Assembly (NCBI GenBank): GCA_036275915.1
Contig: DASUCV010000022.1
Location: forward strand, 248,001-312,000
Direction of reading: 5' to 3'
DNA: 64,000 nucleotides
Source of the DNA: Candidatus Polarisedimenticolaceae bacterium
GTDB lineage: Bacteria; Acidobacteriota; Polarisedimenticolia; Polarisedimenticolales; DASRJG01
Shown: in pieces, positions 1-64,000 of the stretch
Numbering within the stretch: position 1 is the first letter of the stretch
Layout of the letters: every line of letters starts with the position of its first letter
Position numbers and translations under genes: made by a program
The notes under the pieces: generated by a model
What the model saw: the letters and a program-made list of their open reading frames with translations, nothing else
Told to the model about the DNA's origin: nothing
The model's database searches: none

Positions 1-552
1 GTCCCTCGCGGACCGGCCGGGAACGGCGGCGACGAGCGATTCGATCTCGGAGGCCGGGAACTCCTCGGTCTCGGCCGGTGCGCGCCCGAAGATCAATCCT
101 TGACCGGAGAGGTCGCGGCGCGCCGCGCGGCCGCCCCACGCGGTCTCGACGAGCGTGAACTTGCCGAAGAAGAGCCCTGCGACGCGCAGCGCGCGATCGC
201 GCGCGGGCTCGAGGAAGAGGAGGACGTTCTCCCCCGCCTCGAAGACCGGTACGGCATCGATCGCGTTCACGAGGTCGCCGACGTGGCCACCGGGCTCGCG
301 GACGACGATGCGCGTGAGCGTCGCGGGTCCTCTGTGGACGAAGGAGACGTCGATCGTCACGTACGTCGCCAGGGCCCCCATGGCGGGGTCGAGCCCCGAC
401 GCGGTGCGGACGACCTGTCCTTCCACGACCAGGGTCGCCGCTGCGGCGAGCCGGTCGAGCGGCAAATACACCGAGCTCGCCGCGCGTGCAGCGCGCAAGC
501 ACGGGAGCGTCATCGCGATGACCAAAACGGCCCGCCGGACGGTCGCGTTCAT
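1..552 (-). CDS. Exported protein of unknown function, C-terminus cut by window edge
   Basis: The reading frame opens with ATG at 552 and stays open for 184 codons to base 1, so the 3' end lies outside the window. The N-terminus (MNATVRRAVLVIAMTLPCL, then ARA-A) looks like a Sec signal peptide. The mature part has beta-rich features such as AATLVVEGQVV, TYVTIDVSFVHRGP and GENVLLFLEP. This resembles small exported proteins of Acidobacteriota and Myxococcota that are often encoded near secreted metalloproteases, but I do not recognise a named domain. It lies 84 bp downstream of the large PPC-domain gene on the same strand and may be co-transcribed with it. The continuous frame and signal peptide support it. 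Function is unknown. Confidence 0.6.
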   Translation of the reverse strand, partial: MNATVRRAVLVIAMTLPCLRAARAASSVYLPLDRLAAAATLVVEGQVVRTASGLDPAMGALATYVTIDVSFVHRGPATLTRIVVREPGGHVGDLVNAIDAVPVFEAGENVLLFLEPARDRALRVAGLFFGKFTLVETAWGGRAARRDLSGQGLIFGRAPAETEEFPASEIESLVAAVPGRSARD

Positions 553-636
553 GGATCTCCCGCCGAACGACCGTCGTCGCTCGGGCGGAGATCGGGAAGA
601 GCAGGGGACGTGCCAGGGGGCCGGTCAGGGGCGAAG

Positions 637-3600
637 CTAGGGGCAGGATCCGACGGTGCGCGGCGCTCCGTTCACGCCGGTGCCCACGTTGCCGCCGCAG
701 ACATTTTCCGATCGAACGAGGTAATAGAAGCCGGCGGCAGGGCTCGCCGGATCCGAAGCGCTCGTCGCGGAGATCCCGGTCGCGAGGCATGAAGGCGTCG
801 CGAAGCCGCCTGGGGCGGTGGCGCGCACGAGATCGTAGAGGACGGTTGTCCCGCCGGGTATCGCGGGGGCCGTCCACTGCATCGACGCCTTATTTCCCGC
901 GGTGGGAAAAATGAGCGCGGTCGCCTCGCCCGGGATCGCCCAGGCCGCCGCGTTGTTCGGCGCGCAGTCGGACGTGTCTGGGACGCCGTCCCCGTCGCTG
1001 TCGGCGGCACCGACGGTCGTCGACTCGGTCGAGGTGTCGTTCGCCGCGTTCGTGTCGATGACCGCGGTCTGGACCCGCGCCGTATTGACCATCGTCGCGT
1101 TCGCGTTGGGCGCCGTGACGACGAGCGCGACGGTCGCGGTGCCGCTCGCCGCGAGCGTCCCGAGGTGACAGAACACGGGGCCGGTACCGTTGCAGGTGCC
1201 GTGCGACGGGGTCGCCGAGACGAAGCTGCTGCCGGCAGGAAGATCGTCGCGCAGCTCGATGACGGAAGCCGGCGCCGCGCCGAGGTCGTGCACCGTGATC
1301 GTGTACGTGACGCTCGCTCCGAGCGCGGCGGGATCCGGCGAATCGGACTGCGTCACCGACACGTCGGTCGCGGGGCTGATCTTGCAGTTGCGGGCGACCG
1401 ACAGGAGGTAGTCCGCGGGGGTCGTCCCGCTCGAGTACGTCACGCGGGCGTAGTACGTGCCGCTCGTCCGGATGCGATACGTGAGCGCCTCTCCCGGCGA
1501 GTTCGGCGTCGTCGCGGTGAGCGTCCCGGCCCCGGACGTCGTGGACGACGTCGCTCCGCTGTCGTTCACCGTGACGAGCGCGGCGCCGCCCGAGTCGAGG
1601 AGCGCCAGGATCGCGTTGAACGGGGTATTGTCGCGTGCCGGATCCGCGTCGAGGCCGATCGACACGAGATCGCCGGCGGTCGCCGTGAACTTGAAGATGT
1701 CGACGTCGCTCGTGCTGCTGAGCGAGCCGCTCCAGTAGAGGTTCGTTCCCGCGGTCGCCGCCGCGGTCGTGCCGTTCGGCTCGACCTCCGGCGTCGCGCT
1801 CGAGGACGGCGGCTGGATCGCGGCGTAGAGACGGTAAGGCTCCGAGGTCATGATCGCGCTGTGGAGACTGAGCCGGAGGTAGCCGGGCACGCCGGTGAGC
1901 GGTGTCCCCGCCACGTTGGGTGAGAGCGCGCCGAACGGCGTGTCGTCGTTCGCGTCGTCGAACTCGAGGGTATCGGTCGCCGTCGTCACCCGCATGTCGA
2001 AATCGGTGCTGCTCGCCGCGACGCCGTCGGCGATGGCGAAGACCCGCGAGCCCGAGTCCGGAGCCCCGAGCGAGAAGAAGTCCGCGTCGCCGTTCACCCC
2101 GATACCGCCCTCGACACCGCAGGCCAACGTCGACGCGGTCGCGACCGAGTCGTCCGGCTCGGCCTCCGGGGTACACCGGTTGACCTCCAGGTTGAAGGTG
2201 CTTCCCCCGCCCGCCACCGCCTCGTCGACGTAGACGTAGACGTTTTGGCCGGCGGTGAGGGGCAGGCAATTCACCTCTTCCGCCGGATTGCCGCTGTTCC
2301 GGTTCGCCGCGGCGAGACAGCTTCCGATCGTCGCGGGAGATGTGCCGCCCGGACAGTCGGAGGCGACGTAGAGGATGACGTTCTTCGTCGGATCGTAGGC
2401 GTTGACGCGGAACGAGTAGCTTCCGGCGACGGCGGCCGCGTAACGGTAGACCGCATCGCCCCCGACGGCGGACATCGGCGTCTGACCGATCCCGGTGAAG
2501 CACGCCGTTCCGGAGAGCTCGTAGTCGTCGGTCGTGTTCAGCGTGGTGCCGGCGAGCGGGGTATCCAGGGCCAGCGGAATCGCCCCGCTGCAGAAATCGT
2601 TCGATGGGCCGGTTCCCTTGTCGACGCGGAGCTGAACGGCGGTGTTGCCGACCGTCGGTGCGATCGTGTCGTACTTCCAGACGACGACGTAATAGGTCTG
2701 CCCGGCGACGAGCGGGAGCCCGCTCACCACCGCCTGCGCATCCTCGACACCGCAGGAGTCGTCGTCGCAGCCGCCGGCCACTTCATTGAGGGCCGAGCAG
2801 ACTCCGGCGCTCGAGTAGACGGCGATCACCGTGTCGTCGACCGTCGTTCCCGTCGGCGCATCGGCGCAGCTCGAGAAGGTGTAATTCCCGGACGCCGACG
2901 GCGTGAAGACGTACCAGATGCTGCGCGAGACGAGCGGCTGACAGGACGGTGCCGCCGGGTCGCCGGTCTCCGTCGCGTTCGTGATGTCGGCCGTCAGCGC
3001 CGTCGTGTACGGGAACGGACCCGCCGCGGGAATGACCTCGGCGCCGCCGCACTGATCGTTCGGTGGCGCGCTTCCGGACGAGTTCTGGCTGACGACGAGC
3101 TGGATCGTCGAGGCGCCCGGAGACGGCGGGGTCGAGCTGAATTGCCACGCGACGACGTAGTAGGTCTGTCCGGCCGTCAACCGGATGGCGCTGATCACCG
3201 ACTGCTGCGATCCGGAGACGCAGGAATCGTCGTCGCAGCCGCCCGTCACCTCGCTGAGGCCGGTGCAGGAGCCGGTCGCCGCGTACACCGCGAGGACGGT
3301 ATCCGGCACGGTGGTCGCGCTCGGCGCGTCGCTGCACGTCGCGAAGGTGAAGTTGCCGCTCGCAGAGGGTGTGAACTTGAACCAGATGCTGCGCGAGACG
3401 TCGCTCTGGCAGCTCGGCAAAGCCGGGTCGCCGGTCGACGTCGCGTCGGTGATGTCGTAGGCGCCCGACGTGTACGGGAAAGGACCCGCCGCGGGAATGA
3501 CCTCGGCCCCCGTGCACTGATCGTTCGGCGGGACGACGAGCGGTCCCGCCGGCGACGCCGCGGGCTCCGCCGACTTCGCCGTCGTGAGGCGCATCGAGAT

Positions 3601-4143
3601 CGTGACGGGAAAGACGTGATCCTGGGTCTGAACGACGAGCTTCGTCCCGTCGCGCCACGCGAGATCGACGTCGCGGCCCTCCGCATCGGCCGCGCGAAGA
3701 TCGCCGAGGACGAGCACGCGCGAAAGCGCGATCTCCCTGCCATCGTCGCGAAGCTTCGGCCTCAGGTCGCCGCCGAAGGCGTAGGCGAGCACGGTCGTCC
3801 CGTGTGCGTCGCCGTCGATGAGACGGATTCCGTACAGCAAGCCGGATCGGTCGTTGACGAACGACTCGTCGAGATCATTGTGAAGGACGTCGAGCCGCGG
3901 CCCGGAGGCCATCGGCGCGCCATCGTCGCGCCGGAGCGACATCGTGAACGCGCCCTTGCGCGTCACGACCGAAGCACCGCCGGCTGACAGCGTCAGGCGG
4001 TACCCCTGACTCGCGTTCGCTGCCGTCCAGGTGTCCGCCCCCGAGAGCGCGAGATCGAAGGAACGGTCCGTGGCGGCGGAGGCGAGGGTGAACACGAAGA
4101 GCGTCGCAACCAGCAGTCGTGACGCGCGCGCCCTCGTGCCCAT
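637..4143 (-). CDS. Large secreted protein with repeated PPC-like domains, DUF11 and FN3-like C-terminal module
   Basis: 1168 residues. A signal peptide (about 1-24) is followed by a unique beta domain (about 25-200). Two near-identical PPC-like domains follow (about 205-350 and 360-510), each starting NDQC.GAEVIPAAGPFPY and containing SRSIWF/Y.FTPSASGN and a GGCDDDSC motif. Three further PPC-like units follow (about 515-655, 660-775 and 790-915; the last two start with EAEPDDS and EVEPNGT). Next are a DUF11 domain (about 930-1040, DVSVTQSDSPDPAALG) and a thrombospondin-type-3 calcium loop (DSDGDGVPDTSDC). The protein ends in a degenerate FN3-like module with GFYYLVRSENVC and a terminal SCP. 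PPC domains are usual at the C-termini of secreted hydrolases, but no catalytic domain is visible here. An adhesive or surface role is inferred. GAGGGTGGACG precedes the ATG. Confidence 0.85.
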   Translation of the reverse strand: MGTRARASRLLVATLFVFTLASAATDRSFDLALSGADTWTAANASQGYRLTLSAGGASVVTRKGAFTMSLRRDDGAPMASGPRLDVLHNDLDESFVNDRSGLLYGIRLIDGDAHGTTVLAYAFGGDLRPKLRDDGREIALSRVLVLGDLRAADAEGRDVDLAWRDGTKLVVQTQDHVFPVTISMRLTTAKSAEPAASPAGPLVVPPNDQCTGAEVIPAAGPFPYTSGAYDITDATSTGDPALPSCQSDVSRSIWFKFTPSASGNFTFATCSDAPSATTVPDTVLAVYAATGSCTGLSEVTGGCDDDSCVSGSQQSVISAIRLTAGQTYYVVAWQFSSTPPSPGASTIQLVVSQNSSGSAPPNDQCGGAEVIPAAGPFPYTTALTADITNATETGDPAAPSCQPLVSRSIWYVFTPSASGNYTFSSCADAPTGTTVDDTVIAVYSSAGVCSALNEVAGGCDDDSCGVEDAQAVVSGLPLVAGQTYYVVVWKYDTIAPTVGNTAVQLRVDKGTGPSNDFCSGAIPLALDTPLAGTTLNTTDDYELSGTACFTGIGQTPMSAVGGDAVYRYAAAVAGSYSFRVNAYDPTKNVILYVASDCPGGTSPATIGSCLAAANRNSGNPAEEVNCLPLTAGQNVYVYVDEAVAGGGSTFNLEVNRCTPEAEPDDSVATASTLACGVEGGIGVNGDADFFSLGAPDSGSRVFAIADGVAASSTDFDMRVTTATDTLEFDDANDDTPFGALSPNVAGTPLTGVPGYLRLSLHSAIMTSEPYRLYAAIQPPSSSATPEVEPNGTTAAATAGTNLYWSGSLSSTSDVDIFKFTATAGDLVSIGLDADPARDNTPFNAILALLDSGGAALVTVNDSGATSSTTSGAGTLTATTPNSPGEALTYRIRTSGTYYARVTYSSGTTPADYLLSVARNCKISPATDVSVTQSDSPDPAALGASVTYTITVHDLGAAPASVIELRDDLPAGSSFVSATPSHGTCNGTGPVFCHLGTLAASGTATVALVVTAPNANATMVNTARVQTAVIDTNAANDTSTESTTVGAADSDGDGVPDTSDCAPNNAAAWAIPGEATALIFPTAGNKASMQWTAPAIPGGTTVLYDLVRATAPGGFATPSCLATGISATSASDPASPAAGFYYLVRSENVCGGNVGTGVNGAPRTVGSCP

Positions 4144-4162
4144 CGTCCACCCTCGAAAAAGT

Positions 4163-4200
4163 TCGACCGGGCGACGGGCCGAAGCCCGCCGCCCGGTCGA
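4163..4200 (-). terminator. Intrinsic terminator downstream of the Cys-rich repeat gene
   Basis: Two 17-base arms (4163-4179 and 4184-4200) pair around a CGAA loop with a single mismatch. Read on the minus strand, the hairpin is followed at once by AACTTTTTC. It sits between the stop of the repeat-protein gene (4230) and the start of the PPC gene (4143), so it would uncouple the two minus-strand genes. Confidence 0.7.
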
Positions 4201-4229
4201 GTCAGTCCTCGAACGCTAGGACCCGCCCG

Positions 4230-7200
4230 TCAGGGAAGGTCCACGAAGTCGGCACGCGAGTAACCGTTCGCCTTGAGCGTCACCGTCTGTTGCTTCCCGT
4301 AATCCGGTAGCTTGACGGTGTAGCTCTGTGCCTTGCCCTTCGCCTTGTAGATGAAGTTGTAGAAGCCGTCCGCATCGGTCGTCGTCGTCGCGATGAGGAC
4401 ACCCTTCGGATCGAAGAACTGGACCCGGACACCCGTCACGGGGTTGCCGGTCGACGCCTTGAGCGTGTTGCCGTTCACCCCCGAGTTCTTCTTGAACGTG
4501 TTGCAGGAGGACGGTGTGTACGTGTGGGTCGGACCGCCGCCGCTGAAGTCGAACGTGTACGGCTGCGGGCTGTTGATGTAGATCGGTCCGTCGCCCAACC
4601 CGTCGAGCACGTTGTCGAGGTTGGTATCCGGACCCTGGGCGGTGGTCCCGTTGGTCGCCTGCTGCCACCCCGAGACCTTCTTGAGCCCGTAGTCGACGTG
4701 GATCGTCACGTAAACGAGGCCGCTCGCCGGCACCGTCCCCGAGACGTAGACCGCGGTCGTGCTTCCGAGCTGCTGAGCGCCGTAATCGGAGAGCGCGACG
4801 ATGGGGCTGCCGGACGACGACTGCCCGCCGTCGGTCGTGATCGTGAAGCCGGAGAGCGACGGGCTCGGCTGATAGCAGCCGCCGCTCAGGCTCACGCCGC
4901 TGTGGACCTGGATCGGATTCGCGCCCTGCGTGACGAACGGGTAGGACAGCTCGATCGTCAGGTTGACGGCGCTCCCCGGCGTCCCCGAGTAGAAGACGTT
5001 GTAGTAGAACTGCCCGGGGTTCGAGGCGTTGATGATGTAGTCGTTCATCACCGTCTTGTTGAGCACGCTGCTGAACGTCGGGTTCTGGAGATCGAGCAGG
5101 CGGAACTCCGGCGTCGAAGGCGAGTTCCCGCAGAGCCCGGTCGGAAGCGCGCAGAACATCGTGTCGGTCACCTGACCGCACGAGTTGTCCGAGCCGTCCG
5201 AGCCGGTGTGAACGCACCCCGAAGCCGGATTGCAGCTGTCGGTGGTGCACGGGTTGCCGTCGTTGCAGTTCGGCGCGGATCCGCCGTGGCACGTCCCGCC
5301 GCTGCACGTGTCGTTCGTCGTGCACGCGTTCCCGTCGTCGCACGGCGCCGTGTTGTTCACGTGCGTGCAGCCCGTCGCCGGGTTGCACGAATCGGTCGTG
5401 CAGACGTTGTTGTCGTTGCAGTTCGGGGCGGGCCCGCCGACGCAGGTACCGCCGGAGCAGGCGTCGCCCGTCGTGCAGGCGTTCCCGTCGTTGCACGGGG
5501 CCGTGTTGTTCGTGTGGACGCAACCGCTCGAGGGGTTGCAGCTATCGTCGGTGCACGGGTTCCCGTCGTTGCAGTTGGGCGGAGCGCCGCCGTGGCAGGT
5601 CCCGCCGCCGCAGGTGTCGCCGGTCGTGCAGGCGTTGCCGTCGCTGCACGGCGCCGTGTTGTTGGTGTGGACGCAACCGCTCGAGGGGTTGCAGCTGTCG
5701 TCGGTGCACGGGTTGCCGTCGTCGCAGTTCGGAGCGGCCCCCCCGTGGCAGGTCCCGCCGCCGCAGGTGTCGCCCGTCGTGCAGGCGTTCCCGTCGTTGC
5801 ACGGGGCCGTGTTGTTCGTGTGGACGCAGCCGGTGACCGGGTTGCACGAGTCGTCCGTGCACGGGTTGCCGTCGTCGCAGTTCGGGGCCGGCCCGCCGTG
5901 GCAGGTGCCGCCGCCGCAGGTGTCGCCCGTCGTGCAGGCGTTCCCGTCGTTGCACGGGGCGGTGTTGTTCGTGAAGACGCAGCCGGACGCCGGGTTGCAG
6001 GTGTCGGTCGTGCAGACGTTCCCGTCGTCGCAGGGCACCGTGCCGCCGGGCTGGCACGAGCCGTCGTTGCAGTGGTCCTCGTTCCCGTTCACGCCGGTAC
6101 AGGCGTTCCCGTCGTCGCAGGGGTTGCCGTTCGCTCCGCCGGCGTCGTGCACGCAGCCCGTCGCCGGGTTGCAGCTGTCGATGGTGCAGACGTTCCCGTC
6201 GTCGCAGTTGGGCGCCGGCCCGCCGACGCAGGTACCGCCGCCGCAGGTGTCGCCCGTGGTGCAGGCGTTACCGTCGTCGCACGGCGCCGTGTTGTTCGTG
6301 TGGACGCAACCGGTCGAGGGGTTGCACGAGTCGTCCGTGCACGGATTCCCGTCGTCGCAGTTCGGCGCCGGGCCGCCGTTGCAGGTGCCGCCGCCGCAGG
6401 TATCGCCCGTGGTGCAGGCGTTCCCGTCGTCGCACGGTGCCGTGTTGTTGGTGTGGACGCAACCGGTCGAGGGGTTGCACGAGTCGTCCGTGCACGGATT
6501 CCCGTCGTCGCAGTTCGGCGCCGGACCGCCGTGACAGCTTCCGCCGCCGCAGGTGTCGCCCGTGGTGCAGGCGTTCCCGTCGTTGCACGGTGCCGTGTTG
6601 TTGGTGTGGACGCAGCCGGACGCGGGGTTGCACGAGTCGTCGGTGCAGGGGTTCCCGTCGTCGCAGTTCGGCGCAGGACCGCCGTGACAGCTTCCGCCGC
6701 CGCAGGTATCGCCCGTGGTGCAGGCGTTCCCGTCGTCGCACGGTGCCGTGTTGTTGGTGTGGACGCAGCCGGACGCCGGATTGCACGAGTCGTCCGTGCA
6801 GGGGTTTCCGTCGTCGCAGTTGGGCGCAGGCCCGCCGACGCAAGAGCCGCCGGCGCAGGTGTCGCCCGTGGTGCAGGCGTTCCCGTCGTCGCACGGTGCC
6901 GTGTTGTCGGTATGCACGCAGCCGGTCGCGGGGTTGCAGCTATCGTCGGTGCAGGGGTTCCCGTCGTTGCAGTTCGGAGCCGCCCCGCCATGACACGAGC
7001 CGCCGCCGCACGTGTCGTTCGTCGTGCAGGCGTTCCCGTCGTCGCACGGCGCCGTGTTGTTCGTGTGGACGCAGCCGCTCGCCGGATTGCACGAGTCGTC
7101 CGTGCAGGGATTCCCGTCGTTGCAGTTCAGCGGGGCGCCTGCGTGGCAGCTTCCGGCACCGCAGACGTCGCCGGTCGTGCAGGCGTTCCCGTCGTCGCAC

Positions 7201-8933
7201 GGAGCCGTGTTGGGAGAGTAGACGCAACCAGAGGACGGGTCGCAGCTGTCGTCCGTGCAGCCGTTGTGGTCGTTGCACACGACCGCCGTGCCGGGGTTGC
7301 AGGTCCCGTTGCCGCAGACGTCGCCGGTGGTGCAGGCGTTGCCGTCGCTGCAGGGGTTGGTGTTGTTCGTGTAGACGCAGTTGCCCGTCGCCGGGTCGCA
7401 GCTGTCGTTCGTGCACGCGTTCCCGTCGTCGCACACCACGGGGGTGCCGGAGTGGCAAACGCCGTTGCCGCAGGTGTCGCCCGTCGTGCACGCATTGCCG
7501 TCGCTGCAGGACGTGCCGTCATCGACCGGGACGTTGTGACACACCGCCACGCCGCCCTCGACCGTGCAGCTGTCGGTCGTGCAGTCGTTGCCGTCGTCGC
7601 ACAGCGCGGTGACGCACGGGTTCAGGACGGTCGTGAAGTCGAGGTCGGTGCAGTCGCACTTCGATCCGGTGCCGGCCTGGGCGAGCGAGGTGCAGGCAAC
7701 CTGGTGGTTCGCGTTCTGCTCCCACACACGGCAGGACGGGACCTTGAGGTGCAGGTTCTGGTCGACCGTCTCGCACGAAACGACGGCCGAGACGGTCAGG
7801 AAGACCGGGCCTGCGTTCTGCTGGAGGTCGCCGCAGGTGTCGACGGCCGCGTTGTTCGGCGCGTGGCCCGTCGGATCGAGGTCGAGGAAGTGGTCGGAGT
7901 CGCAGTCCGACGTGTCCGCGTTTCCGTCGCCGTCGCCGACCTGCGGGGCCAGACCGCCGCAGACCAGCGCGGTCGGAGGCGTGTTGCCGGAGCCGTTCGT
8001 GACGGTGCCGCCGTCTTCCGAGACGAAGATGCCGAGGTCGTAGCGCTGACTGGCCGTCGTCTGGAATTTGACCGTGAACGTAAGGGCCAGCGTGTCAGAC
8101 CGCGTTCCGCAGACGTTGTTGCCCGGATCGGCGGCGACGACCGTCGTCACGACGTCGTTCGCGGTGCAGGAGTTCAGGTTGGGCGGGCACGGGGCCGAAG
8201 GAAGCGGGGTCGGTACGACCGGGTCCGGCGGAGGCGTCGGCGGGCACGCGAGCGAATCCATGATCGCAGCGCCCGCGGCGAGGCCGGTGTCGCCGCCCTT
8301 GGCGGTCACGATGAACTCGTTCCCGGCGGTGTCGCCCGGATTCATCGGAACCGTGGAGTTGATCGTTCCCGAAACGTCGGCGGTCACGACCCAAGGATCG
8401 TGGCCCTCACCGGGCTCGGCGCCGCCGTTGTCGTGGACGACCTGAAGGGTGACGCCCTCACCCGGGAGGAAGCCGGTCCCGGTGATGAGCGCGCTCTCGG
8501 TCGGTCCGTACGCGAACTTGTCGGTGCCGATCGCGACCGTCCGTCCGAAGGAGGCGGTCGTCACGACGCCCGTCGTGCCGCCACGCGCGGAGACCTGGAA
8601 CTGGTCTCCTTGGGCGTCTTCGGGGCGGATCGTCCAGTTGGTGACGAAGGCGCCGTCGGCGCCGGCCACGACCGTGAACGCAGTATGGCCCATGCCCGGC
8701 TCGGCGGTGCCGTCGGCGTGGACGACGTCCAGCTCGACGATCTCGTTCGGGCTGAAGCCCTGACCCAAGATCAGGACCAGCTGACCGGCGATCTGGCCCG
8801 GGTTGTTCGTCTCGACGCGCTTGGGATCGTCCTGCCCTAGGGCGAAGCCGCCCAGCAGGAGGCACGAGACGAGGGAGAGGATGGCGAACAGAGCTCTAGA
8901 GTTGATACATCGACATGGACTGACCGTCTGCAT
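4230..8933 (-). CDS. Giant secreted Cys-rich tandem-repeat protein
   Basis: About 1567 residues from ATG 8933; an in-frame GTG lies 12 bases upstream, and the ATG is preferred because it gives a compact signal peptide (ALFAILSLVSCLLLGGFALGQ). Two related Ig-like units of about 85 residues follow (LILGQGFSPNEIVELDVVH and ITGTGFLPGEGVTLQVVH). A central region of about 440 residues has scattered Cys and a GDGDGNADTSDCDSD loop. The protein then has 31 alternating half-repeats of 25-26 residues (about 445-1252) of the type CDDGNACTTGDTCGGGSC and CDDGNPCTDDSCNPASGC. The C-terminal part includes a beta domain and ends with a carboxypeptidase-regulatory-like fold (TGVRVQFFDPKGVLIATTT). Such Cys/Asp-rich repeats occur in Myxococcota and Acidobacteriota surface proteins. 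Disulfide bonding and calcium binding are inferred. Confidence 0.85.
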   Translation of the reverse strand: MQTVSPCRCINSRALFAILSLVSCLLLGGFALGQDDPKRVETNNPGQIAGQLVLILGQGFSPNEIVELDVVHADGTAEPGMGHTAFTVVAGADGAFVTNWTIRPEDAQGDQFQVSARGGTTGVVTTASFGRTVAIGTDKFAYGPTESALITGTGFLPGEGVTLQVVHDNGGAEPGEGHDPWVVTADVSGTINSTVPMNPGDTAGNEFIVTAKGGDTGLAAGAAIMDSLACPPTPPPDPVVPTPLPSAPCPPNLNSCTANDVVTTVVAADPGNNVCGTRSDTLALTFTVKFQTTASQRYDLGIFVSEDGGTVTNGSGNTPPTALVCGGLAPQVGDGDGNADTSDCDSDHFLDLDPTGHAPNNAAVDTCGDLQQNAGPVFLTVSAVVSCETVDQNLHLKVPSCRVWEQNANHQVACTSLAQAGTGSKCDCTDLDFTTVLNPCVTALCDDGNDCTTDSCTVEGGVAVCHNVPVDDGTSCSDGNACTTGDTCGNGVCHSGTPVVCDDGNACTNDSCDPATGNCVYTNNTNPCSDGNACTTGDVCGNGTCNPGTAVVCNDHNGCTDDSCDPSSGCVYSPNTAPCDDGNACTTGDVCGAGSCHAGAPLNCNDGNPCTDDSCNPASGCVHTNNTAPCDDGNACTTNDTCGGGSCHGGAAPNCNDGNPCTDDSCNPATGCVHTDNTAPCDDGNACTTGDTCAGGSCVGGPAPNCDDGNPCTDDSCNPASGCVHTNNTAPCDDGNACTTGDTCGGGSCHGGPAPNCDDGNPCTDDSCNPASGCVHTNNTAPCNDGNACTTGDTCGGGSCHGGPAPNCDDGNPCTDDSCNPSTGCVHTNNTAPCDDGNACTTGDTCGGGTCNGGPAPNCDDGNPCTDDSCNPSTGCVHTNNTAPCDDGNACTTGDTCGGGTCVGGPAPNCDDGNVCTIDSCNPATGCVHDAGGANGNPCDDGNACTGVNGNEDHCNDGSCQPGGTVPCDDGNVCTTDTCNPASGCVFTNNTAPCNDGNACTTGDTCGGGTCHGGPAPNCDDGNPCTDDSCNPVTGCVHTNNTAPCNDGNACTTGDTCGGGTCHGGAAPNCDDGNPCTDDSCNPSSGCVHTNNTAPCSDGNACTTGDTCGGGTCHGGAPPNCNDGNPCTDDSCNPSSGCVHTNNTAPCNDGNACTTGDACSGGTCVGGPAPNCNDNNVCTTDSCNPATGCTHVNNTAPCDDGNACTTNDTCSGGTCHGGSAPNCNDGNPCTTDSCNPASGCVHTGSDGSDNSCGQVTDTMFCALPTGLCGNSPSTPEFRLLDLQNPTFSSVLNKTVMNDYIINASNPGQFYYNVFYSGTPGSAVNLTIELSYPFVTQGANPIQVHSGVSLSGGCYQPSPSLSGFTITTDGGQSSSGSPIVALSDYGAQQLGSTTAVYVSGTVPASGLVYVTIHVDYGLKKVSGWQQATNGTTAQGPDTNLDNVLDGLGDGPIYINSPQPYTFDFSGGGPTHTYTPSSCNTFKKNSGVNGNTLKASTGNPVTGVRVQFFDPKGVLIATTTTDADGFYNFIYKAKGKAQSYTVKLPDYGKQQTVTLKANGYSRADFVDLP
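5178..7601 (-). repeat. Tandem coding repeat, 153-bp double unit, about 15 copies
   Basis: The DNA encodes alternating 25- and 26-residue half units (51 residues or 153 bp per pair); I count 31 half units. Central copies are nearly identical at DNA level, for example the stretch gttgcacgagtcgtccgtgc recurs. The flanking copies are more diverged (CNDHNGCTDDSCDP at one end, CNDNNVCTTDSCNP at the other). One half unit is expanded (ACTGVNGNEDHCNDGSC). The pattern suggests duplication and homogenisation by unequal recombination. Assembly of copy number from short reads would be unreliable here. Confidence 0.9.
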
Positions 8934-9239
8934 TGAGACCCCCACTTCGAAAGGAGCGAGCGAATCGTTATCTCCGACCCCTCAAGCCATCGGTTTGTAT
9001 GGGGATGAGGCAACTGCCCCGAACACACGACCACGTGCCACCCCCACACGAACCGCTGCCTGACACTCTAAATACACAAGCGCGCGGGATTTGCCGCATC
9101 TTTTTTTGCGCGCATTTCCCCGGTGGCCTAACGGACGTCGAACTTCACCTCGTTGTCGGCTTCTGGTCGCTCGATTGGTCCGAAGCCGCATTGCTGCGGC
9201 ACATGCGACGCGCGACCGACCCCCTTACGATGGGGGCAC
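8934..9239. other. Divergent intergenic region, no gene seen
   Basis: 306 bp between the minus-strand repeat-protein gene and the plus-strand gene at 9240. It must hold promoters for both directions, but I see no convincing -35/-10 pair. A T-rich run lies near 9100, and a short inverted repeat (CCGCA-ttgc-TGCGG) lies around 9186-9199. Short open frames here have no ribosome-binding site or protein-like composition. Confidence 0.5.
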
Positions 9240-9818
9240 ATGTCGCGATTTCTCGGAGCCACCCTTCTCGCCGTCACCGCCGCCTTCGCGGCGAAGGAGC
9301 CGATTCCGCCGGAACGCCAGGTCATCGCGCTGACGCCCGCGGAGAAGAAGGCGGCGCTCGACTTCGAGGCCCGCCTCAAGGACTACGTCTCGCTCCACAA
9401 GAAGCTCGAGGCCGCGCTGCCGAAACTGGCGAAGGATGCGAGCCCGCAGGACCTCGACAAGAACCAGCGCGCGCTCGGAACCGCGATCAAGACGAATCGC
9501 GCCGGTGCGAAGCGGGGCGATCTCTTCTCGCCCGCGATCGAGGCGCTCGTGAAACGGACCGTCAAGGCCGTGCTCGCCGGGCCCGGCGGGAAGACGATCG
9601 AAGCGTCGATCATGGACGAGAATCCCGGCATCCCCGATCTCAGGATCGACGAGCGGTACCCCGACGACGTCCCGCTCTCGACGATGCCGCCTCAGGTGCT
9701 CGAGCCGCTGCCGAAGCTCGAGGAAGACATGGAGTACCGCTTCATCGGCAAGCGGCTCATCCTCGTCGACACGCACGCGCACGTCATCGTCGACTTCACG
9801 AACGACGTGCTGCCGTGA
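9240..9818 (+). CDS. Exported alpha-helical hypothetical protein
   Basis: 192 residues. An ATG at 9240 gives a clean signal peptide (MSRFLGATLLAVTAAFAA); the longer upstream frame lacks one. The mature protein is Lys/Ala-rich and helical (LTPAEKKAALDFEARLKDYV, then LHKKLEAALPKLA), then has a Pro-rich segment and a C-terminal beta hairpin ending LVDTHAHVIVDFTNDVLP. I do not recognise a named family, although similar short exported proteins occur in Acidobacteriota. Its TGA overlaps the GTG of the next gene, which points to translational coupling in a three-gene operon with the phosphoesterase and the PLD-like gene. Confidence 0.75.
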   Translation: MSRFLGATLLAVTAAFAAKEPIPPERQVIALTPAEKKAALDFEARLKDYVSLHKKLEAALPKLAKDASPQDLDKNQRALGTAIKTNRAGAKRGDLFSPAIEALVKRTVKAVLAGPGGKTIEASIMDENPGIPDLRIDERYPDDVPLSTMPPQVLEPLPKLEEDMEYRFIGKRLILVDTHAHVIVDFTNDVLP

Positions 9819-10726
9819 CCCGCTTGCGGCGCCGACTGCTCGCGACGGAACTCGCCGCGGTGCTCGCCGCCTCGGGTTGCCGCGCTGGAACCACCGTCAC
9901 CGCGGGACCGGCCCAGGTCGAGACGGCGCCGGTCGCCCTTCCCGACCAGAAGGGCTCGCTCAAGTTCATCGTCCTCGGCGACTTCGGCACCGCCGGAAAG
10001 GGCGAGTACGCCCTCGCCGCCGAGATGGTGAAGTTCCACGAGTCGTTCCCCGCCGACATGGTGATCACGGTGGGCGACAACCTCTACGGCTCCGAGCGGC
10101 CGCAGGACTTCAAGTCGAAGTTCGAGACCCCCTACAAGCCGCTCCTCGACGCCGACGTCAAGTTCTACGGCGCCCTCGGCAATCACGACGCCCGGGAGCA
10201 GCGGTTCTACAAGCTGTTCAACATGGACGGGAAGCTCTACTACTCGTTCAAGGCCCCTCACGAGAACGTCCGCTTCTTCGTGCTCGACAGCACGTATCCC
10301 GTGCCCGAGCAGATCGCGTGGCTCGAGAAGGAGCTGCAAGGCTCGAAGGAGGACTGGAAGATCGCGGTCTTCCATCACCCGCTCTACTCCTCGGGCGGAC
10401 GGCACGGATCCGACGTCAAGCTCCGTGAGACCTTGGAGCCGCTCTTCATCAAGTACAACGTCAGCGTGGTCTTCACGGGCCACGACCATTTCTACGAGCG
10501 GATCAAGCCGCAGCACGGGATCGTGCACTTCGTCGTGGGCTCGGGCGGCCAGCTCGCCGCGGGCGACATCCAGAAGGGGACCGGTCTGACGGCCAAGGGG
10601 TTCGACACCGACAACGCGTTCCTCGCGGTCGAGATCTCGGGAGACAAGATGTACTTCAACGCCGTCTCGGCGACGGGGGAGGTCGTCGACTCCGGGATCG
10701 CCCTGCGCCGCATGCCGGAATCGTGA
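9815..10726 (+). CDS. Lipoprotein metallophosphoesterase (purple-acid-phosphatase-like)
   Basis: 303 residues from GTG 9815 (GTGA overlap with the previous stop). The N-terminus carries a lipobox, LAASGC, so the protein is probably a lipid-anchored periplasmic enzyme. The calcineurin-type metallophosphoesterase motifs are in order: GDFG (about 50), GDN (about 87), GNHD (about 125), HHPLYSSGGRH (about 189) and GHDHFYER (about 223). These supply the usual dinuclear metal ligands. The layout resembles bacterial purple-acid-phosphatase/tartrate-resistant-phosphatase-like enzymes that cleave phosphate esters. Substrate is unknown. It is coupled to a downstream PLD-superfamily gene, so both products of the operon may act on phosphodiesters or phospholipid-derived substrates (inference). 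Confidence 0.85.
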   Translation: MTRLRRRLLATELAAVLAASGCRAGTTVTAGPAQVETAPVALPDQKGSLKFIVLGDFGTAGKGEYALAAEMVKFHESFPADMVITVGDNLYGSERPQDFKSKFETPYKPLLDADVKFYGALGNHDAREQRFYKLFNMDGKLYYSFKAPHENVRFFVLDSTYPVPEQIAWLEKELQGSKEDWKIAVFHHPLYSSGGRHGSDVKLRETLEPLFIKYNVSVVFTGHDHFYERIKPQHGIVHFVVGSGGQLAAGDIQKGTGLTAKGFDTDNAFLAVEISGDKMYFNAVSATGEVVDSGIALRRMPES

Positions 10727-11604
10727 AGGCGATCGTCCAGCCCGACGCGGGCCTCAACCCGGTGGTCGCCGCGATCCGGCGCGCCCGCACCTCGATCGAC
10801 ATCTGCATCTTCCGTCTCGACCGGAAGGAGATCGAGGTCGCCCTCACCGCCTCGGTGACCCGCGGGGTCAAAGTGCGGGCGCTCATCGCGAACACGAATA
10901 CCGGCGGCGACGCGAATCTCAGGAAGCTGGAGCAGCGCCTGCTCGCGGGCGGCGTCATGGTCACGCGCACCTCGGACGAGCTCGTCCGCTACCACGGCAA
11001 GTACATGATCGCCGACGGCACGCTCTACGTCTTCGGTTTCAACTTCACCAAGCTCGACATCGCGAAGAGCCGCAGCTTCGCGATCGCGACCAGGGACACG
11101 CGCGCCGTGAACGAGGCCTCGAAGCTCTTCGAAGCCGACACGACGCGGCAGCTCTACAACCCGGGCCGGTCGAACCTCGTCGTCAGCCCCGAGACCGCGC
11201 GCGATTCGCTCGCCAAGTTCATCTCCGGCGCCAGGAAGGACCTCGCGATCTACGACGTCAAGGTCCAGGACCCCCTCATGATCAAGGTCCTGAAGGAGCG
11301 CGCGCGCCGCGGCGTCCGGATCCGGATCATCGGATCGCTCAAGGGCTCGATCGAGGGCGTCCGCGTCGGGAAGCCGCCGATGCGCCTCCACGTGCGCGCC
11401 GTCATTCGCGACGGAACGCGCGCGTTCGTGGGGAGCCAGAGCCTCCGGAAGATCGAGCTCGACGACCGGCGCGAGGTCGGCCTCCTCATCAGCAATCCGA
11501 CGGTGACCCGGCAGCTCCTGGCGATCTTCGAGTCCGACTGGCCCGGGCCGCGCGCGATCGGCAGCGAGGAGGTCAAGGCAGCGGGCAGCCCGGGTGCTCG
11601 GTGA
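10723..11604 (+). CDS. Phospholipase-D superfamily protein with an atypical second HKD motif
   Basis: 293 residues from GTG 10723, overlapping the preceding TGA by four bases. Two PLD half-domains are visible. The first catalytic motif is intact (RYHGKYMIADG, about residue 93, H-x-K-x4-D). In the second, LHVRAVIRDGTRAFVGSQ (about 226), the lysine is arginine. The protein begins directly with a PLD-type fold (VVAAIRRARTSIDICIFRL) and lacks a signal peptide. PLD enzymes act through paired HKD motifs on phosphodiesters such as phospholipids or nucleic acid. The altered second motif may slow or change catalysis. The 3' end overlaps the convergent gene by 32 bp. Confidence 0.8.
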   Translation: MKAIVQPDAGLNPVVAAIRRARTSIDICIFRLDRKEIEVALTASVTRGVKVRALIANTNTGGDANLRKLEQRLLAGGVMVTRTSDELVRYHGKYMIADGTLYVFGFNFTKLDIAKSRSFAIATRDTRAVNEASKLFEADTTRQLYNPGRSNLVVSPETARDSLAKFISGARKDLAIYDVKVQDPLMIKVLKERARRGVRIRIIGSLKGSIEGVRVGKPPMRLHVRAVIRDGTRAFVGSQSLRKIELDDRREVGLLISNPTVTRQLLAIFESDWPGPRAIGSEEVKAAGSPGAR

Positions 11605-12748
11605 TCTCGAGGCGCTTCTGCTTGAAGAGCGCCACCCAGTCGTCGATCGTCACCGGCCGCTCGCCGGAGGCACCGTCCCGGACCTTCTGCTCGAGGCGCA
11701 GGACGCGTCCCGCACGGAAGAGGTCCGCGATCTGCTCGTCGGTGAGCTTGTCGAGCTGCGCCGCGAGCAGCCTGCGGCCGCCCTCGCCGATGACGGGGTC
11801 GTGCAGGGTCGAGTGGCGGAACACGCCGCCGATCGCCGCGAGCCGCGCCTCGCACTTCTTCGCGTCCTTCCAGACGGAGTGCGCCTTCCATCCCTCGTAG
11901 TCGATGCGGGCGGTCCCTCCCGTCGTGATCCCCCCCTCGCCGAAGACCGAGCCGAGGTCGTCGACGTACATGATCGGCCTCGAGCACGAGAGGTTGCCGG
12001 AGCCGTCCTCGACGATCGCGTCGCGGGGGCACGCCAGGGTGTTCTGCGCGGCCTTGTTGTCCGAGTTCCGCACGAAGGCGTTGAGAAGCTTGAGCGCATC
12101 GACCTCCGCCTTCGTCGATCCGCCCGCGGCCTCGTCGACCGAGTCGAGGAGCTTCCAGTCCCACCCTTGCCGGCCCTGTTGCTCGATGACCTCCGCATCG
12201 ATCGGCTCCTCGATCGCGGCGAGGTCGAAGTGATACGTCCCGGGGAATGCGTCGCGCGGTAGATCTTCGATGTGGCCCTTCTCGTCGCGCGGCACGCGCT
12301 TGCGATGGTCGACGTACTCCCACGGGTGCTCAGGGCACTGAAGGCACGTGACGCTGACCGGGATCATGCGATCGGCGTAGAACCCGAGGGCCCAGAAGAG
12401 GCGCGTGCCCAGGACCTCGCCGAAGACTTCCTTGTACGCGCTCGGGCCGTTGTACTTGACCTTGACGACGGTGCCGTTCTCGAGCTTGCACGAGAACTTC
12501 TCGGTCCAGCCGTTCATCTGCTTCGGGAAGAACGTGCACGTGACGTCGTCCATCGGATGGATGCGCAGCTTGCCGGGCGGCCCCTGGAAGAGGTCCTTCG
12601 ACGCGACGTCCGTCGGTGCGAAGACGTGCGCACGCCGGACGAGATCGAGACGTTCCTCGTCACTCGGCTTCGGGAATTTCTTCGGCTCCGCCGACGAGGC
12701 GCCCAGCGCCGCGGCGGCCAGGAGCACGAGGAACGTGCGCATCTCCAT
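11573..12748 (-). CDS. Exported protein with kinase-fold-like motifs, unknown function
   Basis: 391 residues from ATG 12748 (a second ATG lies at 12742). It has a signal peptide (MRTFLVLLAAAALGASSA) and no named domain that I recognise. Its core resembles the atypical kinase order: VVKVKYNG (K98, about 94-101), a Glu-containing helix EVFGEVLGTRLFWALGF, then VRNSDNKAAQN (D230/N236) and MYVDDLGSVFG (D263-D264). This matches the layout Lys / Glu / D..N / DLG or DFG seen in HipA, PI3/4-kinase and FAM20-like proteins, although the D-to-N spacing is one residue longer than usual. Cys pairs (CLQC) suggest an oxidising compartment. The kinase assignment is a hypothesis; the gene itself is secure. Confidence 0.65.
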   Translation of the reverse strand: MEMRTFLVLLAAAALGASSAEPKKFPKPSDEERLDLVRRAHVFAPTDVASKDLFQGPPGKLRIHPMDDVTCTFFPKQMNGWTEKFSCKLENGTVVKVKYNGPSAYKEVFGEVLGTRLFWALGFYADRMIPVSVTCLQCPEHPWEYVDHRKRVPRDEKGHIEDLPRDAFPGTYHFDLAAIEEPIDAEVIEQQGRQGWDWKLLDSVDEAAGGSTKAEVDALKLLNAFVRNSDNKAAQNTLACPRDAIVEDGSGNLSCSRPIMYVDDLGSVFGEGGITTGGTARIDYEGWKAHSVWKDAKKCEARLAAIGGVFRHSTLHDPVIGEGGRRLLAAQLDKLTDEQIADLFRAGRVLRLEQKVRDGASGERPVTIDDWVALFKQKRLEITEHPGCPLP

Positions 12749-12881
12749 GCGGGAGGTTAACGGATCCTGACCGGGGCCGCTCCCTGCATCGTCCCGCCGG
12801 TTTTCACGTAGGGAGAACACCCGATCGCGCGAGCCGGAAGCGCGGCGTAGCCTCCGAAGCGAACCGAGAAGGAGAGCCGCC

Positions 12882-13424
12882 ATGAACCCTCAGACCAGCG
12901 CGATCTTCACCGCCGTCGCGATCGCCGTGATCGTCATCGCAGCCGTGGCGTATCTGGTCGTCCGCAACCGCCGCACCGAAGAGCTGCGGCGGCGCTTCGG
13001 CACCGAATACGACCGCACGCTCAAGAACACCGGCCGCCGCTCCGCGGCCGAGGCCGACCTCGCCGCCCGCACACGCAGGGTCGAGAACCTCGCGATTCAC
13101 CCGCTCGCACCCGGCGACCGCGACCGATTCGCCGAGCGCTGGCGCGCCACCCAGGCTTCGTTCGTCGACAACCCGGTTCGCGCGGTGACTGAAGCCTCGG
13201 CGCTCGTCGACGAGGTCATGCGGGCGCGCGGATACCCGGTCGCCGACTTCGAGATGCGGGCCTCCGACATCTCCGTCGATCACCCGAGGTTCGTCGAGAA
13301 CTACCGCGAGGCGCACGCCATCGCGGTCGAAGCGCAGCGCGGGACCGCCCGCACGGAAGACCTGCGGCGGGCCACGATCCACTACCGGGACCTCTTCGAA
13401 AACCTGCTCGAGACCGCTGCTTGA
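12882..13424 (+). CDS. Single-pass membrane protein of unknown function
   Basis: 180 residues. AAGGAGAG lies eight bases before ATG 12882. One N-terminal transmembrane helix (about 8-28, AIFTAVAIAVIVIAAVAYLV) is followed by a cytoplasmic-type basic stretch (RNRRTEELRRRFGTEYDRTL) and a helical domain of about 130 residues containing FAERWRATQASFVDNPVRAV, DEVMRARGYPV and IHYRDLFENLLE. This arrangement is widespread as an uncharacterised membrane protein in Acidobacteriota and other phyla. It lies 75 bp upstream of an ECF sigma gene in the same direction. No enzymatic motif is visible. Confidence 0.8.
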   Translation: MNPQTSAIFTAVAIAVIVIAAVAYLVVRNRRTEELRRRFGTEYDRTLKNTGRRSAAEADLAARTRRVENLAIHPLAPGDRDRFAERWRATQASFVDNPVRAVTEASALVDEVMRARGYPVADFEMRASDISVDHPRFVENYREAHAIAVEAQRGTARTEDLRRATIHYRDLFENLLETAA

Positions 13425-13499
13425 CGGCAGCCGAGGGAACGATGACAGAACGCATGCGCGACTAGGCGTATCATCCGGCCCACGTCGGAGAGGGCGACG

Positions 13500-14048
13500 T
13501 TGGGCGAAATCACCGAGCTCCTGCGGGCGGCGCACGCTGGCGACCGCGACGCCGCGGCGCGCATCTACGACGAGCTGTACGGGACCCTCCGGCGGCTCGC
13601 GCGGGCGCGTCTCCGCGACGGGGGCCGCGACGCGGTCCTCGACACGACCGCGGTCGTTCACGAGAGCTTCCTGCGGATGCACGAGGCCGGCCGCGTCGCC
13701 GCGTCCGACCGCAGCCAGTTCCTCGCCTACGCCTCTCGGGCGATGCGCTCCGTCGTCGTCGATTTCGTGCGCCGTCGCATCGCCGCGCGGCGGGGGGGCG
13801 GCGTGTCGCTCGTCTCGCTCCCCGCCGAGGTCGAGGCCGCTCCCGCGCGGAGCGACGAGATCCTCCGCGTCCACGAAGCGCTCGACGGCCTCGAGCGTCT
13901 CGATCCCGACGCTGCCGCGGTCGTCGAGATGCGGTACTTCTCCGGCCTCGCCGTGCCCGAGATCGCCGCCGCGCTCGGCACCAGCGTGTCCACGGTCGAG
14001 CGCCGCTGGCGCGCCGCGCGCGCCTTCCTCTTCGCGTCGCTGAGATGA
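13500..14048 (+). CDS. ECF-type RNA polymerase sigma factor
   Basis: 182 residues from TTG 13500, chosen because GGAGAGGG lies about ten bases upstream and the product then starts exactly at the sigma-2 domain. Region 2 (ARIYDELYGTLRRLARARLR, then VLDTTAVVHESFLRMHEAG) and region 4 (MRYFSGLAVPEIAAALGTS, then VSTVERRWRAARAFL) are both present. This is the group often named after the TIGR02999 model and typically linked to Ser/Thr kinases. The kinase gene begins 46 bp downstream, so the pair probably works together: the kinase or its TPR ligand would control sigma activity (inference from known ECF-kinase pairs). Confidence 0.9.
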   Translation: MGEITELLRAAHAGDRDAAARIYDELYGTLRRLARARLRDGGRDAVLDTTAVVHESFLRMHEAGRVAASDRSQFLAYASRAMRSVVVDFVRRRIAARRGGGVSLVSLPAEVEAAPARSDEILRVHEALDGLERLDPDAAAVVEMRYFSGLAVPEIAAALGTSVSTVERRWRAARAFLFASLR

Positions 14049-14094
14049 AGGGTCGCGGCTCGTCGTTGCGTCCGAGGGAGTGGGAGAGAGGCGC

Positions 14095-16845
14095 ATGACG
14101 ACCGGTCTCGATCCGGAAGCCTGGAAGCGCGTCGAGGCGCTGCTCGACGAGGCGCTCCGCGTCCCGCGCGAGGAGCGCGCCTCGTGGCTGGCGCGCCTCG
14201 CCGCCGAGGATGCCGCGATCCACGGCCACGTCGCGGGCCTGCTCGCCGCCGATGCGAGCGCGGAATCGGAGGGGTTCCTTCGCGACGCGGCGGGCCTGAC
14301 TCTCCACGACACGGAGACCGGGGGCGGCGGGCCCGTCGAGCCGTCGCTCCGCGGCGGTGAGAGGATCGGGCCCTATACGCTCGCGCGGGAGCTGGGGCGC
14401 GGCGGCATGGGCACCGTTTGGCTCGCCGAACGGTCCGACGGAGCGTTCAAGCGCGCGGTGGCGTTGAAGCTGCCGTACGCCGGCCTCGACGACCGCGGCG
14501 GGCGGGAGCGGTTCGACCGGGAGCGCGACATCCTCGCCGAGCTCGCTCACCCCAATATCGCTCGCCTCTACGACGCCGGCGTGACGGCCGAAGGGCGCCC
14601 CTACCTCGCGCTCGAGGCGGTGGACGGGGTCCCGATCACCGCCTTCGCCGAAGCGAACGGAATCGGCGTTCCCGAGCGTATCCGGCTCTTCCTTCCGGTC
14701 CTGGACGCGGTCCAGTACGCCCACCGGAACCTCGTCGTCCATCGCGACCTCAAGCCGTCGAACGTCCTCGTCACCGCCGGCGGTACGCCGATGCTCCTCG
14801 ACTTCGGGATCGCGAAGCTCCTGGGCGCGGGCGGCGACGCGACGGCGGCGAGCGACGCGACCGAGCTCGGCGGCTCGCCGATGACGCCACGCTATGCGAG
14901 CCCCGAGCAGATCGAGGGCGGCACGATCACGACATCGAGCGACGTCTACGCGCTCGGCGTCATGCTCTACGAGCTCCTGAGCGGCGCCCTCCCCTACCGG
15001 CTCAAGACCGGGACGCGCGCGGAGATTCAGGCGGCGATCGCCGGCGGCGACACGATGCCGCCGAGCCGCGCCGTGCCCGCCGGGTTCCCGGACCGAAGGC
15101 GGCGCGTCCGTGAGCTCGCGGGCGATCTCGACGGCATCCTCCTGAAGGCGATCGACCGCGCGCCGGGCCGTCGCTATGCCTCGGCCGAGGCCTTCGCCCG
15201 CGACCTCGAGCACTTCCTCGCCGGCGAGGCGGTCGAGGCGCGGCCGAACACGCGCCTCTACCGGCTGTCGAAGTTCACCGTGCGCCATCGCGTCGGCGTC
15301 GGCGTCGCCGCCGCCGTGACGGCCGCCGTCCTGGGAAGCCTGGCGTTCGCTCTTTTCGAGATGCGGGCGGCGGAGCGCCAGCGCGATCGCGCCGAGCACG
15401 TCTCGAGCTTTCTGACCTCGCTCTTCAAGGTCGTCGATCCGAACGAGACGAACGGAAAAACGGTCACCGCGCGCGAGATCCTGGACAAGGGCACCGCGAA
15501 GATCGGCGAGCTCGAAGGCGAGCCGCTCGTTCAGGCGGATCTCCTCATCACGATGGGAACGGTCTATCAGCACCTCGGACTGTACGACTCGGCGCTCCCG
15601 CTGCTCGAGAAGTCGCTCGACCTCAGACGCCGGCTCGTCGGCTCGGACGATTCCGAGACGATGGAGTCGATCAACGATCTCGCGACCCTCCTCCAGAATC
15701 AGGGCAAGCTCGACCAAGCGGAGGCGCTCTTCCGGGAAGCGCTCGAGCGGCGACGACGCGTGCTCGGGCCGCTCGCCGGCGACACGCTGAACGCGGAGAA
15801 CAACCTCGCGCTCGTCCTTCAGGCCCGCGGCAAGCTGGCGGAAGCCGAGCCTCTCTTCCGCACCTCGCTCGGGGGAAAGCGGCAGACGGAGCGCGCCGAC
15901 GACCCTGACCTCCTTCCGCCGATCAACAATCTCGCGATGCTCCTCAAGGCCGAGGGGAAGCTCGCCGAGGCGAAGCCCCTCTTGGCCGAGCTGGTCGAGA
16001 AGGCGCGTCGCGTGCTCGGCGACGATGACCCGCACACGCTGGTCGCGGTGAGCAATCTCGGTCTCCTTCTCCTGGCGGAAGGACGGCCGGCCGAGGCCGA
16101 GACGTACCTGCGGGATGCGCTCGACAGGAGGCGCCGCATCCTCGGCGCCGACCATCCGCAGACCCTCTACTCAACCGGGTTCGTCGGGGACTGCCTTCGC
16201 AGCGAAGGGCGCCTCGCGGAGTCCCGCGGCTACACGACGCAGGCGCTCGACGGTCTCCGCCGGGTGCTCGGCCCCGATCATCCCCGCACGCTCACGGTCC
16301 TGAACTCGCTCGGGCTGCTGGAGCTGCGGGAAGGGCGGCTGACCGAAGCCGAGCGCGACGTCCGGGACGCGCTCGCGAAGCGCCGCGCCAAGCTCGGCGA
16401 CGATCACCTCGAGACGATCTTCTCGCTCATCAACCTCGCATGGGTCCTCGACGAGCAGAAGCGATTCCCCGAAGCGGAGCCGCTGGCACGGGACGCCGTC
16501 GCACGGAGCCGCAAGCTGTTCACCGACGACGGCATCACCACGATCATGGCGACGACGGAGCTCGGAGCGATCCTGACCGATGCGGAGAGGCCGGCCGAGG
16601 CCGAGCCGCTCCTCGCCTCCGCCGTGGCCGGTGCGCGGCGGACGCTCCTCCCCACGCAGGCCGAGCTGGGCGGCGCCCTCCTCCGGCACGGACGGTGCCT
16701 CACGTCGCTCGCCCGCTACGAAGAAGCCGAAGCGGCGCTCCACGAGGCGCGCTCGATCTTGACCGTGGCCGCCCCGATCGACGCTCCGCTGATCGCGGCG
16801 AGCCTGACGACGCTCTACGGGCGCTGGGGGATCCCTCCCCGCTAG
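14095..16845 (+). CDS. Transmembrane Ser/Thr protein kinase with C-terminal TPR repeats
   Basis: 916 residues from ATG 14095 (a GTG 15 bases upstream is possible). A short helical N-terminus (about 1-90) is followed by a Pknb-type kinase domain (about 92-370). It has ELGRGGMGTVW, the Lys of VALKL, VVHRDLKPSNV, LLDFGIAKL and TPRYASPEQI, so it should be active. One transmembrane helix (about 398-418) separates it from about ten tetratricopeptide repeats of the TPR_10/12 type (about 480-885), for example NLALVLQARGKLAEAEPLF and NLGLLLLAEGRPAEAETYL. The TPRs would lie outside the cytoplasm and sense a partner. The stop overlaps the convergent aldehyde dehydrogenase stop in a shared CTAG. Confidence 0.92.
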   Translation: MTTGLDPEAWKRVEALLDEALRVPREERASWLARLAAEDAAIHGHVAGLLAADASAESEGFLRDAAGLTLHDTETGGGGPVEPSLRGGERIGPYTLARELGRGGMGTVWLAERSDGAFKRAVALKLPYAGLDDRGGRERFDRERDILAELAHPNIARLYDAGVTAEGRPYLALEAVDGVPITAFAEANGIGVPERIRLFLPVLDAVQYAHRNLVVHRDLKPSNVLVTAGGTPMLLDFGIAKLLGAGGDATAASDATELGGSPMTPRYASPEQIEGGTITTSSDVYALGVMLYELLSGALPYRLKTGTRAEIQAAIAGGDTMPPSRAVPAGFPDRRRRVRELAGDLDGILLKAIDRAPGRRYASAEAFARDLEHFLAGEAVEARPNTRLYRLSKFTVRHRVGVGVAAAVTAAVLGSLAFALFEMRAAERQRDRAEHVSSFLTSLFKVVDPNETNGKTVTAREILDKGTAKIGELEGEPLVQADLLITMGTVYQHLGLYDSALPLLEKSLDLRRRLVGSDDSETMESINDLATLLQNQGKLDQAEALFREALERRRRVLGPLAGDTLNAENNLALVLQARGKLAEAEPLFRTSLGGKRQTERADDPDLLPPINNLAMLLKAEGKLAEAKPLLAELVEKARRVLGDDDPHTLVAVSNLGLLLLAEGRPAEAETYLRDALDRRRRILGADHPQTLYSTGFVGDCLRSEGRLAESRGYTTQALDGLRRVLGPDHPRTLTVLNSLGLLELREGRLTEAERDVRDALAKRRAKLGDDHLETIFSLINLAWVLDEQKRFPEAEPLARDAVARSRKLFTDDGITTIMATTELGAILTDAERPAEAEPLLASAVAGARRTLLPTQAELGGALLRHGRCLTSLARYEEAEAALHEARSILTVAAPIDAPLIAASLTTLYGRWGIPPR

Positions 16846-18206
16846 GCGACCACGATCGTCTTCGCGTTCACGAACTCCTTGATCCCCAAGGCGCCCAGCT
16901 CGCGTCCGTAGCCGGACGCCTTGATCCCGCCGAACGGGAGCCTAGGGTCCGAGACGACCTGCGCGTTGACGAATACGGCTCCCGCATCGAGCTGGCGCGC
17001 GACCGCTTCGCCGCGCGCACGCTTCTCCGTGAAGACCGCCGCACCGAGGCCGAAGCGGCTGTCGTTGGCGATGCGGACGGCGTCGTCCTCGTCTCTCGCC
17101 ACGAGAACCGCGGCGACGGGGCCGAAGACCTCGTCGTCGTACACCGGCATGCCGGGCCGGACGTGGGTGAGCACCGTCGGCGGATAGAAGGCGCCCGGTC
17201 CGGCGGGGACCTTCCCCCCGAGGACAAGCGTGGCGCCGCGCGCGACCGACTCTTCGACCTGGCGATGGAGCGCGTCGCGGAGATCGTGCCGCGCGAGCGG
17301 CCCGATCTCGGTGGCCTCGTCCTTGGGATCGCCGACGCGCTTCGATCGCATCGCATCGACGAATCGCGAAAGGAACGCCTCGGCGACTTGCTCGACGACG
17401 ATGAAACGCTTCCCGGCGATGCAGCTCTGGCCGGCATTGACGAGACGCGCGGCGGCGCACACCGCGGCCGCGCGATCGAGGTCGGCGTCGTCGAGGACCA
17501 GGTACGGATCGGAGCCGCCCAGCTCGAGCACCGTCTTCTTGATCATGCGGCCGGCGTCGGCCGCGACCGCGGCCCCGGCGGCGCTGCTCCCGGTGAGCGT
17601 GACCGCGGCGACGAGAGGGTGCTCGACGAGATCGCGCACGCGCGCGTTTCCCACGATGAGAGTCTGGAAGACGCCCGGAGGAAACGATGCCGCCGCGAAC
17701 ACGCGCTCGATCGCGAGCGCGACGCGCGGCACGTTCGACGCGTGCTTCAGGAGGGCGACGTTCCCCGCCATGATCGCCGGGACCGCGAAGCGGAAGACCT
17801 GCCAGAACGGGAAGTTCCATGGCATGACGCCCAGGACGACGCCGAGCGGCTCGAAGACGACGTACGCCCGCGTGTGCTGCGTCGCCACGTCCTCGCGCGT
17901 CAAGTAACGCTCGGCGTGCTCGGCGTAGTGGTCGCACGCCCGCGTGCACTTCTCGATCTCGGCGCGGCCTTCCGTGACCGGCTTTCCCATCTCCTCGGCC
18001 ATGAGGAGCGCGAGCTCGTCCCGGCTCTCGAGAAGCGCTCGACCCGCATTCCGGACGAAGACCGCTCGCCGGTCGATCGGAGTCGTGCGCCATGTCCGCG
18101 AGCGGTCGTGAGCCTCGCGCACGATCCCGTCGATCCGCGCGGGGTCCATCTCGCAGAACGTCTCAATGGTTGTGCCGGTGACCGGGTCGATCGTCGCGAT
18201 CGCCAT
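16842..18206 (-). CDS. NAD(P)-dependent aldehyde dehydrogenase, succinate-semialdehyde type
   Basis: 454 residues, the usual length of the GabD1/Sad group. Visible motifs are the cofactor-site MPWNFPFWQVFRFAVPAIM (about 127-145), VTLTGSS, the general-base segment LELGGSDPYLVL (Glu about 229), the nucleophile in NAGQSCIAGKRF (Cys about 263) and EVFGPVAAVL. The short form and MPWNFPFWQ suggest succinate-semialdehyde or a related C4 aldehyde as substrate, producing succinate from GABA-type degradation. The exact substrate cannot be decided from sequence. GGGAGGATC lies eight bases before ATG 18206. The next upstream gene, topoisomerase IB, is 93 bp away on the same strand. Confidence 0.9.
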   Translation of the reverse strand: MAIATIDPVTGTTIETFCEMDPARIDGIVREAHDRSRTWRTTPIDRRAVFVRNAGRALLESRDELALLMAEEMGKPVTEGRAEIEKCTRACDHYAEHAERYLTREDVATQHTRAYVVFEPLGVVLGVMPWNFPFWQVFRFAVPAIMAGNVALLKHASNVPRVALAIERVFAAASFPPGVFQTLIVGNARVRDLVEHPLVAAVTLTGSSAAGAAVAADAGRMIKKTVLELGGSDPYLVLDDADLDRAAAVCAAARLVNAGQSCIAGKRFIVVEQVAEAFLSRFVDAMRSKRVGDPKDEATEIGPLARHDLRDALHRQVEESVARGATLVLGGKVPAGPGAFYPPTVLTHVRPGMPVYDDEVFGPVAAVLVARDEDDAVRIANDSRFGLGAAVFTEKRARGEAVARQLDAGAVFVNAQVVSDPRLPFGGIKASGYGRELGALGIKEFVNAKTIVVA

Positions 18207-18213
18207 ATTCCGC

Positions 18214-18263
18214 GATCCTCCCTATATAGATGATAGAGCCATAGCTTAAATTATTTAAATTCC
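18214..18263 (-). promoter_or_regulatory. AT-rich putative promoter and RBS region of the aldehyde dehydrogenase gene
   Basis: This is an abrupt AT-rich island in an otherwise GC-rich region. On the minus strand it reads AATTTAAATAATTTAAG, then TATCAT and TATATA, then the Shine-Dalgarno GGGAGGATC. TATCAT is a possible -10, because TATATA would lie too close to the ribosome-binding site. Partial symmetry in the A/T block could mark an operator. No -35 hexamer is clear. Confidence 0.35.
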
Positions 18264-18299
18264 GTAAGGGCTGGACCAGGCGGGGAGGGCGCTTCCCAC

Positions 18300-19319
18300 T
18301 CAACCGGCCTTGAGCAGCTTGAGAACCGCCGCCTCGTGGAAGGCGAGGTCGTCCTTCTCCTCGGCACCGGCGAGCTTGCCCGCGGCGAAGGCCGCGAGGA
18401 CGAGCGGGTGGATGTAGTGCTTGCGGCAGGTTGCGGGCGTGTTGCCGAGGCGCTGGGCGACCGACTTCACCGCGGCGACGATGCGGCGGTTCGCATCGGT
18501 CTCCTCGCCGGCGCCGCTCAGGATCTGCGACGCCATCACCGTTCCGGCCCACGTCCGGAAGTCCTTGGCCGTGAACTCCCCGCCCATGACCTCGCGCAGG
18601 TAATCGTTGACGTCGGACGAGCTGATCGACTGCACCGTGCCGTCGTCGTCGAGGTACTGGAAGAGGTCCTGGCCGGGGAGCGCGCGAACGCGCTTGACGA
18701 TCGCCGCGAGCCGGCGATCCGCGACCTCGACCTCGTGCTCCTTCCCGCTCTTCCCCTTGAACTTGAACGTGACCTTCGTACCCGAGATCCGCACGTGCCG
18801 GTCGCGCAGCGTCGTGAGCCCGAACGATTCGTTGTCCCGGGCGTATTCCTCGTTCCCCACACGGATCAAGGTCAGCTCGAGGAGGCGCACGACGGTCCCG
18901 AGCACCTTGGCGCGCGAGAGCTTGCGCTCGGCCAGGTCCTCGTCGATCCGCTTGCGCAGCGCGGGGAGCGCTTCGCCGAACGCGATCATGTGCTCGTACT
19001 TGTCCTCGTCCCGGACGGCGCGCCACTTCGGGTGATAGCGGTACTGCTTGCGCCCGCGCGCATCGCGCGCGGTCACCTGGATGTGGCCGTTCTCGGAGGG
19101 ACAGATCCAGACGTCCTTCCATGCGGGCGGGATCACGAGCGTGCGCATCCGCTTCACGATCTTCTTGTCGCGGATCGGGTGTCCGTCCGCGTCGATGTAG
19201 ACGAATCCCCCGCCCCACGTCTTGCGGCGATAGCCCGGCGTCGCATCGGAGACGTAACGGAGGCCGGCGGCTTTCGCCGACTCGATGGGGTCGATGCGGG
19301 CGTGTCGCTTCCGGGACAT
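18300..19319 (-). CDS. DNA topoisomerase IB (eukaryote/poxvirus-like)
   Basis: 339 residues from ATG 19319; an upstream in-frame start adds ten unlikely residues. The N-terminal domain has GYRRKTWGGGFVYIDADG and TLVIPPAWKDVWICP. The catalytic domain holds LIRVGNEEYARDNESFGLTT, ISGTKVTFKFKGKSGKEH, then RTWAGTVMAS and the active-site Tyr in ATCRKHYIHP (about 312). These match the bacterial single-subunit type IB topoisomerases, which relax supercoils through a 3'-phosphotyrosyl intermediate. The gene stands alone between a kelch protein and the aldehyde dehydrogenase. Length and motifs are typical, with nothing missing. Confidence 0.95.
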   Translation of the reverse strand: MSRKRHARIDPIESAKAAGLRYVSDATPGYRRKTWGGGFVYIDADGHPIRDKKIVKRMRTLVIPPAWKDVWICPSENGHIQVTARDARGRKQYRYHPKWRAVRDEDKYEHMIAFGEALPALRKRIDEDLAERKLSRAKVLGTVVRLLELTLIRVGNEEYARDNESFGLTTLRDRHVRISGTKVTFKFKGKSGKEHEVEVADRRLAAIVKRVRALPGQDLFQYLDDDGTVQSISSSDVNDYLREVMGGEFTAKDFRTWAGTVMASQILSGAGEETDANRRIVAAVKSVAQRLGNTPATCRKHYIHPLVLAAFAAGKLAGAEEKDDLAFHEAAVLKLLKAG

Positions 19320-19357
19320 CCGCCCATCATGCGCGGCGGCGGCCCGCACGGCGAGTC

Positions 19358-22300
19358 TCAGGGGCAGGAGGCTCCGGACGCCGCGATGCCGGCGTCTCGC
19401 GAGGCCACTTGTCTCGGTGCACCCGAGTCGAACGTGGACGCCTCACCGGGCCGTCCCGAGCGAGCGAGATACCAGAACCCTTGTCCGACTGCGGGGACCG
19501 TGGGATCGAACGACGTCGAGACCGGCGTGTCGTTGGCGAGGCATGCCGTCGTCGCCGCCGCGAAATTGCCCCCGCTGCTTCGGAGAATCCCGAGGTCGCC
19601 GCGAACGACGTCGTAGCTGGTGGCCTCGGGAAGCAGGTACCAAGAGACGCGATCGCCCGTCGCGGTGTGATCGACGAAGAGGATGGGCAATCGCAGTGGC
19701 GGCGGTGCGGAGCAACCGCAGTAGACCCCACCGGAATCGGATAGACCGCTCTGGCCGCCCCCCGGTCCTTCTCCTCCGAAGACGATGAGCCGCGTTCCGT
19801 CTGATACCGCACCACTTTGAACGCAACCGAGCGGCGCGCCGCTCGTGTTCATCGCTGACCAACTGTTCGCGGTGTCATCAAAGATACGTCCATCGCCGGT
19901 CGGGTTCGGCCAAGCGTTGTCGTCTCCCCAGAACGCGATGCCGCCGCAAACCGCGACGCCTTGTCGGACCTGGAGCCAAGTGTCGGAGTCGGGCAGCCCG
20001 CTCCATGTGTCCTGATATGGATCGTAGCGGTCGCCGGTCACGCGTAGACCGTTGACATCGCCGAACGCGTGAATCAAAGCGCGGCCGGACCACGACGCCG
20101 CGCCGTTATTGAGCCGGAGCGCGCCGGTATCGCGGTTCCCAGTCCATAGGTCCCGATCGGGGTCGTAGCGAGCGCCGCCGAAGTCCAGGGCCGACGCGGT
20201 GTTCCCGCCGGCGATGACCATCTCGCGACCGGTCCATGCGGCGACATGGTAGGCGCGAGCCGACGGGGCCCCGCTCGCGCTCATCGGGAACCAGAGATCG
20301 CTCGCGGGGTGGTATCGACCGCCGTCACCGAGATTCTGGCTACCCGTCGTGATCCCGCCCCACACGATCATGTCGGTTCCGGTCCAGACCGTCGTATGCC
20401 ATTCCCGTGGTAGCGGCTGTCCCACGGTGCTCATCGGACTCCAGCTGTCGCCTGCTGGGTCGTACCGTCCACCCCCGTTCGTCGGACGCTCGCTCCCGAC
20501 CGCCGGATCGAACTCGCCGCCGCCCCAAACGACCATGCGTGAGCCGGTCCAGACCGCCGAAGGGTCCCAGCGATCCGTCGGTGCGCCGGCCATCGAGAGC
20601 GCGGTCCACGTGTCGGTCGCCGGCTCGTATCGACCGGCGTCGAGCTGCTCCGGAAACGCGTTCGTATATCCGCCCCAGACGATCATCTCGGATCCGGTCC
20701 AGATGGTCGCCTGACGTGACCGCGGTGCCGGCCGCCACGTCGAGCGCACCGGAAGCCATGTATCGCCGACCGGGTCGTAGCGTCCTCCGTTGTGGCTCAA
20801 TCCCAGAGGACCGCTTCCACCGAACGTGATCATCCGTGTGCCGGTCCAGACCGCCGTGCTCGCGCTGTTCGACGGCGCGCCGCTCGTCGTCATGGCCTGC
20901 CAGCTGTCCGCCGCCGGATCGTAACGGCTGCCGGTCGCCGTCGATCCTGCGGGACCGTAGCCTCCCCACAGGACCATCCGCGAACCCGTCCACACCGCGA
21001 CATGGTTATCGCGAGCGACCGGAGCTCCGGCGCTCGCCATCGTCGACCAGTGGTTGTTCTGAGTCTTGTAGCGTGCTCCGTCACCGAGATCGACGCCGTT
21101 CGCATCGACTCCGCCCCACACGATGAGCTCGGTGCCGCTCCAGACACCCGTGAAATAGTAACGGCCGGCCGGCGCGCCGGAGCTGGCCATCGCCGACCAG
21201 GAGTCCGTCGACGGCTTGTACCTCGCTCCCGAGCTCAAGGCGGTGGTGTTCGCCTGGTCGTCCAGACCGAACCCGCCCCAGACAGCCATCTCGGATCCCG
21301 TCCATACGGCGACGTGGATAGCGCGCGGAGTCGGGGCCCCCGTAGCGCTGACGGCGACCCAGCTGTCGGTGGCGGGGCGGTAGCGCGCCCCATCGCCGAG
21401 GTACTGGCCCGAATCGTCCGACCCTCCCCATACGATCATCTCGGTTCCGCTCCACACCGCTGCGGCTTGTTGGCGAAAACCTGGTGCGCCCGTCAAGGAC
21501 GTCGCGACCCAGCTGTCGGTCACCGGGTTGTAGCGCCCGCCGCTGCCGGGACCGGAAGTACTGTCGGTGTAGTTGATACCGCCCCAGACGATCATCTCCG
21601 TTCCGCTCCACACGGCGACGTGCCAGGCGCGAGGCGACGGCGCGCCGACGCGGGAGATCGGCGTCCACGTGTCGGTCGCGGGGCTGTATTTCCATCCGTC
21701 GTCGAAGAGCGCGACACCCAAGCCGCCCCACACGATCACCTCGCTCCCGTCCCACACCATGGTGTGGCCCGTGCGCGACGCCGGAAACTCGGGATCCATG
21801 AGCGACCATGTGTCCGGCGTGCACGTGGAATCCGGGCTGAGGTCGGGAAGCGCACCCGGATCGAGCGGCGCGATGTCGGCGACACCGCGTCCCGCGCTCT
21901 CGCGGTCGAGCCATTCGTCGAAGCTCCGCTTCTTCCAGACGGCGACCGCGAGGTGGAGCGCGCGAGCATCCTTCGCCGTCACGCGCCATGCCAGGTATCT
22001 CGAGCCGCCGTCCGTGACGTCGCTCCACGGTCCCACGGGAATGCTCGCGAGCGCTTTCGTCGCCTCGGCCAGATCGAGCAACGCCGGTCGTCGTGACATC
22101 CCCGGCCACTGGAAGCGCCGATGAGAGAGGTCCTTCACGAACGCGTTCCAATCGCTTTGATCCGCTCGAACCACGAGGTCGACACACTGCGCACCGGCGG
22201 GACAGGCCTCGCCGGCGCCGCGTGCGTGCGAGACCGCCGCGGCCGCGAGGTCGCGGAGCGGTGCGTGGATCGTCGCATCGGAAGCGAAGGCGTCGCGGAG

Positions 22301-22696
22301 CATGCGGTCCGCGACGACGGGCCGTGCGATCGTCTCGGCGATCCGGCGCGGATCGTCTCCGAGCGCGCGGAACATCGCTCGCAACACCGCCGGGTCCTTC
22401 GAGCCTCGGATCATGCGCTCGAGCTCGGACCGCAAGTCGTCCTTCGAGATCCCGTGGCCGTAGCGCTCGAGGAGCAGCGCCGACTCCGTGAGCGTCCTCT
22501 CGACGCGTCGTCGAATCACTCCTTCCGGCACGGCGACCTCGAAAGGAGGCCGCGTGGCGTCCTTCGCTCCCGGCCAGGTCCGTCGCTCGAATCGGAGCCG
22601 CTCGATTGCCGCGAGATCGCCGACGCGATCCGGCGATGCACCGTCGCCGGTCGAGGACGCAGCCATGAGCCATACGGCAGCGATGAGGTTGATCAC
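19358..22696 (-). CDS. Secreted kelch-like beta-propeller protein with SurA-like N-terminal region
   Basis: 1112 residues with a signal peptide (INLIAAVWLMAASSTGDG). Residues 30-250 are helical (VAVPEGVIRRRVERTLTESA, LERMIRGSKDPAVLRAMF, RALGDDPRRIAETIARPVV), an arrangement seen in other acidobacterial exported proteins and similar to parvulin/SurA-type N-domains. From about 300 to 1000 I count 14 kelch-like units such as RAWHVAVWSGTEMIVWGGI. They form one or two beta-propellers. The C-terminus is the shared FN3-like module, with ATSYDVVRGDLGIL, GQGFWYLARSG and a final SCP. Kelch propellers bind proteins or glycans; no catalytic residues are evident. Confidence 0.88.
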   Translation of the reverse strand: MINLIAAVWLMAASSTGDGASPDRVGDLAAIERLRFERRTWPGAKDATRPPFEVAVPEGVIRRRVERTLTESALLLERYGHGISKDDLRSELERMIRGSKDPAVLRAMFRALGDDPRRIAETIARPVVADRMLRDAFASDATIHAPLRDLAAAAVSHARGAGEACPAGAQCVDLVVRADQSDWNAFVKDLSHRRFQWPGMSRRPALLDLAEATKALASIPVGPWSDVTDGGSRYLAWRVTAKDARALHLAVAVWKKRSFDEWLDRESAGRGVADIAPLDPGALPDLSPDSTCTPDTWSLMDPEFPASRTGHTMVWDGSEVIVWGGLGVALFDDGWKYSPATDTWTPISRVGAPSPRAWHVAVWSGTEMIVWGGINYTDSTSGPGSGGRYNPVTDSWVATSLTGAPGFRQQAAAVWSGTEMIVWGGSDDSGQYLGDGARYRPATDSWVAVSATGAPTPRAIHVAVWTGSEMAVWGGFGLDDQANTTALSSGARYKPSTDSWSAMASSGAPAGRYYFTGVWSGTELIVWGGVDANGVDLGDGARYKTQNNHWSTMASAGAPVARDNHVAVWTGSRMVLWGGYGPAGSTATGSRYDPAADSWQAMTTSGAPSNSASTAVWTGTRMITFGGSGPLGLSHNGGRYDPVGDTWLPVRSTWRPAPRSRQATIWTGSEMIVWGGYTNAFPEQLDAGRYEPATDTWTALSMAGAPTDRWDPSAVWTGSRMVVWGGGEFDPAVGSERPTNGGGRYDPAGDSWSPMSTVGQPLPREWHTTVWTGTDMIVWGGITTGSQNLGDGGRYHPASDLWFPMSASGAPSARAYHVAAWTGREMVIAGGNTASALDFGGARYDPDRDLWTGNRDTGALRLNNGAASWSGRALIHAFGDVNGLRVTGDRYDPYQDTWSGLPDSDTWLQVRQGVAVCGGIAFWGDDNAWPNPTGDGRIFDDTANSWSAMNTSGAPLGCVQSGAVSDGTRLIVFGGEGPGGGQSGLSDSGGVYCGCSAPPPLRLPILFVDHTATGDRVSWYLLPEATSYDVVRGDLGILRSSGGNFAAATTACLANDTPVSTSFDPTVPAVGQGFWYLARSGRPGEASTFDSGAPRQVASRDAGIAASGASCP

Positions 22697-22744
22697 GGAT
22701 CCCCCCTTGTCGCGCGCTCGCCGACCCTGTTCGTTGCCGGGAAT

Positions 22745-23479
22745 CTACCGCGAAGGCGTCGTGCTGGGAACCGTGAATCGCGAATCGGCGATCGGGGGAT
22801 TGATCTCGACCTTGTCGACGTCGAGAACGAGGTGGTTCGGACGGCCTTCCGCCGCCACCTCGACGTGACCGGGGAAGAGCGCGCCGCCGGTCATCTTGAA
22901 GTCGCCAAAAGTCGTCACGATGGCGACGGGGCTCCCGCGGAGCTGCCGCGTCGAGTCGGTGCGCACGAGACGGGACGTCTTCGTGTCGATGTAGTCGTAG
23001 CGGATGTCGCCGCTCTTGAGCGTGACCTTGAGCTTGTACGCCGGACGGCCGTCGACCGGCTCGGTCGCGGCCAGCTCGACCTTGTGTCCCTTCGCCTTCC
23101 AGTCGACGAGCGGTCCCTCGATGTCGGCCTGCTCGACCGCCTCGGCCACCGCCTCCGGCGGAAGCGCATGCGCATCGACGTCGCCCTGGAACGGCGAGAC
23201 CTGCCAGCCGCGCGTCCCGTCCGACGCGAAGACCGCGGTGATCCCCTGGAGCGTGAACTCGAAGCGCGTCTTGCCGGGGCGCTTCAGCTCGCGCATGACG
23301 ACCGCGTTCCGCCCCGGCCCGGCGGTCGCGTGCCCTTGCTGGCGGAGAGTCTGGATCGAGCGAATCTTCGCCAGGCCGCCTCGCGACGCGACGTAGCCGG
23401 CAACGATCGTATCGACCGTGGGAGCCGCAGGCGCCGGCGTCGAAGCCGCCGCCGCGAGGAGCGCGATCGCGAGGATCAT
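22745..23479 (-). CDS. Exported LolA/MucB-like outer-membrane lipoprotein-sorting-type protein
   Basis: 244 residues from ATG 23479, which overlaps the upstream TGA as ATGA. The signal peptide is MILAIALLAAAASTPAPA. The mature part has VDTIVAGYVASRGGLAKIRS, then alternating beta strands (KTRFEFTLQGITAVFASDG, WKAKGHKVELAATEPVDG, YKLKVTLKSGDIRYDYIDTK) and GALFPGHVEV. This is the half-barrel pattern of LolA/LppX/MucB-type proteins, which bind lipid or lipoprotein in the periplasm. No classical Lol operon is adjacent, so a sorting role is inferred only from fold. It is translationally coupled to the coiled-coil gene upstream. Confidence 0.75.
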   Translation of the reverse strand: MILAIALLAAAASTPAPAAPTVDTIVAGYVASRGGLAKIRSIQTLRQQGHATAGPGRNAVVMRELKRPGKTRFEFTLQGITAVFASDGTRGWQVSPFQGDVDAHALPPEAVAEAVEQADIEGPLVDWKAKGHKVELAATEPVDGRPAYKLKVTLKSGDIRYDYIDTKTSRLVRTDSTRQLRGSPVAIVTTFGDFKMTGGALFPGHVEVAAEGRPNHLVLDVDKVEINPPIADSRFTVPSTTPSR

Positions 23480-24234
23480 TTCTTGATCGTCCCCCCGCCG
23501 TACTTCGGCGCCAGGTTGAGCGTGGCGGTGCCGTTCCCCATCGGGGCGGTCGGCCAGTACGTCATCCCGTAGCCCCATCCGCCCCAATAAACGGGATCCT
23601 GCCGGCGACGCAGCTCTTCCTCTTCCTTCGCCTTCTTCTCGGCCTCGTCCGCGCGCGCCTGCGCCTCGCGCGCCGCGTTCTCGGCCGCGATCGCGCGGTG
23701 CTCGGCGTCGCGACGCGCCCGCTCGTTGGCGTCGTTCTGCTGGGCCACCTGCGCTTGCGCCGCCGTCATCCACTCGTTCTCGTATTTGACGTAGCCGCGC
23801 GCGCGATAGCTCTCCTCTTCGGTGACCCACTTCCCGTCCAGGGAGACGAATCCGAGGGCCTTCCGCGCGGCGGGATCGTCGGGAGCCACGGCGAGAACCT
23901 TCTGGTACGCGGCTCTAGACTGCGATGCGAGGCCCTGCTGGGACGCCCACTGGCCGAGGCTGCGCCAGCCGTTGACGTCGCCGGCCTTCAGCTTCGCGGC
24001 GCGCTCGTCATACTCGTCGAGATGGGACTTCCCCTTCACGATCTTCTCGACGCGTGACGCGGGAACGCCGATCACGCCGTCGCCGACGTCGACCTTCACC
24101 GTGTCGGCGGTCTGCTCGACGATGCGTCCTTCGATCGAGCCGGCGTCCTTCAGGAAGACCTGGTCCGCCAGGGCGACGCCCGGGACGAGGAGCAGGAGAT
24201 ACGCGAGCTTTCTCAAGAACGGAAAGGCTAGCAC
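23476..24234 (-). CDS. Exported Sm-like/coiled-coil protein of unknown function
   Basis: About 252 residues if it starts at GTG 24234 (VLAFPFLRKLAYLLLLVPGV then ALA-D); the open frame continues to 24285. After the signal peptide comes a beta domain (DQVFLKDAGSIEGRIVEQ, VKVDVGDGVIGVPASRVEKI) and a short tetratricopeptide-like segment (SLGQWASQQGLASQSRAAYQ). A Trp-containing repeat follows (LDGKWVTEEESYRARGYV and KYENEWMTAAQ). A charged coiled coil (about 175-215, RARRDAEHRAIAAENAA) and a Gly/Trp-rich tail (YWGGWGYGMTYWP) end the protein. The GKWVTEEE-type repeat is frequent in exported proteins of Planctomycetota and Acidobacteriota. Function is unknown. Confidence 0.7.
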   Translation of the reverse strand: MLAFPFLRKLAYLLLLVPGVALADQVFLKDAGSIEGRIVEQTADTVKVDVGDGVIGVPASRVEKIVKGKSHLDEYDERAAKLKAGDVNGWRSLGQWASQQGLASQSRAAYQKVLAVAPDDPAARKALGFVSLDGKWVTEEESYRARGYVKYENEWMTAAQAQVAQQNDANERARRDAEHRAIAAENAAREAQARADEAEKKAKEEEELRRRQDPVYWGGWGYGMTYWPTAPMGNGTATLNLAPKYGGGTIKK

Positions 24235-24287
24235 GGGTGACGGGTCCGGCGCCCCGACTGCGTCCTGAGAGGTAGGAGGATCCACTC

Positions 24288-26258
24288 ATGGCGCACCGCA
24301 GTCTCGTGCTCCCGCTCGCGGCCCTCTGGGTCGCTTCGTCGATCGCCGCGACGCCGCCCGCCACCGTGAACTATCAGGGGGTGCTTCGCGATCAAAACGA
24401 CAAGCCGCTCTCAGGCACGTATGACATGACGTTCCGGTTCATGGACGCCGCCACGGCGGGGAACGAGATTCTCGTCGACCAGCACGTCGCGCCGGCCGGC
24501 GTTCCGGTCAGCGGAGGGCTCTTCAACGTCGTTCTGGGCTCCGGCAGCGTGACGGACGGGGCCGGCCCCGGCACGTACGCCACGCTCGACGCCGTCTTCC
24601 GCGATTACTCCGCCGTATGGCTCGAAGTGCGCGTGGGCGCGGAGACGCTGGCGCCACGGACCCGCATCCAGTCGGCGCCCTATGCGCTCAACGCGACGAA
24701 TGCGGTGACCGCGACCAACTCGAGCCAGCTCAACGGCCAAACGTCGGACTTCTACCTCGACACGTCGAGCACCTATCAGACGAAGAGCGGCGCGGTGATG
24801 TTCAGGAACTACGATCCCTCGATCCCCGCGGTCGCGGCATCGTGCGGCGGCGGCTCCTCGAACGGCTTCTCCACCGTCGGATGCTCGGAGACGGGCGGTT
24901 ACTTCGAAACTCACGGCAGTACCTCGACCGGCGTCGTCGCGATCGGCGACCAGTACGGATTGCGCTCCTACGGAGGCAGCGTCGGCGGCGTCATCGTCGG
25001 GCCGACGTGGGACAACTATGCGTACCTGGGCGACGCGCCCGACGGTGCCGGCATCGCGGTCGCCGGCGCCACGCGTGGTGTCTATTACAGCTCGAGCGGC
25101 GAGACCTACGGCGACCTCGGCTTCTTCGACGGCTCCAAGTACTACGGCCTTTGGGCGCACGGCTACTACACCGGCGGCTATTTCGAGAATACCTATTCGG
25201 GGACTCACACCTGGCTCGCCGACTCCGACGGCACGAGCGTCAAGGGGAATGGTTCCAAGAGCTTCATCCAGAATCACCCCGAGCGCGACGACCGCGCCAT
25301 CGTCTACGCGGCCCTCGAAGGGGACGAGGTCGGCACGTACACGCGCGGAACGGCGCGTACCGTTCACGGCGAGGCGCACGTCTCCTTGGGCGATACCTTC
25401 CGCTACGTCACCGACCCCGATCTCGGCTTGACCGTCTACGTCACGCCGATCGGCGCGCCGTCCCTCCTCTACGTCGCCGAGAAGTCGACGACCGGCATCG
25501 TGGTCAAGACCGCCGCGGGCGAGCCGGACGTCGCCTTCGACTGGATCGCGGTCGGCCTTCGCGTCGGCTTCGAGAACGTCAATGTCGTTCGCGAGAAGAC
25601 CGAGCCCTCCCCCGTCCCCACGATGACCGGCCTCCTCGAGGAGCAGGCGCGCCATCCCGAGCTGGCGCAGACGACCTCCCGCGCGCGCTTCGAGGCGATG
25701 GAGCGCGCCGCCGGACGCGAGGTGCCGGCGCACGCGCGCACCGACGCGCTCCTCGAGCAGATCAGGGCGGCCGACCACGGCGTCACCGAGAGTCCGAGCG
25801 CGAAGACGGCGCGTCTCCCCGGGATCGAGGCACGACGGACAAACGCGGCGACCCCGGCCTCGATCGAGCCTCGGGTGGAGGAAGCGGCGGCGGTCGCACC
25901 GCCCGCCGAGCTCGTCTTCCCCGCGAGCGAGCCGATCGACGCGGGCGATCTTCTCGCGCTCGATCCCGAGACTCCGGGCGCCCTCAGACGGGCGGTGAAC
26001 GCCGAGGTCGTCGGCGTCGCCGACGCGCCGTCCCGGATCGTCGACGGCTCCTCGACGGTCGCCGTGACGACCGGACGCTTCGCCATGGTCGCGGCCGACG
26101 CGGGAACGGGCGCGATTCATCCCGGCGATCTTCTGACCGCGTCGGCAACTCCCGGCCGCGCCATGAAGGCCAGGCCGGAGGTTCCGGCTCCGCTCGTCGG
26201 CCGTGCCCTCACGGCGCTCGAGGCGGGACAGGGGCTCGTGCGGGTGCTGCTGCCATGA
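24288..26258 (+). CDS. Secreted tail-fibre/spike-like protein with G2-like C-terminal region
   Basis: 656 residues; GGTAGGAGG lies 10 bases before ATG 24288. The signal peptide (LVLPLAALWVASSIAATPPA) is followed by NYQGVLRDQNDKPLSGTYDM, a motif of secreted trimeric-fibre-type proteins. A Gly/Ser/Tyr-rich stalk (about 170-310) comes next. A domain at about 322-440 has FIQNHPERDDRAIVYAALEG and TARTVHGEAHVSLGDTF. The C-terminal part (about 530-656) has AGDLLALDPETPGALRRA, HPGDLLTASATPGRAMKA and ends VRVLLP. These blocks are known from tail-spike-like and autoprocessing (peptidase G2-like) proteins of bacteria. Cleavage is not shown here. It is coupled by ATGA to the next gene. Confidence 0.8.
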   Translation: MAHRSLVLPLAALWVASSIAATPPATVNYQGVLRDQNDKPLSGTYDMTFRFMDAATAGNEILVDQHVAPAGVPVSGGLFNVVLGSGSVTDGAGPGTYATLDAVFRDYSAVWLEVRVGAETLAPRTRIQSAPYALNATNAVTATNSSQLNGQTSDFYLDTSSTYQTKSGAVMFRNYDPSIPAVAASCGGGSSNGFSTVGCSETGGYFETHGSTSTGVVAIGDQYGLRSYGGSVGGVIVGPTWDNYAYLGDAPDGAGIAVAGATRGVYYSSSGETYGDLGFFDGSKYYGLWAHGYYTGGYFENTYSGTHTWLADSDGTSVKGNGSKSFIQNHPERDDRAIVYAALEGDEVGTYTRGTARTVHGEAHVSLGDTFRYVTDPDLGLTVYVTPIGAPSLLYVAEKSTTGIVVKTAAGEPDVAFDWIAVGLRVGFENVNVVREKTEPSPVPTMTGLLEEQARHPELAQTTSRARFEAMERAAGREVPAHARTDALLEQIRAADHGVTESPSAKTARLPGIEARRTNAATPASIEPRVEEAAAVAPPAELVFPASEPIDAGDLLALDPETPGALRRAVNAEVVGVADAPSRIVDGSSTVAVTTGRFAMVAADAGTGAIHPGDLLTASATPGRAMKARPEVPAPLVGRALTALEAGQGLVRVLLP

Positions 26259-26797
26259 GAAAACCATTGATCATGGCGACGCTCTCGATCGCTCTGGCCG
26301 CGTCCGCCGCGGCACAGACGAGCGCGAGCTACAAGCTGAGCGAGACGGCGATCAACGACGGCGGGAACCCTACGGCCACGACCCTCGCGTCGGCTCATTT
26401 TCACGTGAAGCTCGACGCGATCGGCGACGGTGTCGTCGGGTCAGGCCTTACGAGCGCGTCCTTCCATGCCGACACCGGATTCGTCGGGCGCTATCGCCCG
26501 CCGGGCGAGGTGACGAGCCTGACGTGGAGCGGCAAGACAACGCTTCAGTGGAACCCCGAGCGCTCGATCGGGAAGTACGAGGTCTATCGAGACCTTCTCA
26601 CGGCCCTCCCCGGCGGCGCATTCGGAGGCTGCCTCGCGAGCGAGCTGACCGCCGAGTCGGCGACCGACGCCTCGACTCCGGTGACGGGGCAGGGCTGGTT
26701 CTACCTCGTGACCGCGCGCAACCGTCTCCGCGAAGAAGGCCCCAAGGGCTATCGCTCGGGCGGAATCGAGGAGGCGAATCCGTCGCCCTGTCCGTGA
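26255..26797 (+). CDS. Small secreted protein with FN3-like C-terminal module
   Basis: 180 residues from ATG 26255, which overlaps the previous TGA. The signal peptide is MRKPLIMATLSIALAASAAAQ. The first half is SASYKLSETAINDGGNPTA and TSASFHADTGFVGRYRPP, typical of small secreted partners of fibre-like proteins. The second half is the shared degenerate FN3-like module (LQWNPERSIGKYEVYRD, GCLASEL, GQGWFYLVTARN) ending SPCP. It is the shortest carrier of this module in the window. Co-translation with the upstream fibre-like gene suggests the two act together at the cell surface. No enzyme signature is present. Confidence 0.8.
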   Translation: MRKPLIMATLSIALAASAAAQTSASYKLSETAINDGGNPTATTLASAHFHVKLDAIGDGVVGSGLTSASFHADTGFVGRYRPPGEVTSLTWSGKTTLQWNPERSIGKYEVYRDLLTALPGGAFGGCLASELTAESATDASTPVTGQGWFYLVTARNRLREEGPKGYRSGGIEEANPSPCP

Positions 26798-26912
26798 GCG
26801 ATTCACACGGCGGATCGACGGCGTCGTGCGCCGGCCCCGCCGAGGTCACGGTCCAGCAGGTCAAGAACCTCCACCACGCACTGTCCCCTCCTTGCGGTAG
26901 CATCCGCGGTCG

Positions 26913-28790
26913 ATGCGCGCCTCGTGCCTCGCCGCCGCCGCTCTCCTGGCGATCTCCGCTCGCGCCGTCGAGCGGGCCCACCTCGTTCCGCAGTCCCAGT
27001 TCGACGCGATCGCGAGCGAGTACTCGGGCGAAGCCGCGCAGGAGAACACGCGGCAGATCGTCCAGTACCACCGCATCCAGGGGAGCCCGATGATGGAGGC
27101 GGTCGCGAGCGACGTCGTCCTCCCGAAGCTCAAGGCGCTCGGCCTCGAGGCGTCGATCGAGCAATTCGACTCCGACGGCGCCACGCGTTACCAGACGTGG
27201 ATCTCACCGATGGGATGGGACATGCGCGGGGGTGAGCTGTGGGTCGAGTCGGTCGCGGGCGACGACACGTTCGTCCCCTACCGTCTCTGCCGCTACTCCG
27301 ACGTCCCGATGTGCGTCTCGACCTACTCGAAGGGCGGCTCGTTTCAGGGCGAGCTCGTCGACGTCGGCGCGGGGACCTCCGACAGGGACTACGAGGGCAA
27401 GACCGTGGCGGGGAAGGTCGTGCTCGCGACCGGCTACGCCGCCGAGGTCGTTCGCCAAGCGGTGATCAAGCGGGGCGCGGCCGGCGCCGTCGTCTATCCC
27501 GACGCCCTCGACCGCCCCGACCATCCCGACATGGTCCGCTACAACGGCCTCTGGACGCGCGCCGGCGAGATCGGCAAGACGAGCGGCTCGTTCCAGATCT
27601 CGGCGACCCAGGTCGCCCGGCTCCATGAGCTGATGGCGCACGGCGCGGTGCGCGTCCGAGGGACGATCGATGCGACGCTCGGCCGCGGAAAGCTGACGCT
27701 CGTCCATGCGTACGTCCGGGGCACGGACGCGCGCGAGGTGCTGATCACGGCGCACCTCGACCACCCGAAGTGGAGCGCGAACGACAACGCGAGCGGCTCG
27801 GGGGCGATGATCGAGGTCGCGCGCACCGTGCAGGCGCTCGTCGCGGCGAAGAAGCTCACGCTCAGCTCGACCCTTCATTTCATGTGGGTGCCGGAGTTCT
27901 ACGGGACGATGGCGTACGTCACGAAGCATCCCGAGGCGAAGGCACCGCACATCGTCGCGAACCTCAACATGGACATGGTCGGCGAGGACACGGTCAAGAC
28001 GAATTCACGCTTCTACTTCACACGCACGCCGGACTCGGTGCCGTCGTTCCTGAATGCGCTCCTCGAGGACGTGCTCGACCAGACGAAGGGCGCGGCGCTC
28101 GTCGCCCCGACCGGCTCGCGGCACACCTGGCCCGCCGAGGAAGCGCCGTACATGCAGGGAAGCGATCACGACGTCTTCCTCGCGCTCGGTGTCCCCTCGA
28201 CGATGCTCGGCCACGATCCCGACTGGACCCATCACACGAGCGAGGACACGATCGACAAGACCGACGCGACGGAGTTCAAGCGGGTCGGCGTCTTCGCCGC
28301 CGCCGCGGCCGCGTTTCTCGCGAGCGCCGGCGACGACGCCTGGAAACGTCTCGGCACGCTCGCCGTCGCCGAGCAAGTCGCCGACTTCACGCGGCGGGCG
28401 GGACGGGCGAGCGCGTTCGGCGACGGCGCATGCGTGCCTCGTTACCGTGCCGCGCTCGGCGCGCTCACGAGTACGTCGGGACCAGTTCCGATCGTCCCTG
28501 GTACGGGCCATGGCGCGCACCCGCTCGCGATCCAGCCGTTCGAGGGATCCGCGTTCGAGCCGCTCGCCGGCGCGGATCTCGCGTGGTGGAAGGACCAGGA
28601 GAAGCGCTTCGGCGCGGGCGGGCCCGGGCGCGATCTCGTCGTCTACGAAGCGGTCAACTTCATGAACGGCCGGCGCACGAGCGCCGAGATCGCCGAGTCG
28701 CTCTCCTGCGAGTTCGACACCACGGTCGACGCCGCGTGGGTCGACCGGCTGATTGCGGTCCTCGGCAAGCTCAAACTGGTCGCGTCCTAG
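26913..28790 (+). CDS. Exported M28-like aminopeptidase with PA-type insert and C-terminal extension
   Basis: 625 residues; signal peptide MRASCLAAAALLAISARA. A PA-type domain (about 120-235) is inserted before the catalytic domain (about 265-480). Metal ligands are seen in ITAHLDHPKWSANDNASGSG (His and Asp), VPEFYGT (Glu), NLNMDMVGED (Asp) and DPDWTHHTSED (His). The usual general-base Glu next to the ligand Glu is Pro here, as in DUF4910-type relatives. A C-terminal extension of about 140 residues ends in a winged-helix-like segment (NFMNGRRTSAEIAESLSCEF). Secreted Zn-aminopeptidase activity is likely; substrate is unknown. It has no visible operon partner. Confidence 0.85.
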   Translation: MRASCLAAAALLAISARAVERAHLVPQSQFDAIASEYSGEAAQENTRQIVQYHRIQGSPMMEAVASDVVLPKLKALGLEASIEQFDSDGATRYQTWISPMGWDMRGGELWVESVAGDDTFVPYRLCRYSDVPMCVSTYSKGGSFQGELVDVGAGTSDRDYEGKTVAGKVVLATGYAAEVVRQAVIKRGAAGAVVYPDALDRPDHPDMVRYNGLWTRAGEIGKTSGSFQISATQVARLHELMAHGAVRVRGTIDATLGRGKLTLVHAYVRGTDAREVLITAHLDHPKWSANDNASGSGAMIEVARTVQALVAAKKLTLSSTLHFMWVPEFYGTMAYVTKHPEAKAPHIVANLNMDMVGEDTVKTNSRFYFTRTPDSVPSFLNALLEDVLDQTKGAALVAPTGSRHTWPAEEAPYMQGSDHDVFLALGVPSTMLGHDPDWTHHTSEDTIDKTDATEFKRVGVFAAAAAAFLASAGDDAWKRLGTLAVAEQVADFTRRAGRASAFGDGACVPRYRAALGALTSTSGPVPIVPGTGHGAHPLAIQPFEGSAFEPLAGADLAWWKDQEKRFGAGGPGRDLVVYEAVNFMNGRRTSAEIAESLSCEFDTTVDAAWVDRLIAVLGKLKLVAS

Positions 28791-28798
28791 CAAGATTT

Positions 28799-28815
28799 AC
28801 CCGGCGACTCCGGGT
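28799..28815 (+). terminator. Weak hairpin after the M28 peptidase gene
   Basis: ACCCGG (28799-28804) pairs with CCGGGT (28810-28815) around a five-base loop and is followed by TTCCCCCC. It begins nine bases after the stop codon, in the right place for a terminator, but the stem is only 6 bp. Confidence 0.35.
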
Positions 28816-28872
28816 TTCCCCCCACGGCGCAGCCTTTCCGGGCGGCGCGATCCATGCATTCGATGAGGGGCG

Positions 28873-30120
28873 ATGCCTCGCGTGGCCGCGCCCCTCGCCC
28901 TCATCGCCGCGCTCGCGGCGAGCGACTGCTCGCTCCTCCATCAGAGACAGCAACACACGTACGCGCTCGACGCGCCGCTGACGGTCGAAGACTCCGCGTT
29001 CCTGCGCTCGCTCGACAACTTCGGCAGCGTCATGGTCAAGGGGAACTCGGCGGAGCTGCTCGAGAACGGCGACGGGATCTTCGGCGCGATGTTTGGCGAC
29101 ATCCGCGAGGCGAAGTCGACGATCAACCTCGAGATCTACATCTACCGCGACGACGAGGCCGGCCGCCAGGTCGCCGACGCGCTCATCGAAGCGAGCCGCC
29201 GCGGCGTCGAGGTCCGCCTCATGCCCGACGCGGAGGGAAGCAAGCTCGACACCCTGCGCGGAGAGCTCGAGAAAGCCGGCGTGATCGTCAAGGACTACCG
29301 TCCGGCGAAGAGCTACAACTACCTCGGCCGCCGCACGCACCGGAAGCTGCTCATCGTCGACGGCAAGATCGGCTACACCGGCGGCTTCTGCATCGACAAG
29401 CGCTGGCTCGGCGACGGCCGGGCGAAGGACGAGTGGCACGACACCGCCGTCCGCGTCACCGGCCCCGTCGTCGCGCAGATGCAGGCGATCTTCGGCGAGG
29501 ACTGGACCTACACGACCGGCGAGATCCTCGCGGGCGAGAGGTTCTTCCCGGCCTTGCCGCCGACGGGCGAGATCCTCGCACAGGCGATGAAGGCGTCGAA
29601 GGGCGACGCGTCGTCGCTCCCGAAGATGCTCTACTTCATGGCGATCGAGGCCGCGACGACGAGCATCCACATCCAGAACCCCTACTTCCTCCCCGACGCG
29701 CAGATCCGGAAGGCGCTCGTCGCAGCGGCGAAGCGCGGCGTCGACGTGCGCGTCATGGTGCCGGGCCCCGACATCGACGTCCCGCCGGTGAGAACCGCCT
29801 CGCGCAGCGAGTTCGGCGAGCTGCTCCTGGGCGGCGTCCGGATCTACGAGTACCAGCCGACGATGATCCATTCGAAGGTGCTCGTCGTCGACGGCCTGTT
29901 CACCTCGATCGGCTCGATCAACTTCGACGCGCGCTCGATGTCGAAGAACGCCGAGGAGTGCGTCTCGTTCTACGACCGCGCGTTCGCGACGACGGTCGAG
30001 ACGATGTTCGAGCGCGACGCCCACGACTGCAAGGAGATCACCTACGAGGCCTGGCACCATCGGGGCGTCGAGAAGAGGATGACCGAGCTCCTGTCGCGCC
30101 TGTTCAAGCCGCTCTATTGA
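28873..30120 (+). CDS. Cardiolipin-synthase-like phospholipase D, exported or membrane-anchored
   Basis: 415 residues from ATG 28873. A hydrophobic N-terminus (VAAPLALIAALAASDC) could be a signal or lipoprotein-type anchor; the DCS sequence lacks a classical lipobox. Both HKD motifs are intact: RRTHRKLLIVDGKIGYTGG (about 155) and MIHSKVLVVDGLFTSIGS (about 334). Flanking segments such as EIYIYRDDEAGRQVADALI and PYFLPDAQIRKALVAAAKRG match bacterial cardiolipin synthase/PLD enzymes, which transfer phosphatidyl groups. Unlike the PLD-like gene at 10723, both catalytic Lys are kept. Residues 230-260 contain a spacer rather than the paired transmembrane helices of classical ClsA. Confidence 0.88.
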   Translation: MPRVAAPLALIAALAASDCSLLHQRQQHTYALDAPLTVEDSAFLRSLDNFGSVMVKGNSAELLENGDGIFGAMFGDIREAKSTINLEIYIYRDDEAGRQVADALIEASRRGVEVRLMPDAEGSKLDTLRGELEKAGVIVKDYRPAKSYNYLGRRTHRKLLIVDGKIGYTGGFCIDKRWLGDGRAKDEWHDTAVRVTGPVVAQMQAIFGEDWTYTTGEILAGERFFPALPPTGEILAQAMKASKGDASSLPKMLYFMAIEAATTSIHIQNPYFLPDAQIRKALVAAAKRGVDVRVMVPGPDIDVPPVRTASRSEFGELLLGGVRIYEYQPTMIHSKVLVVDGLFTSIGSINFDARSMSKNAEECVSFYDRAFATTVETMFERDAHDCKEITYEAWHHRGVEKRMTELLSRLFKPLY

Positions 30121-30167
30121 GGGCGCGTGCTACGCTACCGCGCGTTCGTCACCTCGGGAGACCGGCG

Positions 30168-30200
30168 ATGCGTGTCATGGACAACCACAGAGCGTTCTGA
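30168..30200 (+). other. Possible short leader ORF (MRVMDNHRAF)
   Basis: A ten-codon frame with GGGAG ten bases upstream of its ATG lies 47 bp after the PLD stop and 112 bp before the next gene. It could be a regulatory leader peptide, but such short frames arise by chance. No matching attenuator hairpin was found. Confidence 0.15.
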
Positions 30201-30312
30201 CTGATCGCCTCGCCGGCGCACACGACCGCTCACCACGACTGATCGATCGCCCGTGACCTCGGGCGGCGGTGTGGACGCACGTCCGTACCGCCATGGAGCC
30301 ACGAATGACCGC

Positions 30313-31266
30313 ATGCGCGTTCACGCGCCGGATACTGCCTTGGACCGACGACTGGCCGAGGAGGTCCGCGCCTCGTTGCCGAGGGGCGGGACTCTCTTTC
30401 GGTACTTCCGCGACCGGTACGCCCTGCAGCTGCTCGCCTACGCGGCAGCGGAAGGGCGGAGCCTGCCCGAGATGCGGCGGGGTCGGTTCGGTGCGCTCTT
30501 CCAGAAGCCGTCGGTCCGCCGTCTCTTCGCGACACGCGAGCGGTGCGTCGATTGGGATCTGCTCGACTCGTACTTCCCGGCGCCGACCCAGGACTACGAG
30601 ATCACGCTCGGACTCTGGGGCAGCGATCGCGACTGGCACTGGAACCAGACGAGCCGTCCGGGCTTCAACGTCGTCCTTCAGCTCAACTTCCCCAGGGCGC
30701 ACGATCGCGCGTACCGTCGGTACATCCGGCCCGGAAACGAGACGCCGTTTGCGCGCGGCGGCCACCCGGTCAACGAAGACGGTCTCCACACGATGGCGTG
30801 GGCGCGGCTCGACATCGACGGGAAGCACGGCGAGGCGCTCATCGAGGAGATCCAGACCGACTGGATTCGTGACGCCGAGGAAGCGTCCGAGGCCGCGCTC
30901 CTGTTTCTCGCCGAGGGTACGTTCGAGCTGCCCTGGTGGATGGACGAGGTCGGCTGCGACTCCCTCGACCTGTTCCGCTACGTCGAGCACGTGCTCGGCT
31001 TCCATCGGCGACTGTGGTCCGAGGCGACGCTCGCTGCCAGCCTCTGGTTCCTGCGGGAGCACCTCGGGATTCGCCGCATCGCGATGCACACGCACGCGAG
31101 CGGATGCAAGCTGAAGCGCATCGACCGGCGACCTCCGCCGCGTTCGCTCTACGAGAACGTGCCGCGCGCGTTCTGCTTCGAGCGCGTCGTGGGCGCGCCG
31201 CGCTTCCTCCGGCCCGCGCTGCCCGCGACACTCGCGCACGAAGAGTTCTGGCACTTGCGCCTTTGA
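30313..31266 (+). CDS. Uncharacterised protein with an EIQTDW motif
   Basis: 317 residues from ATG 30313 (a GTG at 30253 would add 20 residues). No signal peptide. The middle contains HTMAWARLDI then EALIEEIQTDWIRDAEEAS (about 195-215), resembling the EIQSDW block of large polyvalent proteins on phages and mobile elements. The C-terminal part (LWFLREHLGIRRIAMHTHAS, then ENVPRAFCFE) matches the same domain order of a helix, a beta strand and a closing pocket. Here it stands alone in a chromosome without a mobile element. The domain function is not established, so I assign none. It lies between a PLD gene and a kinase gene. Confidence 0.7.
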   Translation: MRVHAPDTALDRRLAEEVRASLPRGGTLFRYFRDRYALQLLAYAAAEGRSLPEMRRGRFGALFQKPSVRRLFATRERCVDWDLLDSYFPAPTQDYEITLGLWGSDRDWHWNQTSRPGFNVVLQLNFPRAHDRAYRRYIRPGNETPFARGGHPVNEDGLHTMAWARLDIDGKHGEALIEEIQTDWIRDAEEASEAALLFLAEGTFELPWWMDEVGCDSLDLFRYVEHVLGFHRRLWSEATLAASLWFLREHLGIRRIAMHTHASGCKLKRIDRRPPPRSLYENVPRAFCFERVVGAPRFLRPALPATLAHEEFWHLRL

Positions 31267-31332
31267 CATTTGAGCCGGAAAGGGCCTTCTCGCCATCCGC
31301 ACGCGACGTACACTTTCGCGGGGGCGCCTGGG

Positions 31333-34044
31333 ATGGATCGAGGGGATAGCCGCGAGGCGATCGAGCGCATCCTGCGCGAGGCGGCGGCCCTCGACCCGGC
31401 CGATCAAATCGCCTACCTCGAGGACGCGTGCCGCGACGATCCCGCGTTGCTCGACGAGCTGACGTCACGTCTGCGCGCCGGCGGCTTTGTCCCCAGGCGC
31501 ATCGGCCCCTACCGTGTGCTCTCGGTCCTCGGGGAAGGTGGGATGGGAACGGTCTACCTCGCCGAGGAGCAGCACCCGATGCGGCGGCGCGTGGCGCTCA
31601 AGATCGTGCGCAGCGACCTGCACGCCGGGGAGATGCTCGCGCGATTCGAGCGCGAGCGTCAGGCGCTCGCTCTCATGGAGCACTCCGGGATCGCCCGGGT
31701 CTACGGCACGGGGACGACGAGGCGCGGCCGCCCGTACTTCGTCATGGAGTACGTCGACGGTATCCCGATCACGCGCTTCTGCGACGAGCGGACGCTCGGC
31801 CTGCCGCGGCGCCTCGAGCTGTTCATCAAGGTCTGCCTCGCGGTCCATCACGCCCATCAGAAGGGGATCATCCACCGCGACCTGAAGCCGACGAACGTGC
31901 TCGTCGCCGACGAGGACGGCGGCTCGCCGAAGGTGATCGACTTCGGCGTGGCGCGCGCGGTCGAAGCGGGCGCCGCGCCGGAGCGTACGTCGGAGGCGGT
32001 CATCGTCGGGACGCTCGAGCACATGAGCCCGGAGCAGGCCACGCCGGGGTCGAAGGACGTCGATACCCGCTCCGACGTCTACGCGCTCGGCGTCCTCCTC
32101 TACGAGCTTCTCTCGGGGCGGCGTCCGTTCGAGCTGCGGAGCCGCGAGGTCGGTGCGCTCGCGGACTTGCAGCGGAGGATCGTGGAAGAGCCGACGCGTC
32201 CACCGAGCGCGGCGGTCGATGCCGGAGCGGCGGCGGCGCGCGGAACCTCCCGTCGCGCGCTCGCCCGCGCGATCGCCGGCGACCTCGACTGGATCGCGCT
32301 CAAGGCGCTGGAGAAGGACCCGAGGCACCGCTATGCGTCGGCTTCCGAGCTCGCTGCCGACGTCCAGCGGTACCTCTTCTCCGAGCCGGTCCTCGCCGGG
32401 CCGCCTTCGCTCGCCTACCGCGCGCGGCGCTTCGTCGTGCGCCGTCGAGGTCTCGTCGCCGCCGCGGCGATCGTCGGCCTCGTCGCAATCCTCGGGGCTG
32501 CGGTCTGGGTGCGCGAGCACGAGGTCGCCGAGGAGCGGCTCGCCGACTACCGGAATCTCGCCGACCGGCTCCTCCTGGACGACTTCAAGAAGCGCGCGGA
32601 CACGCTGTGGCCCACATGGCCCGAGAACATCCCGAGGATGGAGGTTTGGATCGACGGCGCGTCGAGGCTCGCCGTGCGGACGGAGTTCCATGCAAGGCGC
32701 CTGCAGGAGATGCGGCGGCGCGCACGGGTCGAGACCGTCGCTCCGCCGGCGGGCGGTCGCCTCGACGACCTCGTCGCGGTGCGTGACGCGCTTCGAAAGG
32801 AGCTGGCCGCGATGAGTCCGTCCGGTGAGGCCGACTTCGTCGCGATGAAGCTGAAGCAAGCGGAGGACCAGATCGCCGCGCTGCGGGCGGATGCGGCGCG
32901 GGCGCAACGTTACGTCTTCGACTTGCCGGAAGACCAGAAGCTCCACGATCAGCTGGCCGCCCTCGTCCTGGACCTTCGCACGCTCGGCGATCCCGACCGT
33001 GGGCTCATCGCCGACATGCGGCGTCGCATCGCGCAGATCCACGCGCTCGAGCGTGCGACCCTTGATGACGCCACAGCCGAGTGGGCCGCGGCGGCGGCGG
33101 CGATCGCGGCGTCGCCGCGTTACGCTGGGCTCGCGGTCACACCCCAGATCGGCCTCGTGCCTCTCGGCGCCGACCCGATCTCGGGCCTTTACGAGTTCCT
33201 GCACTGGCGCAGCGGCGAGCGCCCCGTTCGCCGGGCGGACGGACGGTACGTCATCGCCCCCGAGACCGGCATGGTGCTGGTGCTCATCCCCGGCGGAAGC
33301 TTCACGATGGGAACCGATCGCGGCAGCGACCCACTCGCCTGGAGGGCCGAGGGGCCGCCTCATCGCGTGACGCTCGCTCCGTTTTTCCTGTCCAAGTACG
33401 AGATGACGCGCGGTCAGTGGCGCCGCGTCGCGGCTTCGGATCCCTCGCTGTTCACTCCCCCACGCGCGCCGACGGAGACCGAGCGGGCCCTTCATGACGT
33501 CCAGCCGGTCGACCAGGTCTACTGGCAGCAGAGCCACGATGTGCTCGCCAGGATCGGTCTCGAGCTGCCCACGGAGGCCCAGTGGGAGTACGCGGCGCGC
33601 GGCGGCACGACGACCCGTTGGTACACCGGCGACGATCCGCGATCGCTCGCCGGGCATGCGAATCTGCACGACCTCGCCGCATTGCGGGCGGAGAGAGGGA
33701 CAGCCTACGCCCGGTACGAGTCATGGCTGGACGACGGGTTCGCCGCGCTCGCTCCCGTGGGGAGCTTGCTGCCCAATCCGTTCGGTCTCCACGACGTGGC
33801 GGGGAACGTCGGCGAATGGTGTCGCGACTGGTTCCAGGTCTACGACTGCCCGGTGAGGCCGGAGACCGGTGAGCGCATCCCCGTCGACGACGGTCCGATG
33901 CGCCGGGTCATGCGAGGCGGCGGCCGCGGCTCGCTCGCGACGATGGCGCGGGTGACCGCGCGCGAGCACATCGACCCTTCCATCGCGGAGGTGGGAGCGG
34001 GGCTGAGGCCGTCTCGACGCCTCGTACCTCCCGAAGGCGAGTAG
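31333..34044 (+). CDS. Ser/Thr protein kinase fused to a formylglycine-generating-enzyme-like (SUMF1) domain
   Basis: 903 residues from ATG 31333; the open frame begins at 31270, but this start matches the helical N-terminus typical of such kinases. The Pknb-type domain (about 56-345) has VLGEGGMGTVY, VALKIV, IIHRDLKPTNV, VIDFGVARAV and a GTLEHMSPEQ activation segment. One transmembrane helix (about 370-392) is followed by a helical region. From about 645 an SUMF1-type domain has MVLVLIPGGSFTMGTDRGSD, LELPTEAQWEYAARGG, NPFGLHDVAGNVGEWCRDWF and a final RVTAREH. Such kinase-SUMF1 fusions are known in Planctomycetota and Acidobacteriota, where the SUMF1 part is probably an extracytoplasmic sensor or binding domain. 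Confidence 0.9.
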   Translation: MDRGDSREAIERILREAAALDPADQIAYLEDACRDDPALLDELTSRLRAGGFVPRRIGPYRVLSVLGEGGMGTVYLAEEQHPMRRRVALKIVRSDLHAGEMLARFERERQALALMEHSGIARVYGTGTTRRGRPYFVMEYVDGIPITRFCDERTLGLPRRLELFIKVCLAVHHAHQKGIIHRDLKPTNVLVADEDGGSPKVIDFGVARAVEAGAAPERTSEAVIVGTLEHMSPEQATPGSKDVDTRSDVYALGVLLYELLSGRRPFELRSREVGALADLQRRIVEEPTRPPSAAVDAGAAAARGTSRRALARAIAGDLDWIALKALEKDPRHRYASASELAADVQRYLFSEPVLAGPPSLAYRARRFVVRRRGLVAAAAIVGLVAILGAAVWVREHEVAEERLADYRNLADRLLLDDFKKRADTLWPTWPENIPRMEVWIDGASRLAVRTEFHARRLQEMRRRARVETVAPPAGGRLDDLVAVRDALRKELAAMSPSGEADFVAMKLKQAEDQIAALRADAARAQRYVFDLPEDQKLHDQLAALVLDLRTLGDPDRGLIADMRRRIAQIHALERATLDDATAEWAAAAAAIAASPRYAGLAVTPQIGLVPLGADPISGLYEFLHWRSGERPVRRADGRYVIAPETGMVLVLIPGGSFTMGTDRGSDPLAWRAEGPPHRVTLAPFFLSKYEMTRGQWRRVAASDPSLFTPPRAPTETERALHDVQPVDQVYWQQSHDVLARIGLELPTEAQWEYAARGGTTTRWYTGDDPRSLAGHANLHDLAALRAERGTAYARYESWLDDGFAALAPVGSLLPNPFGLHDVAGNVGEWCRDWFQVYDCPVRPETGERIPVDDGPMRRVMRGGGRGSLATMARVTAREHIDPSIAEVGAGLRPSRRLVPPEGE

Positions 34045-34061
34045 ACTCCTGCAGGAGTGTC

Positions 34062-36065
34062 ATGAAGCCGATCGCCCTCGCCGGTCTCATCGCTTTCGCT
34101 GCGCACGCCGCCGACCCGGGCGCGCCGCCCGCTCCCGAGGTTCTCTCTTCGCGGGACATGGGTCTTCTCGAGACGAGCCCGATCATCGCGCTGCGCGACG
34201 GGGCGTTCTCGACCCGCGTCGGAGCGGCTTCGGTCTGGGTCTACGGCGACACCGGCCTCACCACCCCGGGGGTCGACGGCGGGACGTGGCGGCACAACAC
34301 CCTCTCGTGGACGCACGATCTCGACGCGTTCGACGCGCTCACCGGCTTCGCCGACTGGGCCGACGCTTCCGGCGCGCCGGTGACGTTCCTGCCGCTGACT
34401 CAGGACGAGATCGCCACGAACGCGCTCCACCAAGGCGACAACTGCCAGGTCGCACCGTGCAACTACGAGTTCGGCCTCTGGCCGGGAATGCCGCTCTTCG
34501 ACCCCGAGCACGAGCGTGTGCTCTACCCTTACATGAAGCTGTGGCTCGGCCCGGGCGCCTGGAATTTCACGGGGGTCGGAACCGGAATCGCGGTAGGGCC
34601 CGCAATGCCGGGCGGGAGCATCGTGCGTCCGATCGTCGACCCGCAGAGCTCGGACCCCACGCTCCTCTTCTACGAGGGAGAGCCGTTCTACGTCAACGCC
34701 TCGGTCAAGGTGCGCGAGAGCGGCACGACCTGGGTCTATCTCTACGACTGCTCGGGCGGCGACGGCTTCACGAAGCCGATGCACGTCGCGCGGGTCCCGA
34801 TCGACGCGATCCTCGACCGCTCGCAATGGCGCTTCTATGCGGCAGGCGGCGTCTGGAGCCAGCTCGCGACCGACGCGATCGAGATCTTCGACGGCTCCGA
34901 CCAGCTCTCCGTCCACTGGAGCGATTTCCTCGGCCGGTACGTGGCGATGTACCTGCAGCCGTTGTCGCAGAACGCCGTCGCGCGCGTCGCCGACCGGCCG
35001 GAAGGTCCGTGGTCCGACCCCACGCTGATGTTCGTCGCGCTACCCCCGGTCAGAAACGGCTGGGTCTACTCCGGAACGGCGCACGGCGAGCTGGCGCTGG
35101 ACGGCGGCCGTCTCGAGTACTTCACGTACGTCCGCGACACCGGGCCCCTCGCGCAGGAACGGCGGATCGTCGAGGTCGAGTTCAAGAACCGTGTCGAGAC
35201 CGGCGATCGCGATGCGGACTTCGATCCCGTCGACGGTGTCATGCTGAGCGACGTCGATTACCCAGGCCAGATCTGCATGGGGATGGATCAGCACCAAGGG
35301 CGGCAGGCGGCGGTTCAATTCCGGCTCGGCGTACCGCACCCGGCCACGATCACGTCGGCGACGGTGCAGCTCGTCTCGTCGGGACACAACCAGGGGACGT
35401 ACACGGGCACCGTGCGCGCGATCGCGCAGGACGACGTCGCGCCGTTCGTCGGCGGCGCTTCGGGGTCGTTCACCGCCACCTATCCCATGACCGCGGCCGG
35501 CGCCGCGTGGACGCCCGAAGACGCGGCGGCCGGTGCCACGGTGACGACCCCGGAGCTCCGCGCGCTCGTGCAGGAGGTCGTCGACCGTCCGGGTTGGACG
35601 GCCGGTCATCATCTCGGGCTCGTCTTTCCCGAGATGTCGGTGAAGCAGAAGATCCGGTGCTTCGACGACCTGTCGGCCGGCACCGGCACCGCTGCGATCC
35701 TCCGCCTGGGCTGGTACGCGAACGGCACCCCGGTCTGCCTCGACGCCCGGGGCGGCGAGGACGCCTTGCGCGTCGCGCGCGAGCCTGCGGGCGGGTGCGG
35801 ATCGGCCGGCGGCCCTTCGATGGAGTTCGTATTCGGCCGCATCGGGGCGCTCCGCGCTTCGGGCGGAGCCGTCGATCTCGGCCCGGTTCGTTGCGCGGAC
35901 GCCTCGTCGACCGGCGCGCTGGTGCGCGCGGCCGATCCGGACCAGCCGGTCGGCGACGGGTCGTTCTACCTCGTCCGCGCGTCCGGATCGCCCGACTTCG
36001 GACGCGCGCTCCTCTCCGACGGCTCGACGCCTTCGCGGATTCCCGCGGCGTCGGCATGCCCGTAG
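34062..36065 (+). CDS. Secreted DUF4185-like beta-propeller protein with carbohydrate-binding-like and FN3-like domains
   Basis: 667 residues; GCAGGAGTG precedes ATG 34062. The signal peptide (IALAGLIAFAAHAAD) is followed by a DUF4185-like propeller (about 40-325): RDGAFSTRVGAASVWVYGD, LWPGMPLFDPEHERVLYPYM, LYDCSGGDGFTKPMHVARVP and LGRYVAMYLQPLSQNAVARV. It resembles glycoside-hydrolase-type five-bladed propellers. A DNRLRE-like domain follows (about 375-560, AVQFRLGVPHPATITSATVQ). The C-terminus is the shared module (FYLVRASGSPDFG) ending SACP. A glycan-binding or glycan-cleaving role is inferred from fold. The gene follows the kinase-SUMF1 gene with a 17-bp gap, so co-transcription is likely. 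Confidence 0.8.
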   Translation: MKPIALAGLIAFAAHAADPGAPPAPEVLSSRDMGLLETSPIIALRDGAFSTRVGAASVWVYGDTGLTTPGVDGGTWRHNTLSWTHDLDAFDALTGFADWADASGAPVTFLPLTQDEIATNALHQGDNCQVAPCNYEFGLWPGMPLFDPEHERVLYPYMKLWLGPGAWNFTGVGTGIAVGPAMPGGSIVRPIVDPQSSDPTLLFYEGEPFYVNASVKVRESGTTWVYLYDCSGGDGFTKPMHVARVPIDAILDRSQWRFYAAGGVWSQLATDAIEIFDGSDQLSVHWSDFLGRYVAMYLQPLSQNAVARVADRPEGPWSDPTLMFVALPPVRNGWVYSGTAHGELALDGGRLEYFTYVRDTGPLAQERRIVEVEFKNRVETGDRDADFDPVDGVMLSDVDYPGQICMGMDQHQGRQAAVQFRLGVPHPATITSATVQLVSSGHNQGTYTGTVRAIAQDDVAPFVGGASGSFTATYPMTAAGAAWTPEDAAAGATVTTPELRALVQEVVDRPGWTAGHHLGLVFPEMSVKQKIRCFDDLSAGTGTAAILRLGWYANGTPVCLDARGGEDALRVAREPAGGCGSAGGPSMEFVFGRIGALRASGGAVDLGPVRCADASSTGALVRAADPDQPVGDGSFYLVRASGSPDFGRALLSDGSTPSRIPAASACP

Positions 36066-36066
36066 C

Positions 36067-37179
36067 TCACTCGTTCGTGATGATGACCTTGCCGCGCGCG
36101 TGGCCCTGCTCGAGGTACGCGATCGCCGCGGACAGCTCGGCGAGGGGGTAGCGCCGGTCGATGACCGGCGTCACCTTCCCCGACCGGATCAGCTCCGCGA
36201 TCTCCTCGAGGTCCTTGGCGTCGAGCTTCGCGATGAAGAACTCGAGGCGCTGGGAGACGAACGGCTTGACGATCGCTGTGTGGAGGAGCCGGCCGAAGGG
36301 CCCGATGACGGGGCTGGCGTTCGGTCCTCCGCCTCCGATGAGGAAATAACGCCCCTCGGGCGCGAGCACGCGCCGGCACTCCGAAAGCGACCGGTTGCCG
36401 ACGTTGTCGAGGACGAGGTCGTACCGCTCGGTCCCCGCGGTGAAGTCCTCTTTCGTGTAGTCGATCGTGCGATCGGCGCCGAGCCCGCGCACCATCTCCA
36501 GGTTGCGCGTGCTGCAGACGCCGGTGACGTTGCAGCCGAGCACCTTCGCGAGCTGCACGGCGAAGGTGCCGACCCCGCCCGACGCTCCGTTGACGAGGAC
36601 CTTCTCGCCGGCTTTCGCGCCGCCTCTCCTGAGACCTTGGAGCGCGGTCAGCCCCGCGATCGGGACGGCCGCCGCCTGCTCGAACGAGACCCCGTCCGGG
36701 ACCTTCGCGATCGCGCCGGCCTCGCGCACGGAGACGTACTCGCCGAAGGCGCCGTCGGCACCTCCGAAGACCGAGTCCCCCGGCTTGAAGCGCGTCACCT
36801 TCGATCCTACGGCTTCGACGGTGCCCGCGAAGTCGACGCCGAGCCGCGTGTCCTTGGGGCGGCGCAGGCCGGTACCCATCCGCATCAGGTACGGGGTCCC
36901 GCGCATGAAGTGCCAATCGAGCGGGTTGACGGAGGCGGCGCGGACGCGGACGAGGACGCGGCCCTCGGCGAGGACCGGCTTCTCGACCTCCTCCAGGCGG
37001 AGGACCTCCGAGGTCCCGTAGTCGCAATACACGATCGCCTTCATCGGGTCGCGAACAGGTCGCTTCGGCTCGCTGCACGCGTTGTCGGAGGTGAAGTAGG
37101 CGACCGCGAACGCCGCGACCGCGACGAGCGGGACGGCGATCACCGTCCACCGGACGATCCGCCTCAGCCTGGGCTTCAT
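36067..37179 (-). CDS. Membrane-anchored MDR-type quinone oxidoreductase-like protein
   Basis: 370 residues from ATG 37179. Residues 1-30 form an N-terminal transmembrane segment (RIVRWTVIAVPLVAVAAFAVAYF) followed by a Cys-containing linker. The catalytic part (about 45-370) is a zinc-free medium-chain dehydrogenase: VRVRAASVNPLDWHFMRG, GVDFAGTVEAVGSKVTRFKPG, VPIAGLTALQGLRRGG, KVLVNGASGGVGTFAVQLAK and YDLVLDNVGNRS. The GASGGVG motif binds NADPH. Such enzymes reduce quinones or alkenals. An N-terminal anchor is unusual for the family, and its orientation would decide whether the active site is cytoplasmic. It is divergent to the FAD-protein gene by 53 bp. Confidence 0.85.
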   Translation of the reverse strand: MKPRLRRIVRWTVIAVPLVAVAAFAVAYFTSDNACSEPKRPVRDPMKAIVYCDYGTSEVLRLEEVEKPVLAEGRVLVRVRAASVNPLDWHFMRGTPYLMRMGTGLRRPKDTRLGVDFAGTVEAVGSKVTRFKPGDSVFGGADGAFGEYVSVREAGAIAKVPDGVSFEQAAAVPIAGLTALQGLRRGGAKAGEKVLVNGASGGVGTFAVQLAKVLGCNVTGVCSTRNLEMVRGLGADRTIDYTKEDFTAGTERYDLVLDNVGNRSLSECRRVLAPEGRYFLIGGGGPNASPVIGPFGRLLHTAIVKPFVSQRLEFFIAKLDAKDLEEIAELIRSGKVTPVIDRRYPLAELSAAIAYLEQGHARGKVIITNE

Positions 37180-37232
37180 GCCGCGGGGGAGGATACTCCC
37201 CTCGAGCCGCTCCAGTGCGCTATCTTGCCGCG

Positions 37233-38261
37233 ATGGTCGATTCCGCCGAGACGATCGTGGTCGGCGCCGGCATCGCCGGTCTCGCCTGCGCGAGAGCGCT
37301 CGCCTCGCGCGGTGTCGGGGCGCTCTTGCTCGAGCGTGCGCGCGGCGTCGGCGGTCGGTGCGCGACGAGGCGCGTCGACGGTGTGCCGGTCGATCACGGC
37401 GCGCCGTTCCTCCACGGGCGCTCCGACGAGATGCGCGCCGAGCTGGAGGCGATCCCGCCCGCGGAGCGCGTCGACGATTGGCCTCGCACACGCGACGGTG
37501 CCGGCCTTCCGTGTCAGCCGGAAGCGTTCGAGGCGAGCGAGCTGCGGCTCGCGCCGGTGGACGGCGTCAACGTGTTCGCGAAACGCCTCGCCGAGGGGCT
37601 CGCGATCCGCCGCGATGCCGAAGTCACCGCCATCGCGGCGGGCGATTCCTGGGAGGTCTCGCTCGCCGGCGGCGAGAAGCTGAGGACGAGGTCTCTCGTG
37701 CTGACGATGCCGGCGCCGGAGATCGTCGCCTTCGTGCGGGACACGCCGATAGCCGCGATCGTTCCCACGCTCGAGCTGATCCGCACGGTGCCGTGCCTCA
37801 CCGTCATCGCCCGCTACGCCGATCATGTTCCCCGACCCGACTGGGACGCGAGCTATCCCGGAACGAGCCCGATCCTTCAAGCGGTGCTCCATGACTCGTC
37901 GAAACGTGCGCGGGGATCGCCGCTCACGCTCGTGCTCCAGGCGCGCGCGCGGTTCTCGCGGAAGCACGAGGGCGACGAGCCGGAACGCTGGACGCGCGTC
38001 ATGCTCGGAGAAGCGCGGCGGCGTCACGGAGCGTGGATCGGCGATCCCGTGCACGTCGAGACCCACGTCTGGCGCCACGCGCGCGTCGACGCGCCGTCGC
38101 AGCTCGCCGGACCGCTCGTGCTCGAGCTTCCGTCGGGTGCGACGCTCGGCCTCGCGGGCGACGGTTTTCACCACGCGGGCGGGCTCGAGGGTGCTTACCT
38201 CTCGGGCCTCGCCCTTGCCGGGCGGCTCGCCGGCATGTTGAAGGAGAACCCTTGTCGCTGA
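37233..38261 (+). CDS. FAD-dependent amine-oxidase/renalase-like oxidoreductase
   Basis: 342 residues from ATG 37233; an upstream start six codons earlier has a weaker start context. The dinucleotide-binding motif TIVVGAGIAGLACARAL (about 8-24) is followed by ERARGVGGRCATRRVDG and VDHGAPFLHG. The C-terminal FAD contact is LGLAGDGFHHAGGLEGAYLSG. These match NAD(P)/FAD-dependent amine-oxidase-type proteins, including renalase-like enzymes of bacteria. The substrate is unknown. Its stop lies ten bases inside the downstream ribA frame, so the two are translationally linked. Confidence 0.88.
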   Translation: MVDSAETIVVGAGIAGLACARALASRGVGALLLERARGVGGRCATRRVDGVPVDHGAPFLHGRSDEMRAELEAIPPAERVDDWPRTRDGAGLPCQPEAFEASELRLAPVDGVNVFAKRLAEGLAIRRDAEVTAIAAGDSWEVSLAGGEKLRTRSLVLTMPAPEIVAFVRDTPIAAIVPTLELIRTVPCLTVIARYADHVPRPDWDASYPGTSPILQAVLHDSSKRARGSPLTLVLQARARFSRKHEGDEPERWTRVMLGEARRRHGAWIGDPVHVETHVWRHARVDAPSQLAGPLVLELPSGATLGLAGDGFHHAGGLEGAYLSGLALAGRLAGMLKENPCR

Positions 38262-38983
38262 ACGAAACCGAGATCGACGCCATCCTCAAGGCCGAGGCCG
38301 ACCACGACTGCGAAGGGGTCGGCGCCAACCGCATCTGCGTGAAGATCGCCGCGATCGCCGATCTGCCGACGCGTTTCGGCCGGTTCCAGGTCGTCGCGTT
38401 CTGGAACAACCGCGACGGGAAGGACCACATCGCGATCATGCACGGGAACGCCCTCGGTCGCGACGACGTCCCGACCCGCGTGCATTCGGAGTGCCTGACC
38501 GGCGACGCCCTCGGCTCGTTGCGGTGCGACTGCCGCGACCAGCTCGAAGCGGCCCTCATCGGCATCGCCGCGCACGATTGCGGGCTCGTCCTCTACCTGC
38601 GGCAGGAGGGGCGCGGCATCGGTCTCCTCAACAAGATGCGCGCCTACGCCCTCCAGGACCGCGGCCTCGACACCGTCGAGGCGAATCTCGCCCTCGGATT
38701 CCGCGACGACGAGCGTGAGTACTCGATCGCGGCGCACATGCTCGAGAGCCTTCGCGTGGGATCGATCCGTCTCATGACGAACAACCCGAAGAAGGTCGAC
38801 GAGCTGTCGCGCTACGGCGTGCGCATCACGGGGCGCCTCCCGCACGTCATCCCGCCGAACGAGTTCAACCGGTTCTACCTCGAGACCAAGCGCGAGAAGT
38901 CGGGGCACATCCTCGACTTGCTCGGGAAGCCGCATCTCGCCGAGCAGGGCGAGACGATCGAGGTCGCGCGAGGCCGCGCATGA
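38252..38983 (+). CDS. ribA: GTP cyclohydrolase II
   Basis: 243 residues. A TTG at 38252 is selected because AAGGAG lies eight bases before it and the product then starts at the family N-terminus (LNETEIDAILKAEADHDCEG). The zinc site is HSECLTGDALGSLRCDCRDQ, with three Cys. The catalytic segment is VLYLRQEGRGIGLLNKMRAY, followed by TVEANLALGFRDDEREY and MTNNPKKVDEL. The enzyme converts GTP to the first pyrimidine intermediate of riboflavin synthesis. It is a stand-alone RibA without a RibB part. It is coupled upstream to an FAD enzyme and downstream by ATGA overlap to a carbonic anhydrase. Confidence 0.95.
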   Translation: MSLNETEIDAILKAEADHDCEGVGANRICVKIAAIADLPTRFGRFQVVAFWNNRDGKDHIAIMHGNALGRDDVPTRVHSECLTGDALGSLRCDCRDQLEAALIGIAAHDCGLVLYLRQEGRGIGLLNKMRAYALQDRGLDTVEANLALGFRDDEREYSIAAHMLESLRVGSIRLMTNNPKKVDELSRYGVRITGRLPHVIPPNEFNRFYLETKREKSGHILDLLGKPHLAEQGETIEVARGRA

Positions 38984-39570
38984 CCGGGCTCGAGGCGCTG
39001 GCCCGGCTTCGCGAGGGCAACGACCGCTTCCTCCGCGGCGAGGCCCGGTTCCCGACCCTCCAGAAGGAGGTGCTCGCCGAGCTCGCCAAGGGCCAGCGGC
39101 CGTTCGCGACGATCCTCGGCTGCAGCGACTCCCGCGTGCCGCCCGAGCTGCTCTTCGACGCCGGGTTCGGGCAACTCTTCGTCATCCGCGTCGCCGGCAA
39201 CGTCGTCTCGCCCGAGATCTTCGGAACGATGCAATACGCCGCCGTCCATCTCGAGACCAACCTCTTCGTCGTCCTCGGCCACGACGAGTGCGGCGCGGTC
39301 AAGGCGGCCCTCGCCACGAAAACGCACGGGCACCGCGAGCGCGAGCGGATCCAGGCGCTCGCCGACACGATCGCCGCGGGGCTGCCGGACCCGGATCCCA
39401 CGCTCGATCAAGGCGCGCAGCTCACCCGCGCGGTCGAGGCGAACGTCCGCGCCATGATGGGCCGCGTGCTCGAGACACCCGAGGCGCAGGCGCGCCTTCG
39501 CGAGGGGAAGATCCATCTCGTCGGGGCGGTGGTCGCGATCACGACGGGGCAGGTGCGCTTCCTCGAGTGA
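38980..39570 (+). CDS. Beta-class carbonic anhydrase
   Basis: 196 residues from ATG 38980, overlapping the ribA stop. Visible zinc-site motifs are TILGCSDSRVPPELLFD (Cys, Asp-Arg dyad), FVIRVAGNVVSPEI and VVLGHDECGAVKAA (His, Cys). The full Cys-Asp/Arg-His-Cys set of the beta class is present. It interconverts CO2 and bicarbonate in the cytoplasm; there is no signal peptide. The C-terminus (LVGAVVAITTGQVRFLE) is typical. The gene ends three bases before the convergent methyltransferase gene. Confidence 0.93.
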   Translation: MTGLEALARLREGNDRFLRGEARFPTLQKEVLAELAKGQRPFATILGCSDSRVPPELLFDAGFGQLFVIRVAGNVVSPEIFGTMQYAAVHLETNLFVVLGHDECGAVKAALATKTHGHRERERIQALADTIAAGLPDPDPTLDQGAQLTRAVEANVRAMMGRVLETPEAQARLREGKIHLVGAVVAITTGQVRFLE

Positions 39571-39573
39571 CCG

Positions 39574-40518
39574 TCAGTCCAGGACGGCCTGCACGAACAG
39601 TCCCGAGGTGCGCTGCGACGCCTCTGAAAGCGAGCGGAATCGAGGAGCGTACCGGCCGGGTGCGACGGTCGGCTCCGAGAGCGACGGGATCTTCGTCACG
39701 GCTCTGAGCCCGTGACGCTCGATCGCCTCGAGATGGCCGGCATCGGAGACGCGATTGATCAGGTAGTCGCGGCGTCCGCGCACGACGCGCCATTCGAGCT
39801 CGGAATACGCTCGGTACCCGTCCCACGTCGGCGCCGTGCCGTGGCTGCGAAAGTCGATCTGGTGCGAGAGCATGCCGCCGCGCTTGAGCCATCGACGGCA
39901 CACGGCGTAGACGTGGTCGACCTCCTCGACGTGCTCCATGACCGCCTGCGAGAAGATGAGATCGACGCTCCCCTCGCGTACGTTCGCGGCGTCGTCCCAA
40001 GGCACGATGTAGGCGATCGAGCCCTCGAGCGTCAGGAGGGATTCCCGGATCCGCCGCAACCGCTCGGGGGCGAGCACGTCCTCGAGATGCGCATCGCCGA
40101 GCACCGCCGACGGAAACGACGTGGAGGGGAGATCCGGCTTCATCTCCGGAAACGCGTCGCGCCCGGGCGCCGGAGCGCGGGCGCGGAATCGCTCGACGAG
40201 GGCGTCGAAGATCATCAGATTCCGCTCCGTCGTCGCATAGCGTCGCACGTCGAAGGCGAGGTAACGCTGCGCCCCCGCAATCAGCCATGCGAGCCCGGTA
40301 CCTAGCGAGTCGCCGGGACCGAGCTCCGCGACGACCTCGGGGATCCCGGCGAGACCGGCGCGATGGCGGTGAACCAGGTGGCGGAGGAACACGCCGTAGC
40401 AGTAGTCCGGATCATCGGTTCCACCGGTTCGCGGGATCCGGTAGCGCGCGGCCGCCGGCGTATAGGTCAGGAGGCCGATGACGTACGGCTTCAGGCGCTC
40501 CAGCACGGCGTGAATCAT
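39574..40518 (-). CDS. SAM-dependent methyltransferase (class I)
   Basis: 314 residues. The SAM-binding motif I is AELGPGDSLGTGLAWLIAGA (about 64-83), followed by YLAFDVRRY and a motif-IV-type stretch SVDLIFSQAVMEHVEEVDHV. The post-motif region (RRWLKRGGMLSHQIDFRSHG) fits type-11 methyltransferases. The N-terminus is longer than usual and contains DDPDYCYGVFLRHLVHRHR. The substrate is unknown; similar genes occur in sugar and polyketide clusters, but no such cluster is adjacent. A small broken reading frame lies 20 bp upstream on the same strand. Confidence 0.82.
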   Translation of the reverse strand: MIHAVLERLKPYVIGLLTYTPAAARYRIPRTGGTDDPDYCYGVFLRHLVHRHRAGLAGIPEVVAELGPGDSLGTGLAWLIAGAQRYLAFDVRRYATTERNLMIFDALVERFRARAPAPGRDAFPEMKPDLPSTSFPSAVLGDAHLEDVLAPERLRRIRESLLTLEGSIAYIVPWDDAANVREGSVDLIFSQAVMEHVEEVDHVYAVCRRWLKRGGMLSHQIDFRSHGTAPTWDGYRAYSELEWRVVRGRRDYLINRVSDAGHLEAIERHGLRAVTKIPSLSEPTVAPGRYAPRFRSLSEASQRTSGLFVQAVLD

Positions 40519-40538
40519 GACACGGCCTCATCGGTTCT

Positions 40539-40709
40539 TCAGCCCCGAAAGCTCCATCGCGAGCTTCGTCCGGAACGCTCGCGCGCCACCGCCGCGACCT
40601 GGGCCCACACGTCGCGAATGTCGAGCGATTGCGCGAGCGTCTTGAACAGCGGGTCGAGCGCTTCGAGCCGTCTCAGGCGCTGGTCGAGCTTGGGCGATTC
40701 GTCGGCCAT
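40539..40709 (-). pseudogene. Small fragment resembling the N-terminus of a GAF-domain regulator
   Basis: A 56-codon frame starts MADESPKLDQRLRRLEALDP, then contains FKTLAQSLDIRDVWAQVAAV. This looks like the linker before a GAF domain in phosphatase or sigma-54-type regulators. The similarity ends at about residue 43, and no GAF core follows. A second frame in the same region (FRTKLAMELSGLKNR) suggests a frameshifted remnant. It could also be an intact small ORF. It is divergent from the YjbR-like gene. Confidence 0.35.
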
Positions 40710-40746
40710 CGGCGCCCCGAGACTGGGCGCATTGTACGATGCGCCG

Positions 40747-41139
40747 GTGGCGACCTGGAAAGACGTCCAGCGGCTCGCATTGAGGCTTCCCGAGACGACG
40801 GAAGAGCGCCGGCATGAGCACGCCGCCTGGATGGTCAAGGGCAAGGCATTCGCGTGGGAGCGGCCGCTCCGGAAGTCCGATCTCGAAGCGCTCGGCTCCC
40901 GCGCACCGAAGGGCGACATCCTCGGCGTGCGCGTCGCGGACCTCACGGTGAAGGAAGCCGTGCTGGCCGCACGATCGAAGGTCTGCTTCACCACCCCGCA
41001 CTTCGACGGCTATCCCGCCGTCCTGGTCCAGCTCGGGAAGATCAAAGCCCGTGACCTCGAGGAGCTGCTCATCGAGGCTTGGCTCGCGAAGGCGCCGAAG
41101 ACGTTGGCTCGAAAGTACCTCGGAGGGCGCGATGCTTAG
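40747..41139 (+). CDS. MmcQ/YjbR-family DNA-binding-like protein
   Basis: 130 residues from GTG 40747. Typical features are VQRLALRLPETTEERRHEHA, AWMVKGKAFAWERPL, VCFTTPHFDGYPAVLVQLG and a C-terminal EELLIEAWLAKAPKTLARKY. This is the compact MmcQ/YjbR fold, proposed to bind DNA and of unknown cellular role. The stop codon lies eight bases inside the next gene. Pairing with the dipeptidase-cyclase fusion looks incidental but may reflect co-translation. Confidence 0.85.
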   Translation: MATWKDVQRLALRLPETTEERRHEHAAWMVKGKAFAWERPLRKSDLEALGSRAPKGDILGVRVADLTVKEAVLAARSKVCFTTPHFDGYPAVLVQLGKIKARDLEELLIEAWLAKAPKTLARKYLGGRDA

Positions 41140-42490
41140 CACGATCCTGCTCCTCGCCCTGGCTGCCGACCGGCCTCCGGTGGAGACCGGCACGTTCCGT
41201 TCCGCCGATCTCGTCGAGCTGGTCTCGCTCGACCCGACGATCAAGCTCGACGTGCGCTACGCCACCGCGAACAACTTCACGGGGAAGGCGGTCTACGCGC
41301 AAGCGCGGGTGTTCCTGGAGCGTCCCGCGGCGGAGGCGCTCGTGCGCGCGCACAAGGCGCTCGCGAAGAGCGGCTACGGCCTGCTCGTCTTCGACGGCTA
41401 CCGCCCGTGGTCGGTGACGAAGGCGTTTTGGGACCTCACACCGCAAGACAAGAAGGTCTTCGTCGCCGACCCGAGCAAGGGATCGAAGCACAACCGCGGA
41501 TGTGCGGTCGACCTCTCGCTCTACGATCTCGCGACGGGTCGCGAGGTCGCGATGCCGTCGCCGTACGACGACATGACCGAGAAGGCGTACGCGACCTACG
41601 CCGGCGGCGACGTCGACGCGCGCACCCGCCGGGACCTCCTGCGGGACACGATGGGGCACGAGGGGTTCTTCGTCTACCCGTGGGAGTGGTGGCACTTCGA
41701 CTACAAGGACTGGACGTCGTACCCGATTCTCGACCTGCCGTTCGACAAGATCGCCGTGACCTCCCGCCCTCCCGACGTCGACCTGAGAACGGCGCACGTC
41801 GTCGATCTCACGCACACCTTCGATGCGACGACGCTCTACTGGCCGACGTCCGACATCTCGTTCACGTTGACGACCGTGAGTCGCGGCCCCACGCCGGGCG
41901 GCTGGTTCTACGCCGCGAACTCGTTCTGCGCGCCGGAGCACGGCGGCACGCACCTCGACGCGCCGTTCCATTTCGCGGAGAAGGGTCGGACCGCCGAGGC
42001 GATCGAGATCGTGGCGCCCGGGATCGTGATCGACGTGTCGGCCCAGGCAGCGAGCGATCCGGACTACCGGCTCACCGCCGACGACGTCCAAAGATGGGAG
42101 AAGGCTCACGGAAGGATCCCGCCGGGCGCCGTCGTGCTCTTGAGAACGGGCTGGTCGAAACGCTGGCCCGACCGGAAGCGCACGTTCGGCGACGACACGC
42201 CGCACGACGCGACCAAGCTTCATTTTCCGTCGTACGGGAAGGAGTCCGCGGAGCTTCTCGTCGACGAGCGGAAGGTCGCGGCGCTCGGCGTCGACACGCC
42301 GAGCATCGACTACGGGCCGTCGAAGGACTTCATCGTGCATCGGATCTCGTCGGCGCGAGGGGTCCCCGGCCTCGAGAATCTCGACGCGCTCGATCGCGTC
42401 CCGGACGCCGGCGCGTGGATCGTCGCGCTCCCGATGAAGATCGGCGGCGGGTCGGGTGCGCCTCTACGTATCGTCGCGCTCCTGCCCTAG
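41132..42490 (+). CDS. Fusion of VanX-like D-Ala-D-Ala dipeptidase and KynB-like cyclase/arylformamidase
   Basis: 452 residues from ATG 41132, with a short signal-like N-terminus (LSTILLLALAADR). Residues about 25-215 are a peptidase M15D/VanX domain with DGYRPW, the metal site SKHNRGCAVD (His and Asp, spacing as in VanX) and EWWHFDY (Glu base and His ligand). Residues about 225-450 form a cyclase/kynurenine-formamidase-like domain with the signature HGGTHLDAPFHF, followed by DDVQRWEKAHGRIPPGAVVL and PSIDYGPSKDF. Both sets of catalytic residues look complete. I do not know of this fusion. A periplasmic role in peptide or amide hydrolysis is inferred, and no substrate can be named. Confidence 0.85.
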   Translation: MLSTILLLALAADRPPVETGTFRSADLVELVSLDPTIKLDVRYATANNFTGKAVYAQARVFLERPAAEALVRAHKALAKSGYGLLVFDGYRPWSVTKAFWDLTPQDKKVFVADPSKGSKHNRGCAVDLSLYDLATGREVAMPSPYDDMTEKAYATYAGGDVDARTRRDLLRDTMGHEGFFVYPWEWWHFDYKDWTSYPILDLPFDKIAVTSRPPDVDLRTAHVVDLTHTFDATTLYWPTSDISFTLTTVSRGPTPGGWFYAANSFCAPEHGGTHLDAPFHFAEKGRTAEAIEIVAPGIVIDVSAQAASDPDYRLTADDVQRWEKAHGRIPPGAVVLLRTGWSKRWPDRKRTFGDDTPHDATKLHFPSYGKESAELLVDERKVAALGVDTPSIDYGPSKDFIVHRISSARGVPGLENLDALDRVPDAGAWIVALPMKIGGGSGAPLRIVALLP

Positions 42491-43653
42491 GGAGCGACCC
42501 AGACCGCGGCCGGATAGCCGACGAAGTGGTAGAGGTTCGCCGGCGCCGTCTCCCCCATCCCGGTGTCGCGGACGCGCAGCTCCGGCGCGCCCACCGACGT
42601 CGCGTAGGCGAGCGGCATCCCCACCGGCGTGCCGAGCCCCATCGCCTTCGCCGTCTCCTTCATGACGAGCATGCCGAACGGCACGGAGAATCGCCCGCAC
42701 CACGACACGCGGTACGTGTCGGGATCGGCGGGATCGACGAACGTCCCGTAGAGCGTCTTGATCTTCGCGACCTCGAGCGGGCCCGCGATCGGTCCTTGCA
42801 AGAGATCGCGATCCCGTGCCGTCGCCTTCGTGTAGGCGTCGATGCCGCCGTCGCCGAACGGGACCTGCCTGAAGTCCAGGCCGTAGTGCACCGCATCGGC
42901 GGAGATCACGATCGCGACGTCCTTGCCGAGCGTGAGGCCGCGCTTCTTCATCGAGGCGGCGATGGCGCCGCCGAGCTTCGCCGCGATCTCCTGGAGCCGC
43001 TCGAACCTGGTCGCCGGCGCCAGGATCGGCACGATCTCGACGGCGGGGTCGGCGTGACGCAGCCAGTAGACTTCCGCCTCGATCGAGTGCTCCATGTCGT
43101 GCGACGCGGCGTCCTGGATCGCGTCGTCCTTCATCGCGGCACGGAGGTCCTCGCGCATCGCCGAGACCGGAACCGGGCCGTCGGGCGTGCGCCACGCCGG
43201 GTAGGTGTCGAAGACGATGCGGTCGCGCACGCGGTACTTCCGGTATTGATGGAAGACGCCGATGACGACGACGGTCTTCGCGGTGACGAGCGGAAGCACC
43301 GCGCGGTAGACGCGCCCGGCGTAGAGGTAGTCGTCGTGCGGCGAGAGCGCGCCGAGAACGCCGGCGGGAGGCGCGGGGCCGAGCTTGTCGGGCGCGGGCC
43401 CCTCCGCCGAGAGATCCCAGGTCGTCTTCATCTGCTCCGCGGTCGATGAGAACCCGATCGCGTCCCGCTGGCCGCGCAGCGCGTCGGTCGAGGCGATTCC
43501 CATCGTCGATCGCGTCTCCTCGAGCGTCGGGGCGCGGTCGCCGGCGGGATAGACCGTCGCTTGCGCGAGGAGCGCGCAGGCGGTCAGGAGGACGAGACCG
43601 TCGAGCATGAGGATCGGCATTTTACGCTTCAGGGGGAGATTTTCGGGCGCCAT
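42487..43653 (-). CDS. Exported Memo-family (AmmeMemoRadiSam B-like) protein
   Basis: 388 residues with a signal-like N-terminus (LMLDGLVLLTACALLAQA). The Memo-type pattern is visible: VLGALSPHDDYLYAGRVYRA (His), VVVIGVFHQYRKY (His), MEHSIEAEVYWL, VISADAVHYGLDF (His) and VSWCGRFSVPFG (Cys). These match the conserved His/His/His/Cys cluster of eukaryotic MEMO1 and bacterial homologues, which bind metal. The function of bacterial members is not established. Here the usual AMMECR1 and radical-SAM neighbours are absent, and an export signal is added. Its stop overlaps the convergent fusion gene. Confidence 0.82.
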   Translation of the reverse strand: MAPENLPLKRKMPILMLDGLVLLTACALLAQATVYPAGDRAPTLEETRSTMGIASTDALRGQRDAIGFSSTAEQMKTTWDLSAEGPAPDKLGPAPPAGVLGALSPHDDYLYAGRVYRAVLPLVTAKTVVVIGVFHQYRKYRVRDRIVFDTYPAWRTPDGPVPVSAMREDLRAAMKDDAIQDAASHDMEHSIEAEVYWLRHADPAVEIVPILAPATRFERLQEIAAKLGGAIAASMKKRGLTLGKDVAIVISADAVHYGLDFRQVPFGDGGIDAYTKATARDRDLLQGPIAGPLEVAKIKTLYGTFVDPADPDTYRVSWCGRFSVPFGMLVMKETAKAMGLGTPVGMPLAYATSVGAPELRVRDTGMGETAPANLYHFVGYPAAVWVAP

Positions 43654-43663
43654 GACGGCGCCC
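43645..43663. promoter_or_regulatory. Inverted repeat in the Memo/sigma divergent region
   Basis: GGGCGCC (43645-43651) and GGCGCCC (43657-43663) form a 7-bp inverted repeat around ATGAC. It covers the start codon of the Memo-like gene and lies 38 bp before the ECF sigma start. The divergent intergenic region is only 47 bp, so one site could affect both genes. GC-rich palindromes occur by chance here. Confidence 0.25.
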
Positions 43664-43700
43664 TAACCGGGATCCGCCTCCGTTCGTCTAACCTCCGTGA

Positions 43701-44285
43701 ATGGAAGCCGCCGAGCTCGAGACCGTTCGCCGCGCCCGTCGCGGGGAAGCCGAGGCGTTCCGCCTCATCGTCGAGACGTACGCCCAGCCGCTGTGGCGGG
43801 CGGCGTACCGGATCTTGGGCGACGCGTCGGCGGCGGAGGACGCGGTCCAGGAAACGTTCCTCCGCGCGTGGCGGGCGCTCGACCGATTCGACGAGCGCGC
43901 GGAGCTGTCGACCTGGCTCTACCGCATCGCGATGAACGCGGCGATCGACGCGCGGCGCGAGCGGCGGCGACGGCACGCGCTCGCGGGACCGCTCCCGGAA
44001 GACTTCGACGGACAGACGACGGCGCGCTCGACCGAGCCCGACGCCCATCGTGCCGCCGTCTCGCGCAGTCTCATCGAGCGCGCTCAGGACGTGATCGCCG
44101 GCATGCCCGAAGCGGAGCGCACGGCGATCGTGCTCCGGCATTTCGAGGGACGTTCGATCGCGGAGATCGCGCAGGTGCTCGGTGCCGGCGAGAGCGCCGC
44201 GAAGCAGGCGGTGTTCCGTGCGGTCCACAAGCTGCGCGCGGTGCTCGGTCCGCTCATGGAGGTGAGTCGTGGCGAATCGGCCTGA
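43701..44285 (+). CDS. RpoE-type ECF sigma factor
   Basis: 194 residues. Region 2 has AFRLIVETYAQPLWRAAYRI, then DAVQETFLRAWRALDRFDE, followed by LSTWLYRIAMNAAIDARRE. Region 4 holds MPEAERTAIVLRHFEGRSIA, EIAQVLGAGESAAKQAVF and RAVHKLRAVL. This is a classical RpoE-like organisation. The next gene begins inside its 3' end, with a strong Shine-Dalgarno (GGAGGTGAG), and has the layout of an anti-sigma factor, so the two should form a cognate pair. Confidence 0.93.
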   Translation: MEAAELETVRRARRGEAEAFRLIVETYAQPLWRAAYRILGDASAAEDAVQETFLRAWRALDRFDERAELSTWLYRIAMNAAIDARRERRRRHALAGPLPEDFDGQTTARSTEPDAHRAAVSRSLIERAQDVIAGMPEAERTAIVLRHFEGRSIAEIAQVLGAGESAAKQAVFRAVHKLRAVLGPLMEVSRGESA

Positions 44286-44970
44286 CGAAGAATTGATCCT
44301 GTTCTTCTACGGCGAGCACGAGCGCCCGAACGAGATCGAGCGGGCGCTCGCGGCCGATCCCGATCTGAAGCGTCGTTACGAAACGCTGACGCGGGAGCTT
44401 TCCGCGCTCGATCGCCTGGAAGTGCCCGATCCTCGGCCGGGGCTCGAAGGTCGGATGTGGGCGCGCGTCAGCGCCGAGCTCCAGCCGAAGCGCCGGATAC
44501 TCTCGTGGCGCGTGTGGGCCGCGATCGGCGCCGCGGCGGCGGCGATCGCCGTCGCCGCGTTCCTCGGCGGGCGCGCGATCGGCCCCGAGCCGAACGAGGC
44601 CGACGTGACCGCGAAGCTCAAGGCGCTCCCGCAGGCCGCGCGCGAGCGCGTGCTCCAGGCGGCGCTCGCCGACCATCTCGATACCTCCCAGCGCCTGCTC
44701 CTCGAGGTCCAGAACGGCGACAAGCCGCTCGAGGAAGAGCGGGTGTGGGCCGCCTCTCTGCTCTCCGAGAACCGCCTCTACCGCCGCGCCGCGGAGCGCG
44801 CGGGACAGCGGCGTGTCGCTGCGGTGCTCGCCGAGATCGAGCCGATCCTCGTGCGCCTCGCGGAATCGCCCGACGCGCTCGACCGCAGCGGCACGCAGCA
44901 GGAGATCGAGCGCACGGACCTCCTCTTCAAGCTTCGCGTCACCCGCAACAATCTGAAGGAGACCTCATGA
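44269..44970 (+). CDS. Putative transmembrane anti-sigma factor
   Basis: 233 residues from GTG 44269, 17 bp inside the sigma gene. The cytoplasmic N-terminus (about 1-80: DEELILFFYGEHERPNEIER, LAADPDLKRRYETLTRELSA) is compact and helical, as expected for a sigma-binding region, but has no zinc-finger HxxxCxxC motif. One transmembrane helix (about 83-104, VWAAIGAAAAAIAVAAFLGG) is followed by a helical periplasmic domain (LPQAARERVLQAALADHLD, then SQRLLLEVQNG). The position after the sigma gene supports the function. The ATGA overlap with the HEAT-repeat gene shows the operon continues. Confidence 0.8.
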   Translation: MANRPDEELILFFYGEHERPNEIERALAADPDLKRRYETLTRELSALDRLEVPDPRPGLEGRMWARVSAELQPKRRILSWRVWAAIGAAAAAIAVAAFLGGRAIGPEPNEADVTAKLKALPQAARERVLQAALADHLDTSQRLLLEVQNGDKPLEEERVWAASLLSENRLYRRAAERAGQRRVAAVLAEIEPILVRLAESPDALDRSGTQQEIERTDLLFKLRVTRNNLKETS

Positions 44971-46256
44971 TCCGCCGCCTGACCCCGGCCGTCGTCCTCA
45001 TCGCCGCCGCCCTCGCGACGCCCGCGCGAGCCTCCGCCCTCTACGCGACCTCCGAGAGCGGCTCGGAGCAGCGGAGCACGAGCTACCGCCAGGCGCAGCG
45101 CGCCCTCGATCGCGGCGCGTGGGACGAAGCCTCGCGCCTGTTCGGGACGATCGCCTCGGGATCCACCGACGAGGCCGATGCGGCCCTCTACTGGAAGGCG
45201 TACGCCGACTGGAAGCAGCTCAAGAAGAAGGAGTCGATCGAGGAGCTGCGGCATCTCGTGGCGGCGTACCCGAAGAGCGCGTGGGCCGACGACGCCAAGG
45301 CGCTCGAGGTCGAGATCCGCGGCGGCGGAGGGAAGGCGGTCGGCGGCGGAGCGAGCGCGGCCGGCGGAGCGAGCGCCGGCGGCGGCCGGAGCGCGGGTGT
45401 GTCCGAAGGGAATGGAGCCGGGGGAAGCGACGAGGAGCTCAAGCTCTACGCGCTCGACGGCCTCATGCAGGTCGAGCCCGAGAAGGCGGTCCCGGTGCTC
45501 GAGAAGCTCCTCGCCGGGAACGCGTCGGAGCGCGTCAAGCAGCGCGCGCTGTTCGTCCTCTCGCAGAGCGACTCGCCGCGTGCGAGAGAGATCCTCGTGC
45601 GCACGGCGAAGACCGGCCAGCCGGTCTCGCTCCGGCGCGAGGCGATCAAGACGCTCGGCGTCGCGGGCGATCCTCCCGACATCGCGGCGCTCGGCGAGAT
45701 CGCGCGCGACACGACCCAGCCCGAGGAGGTCCGCGACGCGCTCGTCGAGGCGTACCTGATCGCGGACAAGCCCGACGCGCTCGCGGCGATGGCGACCGCG
45801 GACCCCAACCCCCGGATCCGCGAGAAGGCGATCGACGCGCTCGGCGCGAACGGGCAGCTCCCCGCGCTCCGGCAGCTCTGGTCCACCGAGAAGGATCCCG
45901 ATCTTCGCGCCAAGCTCCTCCAGGCGTTCGGCGTCGCGGGCGACGTCGACACGTTGGCGAAAGCGGCGAAGGAGACGACCGATCCGGAGCTGCGCCGCAA
46001 GGCGATCGACGGGCTCGGCATCGCGGAGGGTCCCGAGGCGCGGCGCGCGCTGAAGCGGCTCTACGGCGAGTACACGTCGGTCGACGCGAAGCGCCAGGTA
46101 CTCCAGGCGCTCATGGTCCAGGACGACGCGAAGACGCTCGTCGAGATGTTCAAGGCGGAGAAGGATCCGGCGCTCAAGAAGGCGATCCTGCAGCAGCTCT
46201 CGGTCATGGACGATCCGGAGGCGACGAAGGTCCTCCTCGACATCCTGGGGCAATGA
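44967..46256 (+). CDS. Exported HEAT-repeat protein with TPR-like N-terminal part
   Basis: 429 residues from ATG 44967. The signal peptide (LTPAVVLIAAALATPARA) is followed by a TPR-like pair (about 30-105: YRQAQRALDRGAWDEASRLF) and a flexible Gly/Ala/Ser linker (about 115-145). HEAT/PBS-type repeats run from about 155 to the end, for example RVKQRALFVLSQSDSPRARE and LRREAIKTLGVAGDPPDIAA, closing with PEATKVLLDIL. Such repeats form protein-binding solenoids. The operon position suggests periplasmic sensing or signal transfer to the anti-sigma factor, which is an inference. The stop overlaps the next ATG. Confidence 0.85.
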   Translation: MIRRLTPAVVLIAAALATPARASALYATSESGSEQRSTSYRQAQRALDRGAWDEASRLFGTIASGSTDEADAALYWKAYADWKQLKKKESIEELRHLVAAYPKSAWADDAKALEVEIRGGGGKAVGGGASAAGGASAGGGRSAGVSEGNGAGGSDEELKLYALDGLMQVEPEKAVPVLEKLLAGNASERVKQRALFVLSQSDSPRAREILVRTAKTGQPVSLRREAIKTLGVAGDPPDIAALGEIARDTTQPEEVRDALVEAYLIADKPDALAAMATADPNPRIREKAIDALGANGQLPALRQLWSTEKDPDLRAKLLQAFGVAGDVDTLAKAAKETTDPELRRKAIDGLGIAEGPEARRALKRLYGEYTSVDAKRQVLQALMVQDDAKTLVEMFKAEKDPALKKAILQQLSVMDDPEATKVLLDILGQ

Positions 46257-47278
46257 CCGTGCTCCTCGCTGCGACCCTCCTCGCCCTCACGGCCTCGACG
46301 GTCGAGGCGCCGCCTTCGATCACGAACGCCAAGGTCGAAATCCGCGCAGGCGAGTCACCTCCCGCGGCGCTCGCACGCGCGAAGAGCGGCGCCTCCGGAA
46401 CGTGGATCGGATGGAGCGTTGCCGCAATCGCCGAGGCGCGCGACGTCTGCTGCTTCAGCGACGACTTCAAGCAGCGCGGTTGCTCGCTCGCGAGCCGCGA
46501 CAACGGATGGGGTACGAGCGACCGCTCCCCGGCGGCGCCCGCGGGCGAGATGCTCGTGCTCGTCGAGACGAAGGACGGCGCTCCGAAGCGCGTCAAGATC
46601 GTCTCGACGACGTGCCAGGTCGACGGGGCCGGCAGGACTCTCGTCTGGCTGGGGCCGGTCGACGCGGCTGCGAGCCTCGCAGCGCTCGAGAGCCTCCTCG
46701 GCGAGCGCCTGGAGAACGCCTCTGAGCCGGCGCTCGCTGCGATCGCCTACCATCGCGACGCTCGCGCGGACGCGATCTTGGAGAAGCGCGTCCTCGACCC
46801 TTCGCTTCCGCTCGAGGAGCGGGAGCACGCCGTCTTCTGGGCCGGCGAGGCGCGCGGCGAAGCGGGGTTCAAGCTCATCGACCGCGTGCTGAGCCAGGAG
46901 CCCGACCCCGGTTTGCGCCAGCATGCCGTCTTCGCGCTGAGCCAGAGCGCCGTTCCGGAGGCGCCGGAGCGGATCAAGCGTGTCGCCATCGACGATCGCG
47001 ACGCCGAGGTGCGCGGGCACGCCTACTTCTCGCTGTCGCAAACCCAGGCGAAGGGAGCGGGCGCGTGGATCGTCGGCCGGCTCGACGCCGAGAAGAACGA
47101 TCACGTTCGCGACCAGGCGATCTTCGCCCTCTCGCAGCTCCACGACGGAACCGATTGGCTGCTCGCCGTGCTTCGCGCCAAGAAAGACCCCGCCTCGGTG
47201 CGGCATGCGCTCTTCTGGCTCGGCCAATCGGACGATCCTCGCGCCCTCGAGGAGATCGAAAAGATCCTGGAGAAGTAA
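46253..47278 (+). CDS. Second exported HEAT-repeat protein
   Basis: 341 residues from ATG 46253. A short signal peptide (TVLLAATLLALTASTVEA) precedes a unique N-terminal domain (about 20-140) with Cys pairs (ARDVCCFSDDFKQRGCSLAS and KIVSTTCQVDG). HEAT-type repeats occupy about 150-335 (EEREHAVFWAGEARGEAGFK, LRQHAVFALSQSAVPEAPE, VRGHAYFSLSQTQAKGAG, VRDQAIFALSQLHDG). The four adjacent Cys suggest disulfide bonds outside the cytoplasm. With the preceding genes it makes a sigma/anti-sigma/HEAT/HEAT operon, in which the HEAT proteins probably report envelope state. Confidence 0.85.
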   Translation: MTVLLAATLLALTASTVEAPPSITNAKVEIRAGESPPAALARAKSGASGTWIGWSVAAIAEARDVCCFSDDFKQRGCSLASRDNGWGTSDRSPAAPAGEMLVLVETKDGAPKRVKIVSTTCQVDGAGRTLVWLGPVDAAASLAALESLLGERLENASEPALAAIAYHRDARADAILEKRVLDPSLPLEEREHAVFWAGEARGEAGFKLIDRVLSQEPDPGLRQHAVFALSQSAVPEAPERIKRVAIDDRDAEVRGHAYFSLSQTQAKGAGAWIVGRLDAEKNDHVRDQAIFALSQLHDGTDWLLAVLRAKKDPASVRHALFWLGQSDDPRALEEIEKILEK

Positions 47279-47280
47279 GA

Positions 47281-47347
47281 GGGGACAGTAACCAGGTTTT
47301 TGTTACACACGCACTTCGCGTGTAACAAAAACCTGGTTACCGTCCCC
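47281..47347. repeat. REPIN-like long inverted repeat
   Basis: Two 28-base arms (47281-47308 and 47320-47347) are perfect inverse complements except for one position. Each starts or ends with GGGGAC/GTCCCC, and they enclose an 11-base loop. The outer GGGGACAGTAACC motif resembles sequences dispersed near RAYT (REP-associated tyrosine) transposases. No such transposase gene is present in the window. It lies three bases after the HEAT gene stop and could also act as a transcript-end hairpin. I found no second copy here. Confidence 0.65.
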
Positions 47348-47382
47348 TTGCGCTATCCGTCGGCGTAGGCCAGCCTCGACGG

Positions 47383-48489
47383 ATGGCCGAAGCCGGTGTC
47401 ACGCCACGGGAAAGCGGCACGCGAAGCCTTGCCGTCGCCGTCATCGCCGTCGCTGCGGGAGTGTTCCTGCTCCGTTATGCCTGGGGAATCTGGCTCCCGG
47501 TGGCGATGGGAATCTTCGTGAGCTATGCGCTCGACCCGATCGTCGCCGCCGCGGCGCGGCTTCGGATCCCACGCTCGATCGGCGCGGCCCTCGTGCTGGC
47601 TCTGTTCACGGGCGCCGCGGTGTACGGCGTATACAGCTTGAGCGACGACGCCCTCGCCATCGTCGAGTCGCTCCCCGCCTCGGCGAAGAAGCTGCGCGAG
47701 AGCTGGTACGAGCTGCGCGGCCGCGAGGGGACGGTGCAGACGCTGACCGACGCGGTGACGGAAATCCAGAAGACGGCCCAGCCGTCCCCGACCGCGGCGC
47801 CGGCGAACCCCGGCATCACGCGCGTTCAGGTCGTGCAGCCGTTCAACATCAGCCGGTACCTGTGGTCGGGCTCGATGGGGGTCGTCGGCCTGTTGGGCCA
47901 GGCGATCACCGTCGTCTTCCTCGCGTATTTCCTGCTCGCGGCGGGCGACCTCCACCGGCGCAAGATCGTGAAGATCGCAGGAACGACTCTGGCCAGCAAA
48001 CGCGTGACCGTCGAGATCTTGAACGAGATCAGCGCTCAGATCGGCCGCTTCCTCTTCGTGCAGATGATCACGAGCGCGCTCGTCGCGATCGTCTCGGCGC
48101 TGGTGTTCCGCTGGCTCGGGCTCGAGCGAGCGGTCTTCTGGGGCCTCATGGCCGGCCTCTTCAACACGATCCCCTACTTCGGCCCGCTCATCGTCATGGG
48201 CGGGATCGCCGCCGTTGCCTTCCTCCAGTTCGGCACCCTCGAGAAGACGATCGCGCTGGCCATCGCGTCGCTCGTCGTCACGAGCCTCGAGGGATTCCTG
48301 CTCACGCCCTACCTGCTCGGCAGGCATCTCCGCATGAACGGAGCCGCCATCTTCATCGGGCTCCTGTTCTGGGGATGGGTGTGGGGCATCTGGGGACTTC
48401 TTCTCGCGGCGCCGATGATGGTCGTCGTCAAGTCGATCAGCGACCACGTCGAGGACTTGAAAGGCGTGGGAGACCTCTTGGGAGACTGA
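47383..48489 (+). CDS. AI-2E-family transporter-like membrane protein
   Basis: 368 residues. Seven to eight hydrophobic segments are visible (LAVAVIAVAAGVFLLRYAWG, ALVLALFTGAAVYGVYSL, MGVVGLLGQAITVVFLAYFL, MITSALVAIVSALVFRWLGL). The family signature MAGLFNTIPYFGPLIVMGG and the C-terminal GLLFWGWVWGIWGLLLAAPM are intact. These match the AI-2 exporter-like/PerM family (DUF20), whose members move autoinducer or ions. The actual substrate is not known. A Pro/Ala-rich insert (about 130-147) lies in the central soluble region. The gene ends 11 bp before the convergent peptidase gene. Confidence 0.9.
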   Translation: MAEAGVTPRESGTRSLAVAVIAVAAGVFLLRYAWGIWLPVAMGIFVSYALDPIVAAAARLRIPRSIGAALVLALFTGAAVYGVYSLSDDALAIVESLPASAKKLRESWYELRGREGTVQTLTDAVTEIQKTAQPSPTAAPANPGITRVQVVQPFNISRYLWSGSMGVVGLLGQAITVVFLAYFLLAAGDLHRRKIVKIAGTTLASKRVTVEILNEISAQIGRFLFVQMITSALVAIVSALVFRWLGLERAVFWGLMAGLFNTIPYFGPLIVMGGIAAVAFLQFGTLEKTIALAIASLVVTSLEGFLLTPYLLGRHLRMNGAAIFIGLLFWGWVWGIWGLLLAAPMMVVVKSISDHVEDLKGVGDLLGD

Positions 48490-48500
48490 CCTTTTGCCGG

Positions 48501-49988
48501 TTACTTCCCCAGCTCGTAGAGGTACTCGACGAACGACATGACCGCGCCGTCGTACCCCTGGATGTTCTTGTTCGTCGCTTCGATGACGTAGTACTCGTCG
48601 GGCGCGTGGGCGCCGCTGCCGTGGCCGAGCCCCCAGTGCCCGGAGGCGAGCTTGAGCGGCTCGCCGGTGAAGACGTAGCCGGGATAGGAGCCGGCGTTCC
48701 GGAGCCACATCACCGGGTCGATGCCGTCGCGCTTCAGCACGGCGACCTCCGCCTGGATGAGCGGCGCCGACGCGGGGGTGCTCGTGGGGTCGTAACCGCC
48801 CGTGACGTTGACCTCGATGTCGCCGAACCCGTGCTTCTGAAGGTGGGCCTTCAGCGCGGCGACGGCGCCGGCGAACGTCATGTCGGGGACGAGCCGCAGG
48901 TCGAGCTTCGCGGCCGCCCTGTGCGGCAGGACGGTCTTCCCGCCGGGGCCGGTGTAGCCGCCGACGAGCCCCTCGATGTTGACGGTCGGCTGGCTCGCGA
49001 GCCGCTCGTTCGCGGCCGCCCACGGCAGGTCGTCGATCCAGCGCTGGACGGAGATCTGCTTCTTCATCGTCGCCTCGTCGCTGCGGGCGGCGGCCTTGTC
49101 GATCATCGCCTTCTCGTCGGCGGTGAGCGGCCTCGGCTTGGGATAGTCGTCGATCGTGATCGTGTTGCCGTCTTGAGAGACGAGCGTGTCGAGCGCGCGG
49201 ATCAGGTGCCACGACGGGCTGTCGACCATCGCCTTGAGCGACGAGTGGATGTCCTTCGCCGGGCCGCGGCCCCACTTCTCGCCGCTGGAGACGAGCTCGC
49301 ACTCGATGACGCCCTTCGACCCGAGGCTGACGGCGACGACGCCGTCCAGCTCCTGCTCCGCCGAGGGCATGAAGATGCCGACGGTCTTCCCGAGCGCCGC
49401 CAGGACCTCGGGCCGCCGCACGAGCTGCGGGATGTGGGGCGAGCCGATCTCCTCCTCGCCTTCGGCGACGAGCACGAGGTTCACCGGCATCTTCTTTCCG
49501 GCGCCGCGGATGGCGTGAAGCGCGGCGAGGAACGCCGACTCCGGTCCTTTCTGATTGACGGCGCCACGGCCGACGATGACCTTGCCGACGCCGTCCTTGT
49601 CGACGATGCGCCCTTCGAGCGGCGGCGACGTCCACTCCGCCGGGTCGAACTGCTTGACGTCGTACATGAAGTACAGGCCGACGGTCTTCTTCGCCCCCGC
49701 ATCGAGCGTCGCGAAGACGCCGGGCTTTCCGTCGGTCGGGATGACGGTCGCCGTCTGGAAGCCGGCATCCTTCGCGAGCTTCGCCATGATCTCGGCGCCG
49801 TCGGGGTAGCCGCGATTCTCGGCGGCGATCGAGGGCGCCGCGATCCAGTCGCGCAGGCGCTTGACCGCCTCGTCGTGGCGCTTCGCGATCTCGCGCTTCA
49901 CGTCGGCGAGATCGTCGGCCCGAGCCGGCGAAGGAGTCAGGGAAGCGCACGCGATCGCCGCGGCGCAGAGGATCGTCGTCGTCTTCAT
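48501..49988 (-). CDS. Exported M20-family metallopeptidase with altered metal-site residues
   Basis: 495 residues from ATG 49988. The signal peptide (TTTILCAAAIACASLTPSPA) is clear. The catalytic region has FMYDVKQFDPAEWTSPP, where the usual HxD reads MYD. The second site is GRGAVNQKGPESAFLAALHA, with Asn in place of the bridging Asp. VLVAEGEEEIGSPH keeps the general-base/ligand Glu pair. The dimerisation domain (about 230-390) and the C-terminal GHGSGAHAPDEYYVIEAT with its His are present. A conserved M20 subgroup with this variant may use other ligands or have lost classical activity. It is divergent from the phosphatase gene. Confidence 0.82.
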   Translation of the reverse strand: MKTTTILCAAAIACASLTPSPARADDLADVKREIAKRHDEAVKRLRDWIAAPSIAAENRGYPDGAEIMAKLAKDAGFQTATVIPTDGKPGVFATLDAGAKKTVGLYFMYDVKQFDPAEWTSPPLEGRIVDKDGVGKVIVGRGAVNQKGPESAFLAALHAIRGAGKKMPVNLVLVAEGEEEIGSPHIPQLVRRPEVLAALGKTVGIFMPSAEQELDGVVAVSLGSKGVIECELVSSGEKWGRGPAKDIHSSLKAMVDSPSWHLIRALDTLVSQDGNTITIDDYPKPRPLTADEKAMIDKAAARSDEATMKKQISVQRWIDDLPWAAANERLASQPTVNIEGLVGGYTGPGGKTVLPHRAAAKLDLRLVPDMTFAGAVAALKAHLQKHGFGDIEVNVTGGYDPTSTPASAPLIQAEVAVLKRDGIDPVMWLRNAGSYPGYVFTGEPLKLASGHWGLGHGSGAHAPDEYYVIEATNKNIQGYDGAVMSFVEYLYELGK

Positions 49989-50073
49989 GAAAGGTCGCCC
50001 CCGTCGGCCGCGAAGGTCGCGCGCGGCCGGACGGATGCTACACGAATACAATCCACGCCATCGGGAGGGCGCC

Positions 50074-51210
50074 TTGAGCTGGGCCGACAACGCCAAGTAC
50101 TGGCAGACGCTGCCGCGACCGTCGCTCAGCCTGTTCCTGGCGGGCGTCTTCGCGCTCTTCGCATCGTTCGGGTTCATCACCGCCAACATGGGCTCGGAGC
50201 GGCCCGATCCCCTTTCGGCGGCTGTGGCGGCGATCGTGTATGGGGCCTTCGGCGCCGCCTGGGCGTTCGCGGGATCACGCCGGGTCGTGTGGCTCCTCGC
50301 CACCCTCTTCTTCGCCCAGTGGGTGGTGAACATCGCGCTCAGGTCCACCGTCGCCCGCCTCCTGACGCCGCCGCGGACCGACGCGGCCGACATCCCCCAC
50401 TTCTCCACGATCAACGGCGCGGGCGCCCTCGTGCTGATCATCGTCGCGTACGTGCTCTTCATCCTCTTCATCCGACGGGAGGGGATGCGCTACTACTCGA
50501 CCTTCGCCGAGATGCGCCTCGCGCGCGAGATCCACATGCGCACGGTGCCCCTGATCACGGTCCGTCACGGCGGCTTCGAGGTGTACGGCATCTCGTGGCC
50601 GACCGGAGAGGTCGGCGGCGACCTCGTCGATTTCGTCCCGAAGGGCGAAGGCTGGATCGCCTACGTCGCCGACATCAGCGGGCACGGCGTCCCGGCCGGG
50701 ACCTTCATGGCGATGGTCAAGAGCGCCGCGCGGATGCGCCTCGCCCTCGGCGGCGCCGAGTCGTTCTTCGTCGACATGAACGCAGTGCTGGCGCCGATCA
50801 CCGCGCCGAACATGTTCGCGACCGCCGCATTCTTGAGCGCGGGTCCCGGCGCCATGGCGTTCGGCATCGCCGCGCACCTTCCGACGCTGAAGTACAGCGC
50901 CGCGTCGGGGTCGGTGGACGAGCTGTGGCACGCGAACCTCCCCCTCGCGATGCTCGGAGAGGCCGCGTACACGTCCGCCGGCGTCACCTGCGAGCCGGGC
51001 GACGTCTTCGCGATCGTGACCGACGGCCTCACCGAGATCGTCGACCGCCGCGACCGCGAGCTTGGTCTGCCGGCATTGAAGGCGGTGCTCCAGGATCGCG
51101 CCGGCGAGCCGCTGGCGTCCATCGCGGAGGCGTTGCGGGCGCGCGCGCTCGCGCACGGCTCCCAGCGGGACGATCAGACCGTGTTCCTCGCGCGCCGGCT
51201 CACAGCTTGA
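50074..51210 (+). CDS. Membrane-anchored SpoIIE/PP2C-type protein phosphatase
   Basis: 378 residues from TTG 50074; GGGAGGG lies five bases before it, whereas an in-frame ATG at 50035 lacks such a site. Four hydrophobic helices occupy about 20-140 (SLFLAGVFALFASFGFITA, AAVAAIVYGAFGAAWAFAG, LLATLFFAQWVVNIAL, ALVLIIVAYVLFILFI). The phosphatase domain (about 165-375) has GISWPTGEVGGDLVDFVPKG, WIAYVADISGHGVPAGTFMA, FAIVTDGLTEIVDRRD and SQRDDQTVFLARR, the Asp-containing motifs that bind Mn/Mg. This type dephosphorylates anti-sigma-factor antagonists. No partner is adjacent. Confidence 0.9.
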   Translation: MSWADNAKYWQTLPRPSLSLFLAGVFALFASFGFITANMGSERPDPLSAAVAAIVYGAFGAAWAFAGSRRVVWLLATLFFAQWVVNIALRSTVARLLTPPRTDAADIPHFSTINGAGALVLIIVAYVLFILFIRREGMRYYSTFAEMRLAREIHMRTVPLITVRHGGFEVYGISWPTGEVGGDLVDFVPKGEGWIAYVADISGHGVPAGTFMAMVKSAARMRLALGGAESFFVDMNAVLAPITAPNMFATAAFLSAGPGAMAFGIAAHLPTLKYSAASGSVDELWHANLPLAMLGEAAYTSAGVTCEPGDVFAIVTDGLTEIVDRRDRELGLPALKAVLQDRAGEPLASIAEALRARALAHGSQRDDQTVFLARRLTA

Positions 51211-51538
51211 CCCACTTCTGCGCCCACTTGCCCAGGCTGTCGACCACCGGCTTGAGGCTCTCCCCCGCCGGCGTGAGCTCGTAGGCGACACGGACCGGCG
51301 GCCCCGGCCGCACGTCCCTCGTCACGAGCCCCTCCGACTCGAGCTCGCGCAGGCGCTCGGTCAGGAGGCGGTCGGAGAGGTCCGGCACGGCGGCGAGGAT
51401 CTCATTGAAACATTTCGGGCCGCCGAGCATCACACTGATGATCGCGCCGCTCCACCGCCGGCCGATCAGCTCGACCGCGTGGTGGTAACGCGGGCAGAGC
51501 TGGGATTCGGTCACCGGTTCGGGCTTTTTTCTTGTCAC
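51200..51538 (-). CDS. HxlR-family winged-helix transcriptional regulator
   Basis: 112 residues from GTG 51538. It has the HxlR pattern: SQLCPRYHHAVELIGRRWSG (the N-terminal Cys typical of redox-sensing members), LGGPKCFNEILAAVPDLSDR, then LLTERLRELESEGLVTRDVR and VAYELTPAGESL. It binds DNA as a dimer and often controls the divergent neighbour. Here that is the DoxX gene, 125 bp away. The two Cys (15 and about 42) could sense oxidants or electrophiles, as in known members such as QorR and YodB. Its 3' end overlaps the phosphatase gene by 11 bp. Confidence 0.92.
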   Translation of the reverse strand: MTRKKPEPVTESQLCPRYHHAVELIGRRWSGAIISVMLGGPKCFNEILAAVPDLSDRLLTERLRELESEGLVTRDVRPGPPVRVAYELTPAGESLKPVVDSLGKWAQKWVKL

Positions 51539-51606
51539 GGCGTTCGGCCTTTCGCCTCACTTACGATTCATTGCCTACTTGACGATTGTAGCCGCTGATC
51601 GTATCG

Positions 51607-51640
51607 TTGTCACTGCTTACGAAAAGTAAGCTACTAATAT
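51607..51640 (+). promoter_or_regulatory. Putative DoxX promoter with HxlR operator-like inverted repeat
   Basis: The intergenic region between HxlR and DoxX is AT-rich. A perfect 6-bp inverted repeat, GCTTAC-gaaaa-GTAAGC, spans 51615-51631. TTGTCA (51607-51612) lies upstream and TAATAT (51635-51640) downstream, but their 22-bp spacing is too long for a standard promoter. CTTACGA recurs once around 51559. The repeat is a good candidate for HxlR binding. Confidence 0.4.
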
Positions 51641-51663
51641 TAGGTAATCAAGGAGAAACGAAC

Positions 51664-52137
51664 ATGACATCCGAGACGGCGATTCGAGATCGGTCGGCGG
51701 TGGATTGGTCCCTTCTCGTCCTCCGCGTGGTCCTGGGCATCGTCTTCATGGCGCACGGCGCCCAGAAGCTGTTCGGCGCGTTCGGCGGCCCCGGCCTCCC
51801 GGCGATCGTGCAGATGATGGGCCCGATCGGCTACCTCGTCAGCATCGGCGAGTTCTTCGGGGGCCTCGGCCTCGCGGCCGGGTTCCTGTCGCGCTTCTCC
51901 GCGGCGTCGATCGTCGTGATCATGCTCGGCGCCATCGCGATGGTGCACGCGCATGTGGGCTTCTTCATGAACTGGACCGGGAAGCAGGCCGGCGAAGGCT
52001 TCGAGTACCACCTGCTGGCGATCGCGGCGCTCGTCCCGATCGTCCTCGCCGGCCCGGGCCGCTTCGCCGTGGCGAGTTTCCTTCCGAAGCTCGGCGGCGC
52101 GGCGATCCCGCGGAACGCCGTGGGAGCCCGAAGCTGA
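51664..52137 (+). CDS. DoxX-family inner-membrane protein
   Basis: 157 residues from ATG 51664; AAGGAG lies eight bases upstream. Four transmembrane helices are visible, starting with LLVLRVVLGIVFMAHGAQKL, then GYLVSIGEFFGGLGLAAGFL, AASIVVIMLGAIAMVHAHVG and LLAIAALVPIVLAGPG. HGAQKLFG and the EFFGGLGL motif are typical of the DoxX/DoxD family. Members are linked to oxidative or thiol stress, and this agrees with control by the divergent redox-sensing-type HxlR regulator (inferred). Quinone or glutathione-related roles reported in other species are not proven here. Confidence 0.92.
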   Translation: MTSETAIRDRSAVDWSLLVLRVVLGIVFMAHGAQKLFGAFGGPGLPAIVQMMGPIGYLVSIGEFFGGLGLAAGFLSRFSAASIVVIMLGAIAMVHAHVGFFMNWTGKQAGEGFEYHLLAIAALVPIVLAGPGRFAVASFLPKLGGAAIPRNAVGARS

Positions 52138-52148
52138 ACCTCGACGGA

Positions 52149-52172
52149 ACCCCGCCGCAAGGGCGGCGGGGT
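52149..52172 (+). terminator. Hairpin after DoxX gene
   Basis: ACCCCGCCGC (52149-52158) and GCGGCGGGGT (52163-52172) form a perfect 10-bp stem with an AAGG loop, followed by CTCCCCC rather than a T-run. It lies 11 bp after the stop and is the likely end of the DoxX transcript. Confidence 0.5.
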
Positions 52173-52240
52173 CTCCCCCACAATCCGGTTGTTCGCGCTC
52201 CGGCCTCACCGTACCCTCCCTGATCGGGGGGAATTCTCAC

Positions 52241-52945
52241 ATGTCCCAAAGCAGATGGATGGGCTTCCTGCTCGCGCTCGCGGCGACCCTCGTCGCCGCA
52301 TATCCCGTGCTCGCGGTCGACGGCGTCATCGAGATCAATCAGTCCCGCGCGCTCGCCGGGGGGATCACGCCCGGAGACGGCCCGGGGTTTCCGGTCCAGA
52401 TCAGCGTCTCCGGCAGCTACCGCCTCACGAGCGATCTCAATGGGGCGGCCGGCTTCGACGGCATCGACGTCGCCGCCGACAACGTGACGATCGACCTCAA
52501 CGGCTTCACGATCTACGGTCTGGCCGGCGGCATCACCGACGGGATCAGCCTCGGGGTGAGCAAGAACGTGGAGATCAAGAACGGGACGGTCCGCGGCTTC
52601 ACGAGGGACGGGATCTTCACCGCCGCCGCCTCCCAGTTCATCCGCGTGATCAATGTCCGCGTCATCGGCAATCTCACCTTCGGCATCGACCTCGAGGGAC
52701 AGGGCAACACGATCGAGGGGTGCACGGCGCTCAACAGCAACACGGGGATGCGCGCCTTCGACGGGTCGCTCGTGACCGATTCGGTCGCGCGTGGGAACTC
52801 GTCGTTCGGATTGGTCTTGAACGGACCCAGCGGCTACCGTTCGTGCGTCTTCACGTCGAACAACGGCGGCGATGCGAACCCGCAGGTCAGCGGCGGCTTC
52901 CAGCTCGGGACGAACGTGTGCGGCGCGGACACGGTCTGCCCGTGA
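52241..52945 (+). CDS. Secreted right-handed beta-helix-type protein
   Basis: 234 residues; GGGGGG precedes ATG 52241 by nine bases. The signal peptide is MGFLLALAATLVAAYPVLA. Residues 60-210 are beta-helix-like coils: FDGIDVAADNVTIDLNGFTI, VSKNVEIKNGTVRGFTRDGI, FIRVINVRVIGNLTFGIDLE, GNTIEGCTALNSNTGMRAFD. The ending GGFQLGTNVCGADTVCP is typical of small secreted parallel-beta-helix proteins in Acidobacteriota. These often resemble polysaccharide-acting folds, but no catalytic residues are apparent. Its TGA overlaps the GTG of the following gene, so the two products are co-translated. Confidence 0.85.
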   Translation: MSQSRWMGFLLALAATLVAAYPVLAVDGVIEINQSRALAGGITPGDGPGFPVQISVSGSYRLTSDLNGAAGFDGIDVAADNVTIDLNGFTIYGLAGGITDGISLGVSKNVEIKNGTVRGFTRDGIFTAAASQFIRVINVRVIGNLTFGIDLEGQGNTIEGCTALNSNTGMRAFDGSLVTDSVARGNSSFGLVLNGPSGYRSCVFTSNNGGDANPQVSGGFQLGTNVCGADTVCP

Positions 52946-53973
52946 GCCTCCGGGCTCTTGCCCCTTCGCTCTTCATTCTGGCGGCGATGCCGGCGCTCGC
53001 CGCGACGCCGCTCTCCGGGGTGCGCGTCTCTTCCGACACGACGGTCACGCTCGGCAGCGTGACGGCCAACGACGAAGACGTCGTCTCCGACGATCTGGCG
53101 GGGAACTACGGACTCGTCGGCGTCGGCGCGATTCCCCCCGAGACCGATCTCGACGCGTACGCGGTCCTGCCGAACGGCGATCAGCTCCTCTCGTTCGATA
53201 CGACCGTCGTGCTCTCGGACGGCCACACCGCGCACCCGGGCGACGTCTGGCGCTTCCACGCCGGCGCCTACTCGGTCGAGTTCGACGCCGCCGCGCGGGG
53301 CGTGCCCCCGACCGCCAATCTCGACGCGGTGGCGGTCCGCGCGGGGTCGCTCCTCCTCTCCTTCGACGTCGCGATCGATCTGGGCGCGGTCCATGTCGAG
53401 CCTGCCGACCTCGTGCTGTTCGATGGGAGCGGCTTCAGCCTCTACTTCAACGGCGCGGCCGCCGGCGTCCCGCCCGGATTGAACCTCGACGCCGCGGACT
53501 ACCTCCCGTGCAACGGCCACCTCCTCGTCTCCTTCGACGGGAGCGGCACGATCGGCGGCGTCTCGTTCGACCATCAGGACGTGCTCGAGTTCGACGGTGC
53601 CACGTGGTCGCTCGCGTACCACCCGAGCTGGGGCAGCGCCAACCTTGATGCGGTCCACGCGACGGTGAACTTCGGGCCGGGCACGCCGCTGCCGTTCGGT
53701 CAGACGGTCTCCGCCGACGCGGACAAGGCGACGTTCCGATGGACGACCTCCGCCGACTTCCGCATGGTGCGCGGGCCGTTCGCCTCCGCCTCCGACATCG
53801 GCACCTACACCGTCGACGGAACGATCCTCGGCACCGGGACGACGTTCATCGACGCGGCGACGCCCGCTCCCGGCACCGGCTTCTGGTATCTCGTCAAGCG
53901 CGGAGGCTGCGGTCCGACGACCTGGCAATCCGCGCTCGGCCTCGAGCCCGGGCGGGACACCGCGATCCCCTGA
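52942..53973 (+). CDS. Secreted beta-rich protein with FN3-like C-terminal module
   Basis: 343 residues from GTG 52942 (GTGA overlap). The signal peptide (LAPSLFILAAMPALA) precedes three repeated beta units (about 30-245): each has a D-x-D-A-x motif such as TDLDAYAVLPNGDQLLSFDT, NLDAVAVRAGSLLLSFDVA and NLDAADYLPCNGHLLVSFDG. This unit repeats about every 70 residues. The C-terminus is the shared degenerate FN3-like module (KATFRWTTSADFRMVRG, then GTGFWYLVKRGGC), ending with IP rather than CP. Surface role is inferred; no active site is evident. Confidence 0.8.
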   Translation: MSLRALAPSLFILAAMPALAATPLSGVRVSSDTTVTLGSVTANDEDVVSDDLAGNYGLVGVGAIPPETDLDAYAVLPNGDQLLSFDTTVVLSDGHTAHPGDVWRFHAGAYSVEFDAAARGVPPTANLDAVAVRAGSLLLSFDVAIDLGAVHVEPADLVLFDGSGFSLYFNGAAAGVPPGLNLDAADYLPCNGHLLVSFDGSGTIGGVSFDHQDVLEFDGATWSLAYHPSWGSANLDAVHATVNFGPGTPLPFGQTVSADADKATFRWTTSADFRMVRGPFASASDIGTYTVDGTILGTGTTFIDAATPAPGTGFWYLVKRGGCGPTTWQSALGLEPGRDTAIP

Positions 53974-53996
53974 GGGCGTGCTAGGCTCCGCGCCCG

Positions 53997-54746
53997 ATGG
54001 GTCACATCGTCCTCCCGCTCGTCCTCCTCTCCGGCCTGTTCCTTGCCATGGTCGTGCTCGTCGAGATCGGACGGAGGGTCGGCCGCGGGCGCACCTTCGA
54101 GAGCCTGACGACCGTCGAGACCTCGGTGTTCGGCCTCATGGGGCTCCTGATCGCGTTCACGTTCGGTAGCGCCGCCGTCCGGTTCGAGACGCGGCGGAGC
54201 TACGTCGTGCAAGAGGCCAACAACATCGGAACGGCGTATCTCCGGCTCGATCTTCTCCCCGCCGACGCGCAGCCGGCGCTGCGCGATGCCTTCCGCAAGT
54301 ACGTCGACACCAGGCTGGCGATCTACCGCAAGCTGCCCGATCTGGATGCCGCGAAGGCCGAGGTGGACCGCATGGCGGCCCTCCAGATGGAGATTTGGAA
54401 TGGCGCCATCGCCGCCAGCGCGAGAAGCGAGATGCCGGTGCGTCTCCTGCTGCTCCCGGCCTTGAACGACATGATCGACATCACGACGACGCGCACGACC
54501 GCGATCCAGATGCATACGCCGGCGATCATCTTCGTGATGCTCGCGGTCACGATGCTGGCCTGCGCGCTCCTCGCCGGGATGGACATGAGCGGCAGCGGAC
54601 TGAGCTGGCCGCACGTGCTCGCGTTCGCGGCGGTGCTCACGATCGCGTTCTACGTCATCCTCGATCTCGAGTTCCCACGCGTCGGCCTGATCCGCATCGA
54701 TTGGATGGACCAGGTGCTCGTCGGCGTGCGCGCGTCGATGAACTGA
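53997..54746 (+). CDS. Bestrophin-like (DUF4239-type) membrane protein
   Basis: 249 residues. Two transmembrane helices open the protein (VLPLVLLSGLFLAMVVLVEI, then TVETSVFGLMGLLIAFTFGS) and two close it (AIIFVMLAVTMLACALLAGM, HVLAFAAVLTIAFYVILDLE). The central region has RRSYVVQEANNIGTAYLRLD, a hallmark of bacterial bestrophin-like DUF4239 proteins. The C-terminal DLEFPRVGLIR is also typical. It may form a small ion channel, but no bacterial function is firmly established. The gene starts 23 bp after the previous stop and may share its transcript. Confidence 0.88.
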   Translation: MGHIVLPLVLLSGLFLAMVVLVEIGRRVGRGRTFESLTTVETSVFGLMGLLIAFTFGSAAVRFETRRSYVVQEANNIGTAYLRLDLLPADAQPALRDAFRKYVDTRLAIYRKLPDLDAAKAEVDRMAALQMEIWNGAIAASARSEMPVRLLLLPALNDMIDITTTRTTAIQMHTPAIIFVMLAVTMLACALLAGMDMSGSGLSWPHVLAFAAVLTIAFYVILDLEFPRVGLIRIDWMDQVLVGVRASMN

Positions 54747-54817
54747 GGGCGGGTCGTTTCGCGTCTGCCACGATGGCGTGGCCGAGAGAAACTCCGGAAC
54801 GGCGCAACCCGCGAGCG

Positions 54818-54833
54818 TGGCACCGTGCTTGCT
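54818..54833 (+). promoter_or_regulatory. Putative sigma-54 (-24/-12) promoter
   Basis: TGGCACCGTGCTTGCT matches the consensus TGGCACG-N4-TTGCW except at the seventh base. The GG and GC elements have the required spacing. It lies 79 bp before the ATG of the outer-membrane-like gene and in the correct orientation, giving a 5' leader of about 65 bases. Confidence 0.5.
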
Positions 54834-54911
54834 GCATGCCTTCCTGAACGCGCGCGCCGTTCGACCGGGCGTCATCGTCGCAGCGGCCGCGCCATCCCAA
54901 GGAGGCAATCC

Positions 54912-55376
54912 ATGACACGCACGCGCACTTCGATCCGGATCCTCGGCATCGGGTTCGTGACGATCGCGACCGCGATCCTCGCGAGCCCCGTCCTCGCCGA
55001 AACCCGCTTCGGCGTCCGCACGGGCGTCTATGTCGACGATTCCGCCGGATTCCTCGGCGGCGAAATCGTGACGGCCATCGCGCCGAATTGGTACTTCAAC
55101 CCGAACCTCGAGGCGGCGTTGAACGGCGACCGTGACGTGATCACGGTGAACGGCGACTTCCACTACGACTTCTTCCAGGACCGGCCGTACTGGGTATGGG
55201 CGGGCGCCGGCCCGGCCTACATCCATCGCGAGGAAGGCGATCAGGACGCCTTCGGCGTCAACCTCCTCGGTGGGATCGGCTGGAAGACGCGCTCGAAGGT
55301 CTCGCCCTACGTCCAAGGCAAGGTCACGCTCTCGAACGACGATGAAGCGGTCCTCGCCGTCGGCATGAGGTTCTGA
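54912..55376 (+). CDS. Small outer-membrane beta-barrel-like protein
   Basis: 154 residues from ATG 54912, with AAGGAGG eight bases upstream. The signal peptide (ILGIGFVTIATAILASPVLA) is followed by an alternating beta pattern (TRFGVRTGVYVDDSAGFLGG, NWYFNPNLEAALNGDRDVIT, FHYDFFQDRPYWVWAGAGPA, SPYVQGKVTL). The C-terminus is VGMRF, with the final Phe required for outer-membrane barrels. The family is similar to OprF/outer-membrane-X-type eight-stranded barrels, but no named match is certain. A sigma-54-like promoter lies upstream, and a strong hairpin follows the stop. Confidence 0.8.
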   Translation: MTRTRTSIRILGIGFVTIATAILASPVLAETRFGVRTGVYVDDSAGFLGGEIVTAIAPNWYFNPNLEAALNGDRDVITVNGDFHYDFFQDRPYWVWAGAGPAYIHREEGDQDAFGVNLLGGIGWKTRSKVSPYVQGKVTLSNDDEAVLAVGMRF

Positions 55377-55381
55377 AACAA

Positions 55382-55409
55382 GACGGCCCGGGAGCGATCC
55401 CGGGCCGTC
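55382..55409. terminator. Bidirectional terminator hairpin
   Basis: GACGGCCCGGGA (55382-55393) and TCCCGGGCCGTC (55398-55409) form a perfect 12-bp stem around GCGA. It lies between the convergent ends of two outer-membrane-type genes (55376 and 55434), so it probably stops transcription from both sides. Neither flank has a long T-run. Confidence 0.7.
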
Positions 55410-55433
55410 GTCGAACGAGAATGTGTGAGCCGG

Positions 55434-56039
55434 TTAGAAGCGGAACGCAAATCCGACGTTCGCGACGATCGGGTTCACGTCGACCGTCTGGTTCGCCGCC
55501 CCCGAGACGTCGGTCTGGGCCTTCATGCCGAGGTACCGCACGTTCGTGAGGATCGCCCAGCGCTTCCCGATCGCGATGTCGTACCCGAGGTTCACGCCGT
55601 ACAGCGTGTCGTTCTTGATGTTGACCGAGCCGCCACCGCCGTTGGGCTGGAAATTGCCCCACATCGAGTAGCCCACGGTGGCGCCGAGATAGAGCGCCTT
55701 GTTCTTGAGGAAGTGCCAGTTGACGTCGATGAGGATCGGCGTGTTCGTGACGTCGCCGACCTTCGTGCTCGCGGCTTTGACGTCGAAATCGGCGTAGAGG
55801 ACGGTCGCACCGACGCTCAGCCGGGCGCTCTCGAGGAACCGGTGCTTGTACTCGATCCCGTAGTCGACCGTGGACTCGGCCTTGGTCTTGACCCCACCGA
55901 TCGTCGAATCGCTCGACGGGGCGATGTAACCAACGAGGACGCCGACGTCGTTCCTCGTCTCATCGCCCGAAGCGGCGGCGACATACGACACGCCAAGCAA
56001 CACGACCGCGATCAGGACAAGGGCCTTCGCTCGAACCAT
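55434..56039 (-). CDS. Outer-membrane beta-barrel protein (OmpW-like)
   Basis: 201 residues from ATG 56039; GAAGGAGGATT lies just before it. The signal peptide (LVLIAVVLLGVSYVAAA) precedes a barrel-type sequence with alternating strands: VGVLVGYIAPSSDSTIGG, VDYGIEYKHRFLESARLSVG, PILIDVNWHFLKNKALYLGA and GVNLGYDIAIGKRWAILTNV. It ends VGFAFRF, with the terminal Phe of outer-membrane proteins. The DVNWHF and GYDIAIGKRW segments match OmpW-type eight-stranded barrels. The function is probably passage of small hydrophobic molecules. An 18-bp palindrome lies 38 bp upstream. Confidence 0.85.
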   Translation of the reverse strand: MVRAKALVLIAVVLLGVSYVAAASGDETRNDVGVLVGYIAPSSDSTIGGVKTKAESTVDYGIEYKHRFLESARLSVGATVLYADFDVKAASTKVGDVTNTPILIDVNWHFLKNKALYLGATVGYSMWGNFQPNGGGGSVNIKNDTLYGVNLGYDIAIGKRWAILTNVRYLGMKAQTDVSGAANQTVDVNPIVANVGFAFRF

Positions 56040-56076
56040 GTCAATCCTCCTTCGGATCCGGGGGGTGCAACATTTC

Positions 56077-56094
56077 GTCCGCGACGTCGCGGAC
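56077..56094. promoter_or_regulatory. 18-bp perfect palindrome upstream of the OmpW-like gene
   Basis: GTCCGCGACGTCGCGGAC is a complete 18-base palindrome centred 46 bases upstream of the start codon. It lies within the expected promoter or operator window of the minus-strand gene. No regulator gene sits beside it. Confidence 0.4.
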
Positions 56095-56143
56095 TCGGGC
56101 GCGCCGGACTCTAGCATGCCCCCCCGAACGGACCCGGACGGCC

Positions 56144-56590
56144 CTAGTCCGGGATCTCGGCCTCGACGAGCTTCGCCAGGAGCACGAGCGACTCCTGCCA
56201 GCCCAGGTAGCACATTTCGAGTGGGATCATGGCGGGGATGTCTTCTTGAAGAATATTAAGCTCGGTGCCGCACGACACCGCCTCGAGCGCGATCGTGACC
56301 TGCATCTCGCCGGGAAGGTTCGGGTCGTCGAATTTGTCGGTGTAGCGGATGCGCTCGTTCTTCACGAGCTCGACGTACGTGCCGCCGAACGAGTGGCTCT
56401 TGCCGCTCGTGAAGTTCGTGAACGACATCCGGTGGGAGCCGCCGACACGTGCATCCATGGCGTGCACCGTTCCCGTGAAGCCGTTCGGCGGAAGCCATTT
56501 CACCATCGCCGCCGGATCGAGGAAGGCGCGGTAGACGCGGTCGGGGGTGGCGCGAAGCACACGGTGAATCTTGATCGCATTGGTCGGCAC
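56144..56590 (-). CDS. SRPBCC/AHSA1-family protein
   Basis: 148 residues. It has IKIHRVLRATPDRVYRAFLD, PAAMVKWLPPNGFTGTVHAM, YVELVKNERIRYTDKFDD and IPLEMCYLGWQESLVLLAKL. This is the START-like fold of the AHSA1 group, often annotated as activator of Hsp90 ATPase homologue 1-like. Members bind hydrophobic ligands or act as general stress proteins; the ligand here is unknown. It is transcribed with the upstream aldo/keto reductase (15-bp gap), with no sign of a linked ArsR regulator. Confidence 0.92.
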   Translation of the reverse strand: MPTNAIKIHRVLRATPDRVYRAFLDPAAMVKWLPPNGFTGTVHAMDARVGGSHRMSFTNFTSGKSHSFGGTYVELVKNERIRYTDKFDDPNLPGEMQVTIALEAVSCGTELNILQEDIPAMIPLEMCYLGWQESLVLLAKLVEAEIPD

Positions 56591-56605
56591 GGTCGGATCT
56601 CCTGA

Positions 56606-57520
56606 TCAGTCTTGGAAGAGGGCGGCGATGCGCTCGCGCGAGGCGGCGTCGGGCATCGGGCCGGAGCCCGCCGCCGCGTCGTCGTGCATGTGCTCGGGCT
56701 TGGCGGTCGCCGGGATGGCGCAGGTCACCGCGTCGTGCGACACGACGAACTTGAGCATGAGCTGGCCCCAGCTCGCGATGCCGAGGGATGCGGCCCAGTC
56801 AGGGAGCGCACGGCCCTTCACCTTCGCGAAGAGCTGCCCCTGCGCGAACGGCCGATTCACGAGCACGGCGACGCCGCGATCCTTGGCGAGCGGCAGGAGG
56901 ACCTTCTCGGCCTCGCGCTCGACGACCGAGTAGTTGAGCTGGACGAAATCGAGATCTTCCCTCCTGAGAACGCTCTCGAGATCGTCGTACGCCGAGGCGT
57001 TCCAGTGGCTGACGCCGACGTAACGGATGCGCCCCTCGCCCTTGAGATGCCGGAGCGTGGCGAGCTGCGTGTCGAGATCGAGGAGGTTGTGGACCTGCAT
57101 GAGATCGAGGTGCTTCGTCCGCAGCTTGCGGAACGACGCTTCGATCTGGTCCGCCCCTTCCTTCCGGCCCTTGGTCCACACCTTGGACGCCAGGAAGAAG
57201 CGGTCGCGCTTCCCGCTCGCCTCGACGAGGTCGCCCACGACCTCTTCGGCGCGTCCGTACATCGGGGACGAGTCGATGACGCGGGCGCCGTCGCCGATCA
57301 TCGCGTCGAGCACGCCCGCGAGCGGGGCGCGCTCGTCCTTCCGGGTGCCGACGTCGAAGACGCGCGACGTGCCGAGGCCGATGACCGGGATCGCCTCGCC
57401 CGACTTCGGAATCTTGCGTGTGATCATCGTCGCGGGCTCCGTGGCGCGTGCGATGCGGCCGCCGAGCGCCGTCCCCGCGCCGGCGGCGGCGATGATGCGA
57501 AGAACGTCGCGGCGGAGCAT
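56606..57520 (-). CDS. Tat-exported aldo/keto reductase
   Basis: 304 residues. The N-terminus MLRRDVLRIIAAAGAGTALG carries a twin-arginine export signal. The aldo/keto reductase residues are visible: RVIDSSPMYG (Tyr), FFLASKVW (Lys), LMQVHNLLDLD (His) and VDSSP-type Asp, with IRYVGVSHWN and VQLNYSVVERE typical of the family. The (alpha/beta)8 fold uses NADPH, which is normally cytoplasmic, so a Tat signal suggests folding with cofactor before export. Such Tat-targeted reductases occur in Proteobacteria and Acidobacteriota. The substrate is unknown. It is divergent from the TlpA-like gene with only 35 bp between starts. Confidence 0.88.
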   Translation of the reverse strand: MLRRDVLRIIAAAGAGTALGGRIARATEPATMITRKIPKSGEAIPVIGLGTSRVFDVGTRKDERAPLAGVLDAMIGDGARVIDSSPMYGRAEEVVGDLVEASGKRDRFFLASKVWTKGRKEGADQIEASFRKLRTKHLDLMQVHNLLDLDTQLATLRHLKGEGRIRYVGVSHWNASAYDDLESVLRREDLDFVQLNYSVVEREAEKVLLPLAKDRGVAVLVNRPFAQGQLFAKVKGRALPDWAASLGIASWGQLMLKFVVSHDAVTCAIPATAKPEHMHDDAAAGSGPMPDAASRERIAALFQD

Positions 57521-57555
57521 GGACGAGCATTGTCGCCTATCATCGGAGGGACGGC

Positions 57556-58194
57556 ATGAAGAACCCGCTCGCTCCCGCCCTCGTCCTCGCGGCCGTGGCG
57601 CTCGCGTCCGCGGCGCCGCTTCCCACGACCGACCCCGGCATCGCGGTTCATCGCCCCGGCCCCATCGACCGCGGCGACGACGCCGAAGCGTCGCGCCTCA
57701 TCGGGATCCAGGCGCCGGCGCTGCCGGAGCTTTCCTGGCTCGACGGACAGAAGCGCACGCTCGCCTCGCTCGCCGGCAAGGTCGTCGTGATCCGGAATTT
57801 CACGAACGAGTGCCCGTTCTGCGCCTCGACGATGCCCGCCCTCGAGAACCTGGCGCAACGTTACCGCGACCGCGGCGTCGTCGTGCTCGGCGTCTATCAC
57901 CCGAAGCCGCCCGCCCCGATCCAGGCCGCCGACGTCGCGACGTTCGTGAAGTCGCTCGGCGTGACGTTTCCGGTGGCCGTCGACGACGACTGGACGCTCG
58001 AAAGAGGCTGGTGGGAAGCGTACGGCGGCGGCGATTGGACCTCGATCACCTGGGTCCTCGACCGCAAGGGCACGATCCGTGCGGTCCACCCCGGCGGCGA
58101 ATACCACGAAGGGGGCGGTGAGGCGCACGCTCGGTGCAGGTCCGACTACGCGCAGCTCACGCGGACGATCGACACTCTGCTCGCGGAACGCTGA
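57556..58194 (+). CDS. Exported thioredoxin-like (TlpA/AhpC-TSA-type) protein
   Basis: 212 residues. The signal peptide (LAPALVLAAVALASAAP) is followed by the thioredoxin-like domain (about 50-210): IQAPALPELSWLDGQKRTLA, VVVIRNFTNECPFCASTMPA with a CPFC redox motif, then YRDRGVVVLGVYHPKP and TSITWVLDRKGTIRAVHPGG. The extra HPGGEYHEGGGEAHARC segment ends in a Cys. It probably reduces or transfers disulfides in the periplasm. It lies between the Tat reductase and a Cys-rich peptide, which could be its substrate (inference). Confidence 0.88.
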   Translation: MKNPLAPALVLAAVALASAAPLPTTDPGIAVHRPGPIDRGDDAEASRLIGIQAPALPELSWLDGQKRTLASLAGKVVVIRNFTNECPFCASTMPALENLAQRYRDRGVVVLGVYHPKPPAPIQAADVATFVKSLGVTFPVAVDDDWTLERGWWEAYGGGDWTSITWVLDRKGTIRAVHPGGEYHEGGGEAHARCRSDYAQLTRTIDTLLAER

Positions 58195-58257
58195 GCCACC
58201 CCCGACGGGTGTAGAGTTCCCGCTACCGGTCGCTCGATCGGAAGAGGAGGACTCTTC

Positions 58258-58473
58258 ATGAAGAAGCTGTTGTCGATGGGTTTGCTCGCGGTCGCGCTCG
58301 TGGGACTTTCGGCGTTGTGCTGGACGCCGGCCGCGCAGGCCGCGAAGCCAGGCGGTGGTGGCGGCTGCAGCACTTGCTCGGGCACCACCCCGGTCTGCTG
58401 CTACGGCTGTAACGGGGCGTTCGCGTTCTGTTCGCGCTCCCACGCCTTCTGTCCGGAGTGTCCCGCCCCCTGA
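58258..58473 (+). CDS. Small secreted Cys-rich peptide
   Basis: 71 residues. AGAGGAGGA lies seven bases before ATG 58258. The signal peptide (LLSMGLLAVALVGLSALCW, then AAQA) is followed by a mature peptide of about 43 residues. It has eight Cys in the order GGCSTCSGTTPVCCYGCNG and FCSRSHAFCPECP, plus a Gly-rich linker. No named family matches. The CxxC...CC..C pattern suggests disulfides or metal binding. A strong bidirectional hairpin follows at 58489, so the gene is a monocistronic unit or ends the TlpA transcript. Confidence 0.75.
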   Translation: MKKLLSMGLLAVALVGLSALCWTPAAQAAKPGGGGGCSTCSGTTPVCCYGCNGAFAFCSRSHAFCPECPAP

Positions 58474-58488
58474 CCGCAGCCGCGTGAG

Positions 58489-58516
58489 GCGCGCGAAGCT
58501 GGGGGGCTTCGCGCGC
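58489..58516. terminator. Bidirectional terminator hairpin
   Basis: GCGCGCGAAGC (58489-58499) and GCTTCGCGCGC (58506-58516) form a perfect 11-bp stem around a six-base TGGGGG loop. It lies between the Cys-rich peptide gene (ends 58473) and the convergent kinase gene (ends 58534). No T-run follows, so the strength is unknown. Confidence 0.6.
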
Positions 58517-58533
58517 TTCGCCTCGAGCGTGAG

Positions 58534-61257
58534 TCACCTCGAAGGAAAGATCGCCTCGACTCTATCGCCCTTGAACGCCGGCGCGCCGGCTCGGACCGCG
58601 ATGAAGCGCTCGCCGTCCGGGTGCGGACCCCACACGATGAGATCCTTCGGGACCTGGAACAGGTCGACGGGCACACCGGCGACGATCTGGTTGCCGGAGA
58701 CGCCGATGCGGACCGCATCGACCCAGTCACCGTCTCCCGACCGCCGCTGGAAGGACAGCTCGCCGCCGTGCGAGGCCCACGCGGGAGACTCTCCGCCGTT
58801 GCGTGAAATCTGCCACGTCCCGGAGCCGTTCGGGAACGGTCTCACGTAGATCTCGCTCCGTCCCGAAGCGTCGCAGGCATAGGCGAGCCAGCGGCCGTCG
58901 GGCGAAAGCGCGATGCGCGTGACGCCGTTCGGCAGGTCGCCGAGCTTTCGCGGCGGGCCCGGATCCTCCACCGGTGCGGCCCACAGGGTTCCGTTCATGG
59001 GATAAACGAGCGCGAGACCATGTTCGAGCTGCGCGAGCTCGCGCGGCGATGCGCTCGATGCAGGGTCGAGCGGCAGGCGGCGCGGCGTCCCCGCGCCGTC
59101 GGCGTTCCCGAGCTCGAGCGCGAGCCCGCCGCGATCGGTGCCCCAGAGGACCTGCCGGCCGTCGGGCGACCAGCCGAGCGGGGCGGCATTTCCTTCGGAG
59201 GTGATGCGCGCGAGCGAGCGGCGCTCGAGGTCGTACACGAACACGGCGTCGGTCGCGCCGAAGACCGTCGACGCAAGCCGCGTCCCGTCCGGCGAGACGA
59301 TCGTCGTGTGGTAGTGCTGCGCCGGCGCGCCGACCGGTGTCGTGACGCCGTGGCGGTCGATCCAGGTCAGCTCGTTGCGGGTGACGTCGGACCCGCCGGG
59401 AACGAAGACGAGCGCGCCGGTCTTTCCGGCGACCGCGAATTGCGCGGCGCCGCTCCCCGGCTCGGTCATCACACCCTCGGCATAAGGCGCCGGCGCGCCG
59501 CTCACGCGGGCATGGGTGAGGTCCAGCGGGACGGCCAGGAGCGTGCCGCCGCGCGCGAACAGGATCCTCCCGTCGGGGAGCCACCGCGCGAACGACCCGC
59601 CTTCGACCACGGTGGTCACCTCGCGCGTGTCGAGATCGAGCAGCGCGATCTCGGCCTGGTCGAAGCTCGTGATCCCTTCCTTCTTGATCGTGAAGAGCAC
59701 GTGACGTCCGTCGGCGTGCGCGCTCGGCCAGCGGTGCGACACCTCGTTCTTCGAGGCATCGGGGATCGTGAGGGTCTCGAGCGGTCCGCCGTTCTCGTGG
59801 ACGAGGACGAGACCGGACTTCGCCGCCGGAGCGAAGACGATCCCGCGCGGCGTCCACGTCGCGCCCTTGAGCGGGATCTCGCTCTCGACGAGGGGCACGG
59901 CGGTGCCGCCCGACAGCGGGATCCTGTACATGTTGCCGCACGAGAATCCGACCGAGGCGCCGTCGGGTGAGAAGAACGGGTCGAATGCTTCTTGCGTCCG
60001 GCCGATCGCCCGGCCGCACGGCACCTCGATCCGCCGCGCGTGGACGCCGTCGATGCGGCGGACGTACAGGCCGATCGCGCCGTTGACGTCGGCTGCGCCC
60101 CGGCCGGTGTAGGCGATCGTCGTCCCATCGGGAGAGATCGCGAGCGACGGCGTGTCCTCGTACCCGACGCGCGGGACGTCGGGGTCGGTGACGACGACGT
60201 GCAGCGGAATCGGTGCCGCCACCTGCGGTCGCGCGCGGGTGCTGCCGGCCCTCCACGTCTCGAGGAGCGCGACGCCGACGGCGACGATCCCGATCGTCCA
60301 CAGCAGGACCGGCCGCCGACTCGCGCGCGGCGGCGGATCCGTCGCATGGTCGAGCTCGAGACGGAGGTCACCCGCGTCGCGCAGTCGTCGCGCCGGGTCC
60401 TTCTCGAGACAACGCTCGATGAGCTCGCGCAGACGGGGCGGTGTGCGCGCCGGCAAGGCGCTCCAGTCGGGATCACGCTCGAGGATCTTCGCGACGACGT
60501 CGGTCGCGGTGTCGCCGTCGAACGCGCGGCGGCCCGCGAGGCACTCGTAGAGGACGCAGCCGAGCGACCAGATGTCGGTCCGGCGATCGACGATGCGGCC
60601 GCGCGCCTGCTCGGGGCTCATGTAGGGAACGGTGCCGATCACGGTGCCGGGGCTCGTGTAGCGCGCAGTGATCGGCGCGGGCGCTTCCGGCGTCTCGCCG
60701 ACCGCCTTTGCGAGGCCGAAGTCGAGGATCTTCACCTGCCCCGTGGGCGTGATCTTCACGTTCCCCGGCTTCAGGTCGCGGTGGACGATACCGCGCTCGT
60801 GCGCCGCCTCGAGGCCGCTCGCGATTTGGCCGGTGAGGGCGAGCGTCTCGGCGAGCGGTATCGGTCCCGAGCGCAGGCGCTCGGCGAGCGTCTCCCCCGG
60901 AACGAGCTCCATGACGAGGAAATGAGTGCCCTCGTCCTCCTCGAAGCCGTACACCGCGGCGATGTTCGGATGGTTGAGGGACGCCGCCATGCGCGCCTCT
61001 CTCTTGAAGCGCGCGATGTGCTCTTCGCCCTGCGCGACGACGTCGGGCAGCACCTTGATCGCGACGTCGCGGTTCAACCGGTCGTCGTGGGCGCGATAGA
61101 CCTCTCCCATGCCTCCTTCGCCGAGGCGAGCGACGATCGTGTAAGCGCCTAGCCGCTCGGGAATCGGCGGCGGCGCCGTCTCGAGCCCGAGACCGAGCAG
61201 GCAGCGAGGACAATCGCCGCTCGAGTACGTATGGCCGCAGACGGCGCAGCTCGGCAT
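58534..61257 (-). CDS. Transmembrane Ser/Thr protein kinase with N-terminal zinc-ribbon-like motif and PD40/TolB-like tail
   Basis: 907 residues. The first 20 residues hold paired Cys (CAVCGHTYSSGDCPRC), a zinc-ribbon-like knuckle, before the kinase domain (about 37-305: LGEGGMGEVY, VAIKVL, GIVHRDLKPGNVKI, ILDFGLAKAV, TVPYMSPEQ). One transmembrane helix (about 318-338, VLLWTIGIVAVGVALLETW) leads to a long propeller of PD40/TolB-type repeats (about 360-900, with SPDGTTIAYTGRGA and SPDGRWLAYACDAS). This is a frequent acidobacterial receptor-kinase layout. The sigma gene upstream ends immediately before this ATG (TAG-ATG), so the two are one operon. Confidence 0.93.
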   Translation of the reverse strand: MPSCAVCGHTYSSGDCPRCLLGLGLETAPPPIPERLGAYTIVARLGEGGMGEVYRAHDDRLNRDVAIKVLPDVVAQGEEHIARFKREARMAASLNHPNIAAVYGFEEDEGTHFLVMELVPGETLAERLRSGPIPLAETLALTGQIASGLEAAHERGIVHRDLKPGNVKITPTGQVKILDFGLAKAVGETPEAPAPITARYTSPGTVIGTVPYMSPEQARGRIVDRRTDIWSLGCVLYECLAGRRAFDGDTATDVVAKILERDPDWSALPARTPPRLRELIERCLEKDPARRLRDAGDLRLELDHATDPPPRASRRPVLLWTIGIVAVGVALLETWRAGSTRARPQVAAPIPLHVVVTDPDVPRVGYEDTPSLAISPDGTTIAYTGRGAADVNGAIGLYVRRIDGVHARRIEVPCGRAIGRTQEAFDPFFSPDGASVGFSCGNMYRIPLSGGTAVPLVESEIPLKGATWTPRGIVFAPAAKSGLVLVHENGGPLETLTIPDASKNEVSHRWPSAHADGRHVLFTIKKEGITSFDQAEIALLDLDTREVTTVVEGGSFARWLPDGRILFARGGTLLAVPLDLTHARVSGAPAPYAEGVMTEPGSGAAQFAVAGKTGALVFVPGGSDVTRNELTWIDRHGVTTPVGAPAQHYHTTIVSPDGTRLASTVFGATDAVFVYDLERRSLARITSEGNAAPLGWSPDGRQVLWGTDRGGLALELGNADGAGTPRRLPLDPASSASPRELAQLEHGLALVYPMNGTLWAAPVEDPGPPRKLGDLPNGVTRIALSPDGRWLAYACDASGRSEIYVRPFPNGSGTWQISRNGGESPAWASHGGELSFQRRSGDGDWVDAVRIGVSGNQIVAGVPVDLFQVPKDLIVWGPHPDGERFIAVRAGAPAFKGDRVEAIFPSR

Positions 61258-61974
61258 CTAGGCGCTCAGTGCGTGGATCAGATGCCGCAGCTCGTCCTCG
61301 GTCTTCCCGGGGTCGTCGATCGTCTGCGCGACCTGTTCCCGCAGCTTGACGCCGAAGCGATGGCGCAGACGGTGGAGCGCGACGCGGAGCGCAGGCTCCG
61401 TCATCCCGAGGTCGGCGCTGAGCTGGCGATACGGCGGATCGCCGTCCGCGGCAAGATAGGGGCCGAGGCGGCGGTAGCGCTCGCCCCCTCCCGTCCGCGT
61501 CATCTCGTCCTCGAGGTCGTGCCGCGCGCGATCGATGAGCGCCATGGCCCATTGCCGCTCGAACACCGCTTCGGGTGTGAGATGCGTCGCGGGCTCGGCG
61601 GCCGCCACCATCGATTCCCACGCGACGGCGTCGATCGAGATCGGCGCCTGGCCGCCGCCGCGCTTGAGCGCGAGCTCGCGATCGCGCTCGTCGGCCAGGA
61701 AGTTCTTGGCCGAGGTCAGGAGGAACGAACGGAAGCGGCCGCGCTCGCGCCGCGCTTCGGCGATCCCGCCGCGCTCGAGGAGCGCAGCGAAGAACCCTTG
61801 CGTGAGGTCGCGTGCGGCTTCGGGATCGCGCTCCCGGCTCTTCACGTACGAGAACACCGGCGTCCAGTAAGCCTGGCAGAGGAGCGCGAGCGCGTCACGG
61901 CTCTCGGTCTCGTCGGGGGAGCCGGCCTTGAGCACCACGCTCCAGCGCGTCGTGTCGAACCAGCCTCCTCCCAC
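61258..61974 (-). CDS. ECF-type RNA polymerase sigma factor
   Basis: 238 residues. Region 2 has FDTTRWSVVLKAGSPDETES, LALLCQAYWTPVFSYVKSRE, AARDLTQGFFAALLERGGI, then SFLLTSAKNFLADERDRELA. Region 4 is at the C-terminus (YRQLSADLGMTEPALRVALH, then RLRHRFGVKLREQVAQ). It is longer than classical RpoE-type factors, with a linker of about 65 residues, as in the kinase-linked ECF groups. It is immediately followed by the kinase gene. The partner kinase may phosphorylate it or control its anti-sigma interaction (inference from family behaviour). Confidence 0.9.
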   Translation of the reverse strand: MGGGWFDTTRWSVVLKAGSPDETESRDALALLCQAYWTPVFSYVKSRERDPEAARDLTQGFFAALLERGGIAEARRERGRFRSFLLTSAKNFLADERDRELALKRGGGQAPISIDAVAWESMVAAAEPATHLTPEAVFERQWAMALIDRARHDLEDEMTRTGGGERYRRLGPYLAADGDPPYRQLSADLGMTEPALRVALHRLRHRFGVKLREQVAQTIDDPGKTEDELRHLIHALSA

Positions 61975-62066
61975 GATGCCACCCCCGCGAACGGAAGATC
62001 TTACGACGATCGCCCGTAACGGGGGGCGGCCCCTTCCTTAGTAAGAGACGAAACGCTGGAGGAACG

Positions 62067-62432
62067 ATGCCGGCCCGCACTTTTCTCGCGATGAGCTTGG
62101 TTCTCGGCATGAGCGTCCGCGTGCCCTTCGACTTCTCGGCGGGGACGGTGCGCTGCGCGCCCGGCGCCTACCGGGTGGCCGTCACCGAGGGGAAGGTGAC
62201 GATTCGAACCATGGAGGGCGCGCCGGCGGCGACCCTCGGCGTCCACCGGTCGAACGACGCCGAGGTACCCGTCATCTCCGCCATCGCCTTCCGCACGTAC
62301 GGCGATCAGCGCTTCCTCGCGAGGCTCGACGTCGCCGGCGCGGGCCGATGGGAGATTGCCCCATCACCCGACGAAGCGGCGATCGCGCGTGCGCACGGCC
62401 CGCCGATCTTGGTCAGCTTGAGAGCCGATTAG
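62067..62432 (+). CDS. Small exported beta-rich hypothetical protein
   Basis: 121 residues. TGGAGGA lies five bases before ATG 62067. The signal-like N-terminus is PARTFLAMSLVLGMS. The mature part starts VRVPFDFSAGTVRCAPGAYR and has short beta strands, GRWEIAPSPDEAAIARAHG and LVSLRAD at the end. The first segment resembles the VPFDFTVG-type exported proteins that are abundant in Acidobacteriota and of unknown function. Its stop overlaps the convergent reductase stop by four bases. Confidence 0.7.
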   Translation: MPARTFLAMSLVLGMSVRVPFDFSAGTVRCAPGAYRVAVTEGKVTIRTMEGAPAATLGVHRSNDAEVPVISAIAFRTYGDQRFLARLDVAGAGRWEIAPSPDEAAIARAHGPPILVSLRAD

Positions 62433-63985
62433 GCGGAGGCGAGGAGGCGTTCGAGGCCGGCATCGTCGCCGCGCTCGAAGAGGACCTCGGCTTCGAGGCT
62501 CTCCTTGTCGCGGAACACCGACGCGAGTGCCAAGATCTTGCCGCCGCGGCGATAGGCGACGAGCCCGTTCTTGTCCGCGAGGCTGCCGCGGACCTCCGTG
62601 CGATCCCAGCTCTCGGCATGGCCGACGTAGGCGATCGTGACGTCGTAGTGCTGGCTCCAGAAGAACGGCGCGGCACGGTACGCTTCGCGGTGTCCCAGCA
62701 TGTTGCGCGCCGCGGTTTGCCCCTGCCGCTCCGCGACGACCCAGTGCTCGATGCGCACGCGCTCGCCGCTGCGCAGGTCGGGATAGCGTGCGAGATCGCC
62801 GGCCGCGTAGACGCCGGGCGCGCTCGTCTCGAGATACTCGTTCACGAGCACGCCGCGGTCGACGGCGAGCCCTGCCTTCTCCGCCAGCTCGAGGCGCGGC
62901 CGCACGCCGACGCCGAGCACGACGAGATCCGCCGCCAGGCGCGAGCCGTCGTCGAGCACGACGTGCTCGTCGTCGAACGATGCCGGCTTGCGGCCGAGAT
63001 GGAACGTCACGCCGTGCTCGTCGTGAAGTCCGCGCACGAAATCGCCCAACTCGGGGCCGAGCACGCGCTCGAGCGGCCGCGCGTCGGGCGCGACGACGTG
63101 AACGTCGAGGCCGCGCGTGCGCAGCGACGCGGCGACCTCCAGGCCGATGAAGCTCGCGCCGACGACGACGGCACGCTTCGCGCCCGAGGTCGCCGCCGCA
63201 ATGATCGCCTTGCTGTCGTCGAGCGAGCGGAGCGTGTGGACGTGCGGCTTGTCGGCGCCGGGAAGCTGCAACCGCACCGGCTCCGCGCCCGTCGCGACGA
63301 GGAGCGCGCCGAAGGTGCGGCTCGATCCGTCGGAGAGCTGCACGCGACGCCCCGCGACGTCGATCGCGGTCGCGTGGACACCGGAGACGAGATCGATCTT
63401 CTGTTCGGCGTAGAAATCGTCGCCGCGGAGGTAGACCCAGTCCTCCTGAGCCGTTCCGGCGAGATAGTCCTTCGAGAGGTTGGGCCGGTCGACCGGCCGC
63501 GCGCGCTCGGCGCCGACCATCGTGACCGGGCCGGCGTAACCTTCGCGGCGCAGCATCTCCGCCGCGGCATTCCCCGCGGCACCGGCGCCGACGATGACGA
63601 CGCTCTCCGGCGCCTTCGACGGTGCGCGCTTCGGCGCGGCGTCATGCTTGGCACCGACGACGACGCGCGTCCCCCTTCGTTCGACCGCGTAGCACGCGAG
63701 CGCGTTCAAGGCGGGCGCCGCGACCGCCTCCCCCGTCGTGACGTCGAAGCACGCGTGATGCCACGGGCAGCGCACGCGCGTTCCCTCGACCAATCCCTCG
63801 GCGAGCGGGCCGCCGTAGTGCGTGCACGTCGCGCCGACCGCGAAGACGCCGTCGCCACCGCCGGGGCGCACGAGCAGCACCGCCTCGTCCCCCACGTGGC
63901 CGAGGAGCGATCCGCCCTTCGGAATGTCGCTCAGCTCGACGCCCTGCGTGAGATCGGGTCCCGAGGGTGCCGCCGCATCGCTCAT
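62429..63985 (-). CDS. Rieske-FAD pyridine nucleotide-disulfide oxidoreductase (AIFM3/ferredoxin-reductase-like)
   Basis: 518 residues. The N-terminal Rieske domain (about 15-110) has both iron-sulfur motifs, CTHYGGPL and CPWHHACFD. The FAD/NAD domain (about 125-420) contains VVIVGAGAAGNAAAEMLRRE, ARPVDRPNLSKDYLAG, AVVVGASFIGLEVAASLRTR and GVYAAGDLARYPD. The C-terminal dimerisation part is EHWVVAERQGQTAARNML. This order matches AIFM3-type proteins and ferredoxin reductases of aromatic-oxygenase systems. No oxygenase gene is adjacent, so a general electron-transfer role is inferred. There is no signal peptide. An intact start codon lies 15 bases from the window end. Confidence 0.93.
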   Translation of the reverse strand: MSDAAAPSGPDLTQGVELSDIPKGGSLLGHVGDEAVLLVRPGGGDGVFAVGATCTHYGGPLAEGLVEGTRVRCPWHHACFDVTTGEAVAAPALNALACYAVERRGTRVVVGAKHDAAPKRAPSKAPESVVIVGAGAAGNAAAEMLRREGYAGPVTMVGAERARPVDRPNLSKDYLAGTAQEDWVYLRGDDFYAEQKIDLVSGVHATAIDVAGRRVQLSDGSSRTFGALLVATGAEPVRLQLPGADKPHVHTLRSLDDSKAIIAAATSGAKRAVVVGASFIGLEVAASLRTRGLDVHVVAPDARPLERVLGPELGDFVRGLHDEHGVTFHLGRKPASFDDEHVVLDDGSRLAADLVVLGVGVRPRLELAEKAGLAVDRGVLVNEYLETSAPGVYAAGDLARYPDLRSGERVRIEHWVVAERQGQTAARNMLGHREAYRAAPFFWSQHYDVTIAYVGHAESWDRTEVRGSLADKNGLVAYRRGGKILALASVFRDKESLEAEVLFERGDDAGLERLLASA

Positions 63986-64000
63986 TGGAACGATGGTACT

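Follow-up and report, generated by a model that had tools for sequence, protein, structure and literature searches.

What is a small chromosomal protein doing with the signature motif of a domain known from giant phage proteins? This question is raised by a gene at positions 30340–31266 (+) of the window, that is, of the whole 64,000-nucleotide stretch of DNA analysed here. The original prediction compared the EIQTDW motif of its product with the EIQSDW block of the very large polyvalent proteins of phages and conjugative elements. As described below, the window protein is a member of an unnamed chromosomal family that spans several phyla, and the safest description of this family is that of an unnamed divergent GNAT-fold family of RNA-repair/translational-stress clusters, with a phage counterpart.

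The gene and its product

The open reading frame, the EEIQTDW block, and the flanking order that had been described for it all proved real and conserved upon translation and alignment of homologues, and HTMAWARLDIDGKHGEALIEEIQTDWIRDAEEAS and REHLGIRRIAMHTHAS are both present in the 317-aa translation of 30313–31266 (+). The length first given, 317 residues, is that of the open reading frame counted from the ATG at 30313. The aligned homologues, however, begin opposite residue 10 of this translation, where the window has a TTG codon (30340), and the true coding sequence is therefore probably 30340–31266 (+), with a TTG start and 308 rather than 317 aa.

In the AF2 model and the alignment, the protein begins with a mostly helical region (30346–30570, +) containing the invariant Y31 and composed of helices 12–19, 35–46, 51–56, 60–64, 66–73, and 81–86 and strand 27–31. 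Strand β3 (30790–30819, +), with the sequence TMAWARLDID, carries the invariant W163, R165, and D167, and the EEIQTDW signature (30844–30864, +) closes strand β4 (residues 174–181). A long helix follows (residues 217–250; 30961–31062, +), with the invariant W235, and then strand β5, IAMHT (31075–31089, +), after which come the invariant G264 and K268. The segment PPRSLYENVPRAFCF (31135–31179, +) forms helix α4 and strand β6, and contains an invariant PP pair, S278, Y280, P284, and F289.

The upstream neighbour encodes a cardiolipin-synthase-like PLD protein (28873–30120, +), and the downstream neighbour a Ser/Thr kinase fused to an FGE-sulfatase domain (31270–34044, +), with no functional link implied for either. 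An M28 peptidase, a DUF4185 protein, a carbonic anhydrase, and a methyltransferase were the other genes tested around the locus, and for all six the earlier statement that no mobile element lies nearby holds. The gene is solo and chromosomal, rather than part of a large multidomain mobile-element protein. The window contains no tRNA genes.

Conservation and distribution of the family

Homologues were found at 34 loci in public genomes (32–44% identity), and two further ones in relatives of the window genome (50% and 40% identity). Across 27 aligned homologues, the pattern LIEE-Q-DW-R is invariant, and the I and T of the motif are at least 90% conserved; W102, Q112, H151, P152, and G252 are invariant in addition to the residues named above. 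The protein has no match in Pfam, PHROGs, NCBIfam, or the PDB sequences, and no relative was detected in IMG/VR viral contigs by a profile-guided scan, nor in INPHARED phages or PLSDB plasmids by tblastn.

Members occur in Pseudomonadota, Verrucomicrobiota, Thermodesulfobacteriota, Rhodothermota, and Bacteroidota, and are sparse within classes: 3 of 41 genomes in the class of the window genome, 8 of 286 in that of a verrucomicrobial locus (L020), and 13 of 369 in that of Hahella (L010). Such a patchy distribution points to horizontal transfer or to numerous losses. In Sessilibacter corallicola, the gene is broken into two open reading frames (L034:5947–6900) adjoining RtcB and PrfH genes.

A predicted divergent GNAT-like fold

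The AF2 model, built from the family alignment, has a pLDDT of 90.1 and a pTM of 0.90. The best 50 chains in a Foldseek search of the PDB were all GNAT proteins, with weak E-values (0.08 at best). The leading rows of VIA-align were nearly all GNAT as well, with 3lod and human GCN5 at the top (Z 8.1, 113–125 residues aligned), NAGS at 7.8, and the Elp3 GNAT domains and the GNAT-like antizyme at 7.6 each, Z values near 8 being not high and close to the warning level of the tool, and a common fold revealing no function. SpeG and RimI are also among the GNAT matches. Furthermore, strands and helices follow one another in the model as expected for a GNAT core, and β4 terminates in the motif. Taken from this model, a divergent GNAT-like fold is very probable. 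The protein shares its predicted fold with the GNAT superfamily, but departs from it by additional helices at the N-terminus and by a long helical insertion that precedes β5.

In GNATs, acetyl-CoA is gripped by the loop [R/Q]-x-x-G-x-[G/A]. This loop, expected between β4 and α3, is absent from the 27 homologues, which have W-x-R-x-A and no conserved glycine at this place; the protein is therefore not classed as an acetyltransferase. Since the alignment has no conserved glycine-rich pyrophosphate loop after β4, a standard use of acetyl-CoA by the protein is unlikely.

The missing loop also speaks for the main rival to an enzymatic reading, namely a non-catalytic GNAT-fold adaptor that, like antizyme, would act as a scaffold or sensor, binding tRNA, RtcB, or the ribosome without any enzymatic step. 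Among the best structural matches are the C-terminal domain of ICL2 and ornithine decarboxylase antizyme, which use the GNAT fold but are not ordinary acetyltransferases; SPFH/Band-7 proteins, often encoded next to the family, also favour such a role. Against it, the invariant residues are mostly charged or polar (H151, R165, D167, E178, E179, Q181, D183, R186, K268, and Y280), and several of them map to β3 or to the last residues of β4, the region of the active site in GNATs. On balance, we consider an adaptor rather unlikely.

Relationship to the phage EEIQSDWHQ domain

Viral contigs carry the EEIQSDWHQ domain very often, although Pfam lacks a model for it: a DNA pattern for it was found in at least 120 viral stretches (L038–L157), in open reading frames of up to 4073 aa among the matches listed. 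A Pfam scan of 42 phage domains found no common model, with a single LPD39 match in one member, and INPHARED yielded two distant matches for one representative of the phage domain. Among PHROGs, a phage EIQSDW protein matched best to an "endolysin" profile of 2564 positions; this label was set aside, as the name of such a giant-protein profile need not fit the domain. GNAT domains of polyvalent proteins have already been noted as two RimI-like families (PMC5512222), and the EIQSDW domain may be one of them.

A phage representative modelled from the 42 phage sequences (pLDDT 82, pTM 0.76) also has leading VIA matches that are GNAT or GNAT-like, namely the ICL2 C-terminal domain (Z 10.3) and AtaT, TacT3, and GCN5 (9.6). 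Compared element by element, the two models have a matching order, with extras between the first two strands of the phage model. The cellular protein has strands 93–104, 117–125, 160–169, and 174–181, helix 217–250, strand 255–259, helices 261–267 and 277–286, and strands 290–293 and 311–316; the phage domain has strands 74–79, 179–186, 240–251, and 256–264, helix 333–350, strand 355–358, helices 361–367 and 375–401, and strands 406–412 and 415–424. EEIQ closes β4 in both (residues 178–181 of the cellular and 261–264 of the phage model). Also common to both are an R as the sixth residue of β3, 13–16 residues ahead of the motif, and a W in the next long helix, 16–17 residues before a G that itself stands three residues before β5. 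In contrast, the phage domain has about 95 added residues between its β1 and β2, sits inside longer proteins, and continues after the motif with a conserved W-H-Q-x-G-R-x-x-G-Y instead of the cellular W-x-R-x-A. When the cellular model was searched against a viral structure library, the top hit was a fragment (1008 residues) of a large viral protein (E 1.5e-4, probability 1.00).

At the sequence level, hhalign aligned the cellular and phage profiles with a P value of 6e-5 over about 60 columns of β3–β4, the best value among 60 column-shuffled control profiles being 0.034. With the motif masked or with the flanks alone, nothing significant was obtained, but the flank after the motif still aligned in the structurally expected register. 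When phage sequences were scanned position by position for the flanking blocks, the outcome was close to chance, and no full-length sequence homology is therefore claimed. The bare 7-mer EEIQTDW is weak evidence alone, since it also occurs in unrelated viral open reading frames; these viral occurrences were rejected as relatives, their reading frames encoding unrelated proteins.

Overall, the proposed link to the polyvalent-protein domain stands with respect to predicted fold and motif position, but significant sequence similarity is confined to the surroundings of the motif. The comparison of folds that had been called for was carried out; with both models GNAT-like and the motif in a corresponding position, it did not yield a different fold. 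Common descent of the cellular protein and the phage domain within the GNAT superfamily is likely, and a specific sister relationship between the two is favoured on the basis of motif and topology. The cellular form may be either a domesticated enzyme or the ancestor of the phage domain. Unlike the phage domain, the cellular family consists of solo proteins linked to RNA-repair genes; at the phage loci no RtcB was found, and only 3 tRNAs occur among the 120 listed.

Genomic context of the family

Checks for defence or nucleotide-metabolism genes beside the homologues had been suggested. Neither category fits exactly, and the recurrent neighbours are RNA-repair genes, as identified by neighbour clustering and family scans: RtcB (PF01139), PrfH (TIGR03072), SPFH/Band-7 (PF01145), and HNH. 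A tblastn search detected RtcB in 20 of the 34 loci, SPFH/Band-7 in 7, and either one in 25. A second sample from a profile search, consisting of 20 loci, 2 of which repeat genomes of the first sample, gave similar counts (RtcB 10, Band-7 5, either 12). RtcB is usually encoded directly upstream of the EEIQTDW gene on the same strand, and the order RtcB, PrfH, EEIQTDW gene is seen in three loci. Cultivated hosts with the RtcB linkage include Hahella ganghwensis and Pseudothauera nasutitermitis.

In five loci, a tRNA array lies upstream of the Band-7 and/or EEIQTDW gene on the same strand, with 17 tRNAs in L020 (842–3439), 13 in L009 (55–1602), 12 in L189 (5934–6972), 11 in L008 (425–3480), and 9 in L019 (1463–3161). 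These arrays cover many amino acids and resemble the stress-induced trn operon of Anabaena. HNH genes are present in L008, L019/L020, L192, L212, and L213; a small one recurs next to Band-7 or RtcB (L008:5194–5955, L020:5512–5871, L212:7187–7789, and L192:6963–7274). Loci with both Band-7 and RtcB have one or two tRNA-like genes upstream of Band-7 (L007:4247–4322, L219:10287–10359, and L220:4128–4198). Some of these have odd anticodons, either two-base ("ag", "tt") or stop-reading ("tta"), and may encode non-decoding tRNA-like RNAs.

The tRNA arrays would also suit a toxin-like GNAT that, as AtaT and TacT do, acylates aminoacyl-tRNA and is checked by, or paired with, the repair genes and spare tRNAs, and the nearest folds of the phage domain include AtaT, TacT, and KacT (Z 8.1–9.6). 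Rows near Z 9, however, are ties inside one superfamily, the standard acetyl-CoA loop is missing, and no recurrent small antitoxin gene adjoins the family among open reading frames of at least 90 aa. A toxin is accordingly very improbable.

On a tree comprising 54 members, 12 changes are required to explain the RtcB label, at least 7 of them forced by well-supported branches; the linkage has thus been kept or regained across lineages. A label shuffle test on this tree shows clustering of the RtcB label and nothing more. Each of 12 genomes checked has at most 3 RtcB matches in 2.9–7.1 Mb, and adjacency by chance (within 6 kb) is therefore expected at about 1% or less per locus. Both results weigh against the reading that the family is a housekeeping metabolic or protein-modifying enzyme, with RtcB linkage an accident of a few lineages: the linkage recurs on well-separated branches, together with tRNA arrays, PrfH, and HNH genes, and 1–3 RtcB copies per genome would seldom fall so close. 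What favours that reading is that 19 of the 54 tree members, the window's included, have neither RtcB nor Band-7 as a neighbour, and that the window gene lies between PLD and kinase genes. We regard a housekeeping role as quite improbable.

No RNA-repair gene adjoins the window copy itself, and its genome, which is 98% complete, yielded no match to RtcB (PF01139); the RNA ligase PF09414, considered as a stand-in for RtcB in that genome, gave no match either. Its clade comprises two relatives and two alphaproteobacterial copies, all without RtcB or Band-7 neighbours. The RtcB-linked role of the family may differ from that of the solo window copy.

Proposed function

The functional reading is built on the predicted fold, on invariant polar residues in β3 and at the end of β4, and on the repeated linkage to RtcB, SPFH/Band-7, PrfH, HNH, and tRNA arrays, co-location being a sign of a common process and not of a reaction. 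That the family belongs to an RNA-repair/translational-stress module is probable. That it is more precisely an accessory enzyme of divergent GNAT fold in RtcB-type tRNA/ribosome repair or in a translational-stress response is the favoured explanation, held at about even odds. The leading guess is that it transfers or hydrolyses a group on tRNA or the translation machinery; acyl or aminoacyl-group chemistry in particular is put forward only tentatively.

In such a scheme, the GNAT cleft, lined by E178, E179, Q181, and D183 together with H151, R165, and D167, would bind its substrate, either a tRNA that is damaged or (amino)acylated or some other component of the translation machinery, and the EEIQTDW protein would move or remove a group on this substrate, so that cleaved RNA could be re-ligated or damaged ribosomes could recover. 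The window copy would be a solo version that works without RtcB in its own genome. A bolder proposal, which we think unlikely, is that the EEIQ[S/T]DW fold defines an unnamed GNAT-derived enzyme class with non-acetyl-CoA chemistry on tRNA or the ribosome, serving translation repair with RtcB after RNA-cleaving attack in bacteria, and overriding damage responses as a domain of giant proteins in phages.

A fold and a testable process can now be given for a motif of many giant phage proteins that lies outside current Pfam models. Since fold and signature motif are common to the cellular family and the phage domain, a link to tRNA/ribosome repair becomes testable for both; if it holds, phage EEIQSDW domains are candidate factors acting on host tRNA/ribosome damage responses. 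In addition, the clusters of RtcB, PrfH, SPFH, and tRNA arrays, in which it is poorly understood how the parts share the work, gain an unnamed component.

Comparison with known repair and stress systems

The EEIQTDW protein is not named in the literature on these modules cited here, and a 2016 survey of RNA repair (10.1093/nar/gkw722) may mention it. In Anabaena, the targets of the repressor TrcR are rtcB, an HNH gene, the trn operon with its 26 tRNAs, and an operon that pairs a slipin (SPFH) with a hypothetical protein, and this repression is relieved by translation-inhibiting antibiotics (PMC10272220). The gene alr0739, adjacent to that of the slipin under TrcR, is a candidate member of the EEIQTDW family. 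The same set of a tRNA array, HNH, rtcB, and SPFH also surrounds the EEIQTDW family. In E. coli, RtcB2-PrfH is reported to shield cells from colicin E3 (PMC9223846), and RtcB and PrfH are likewise found around the EEIQTDW family.
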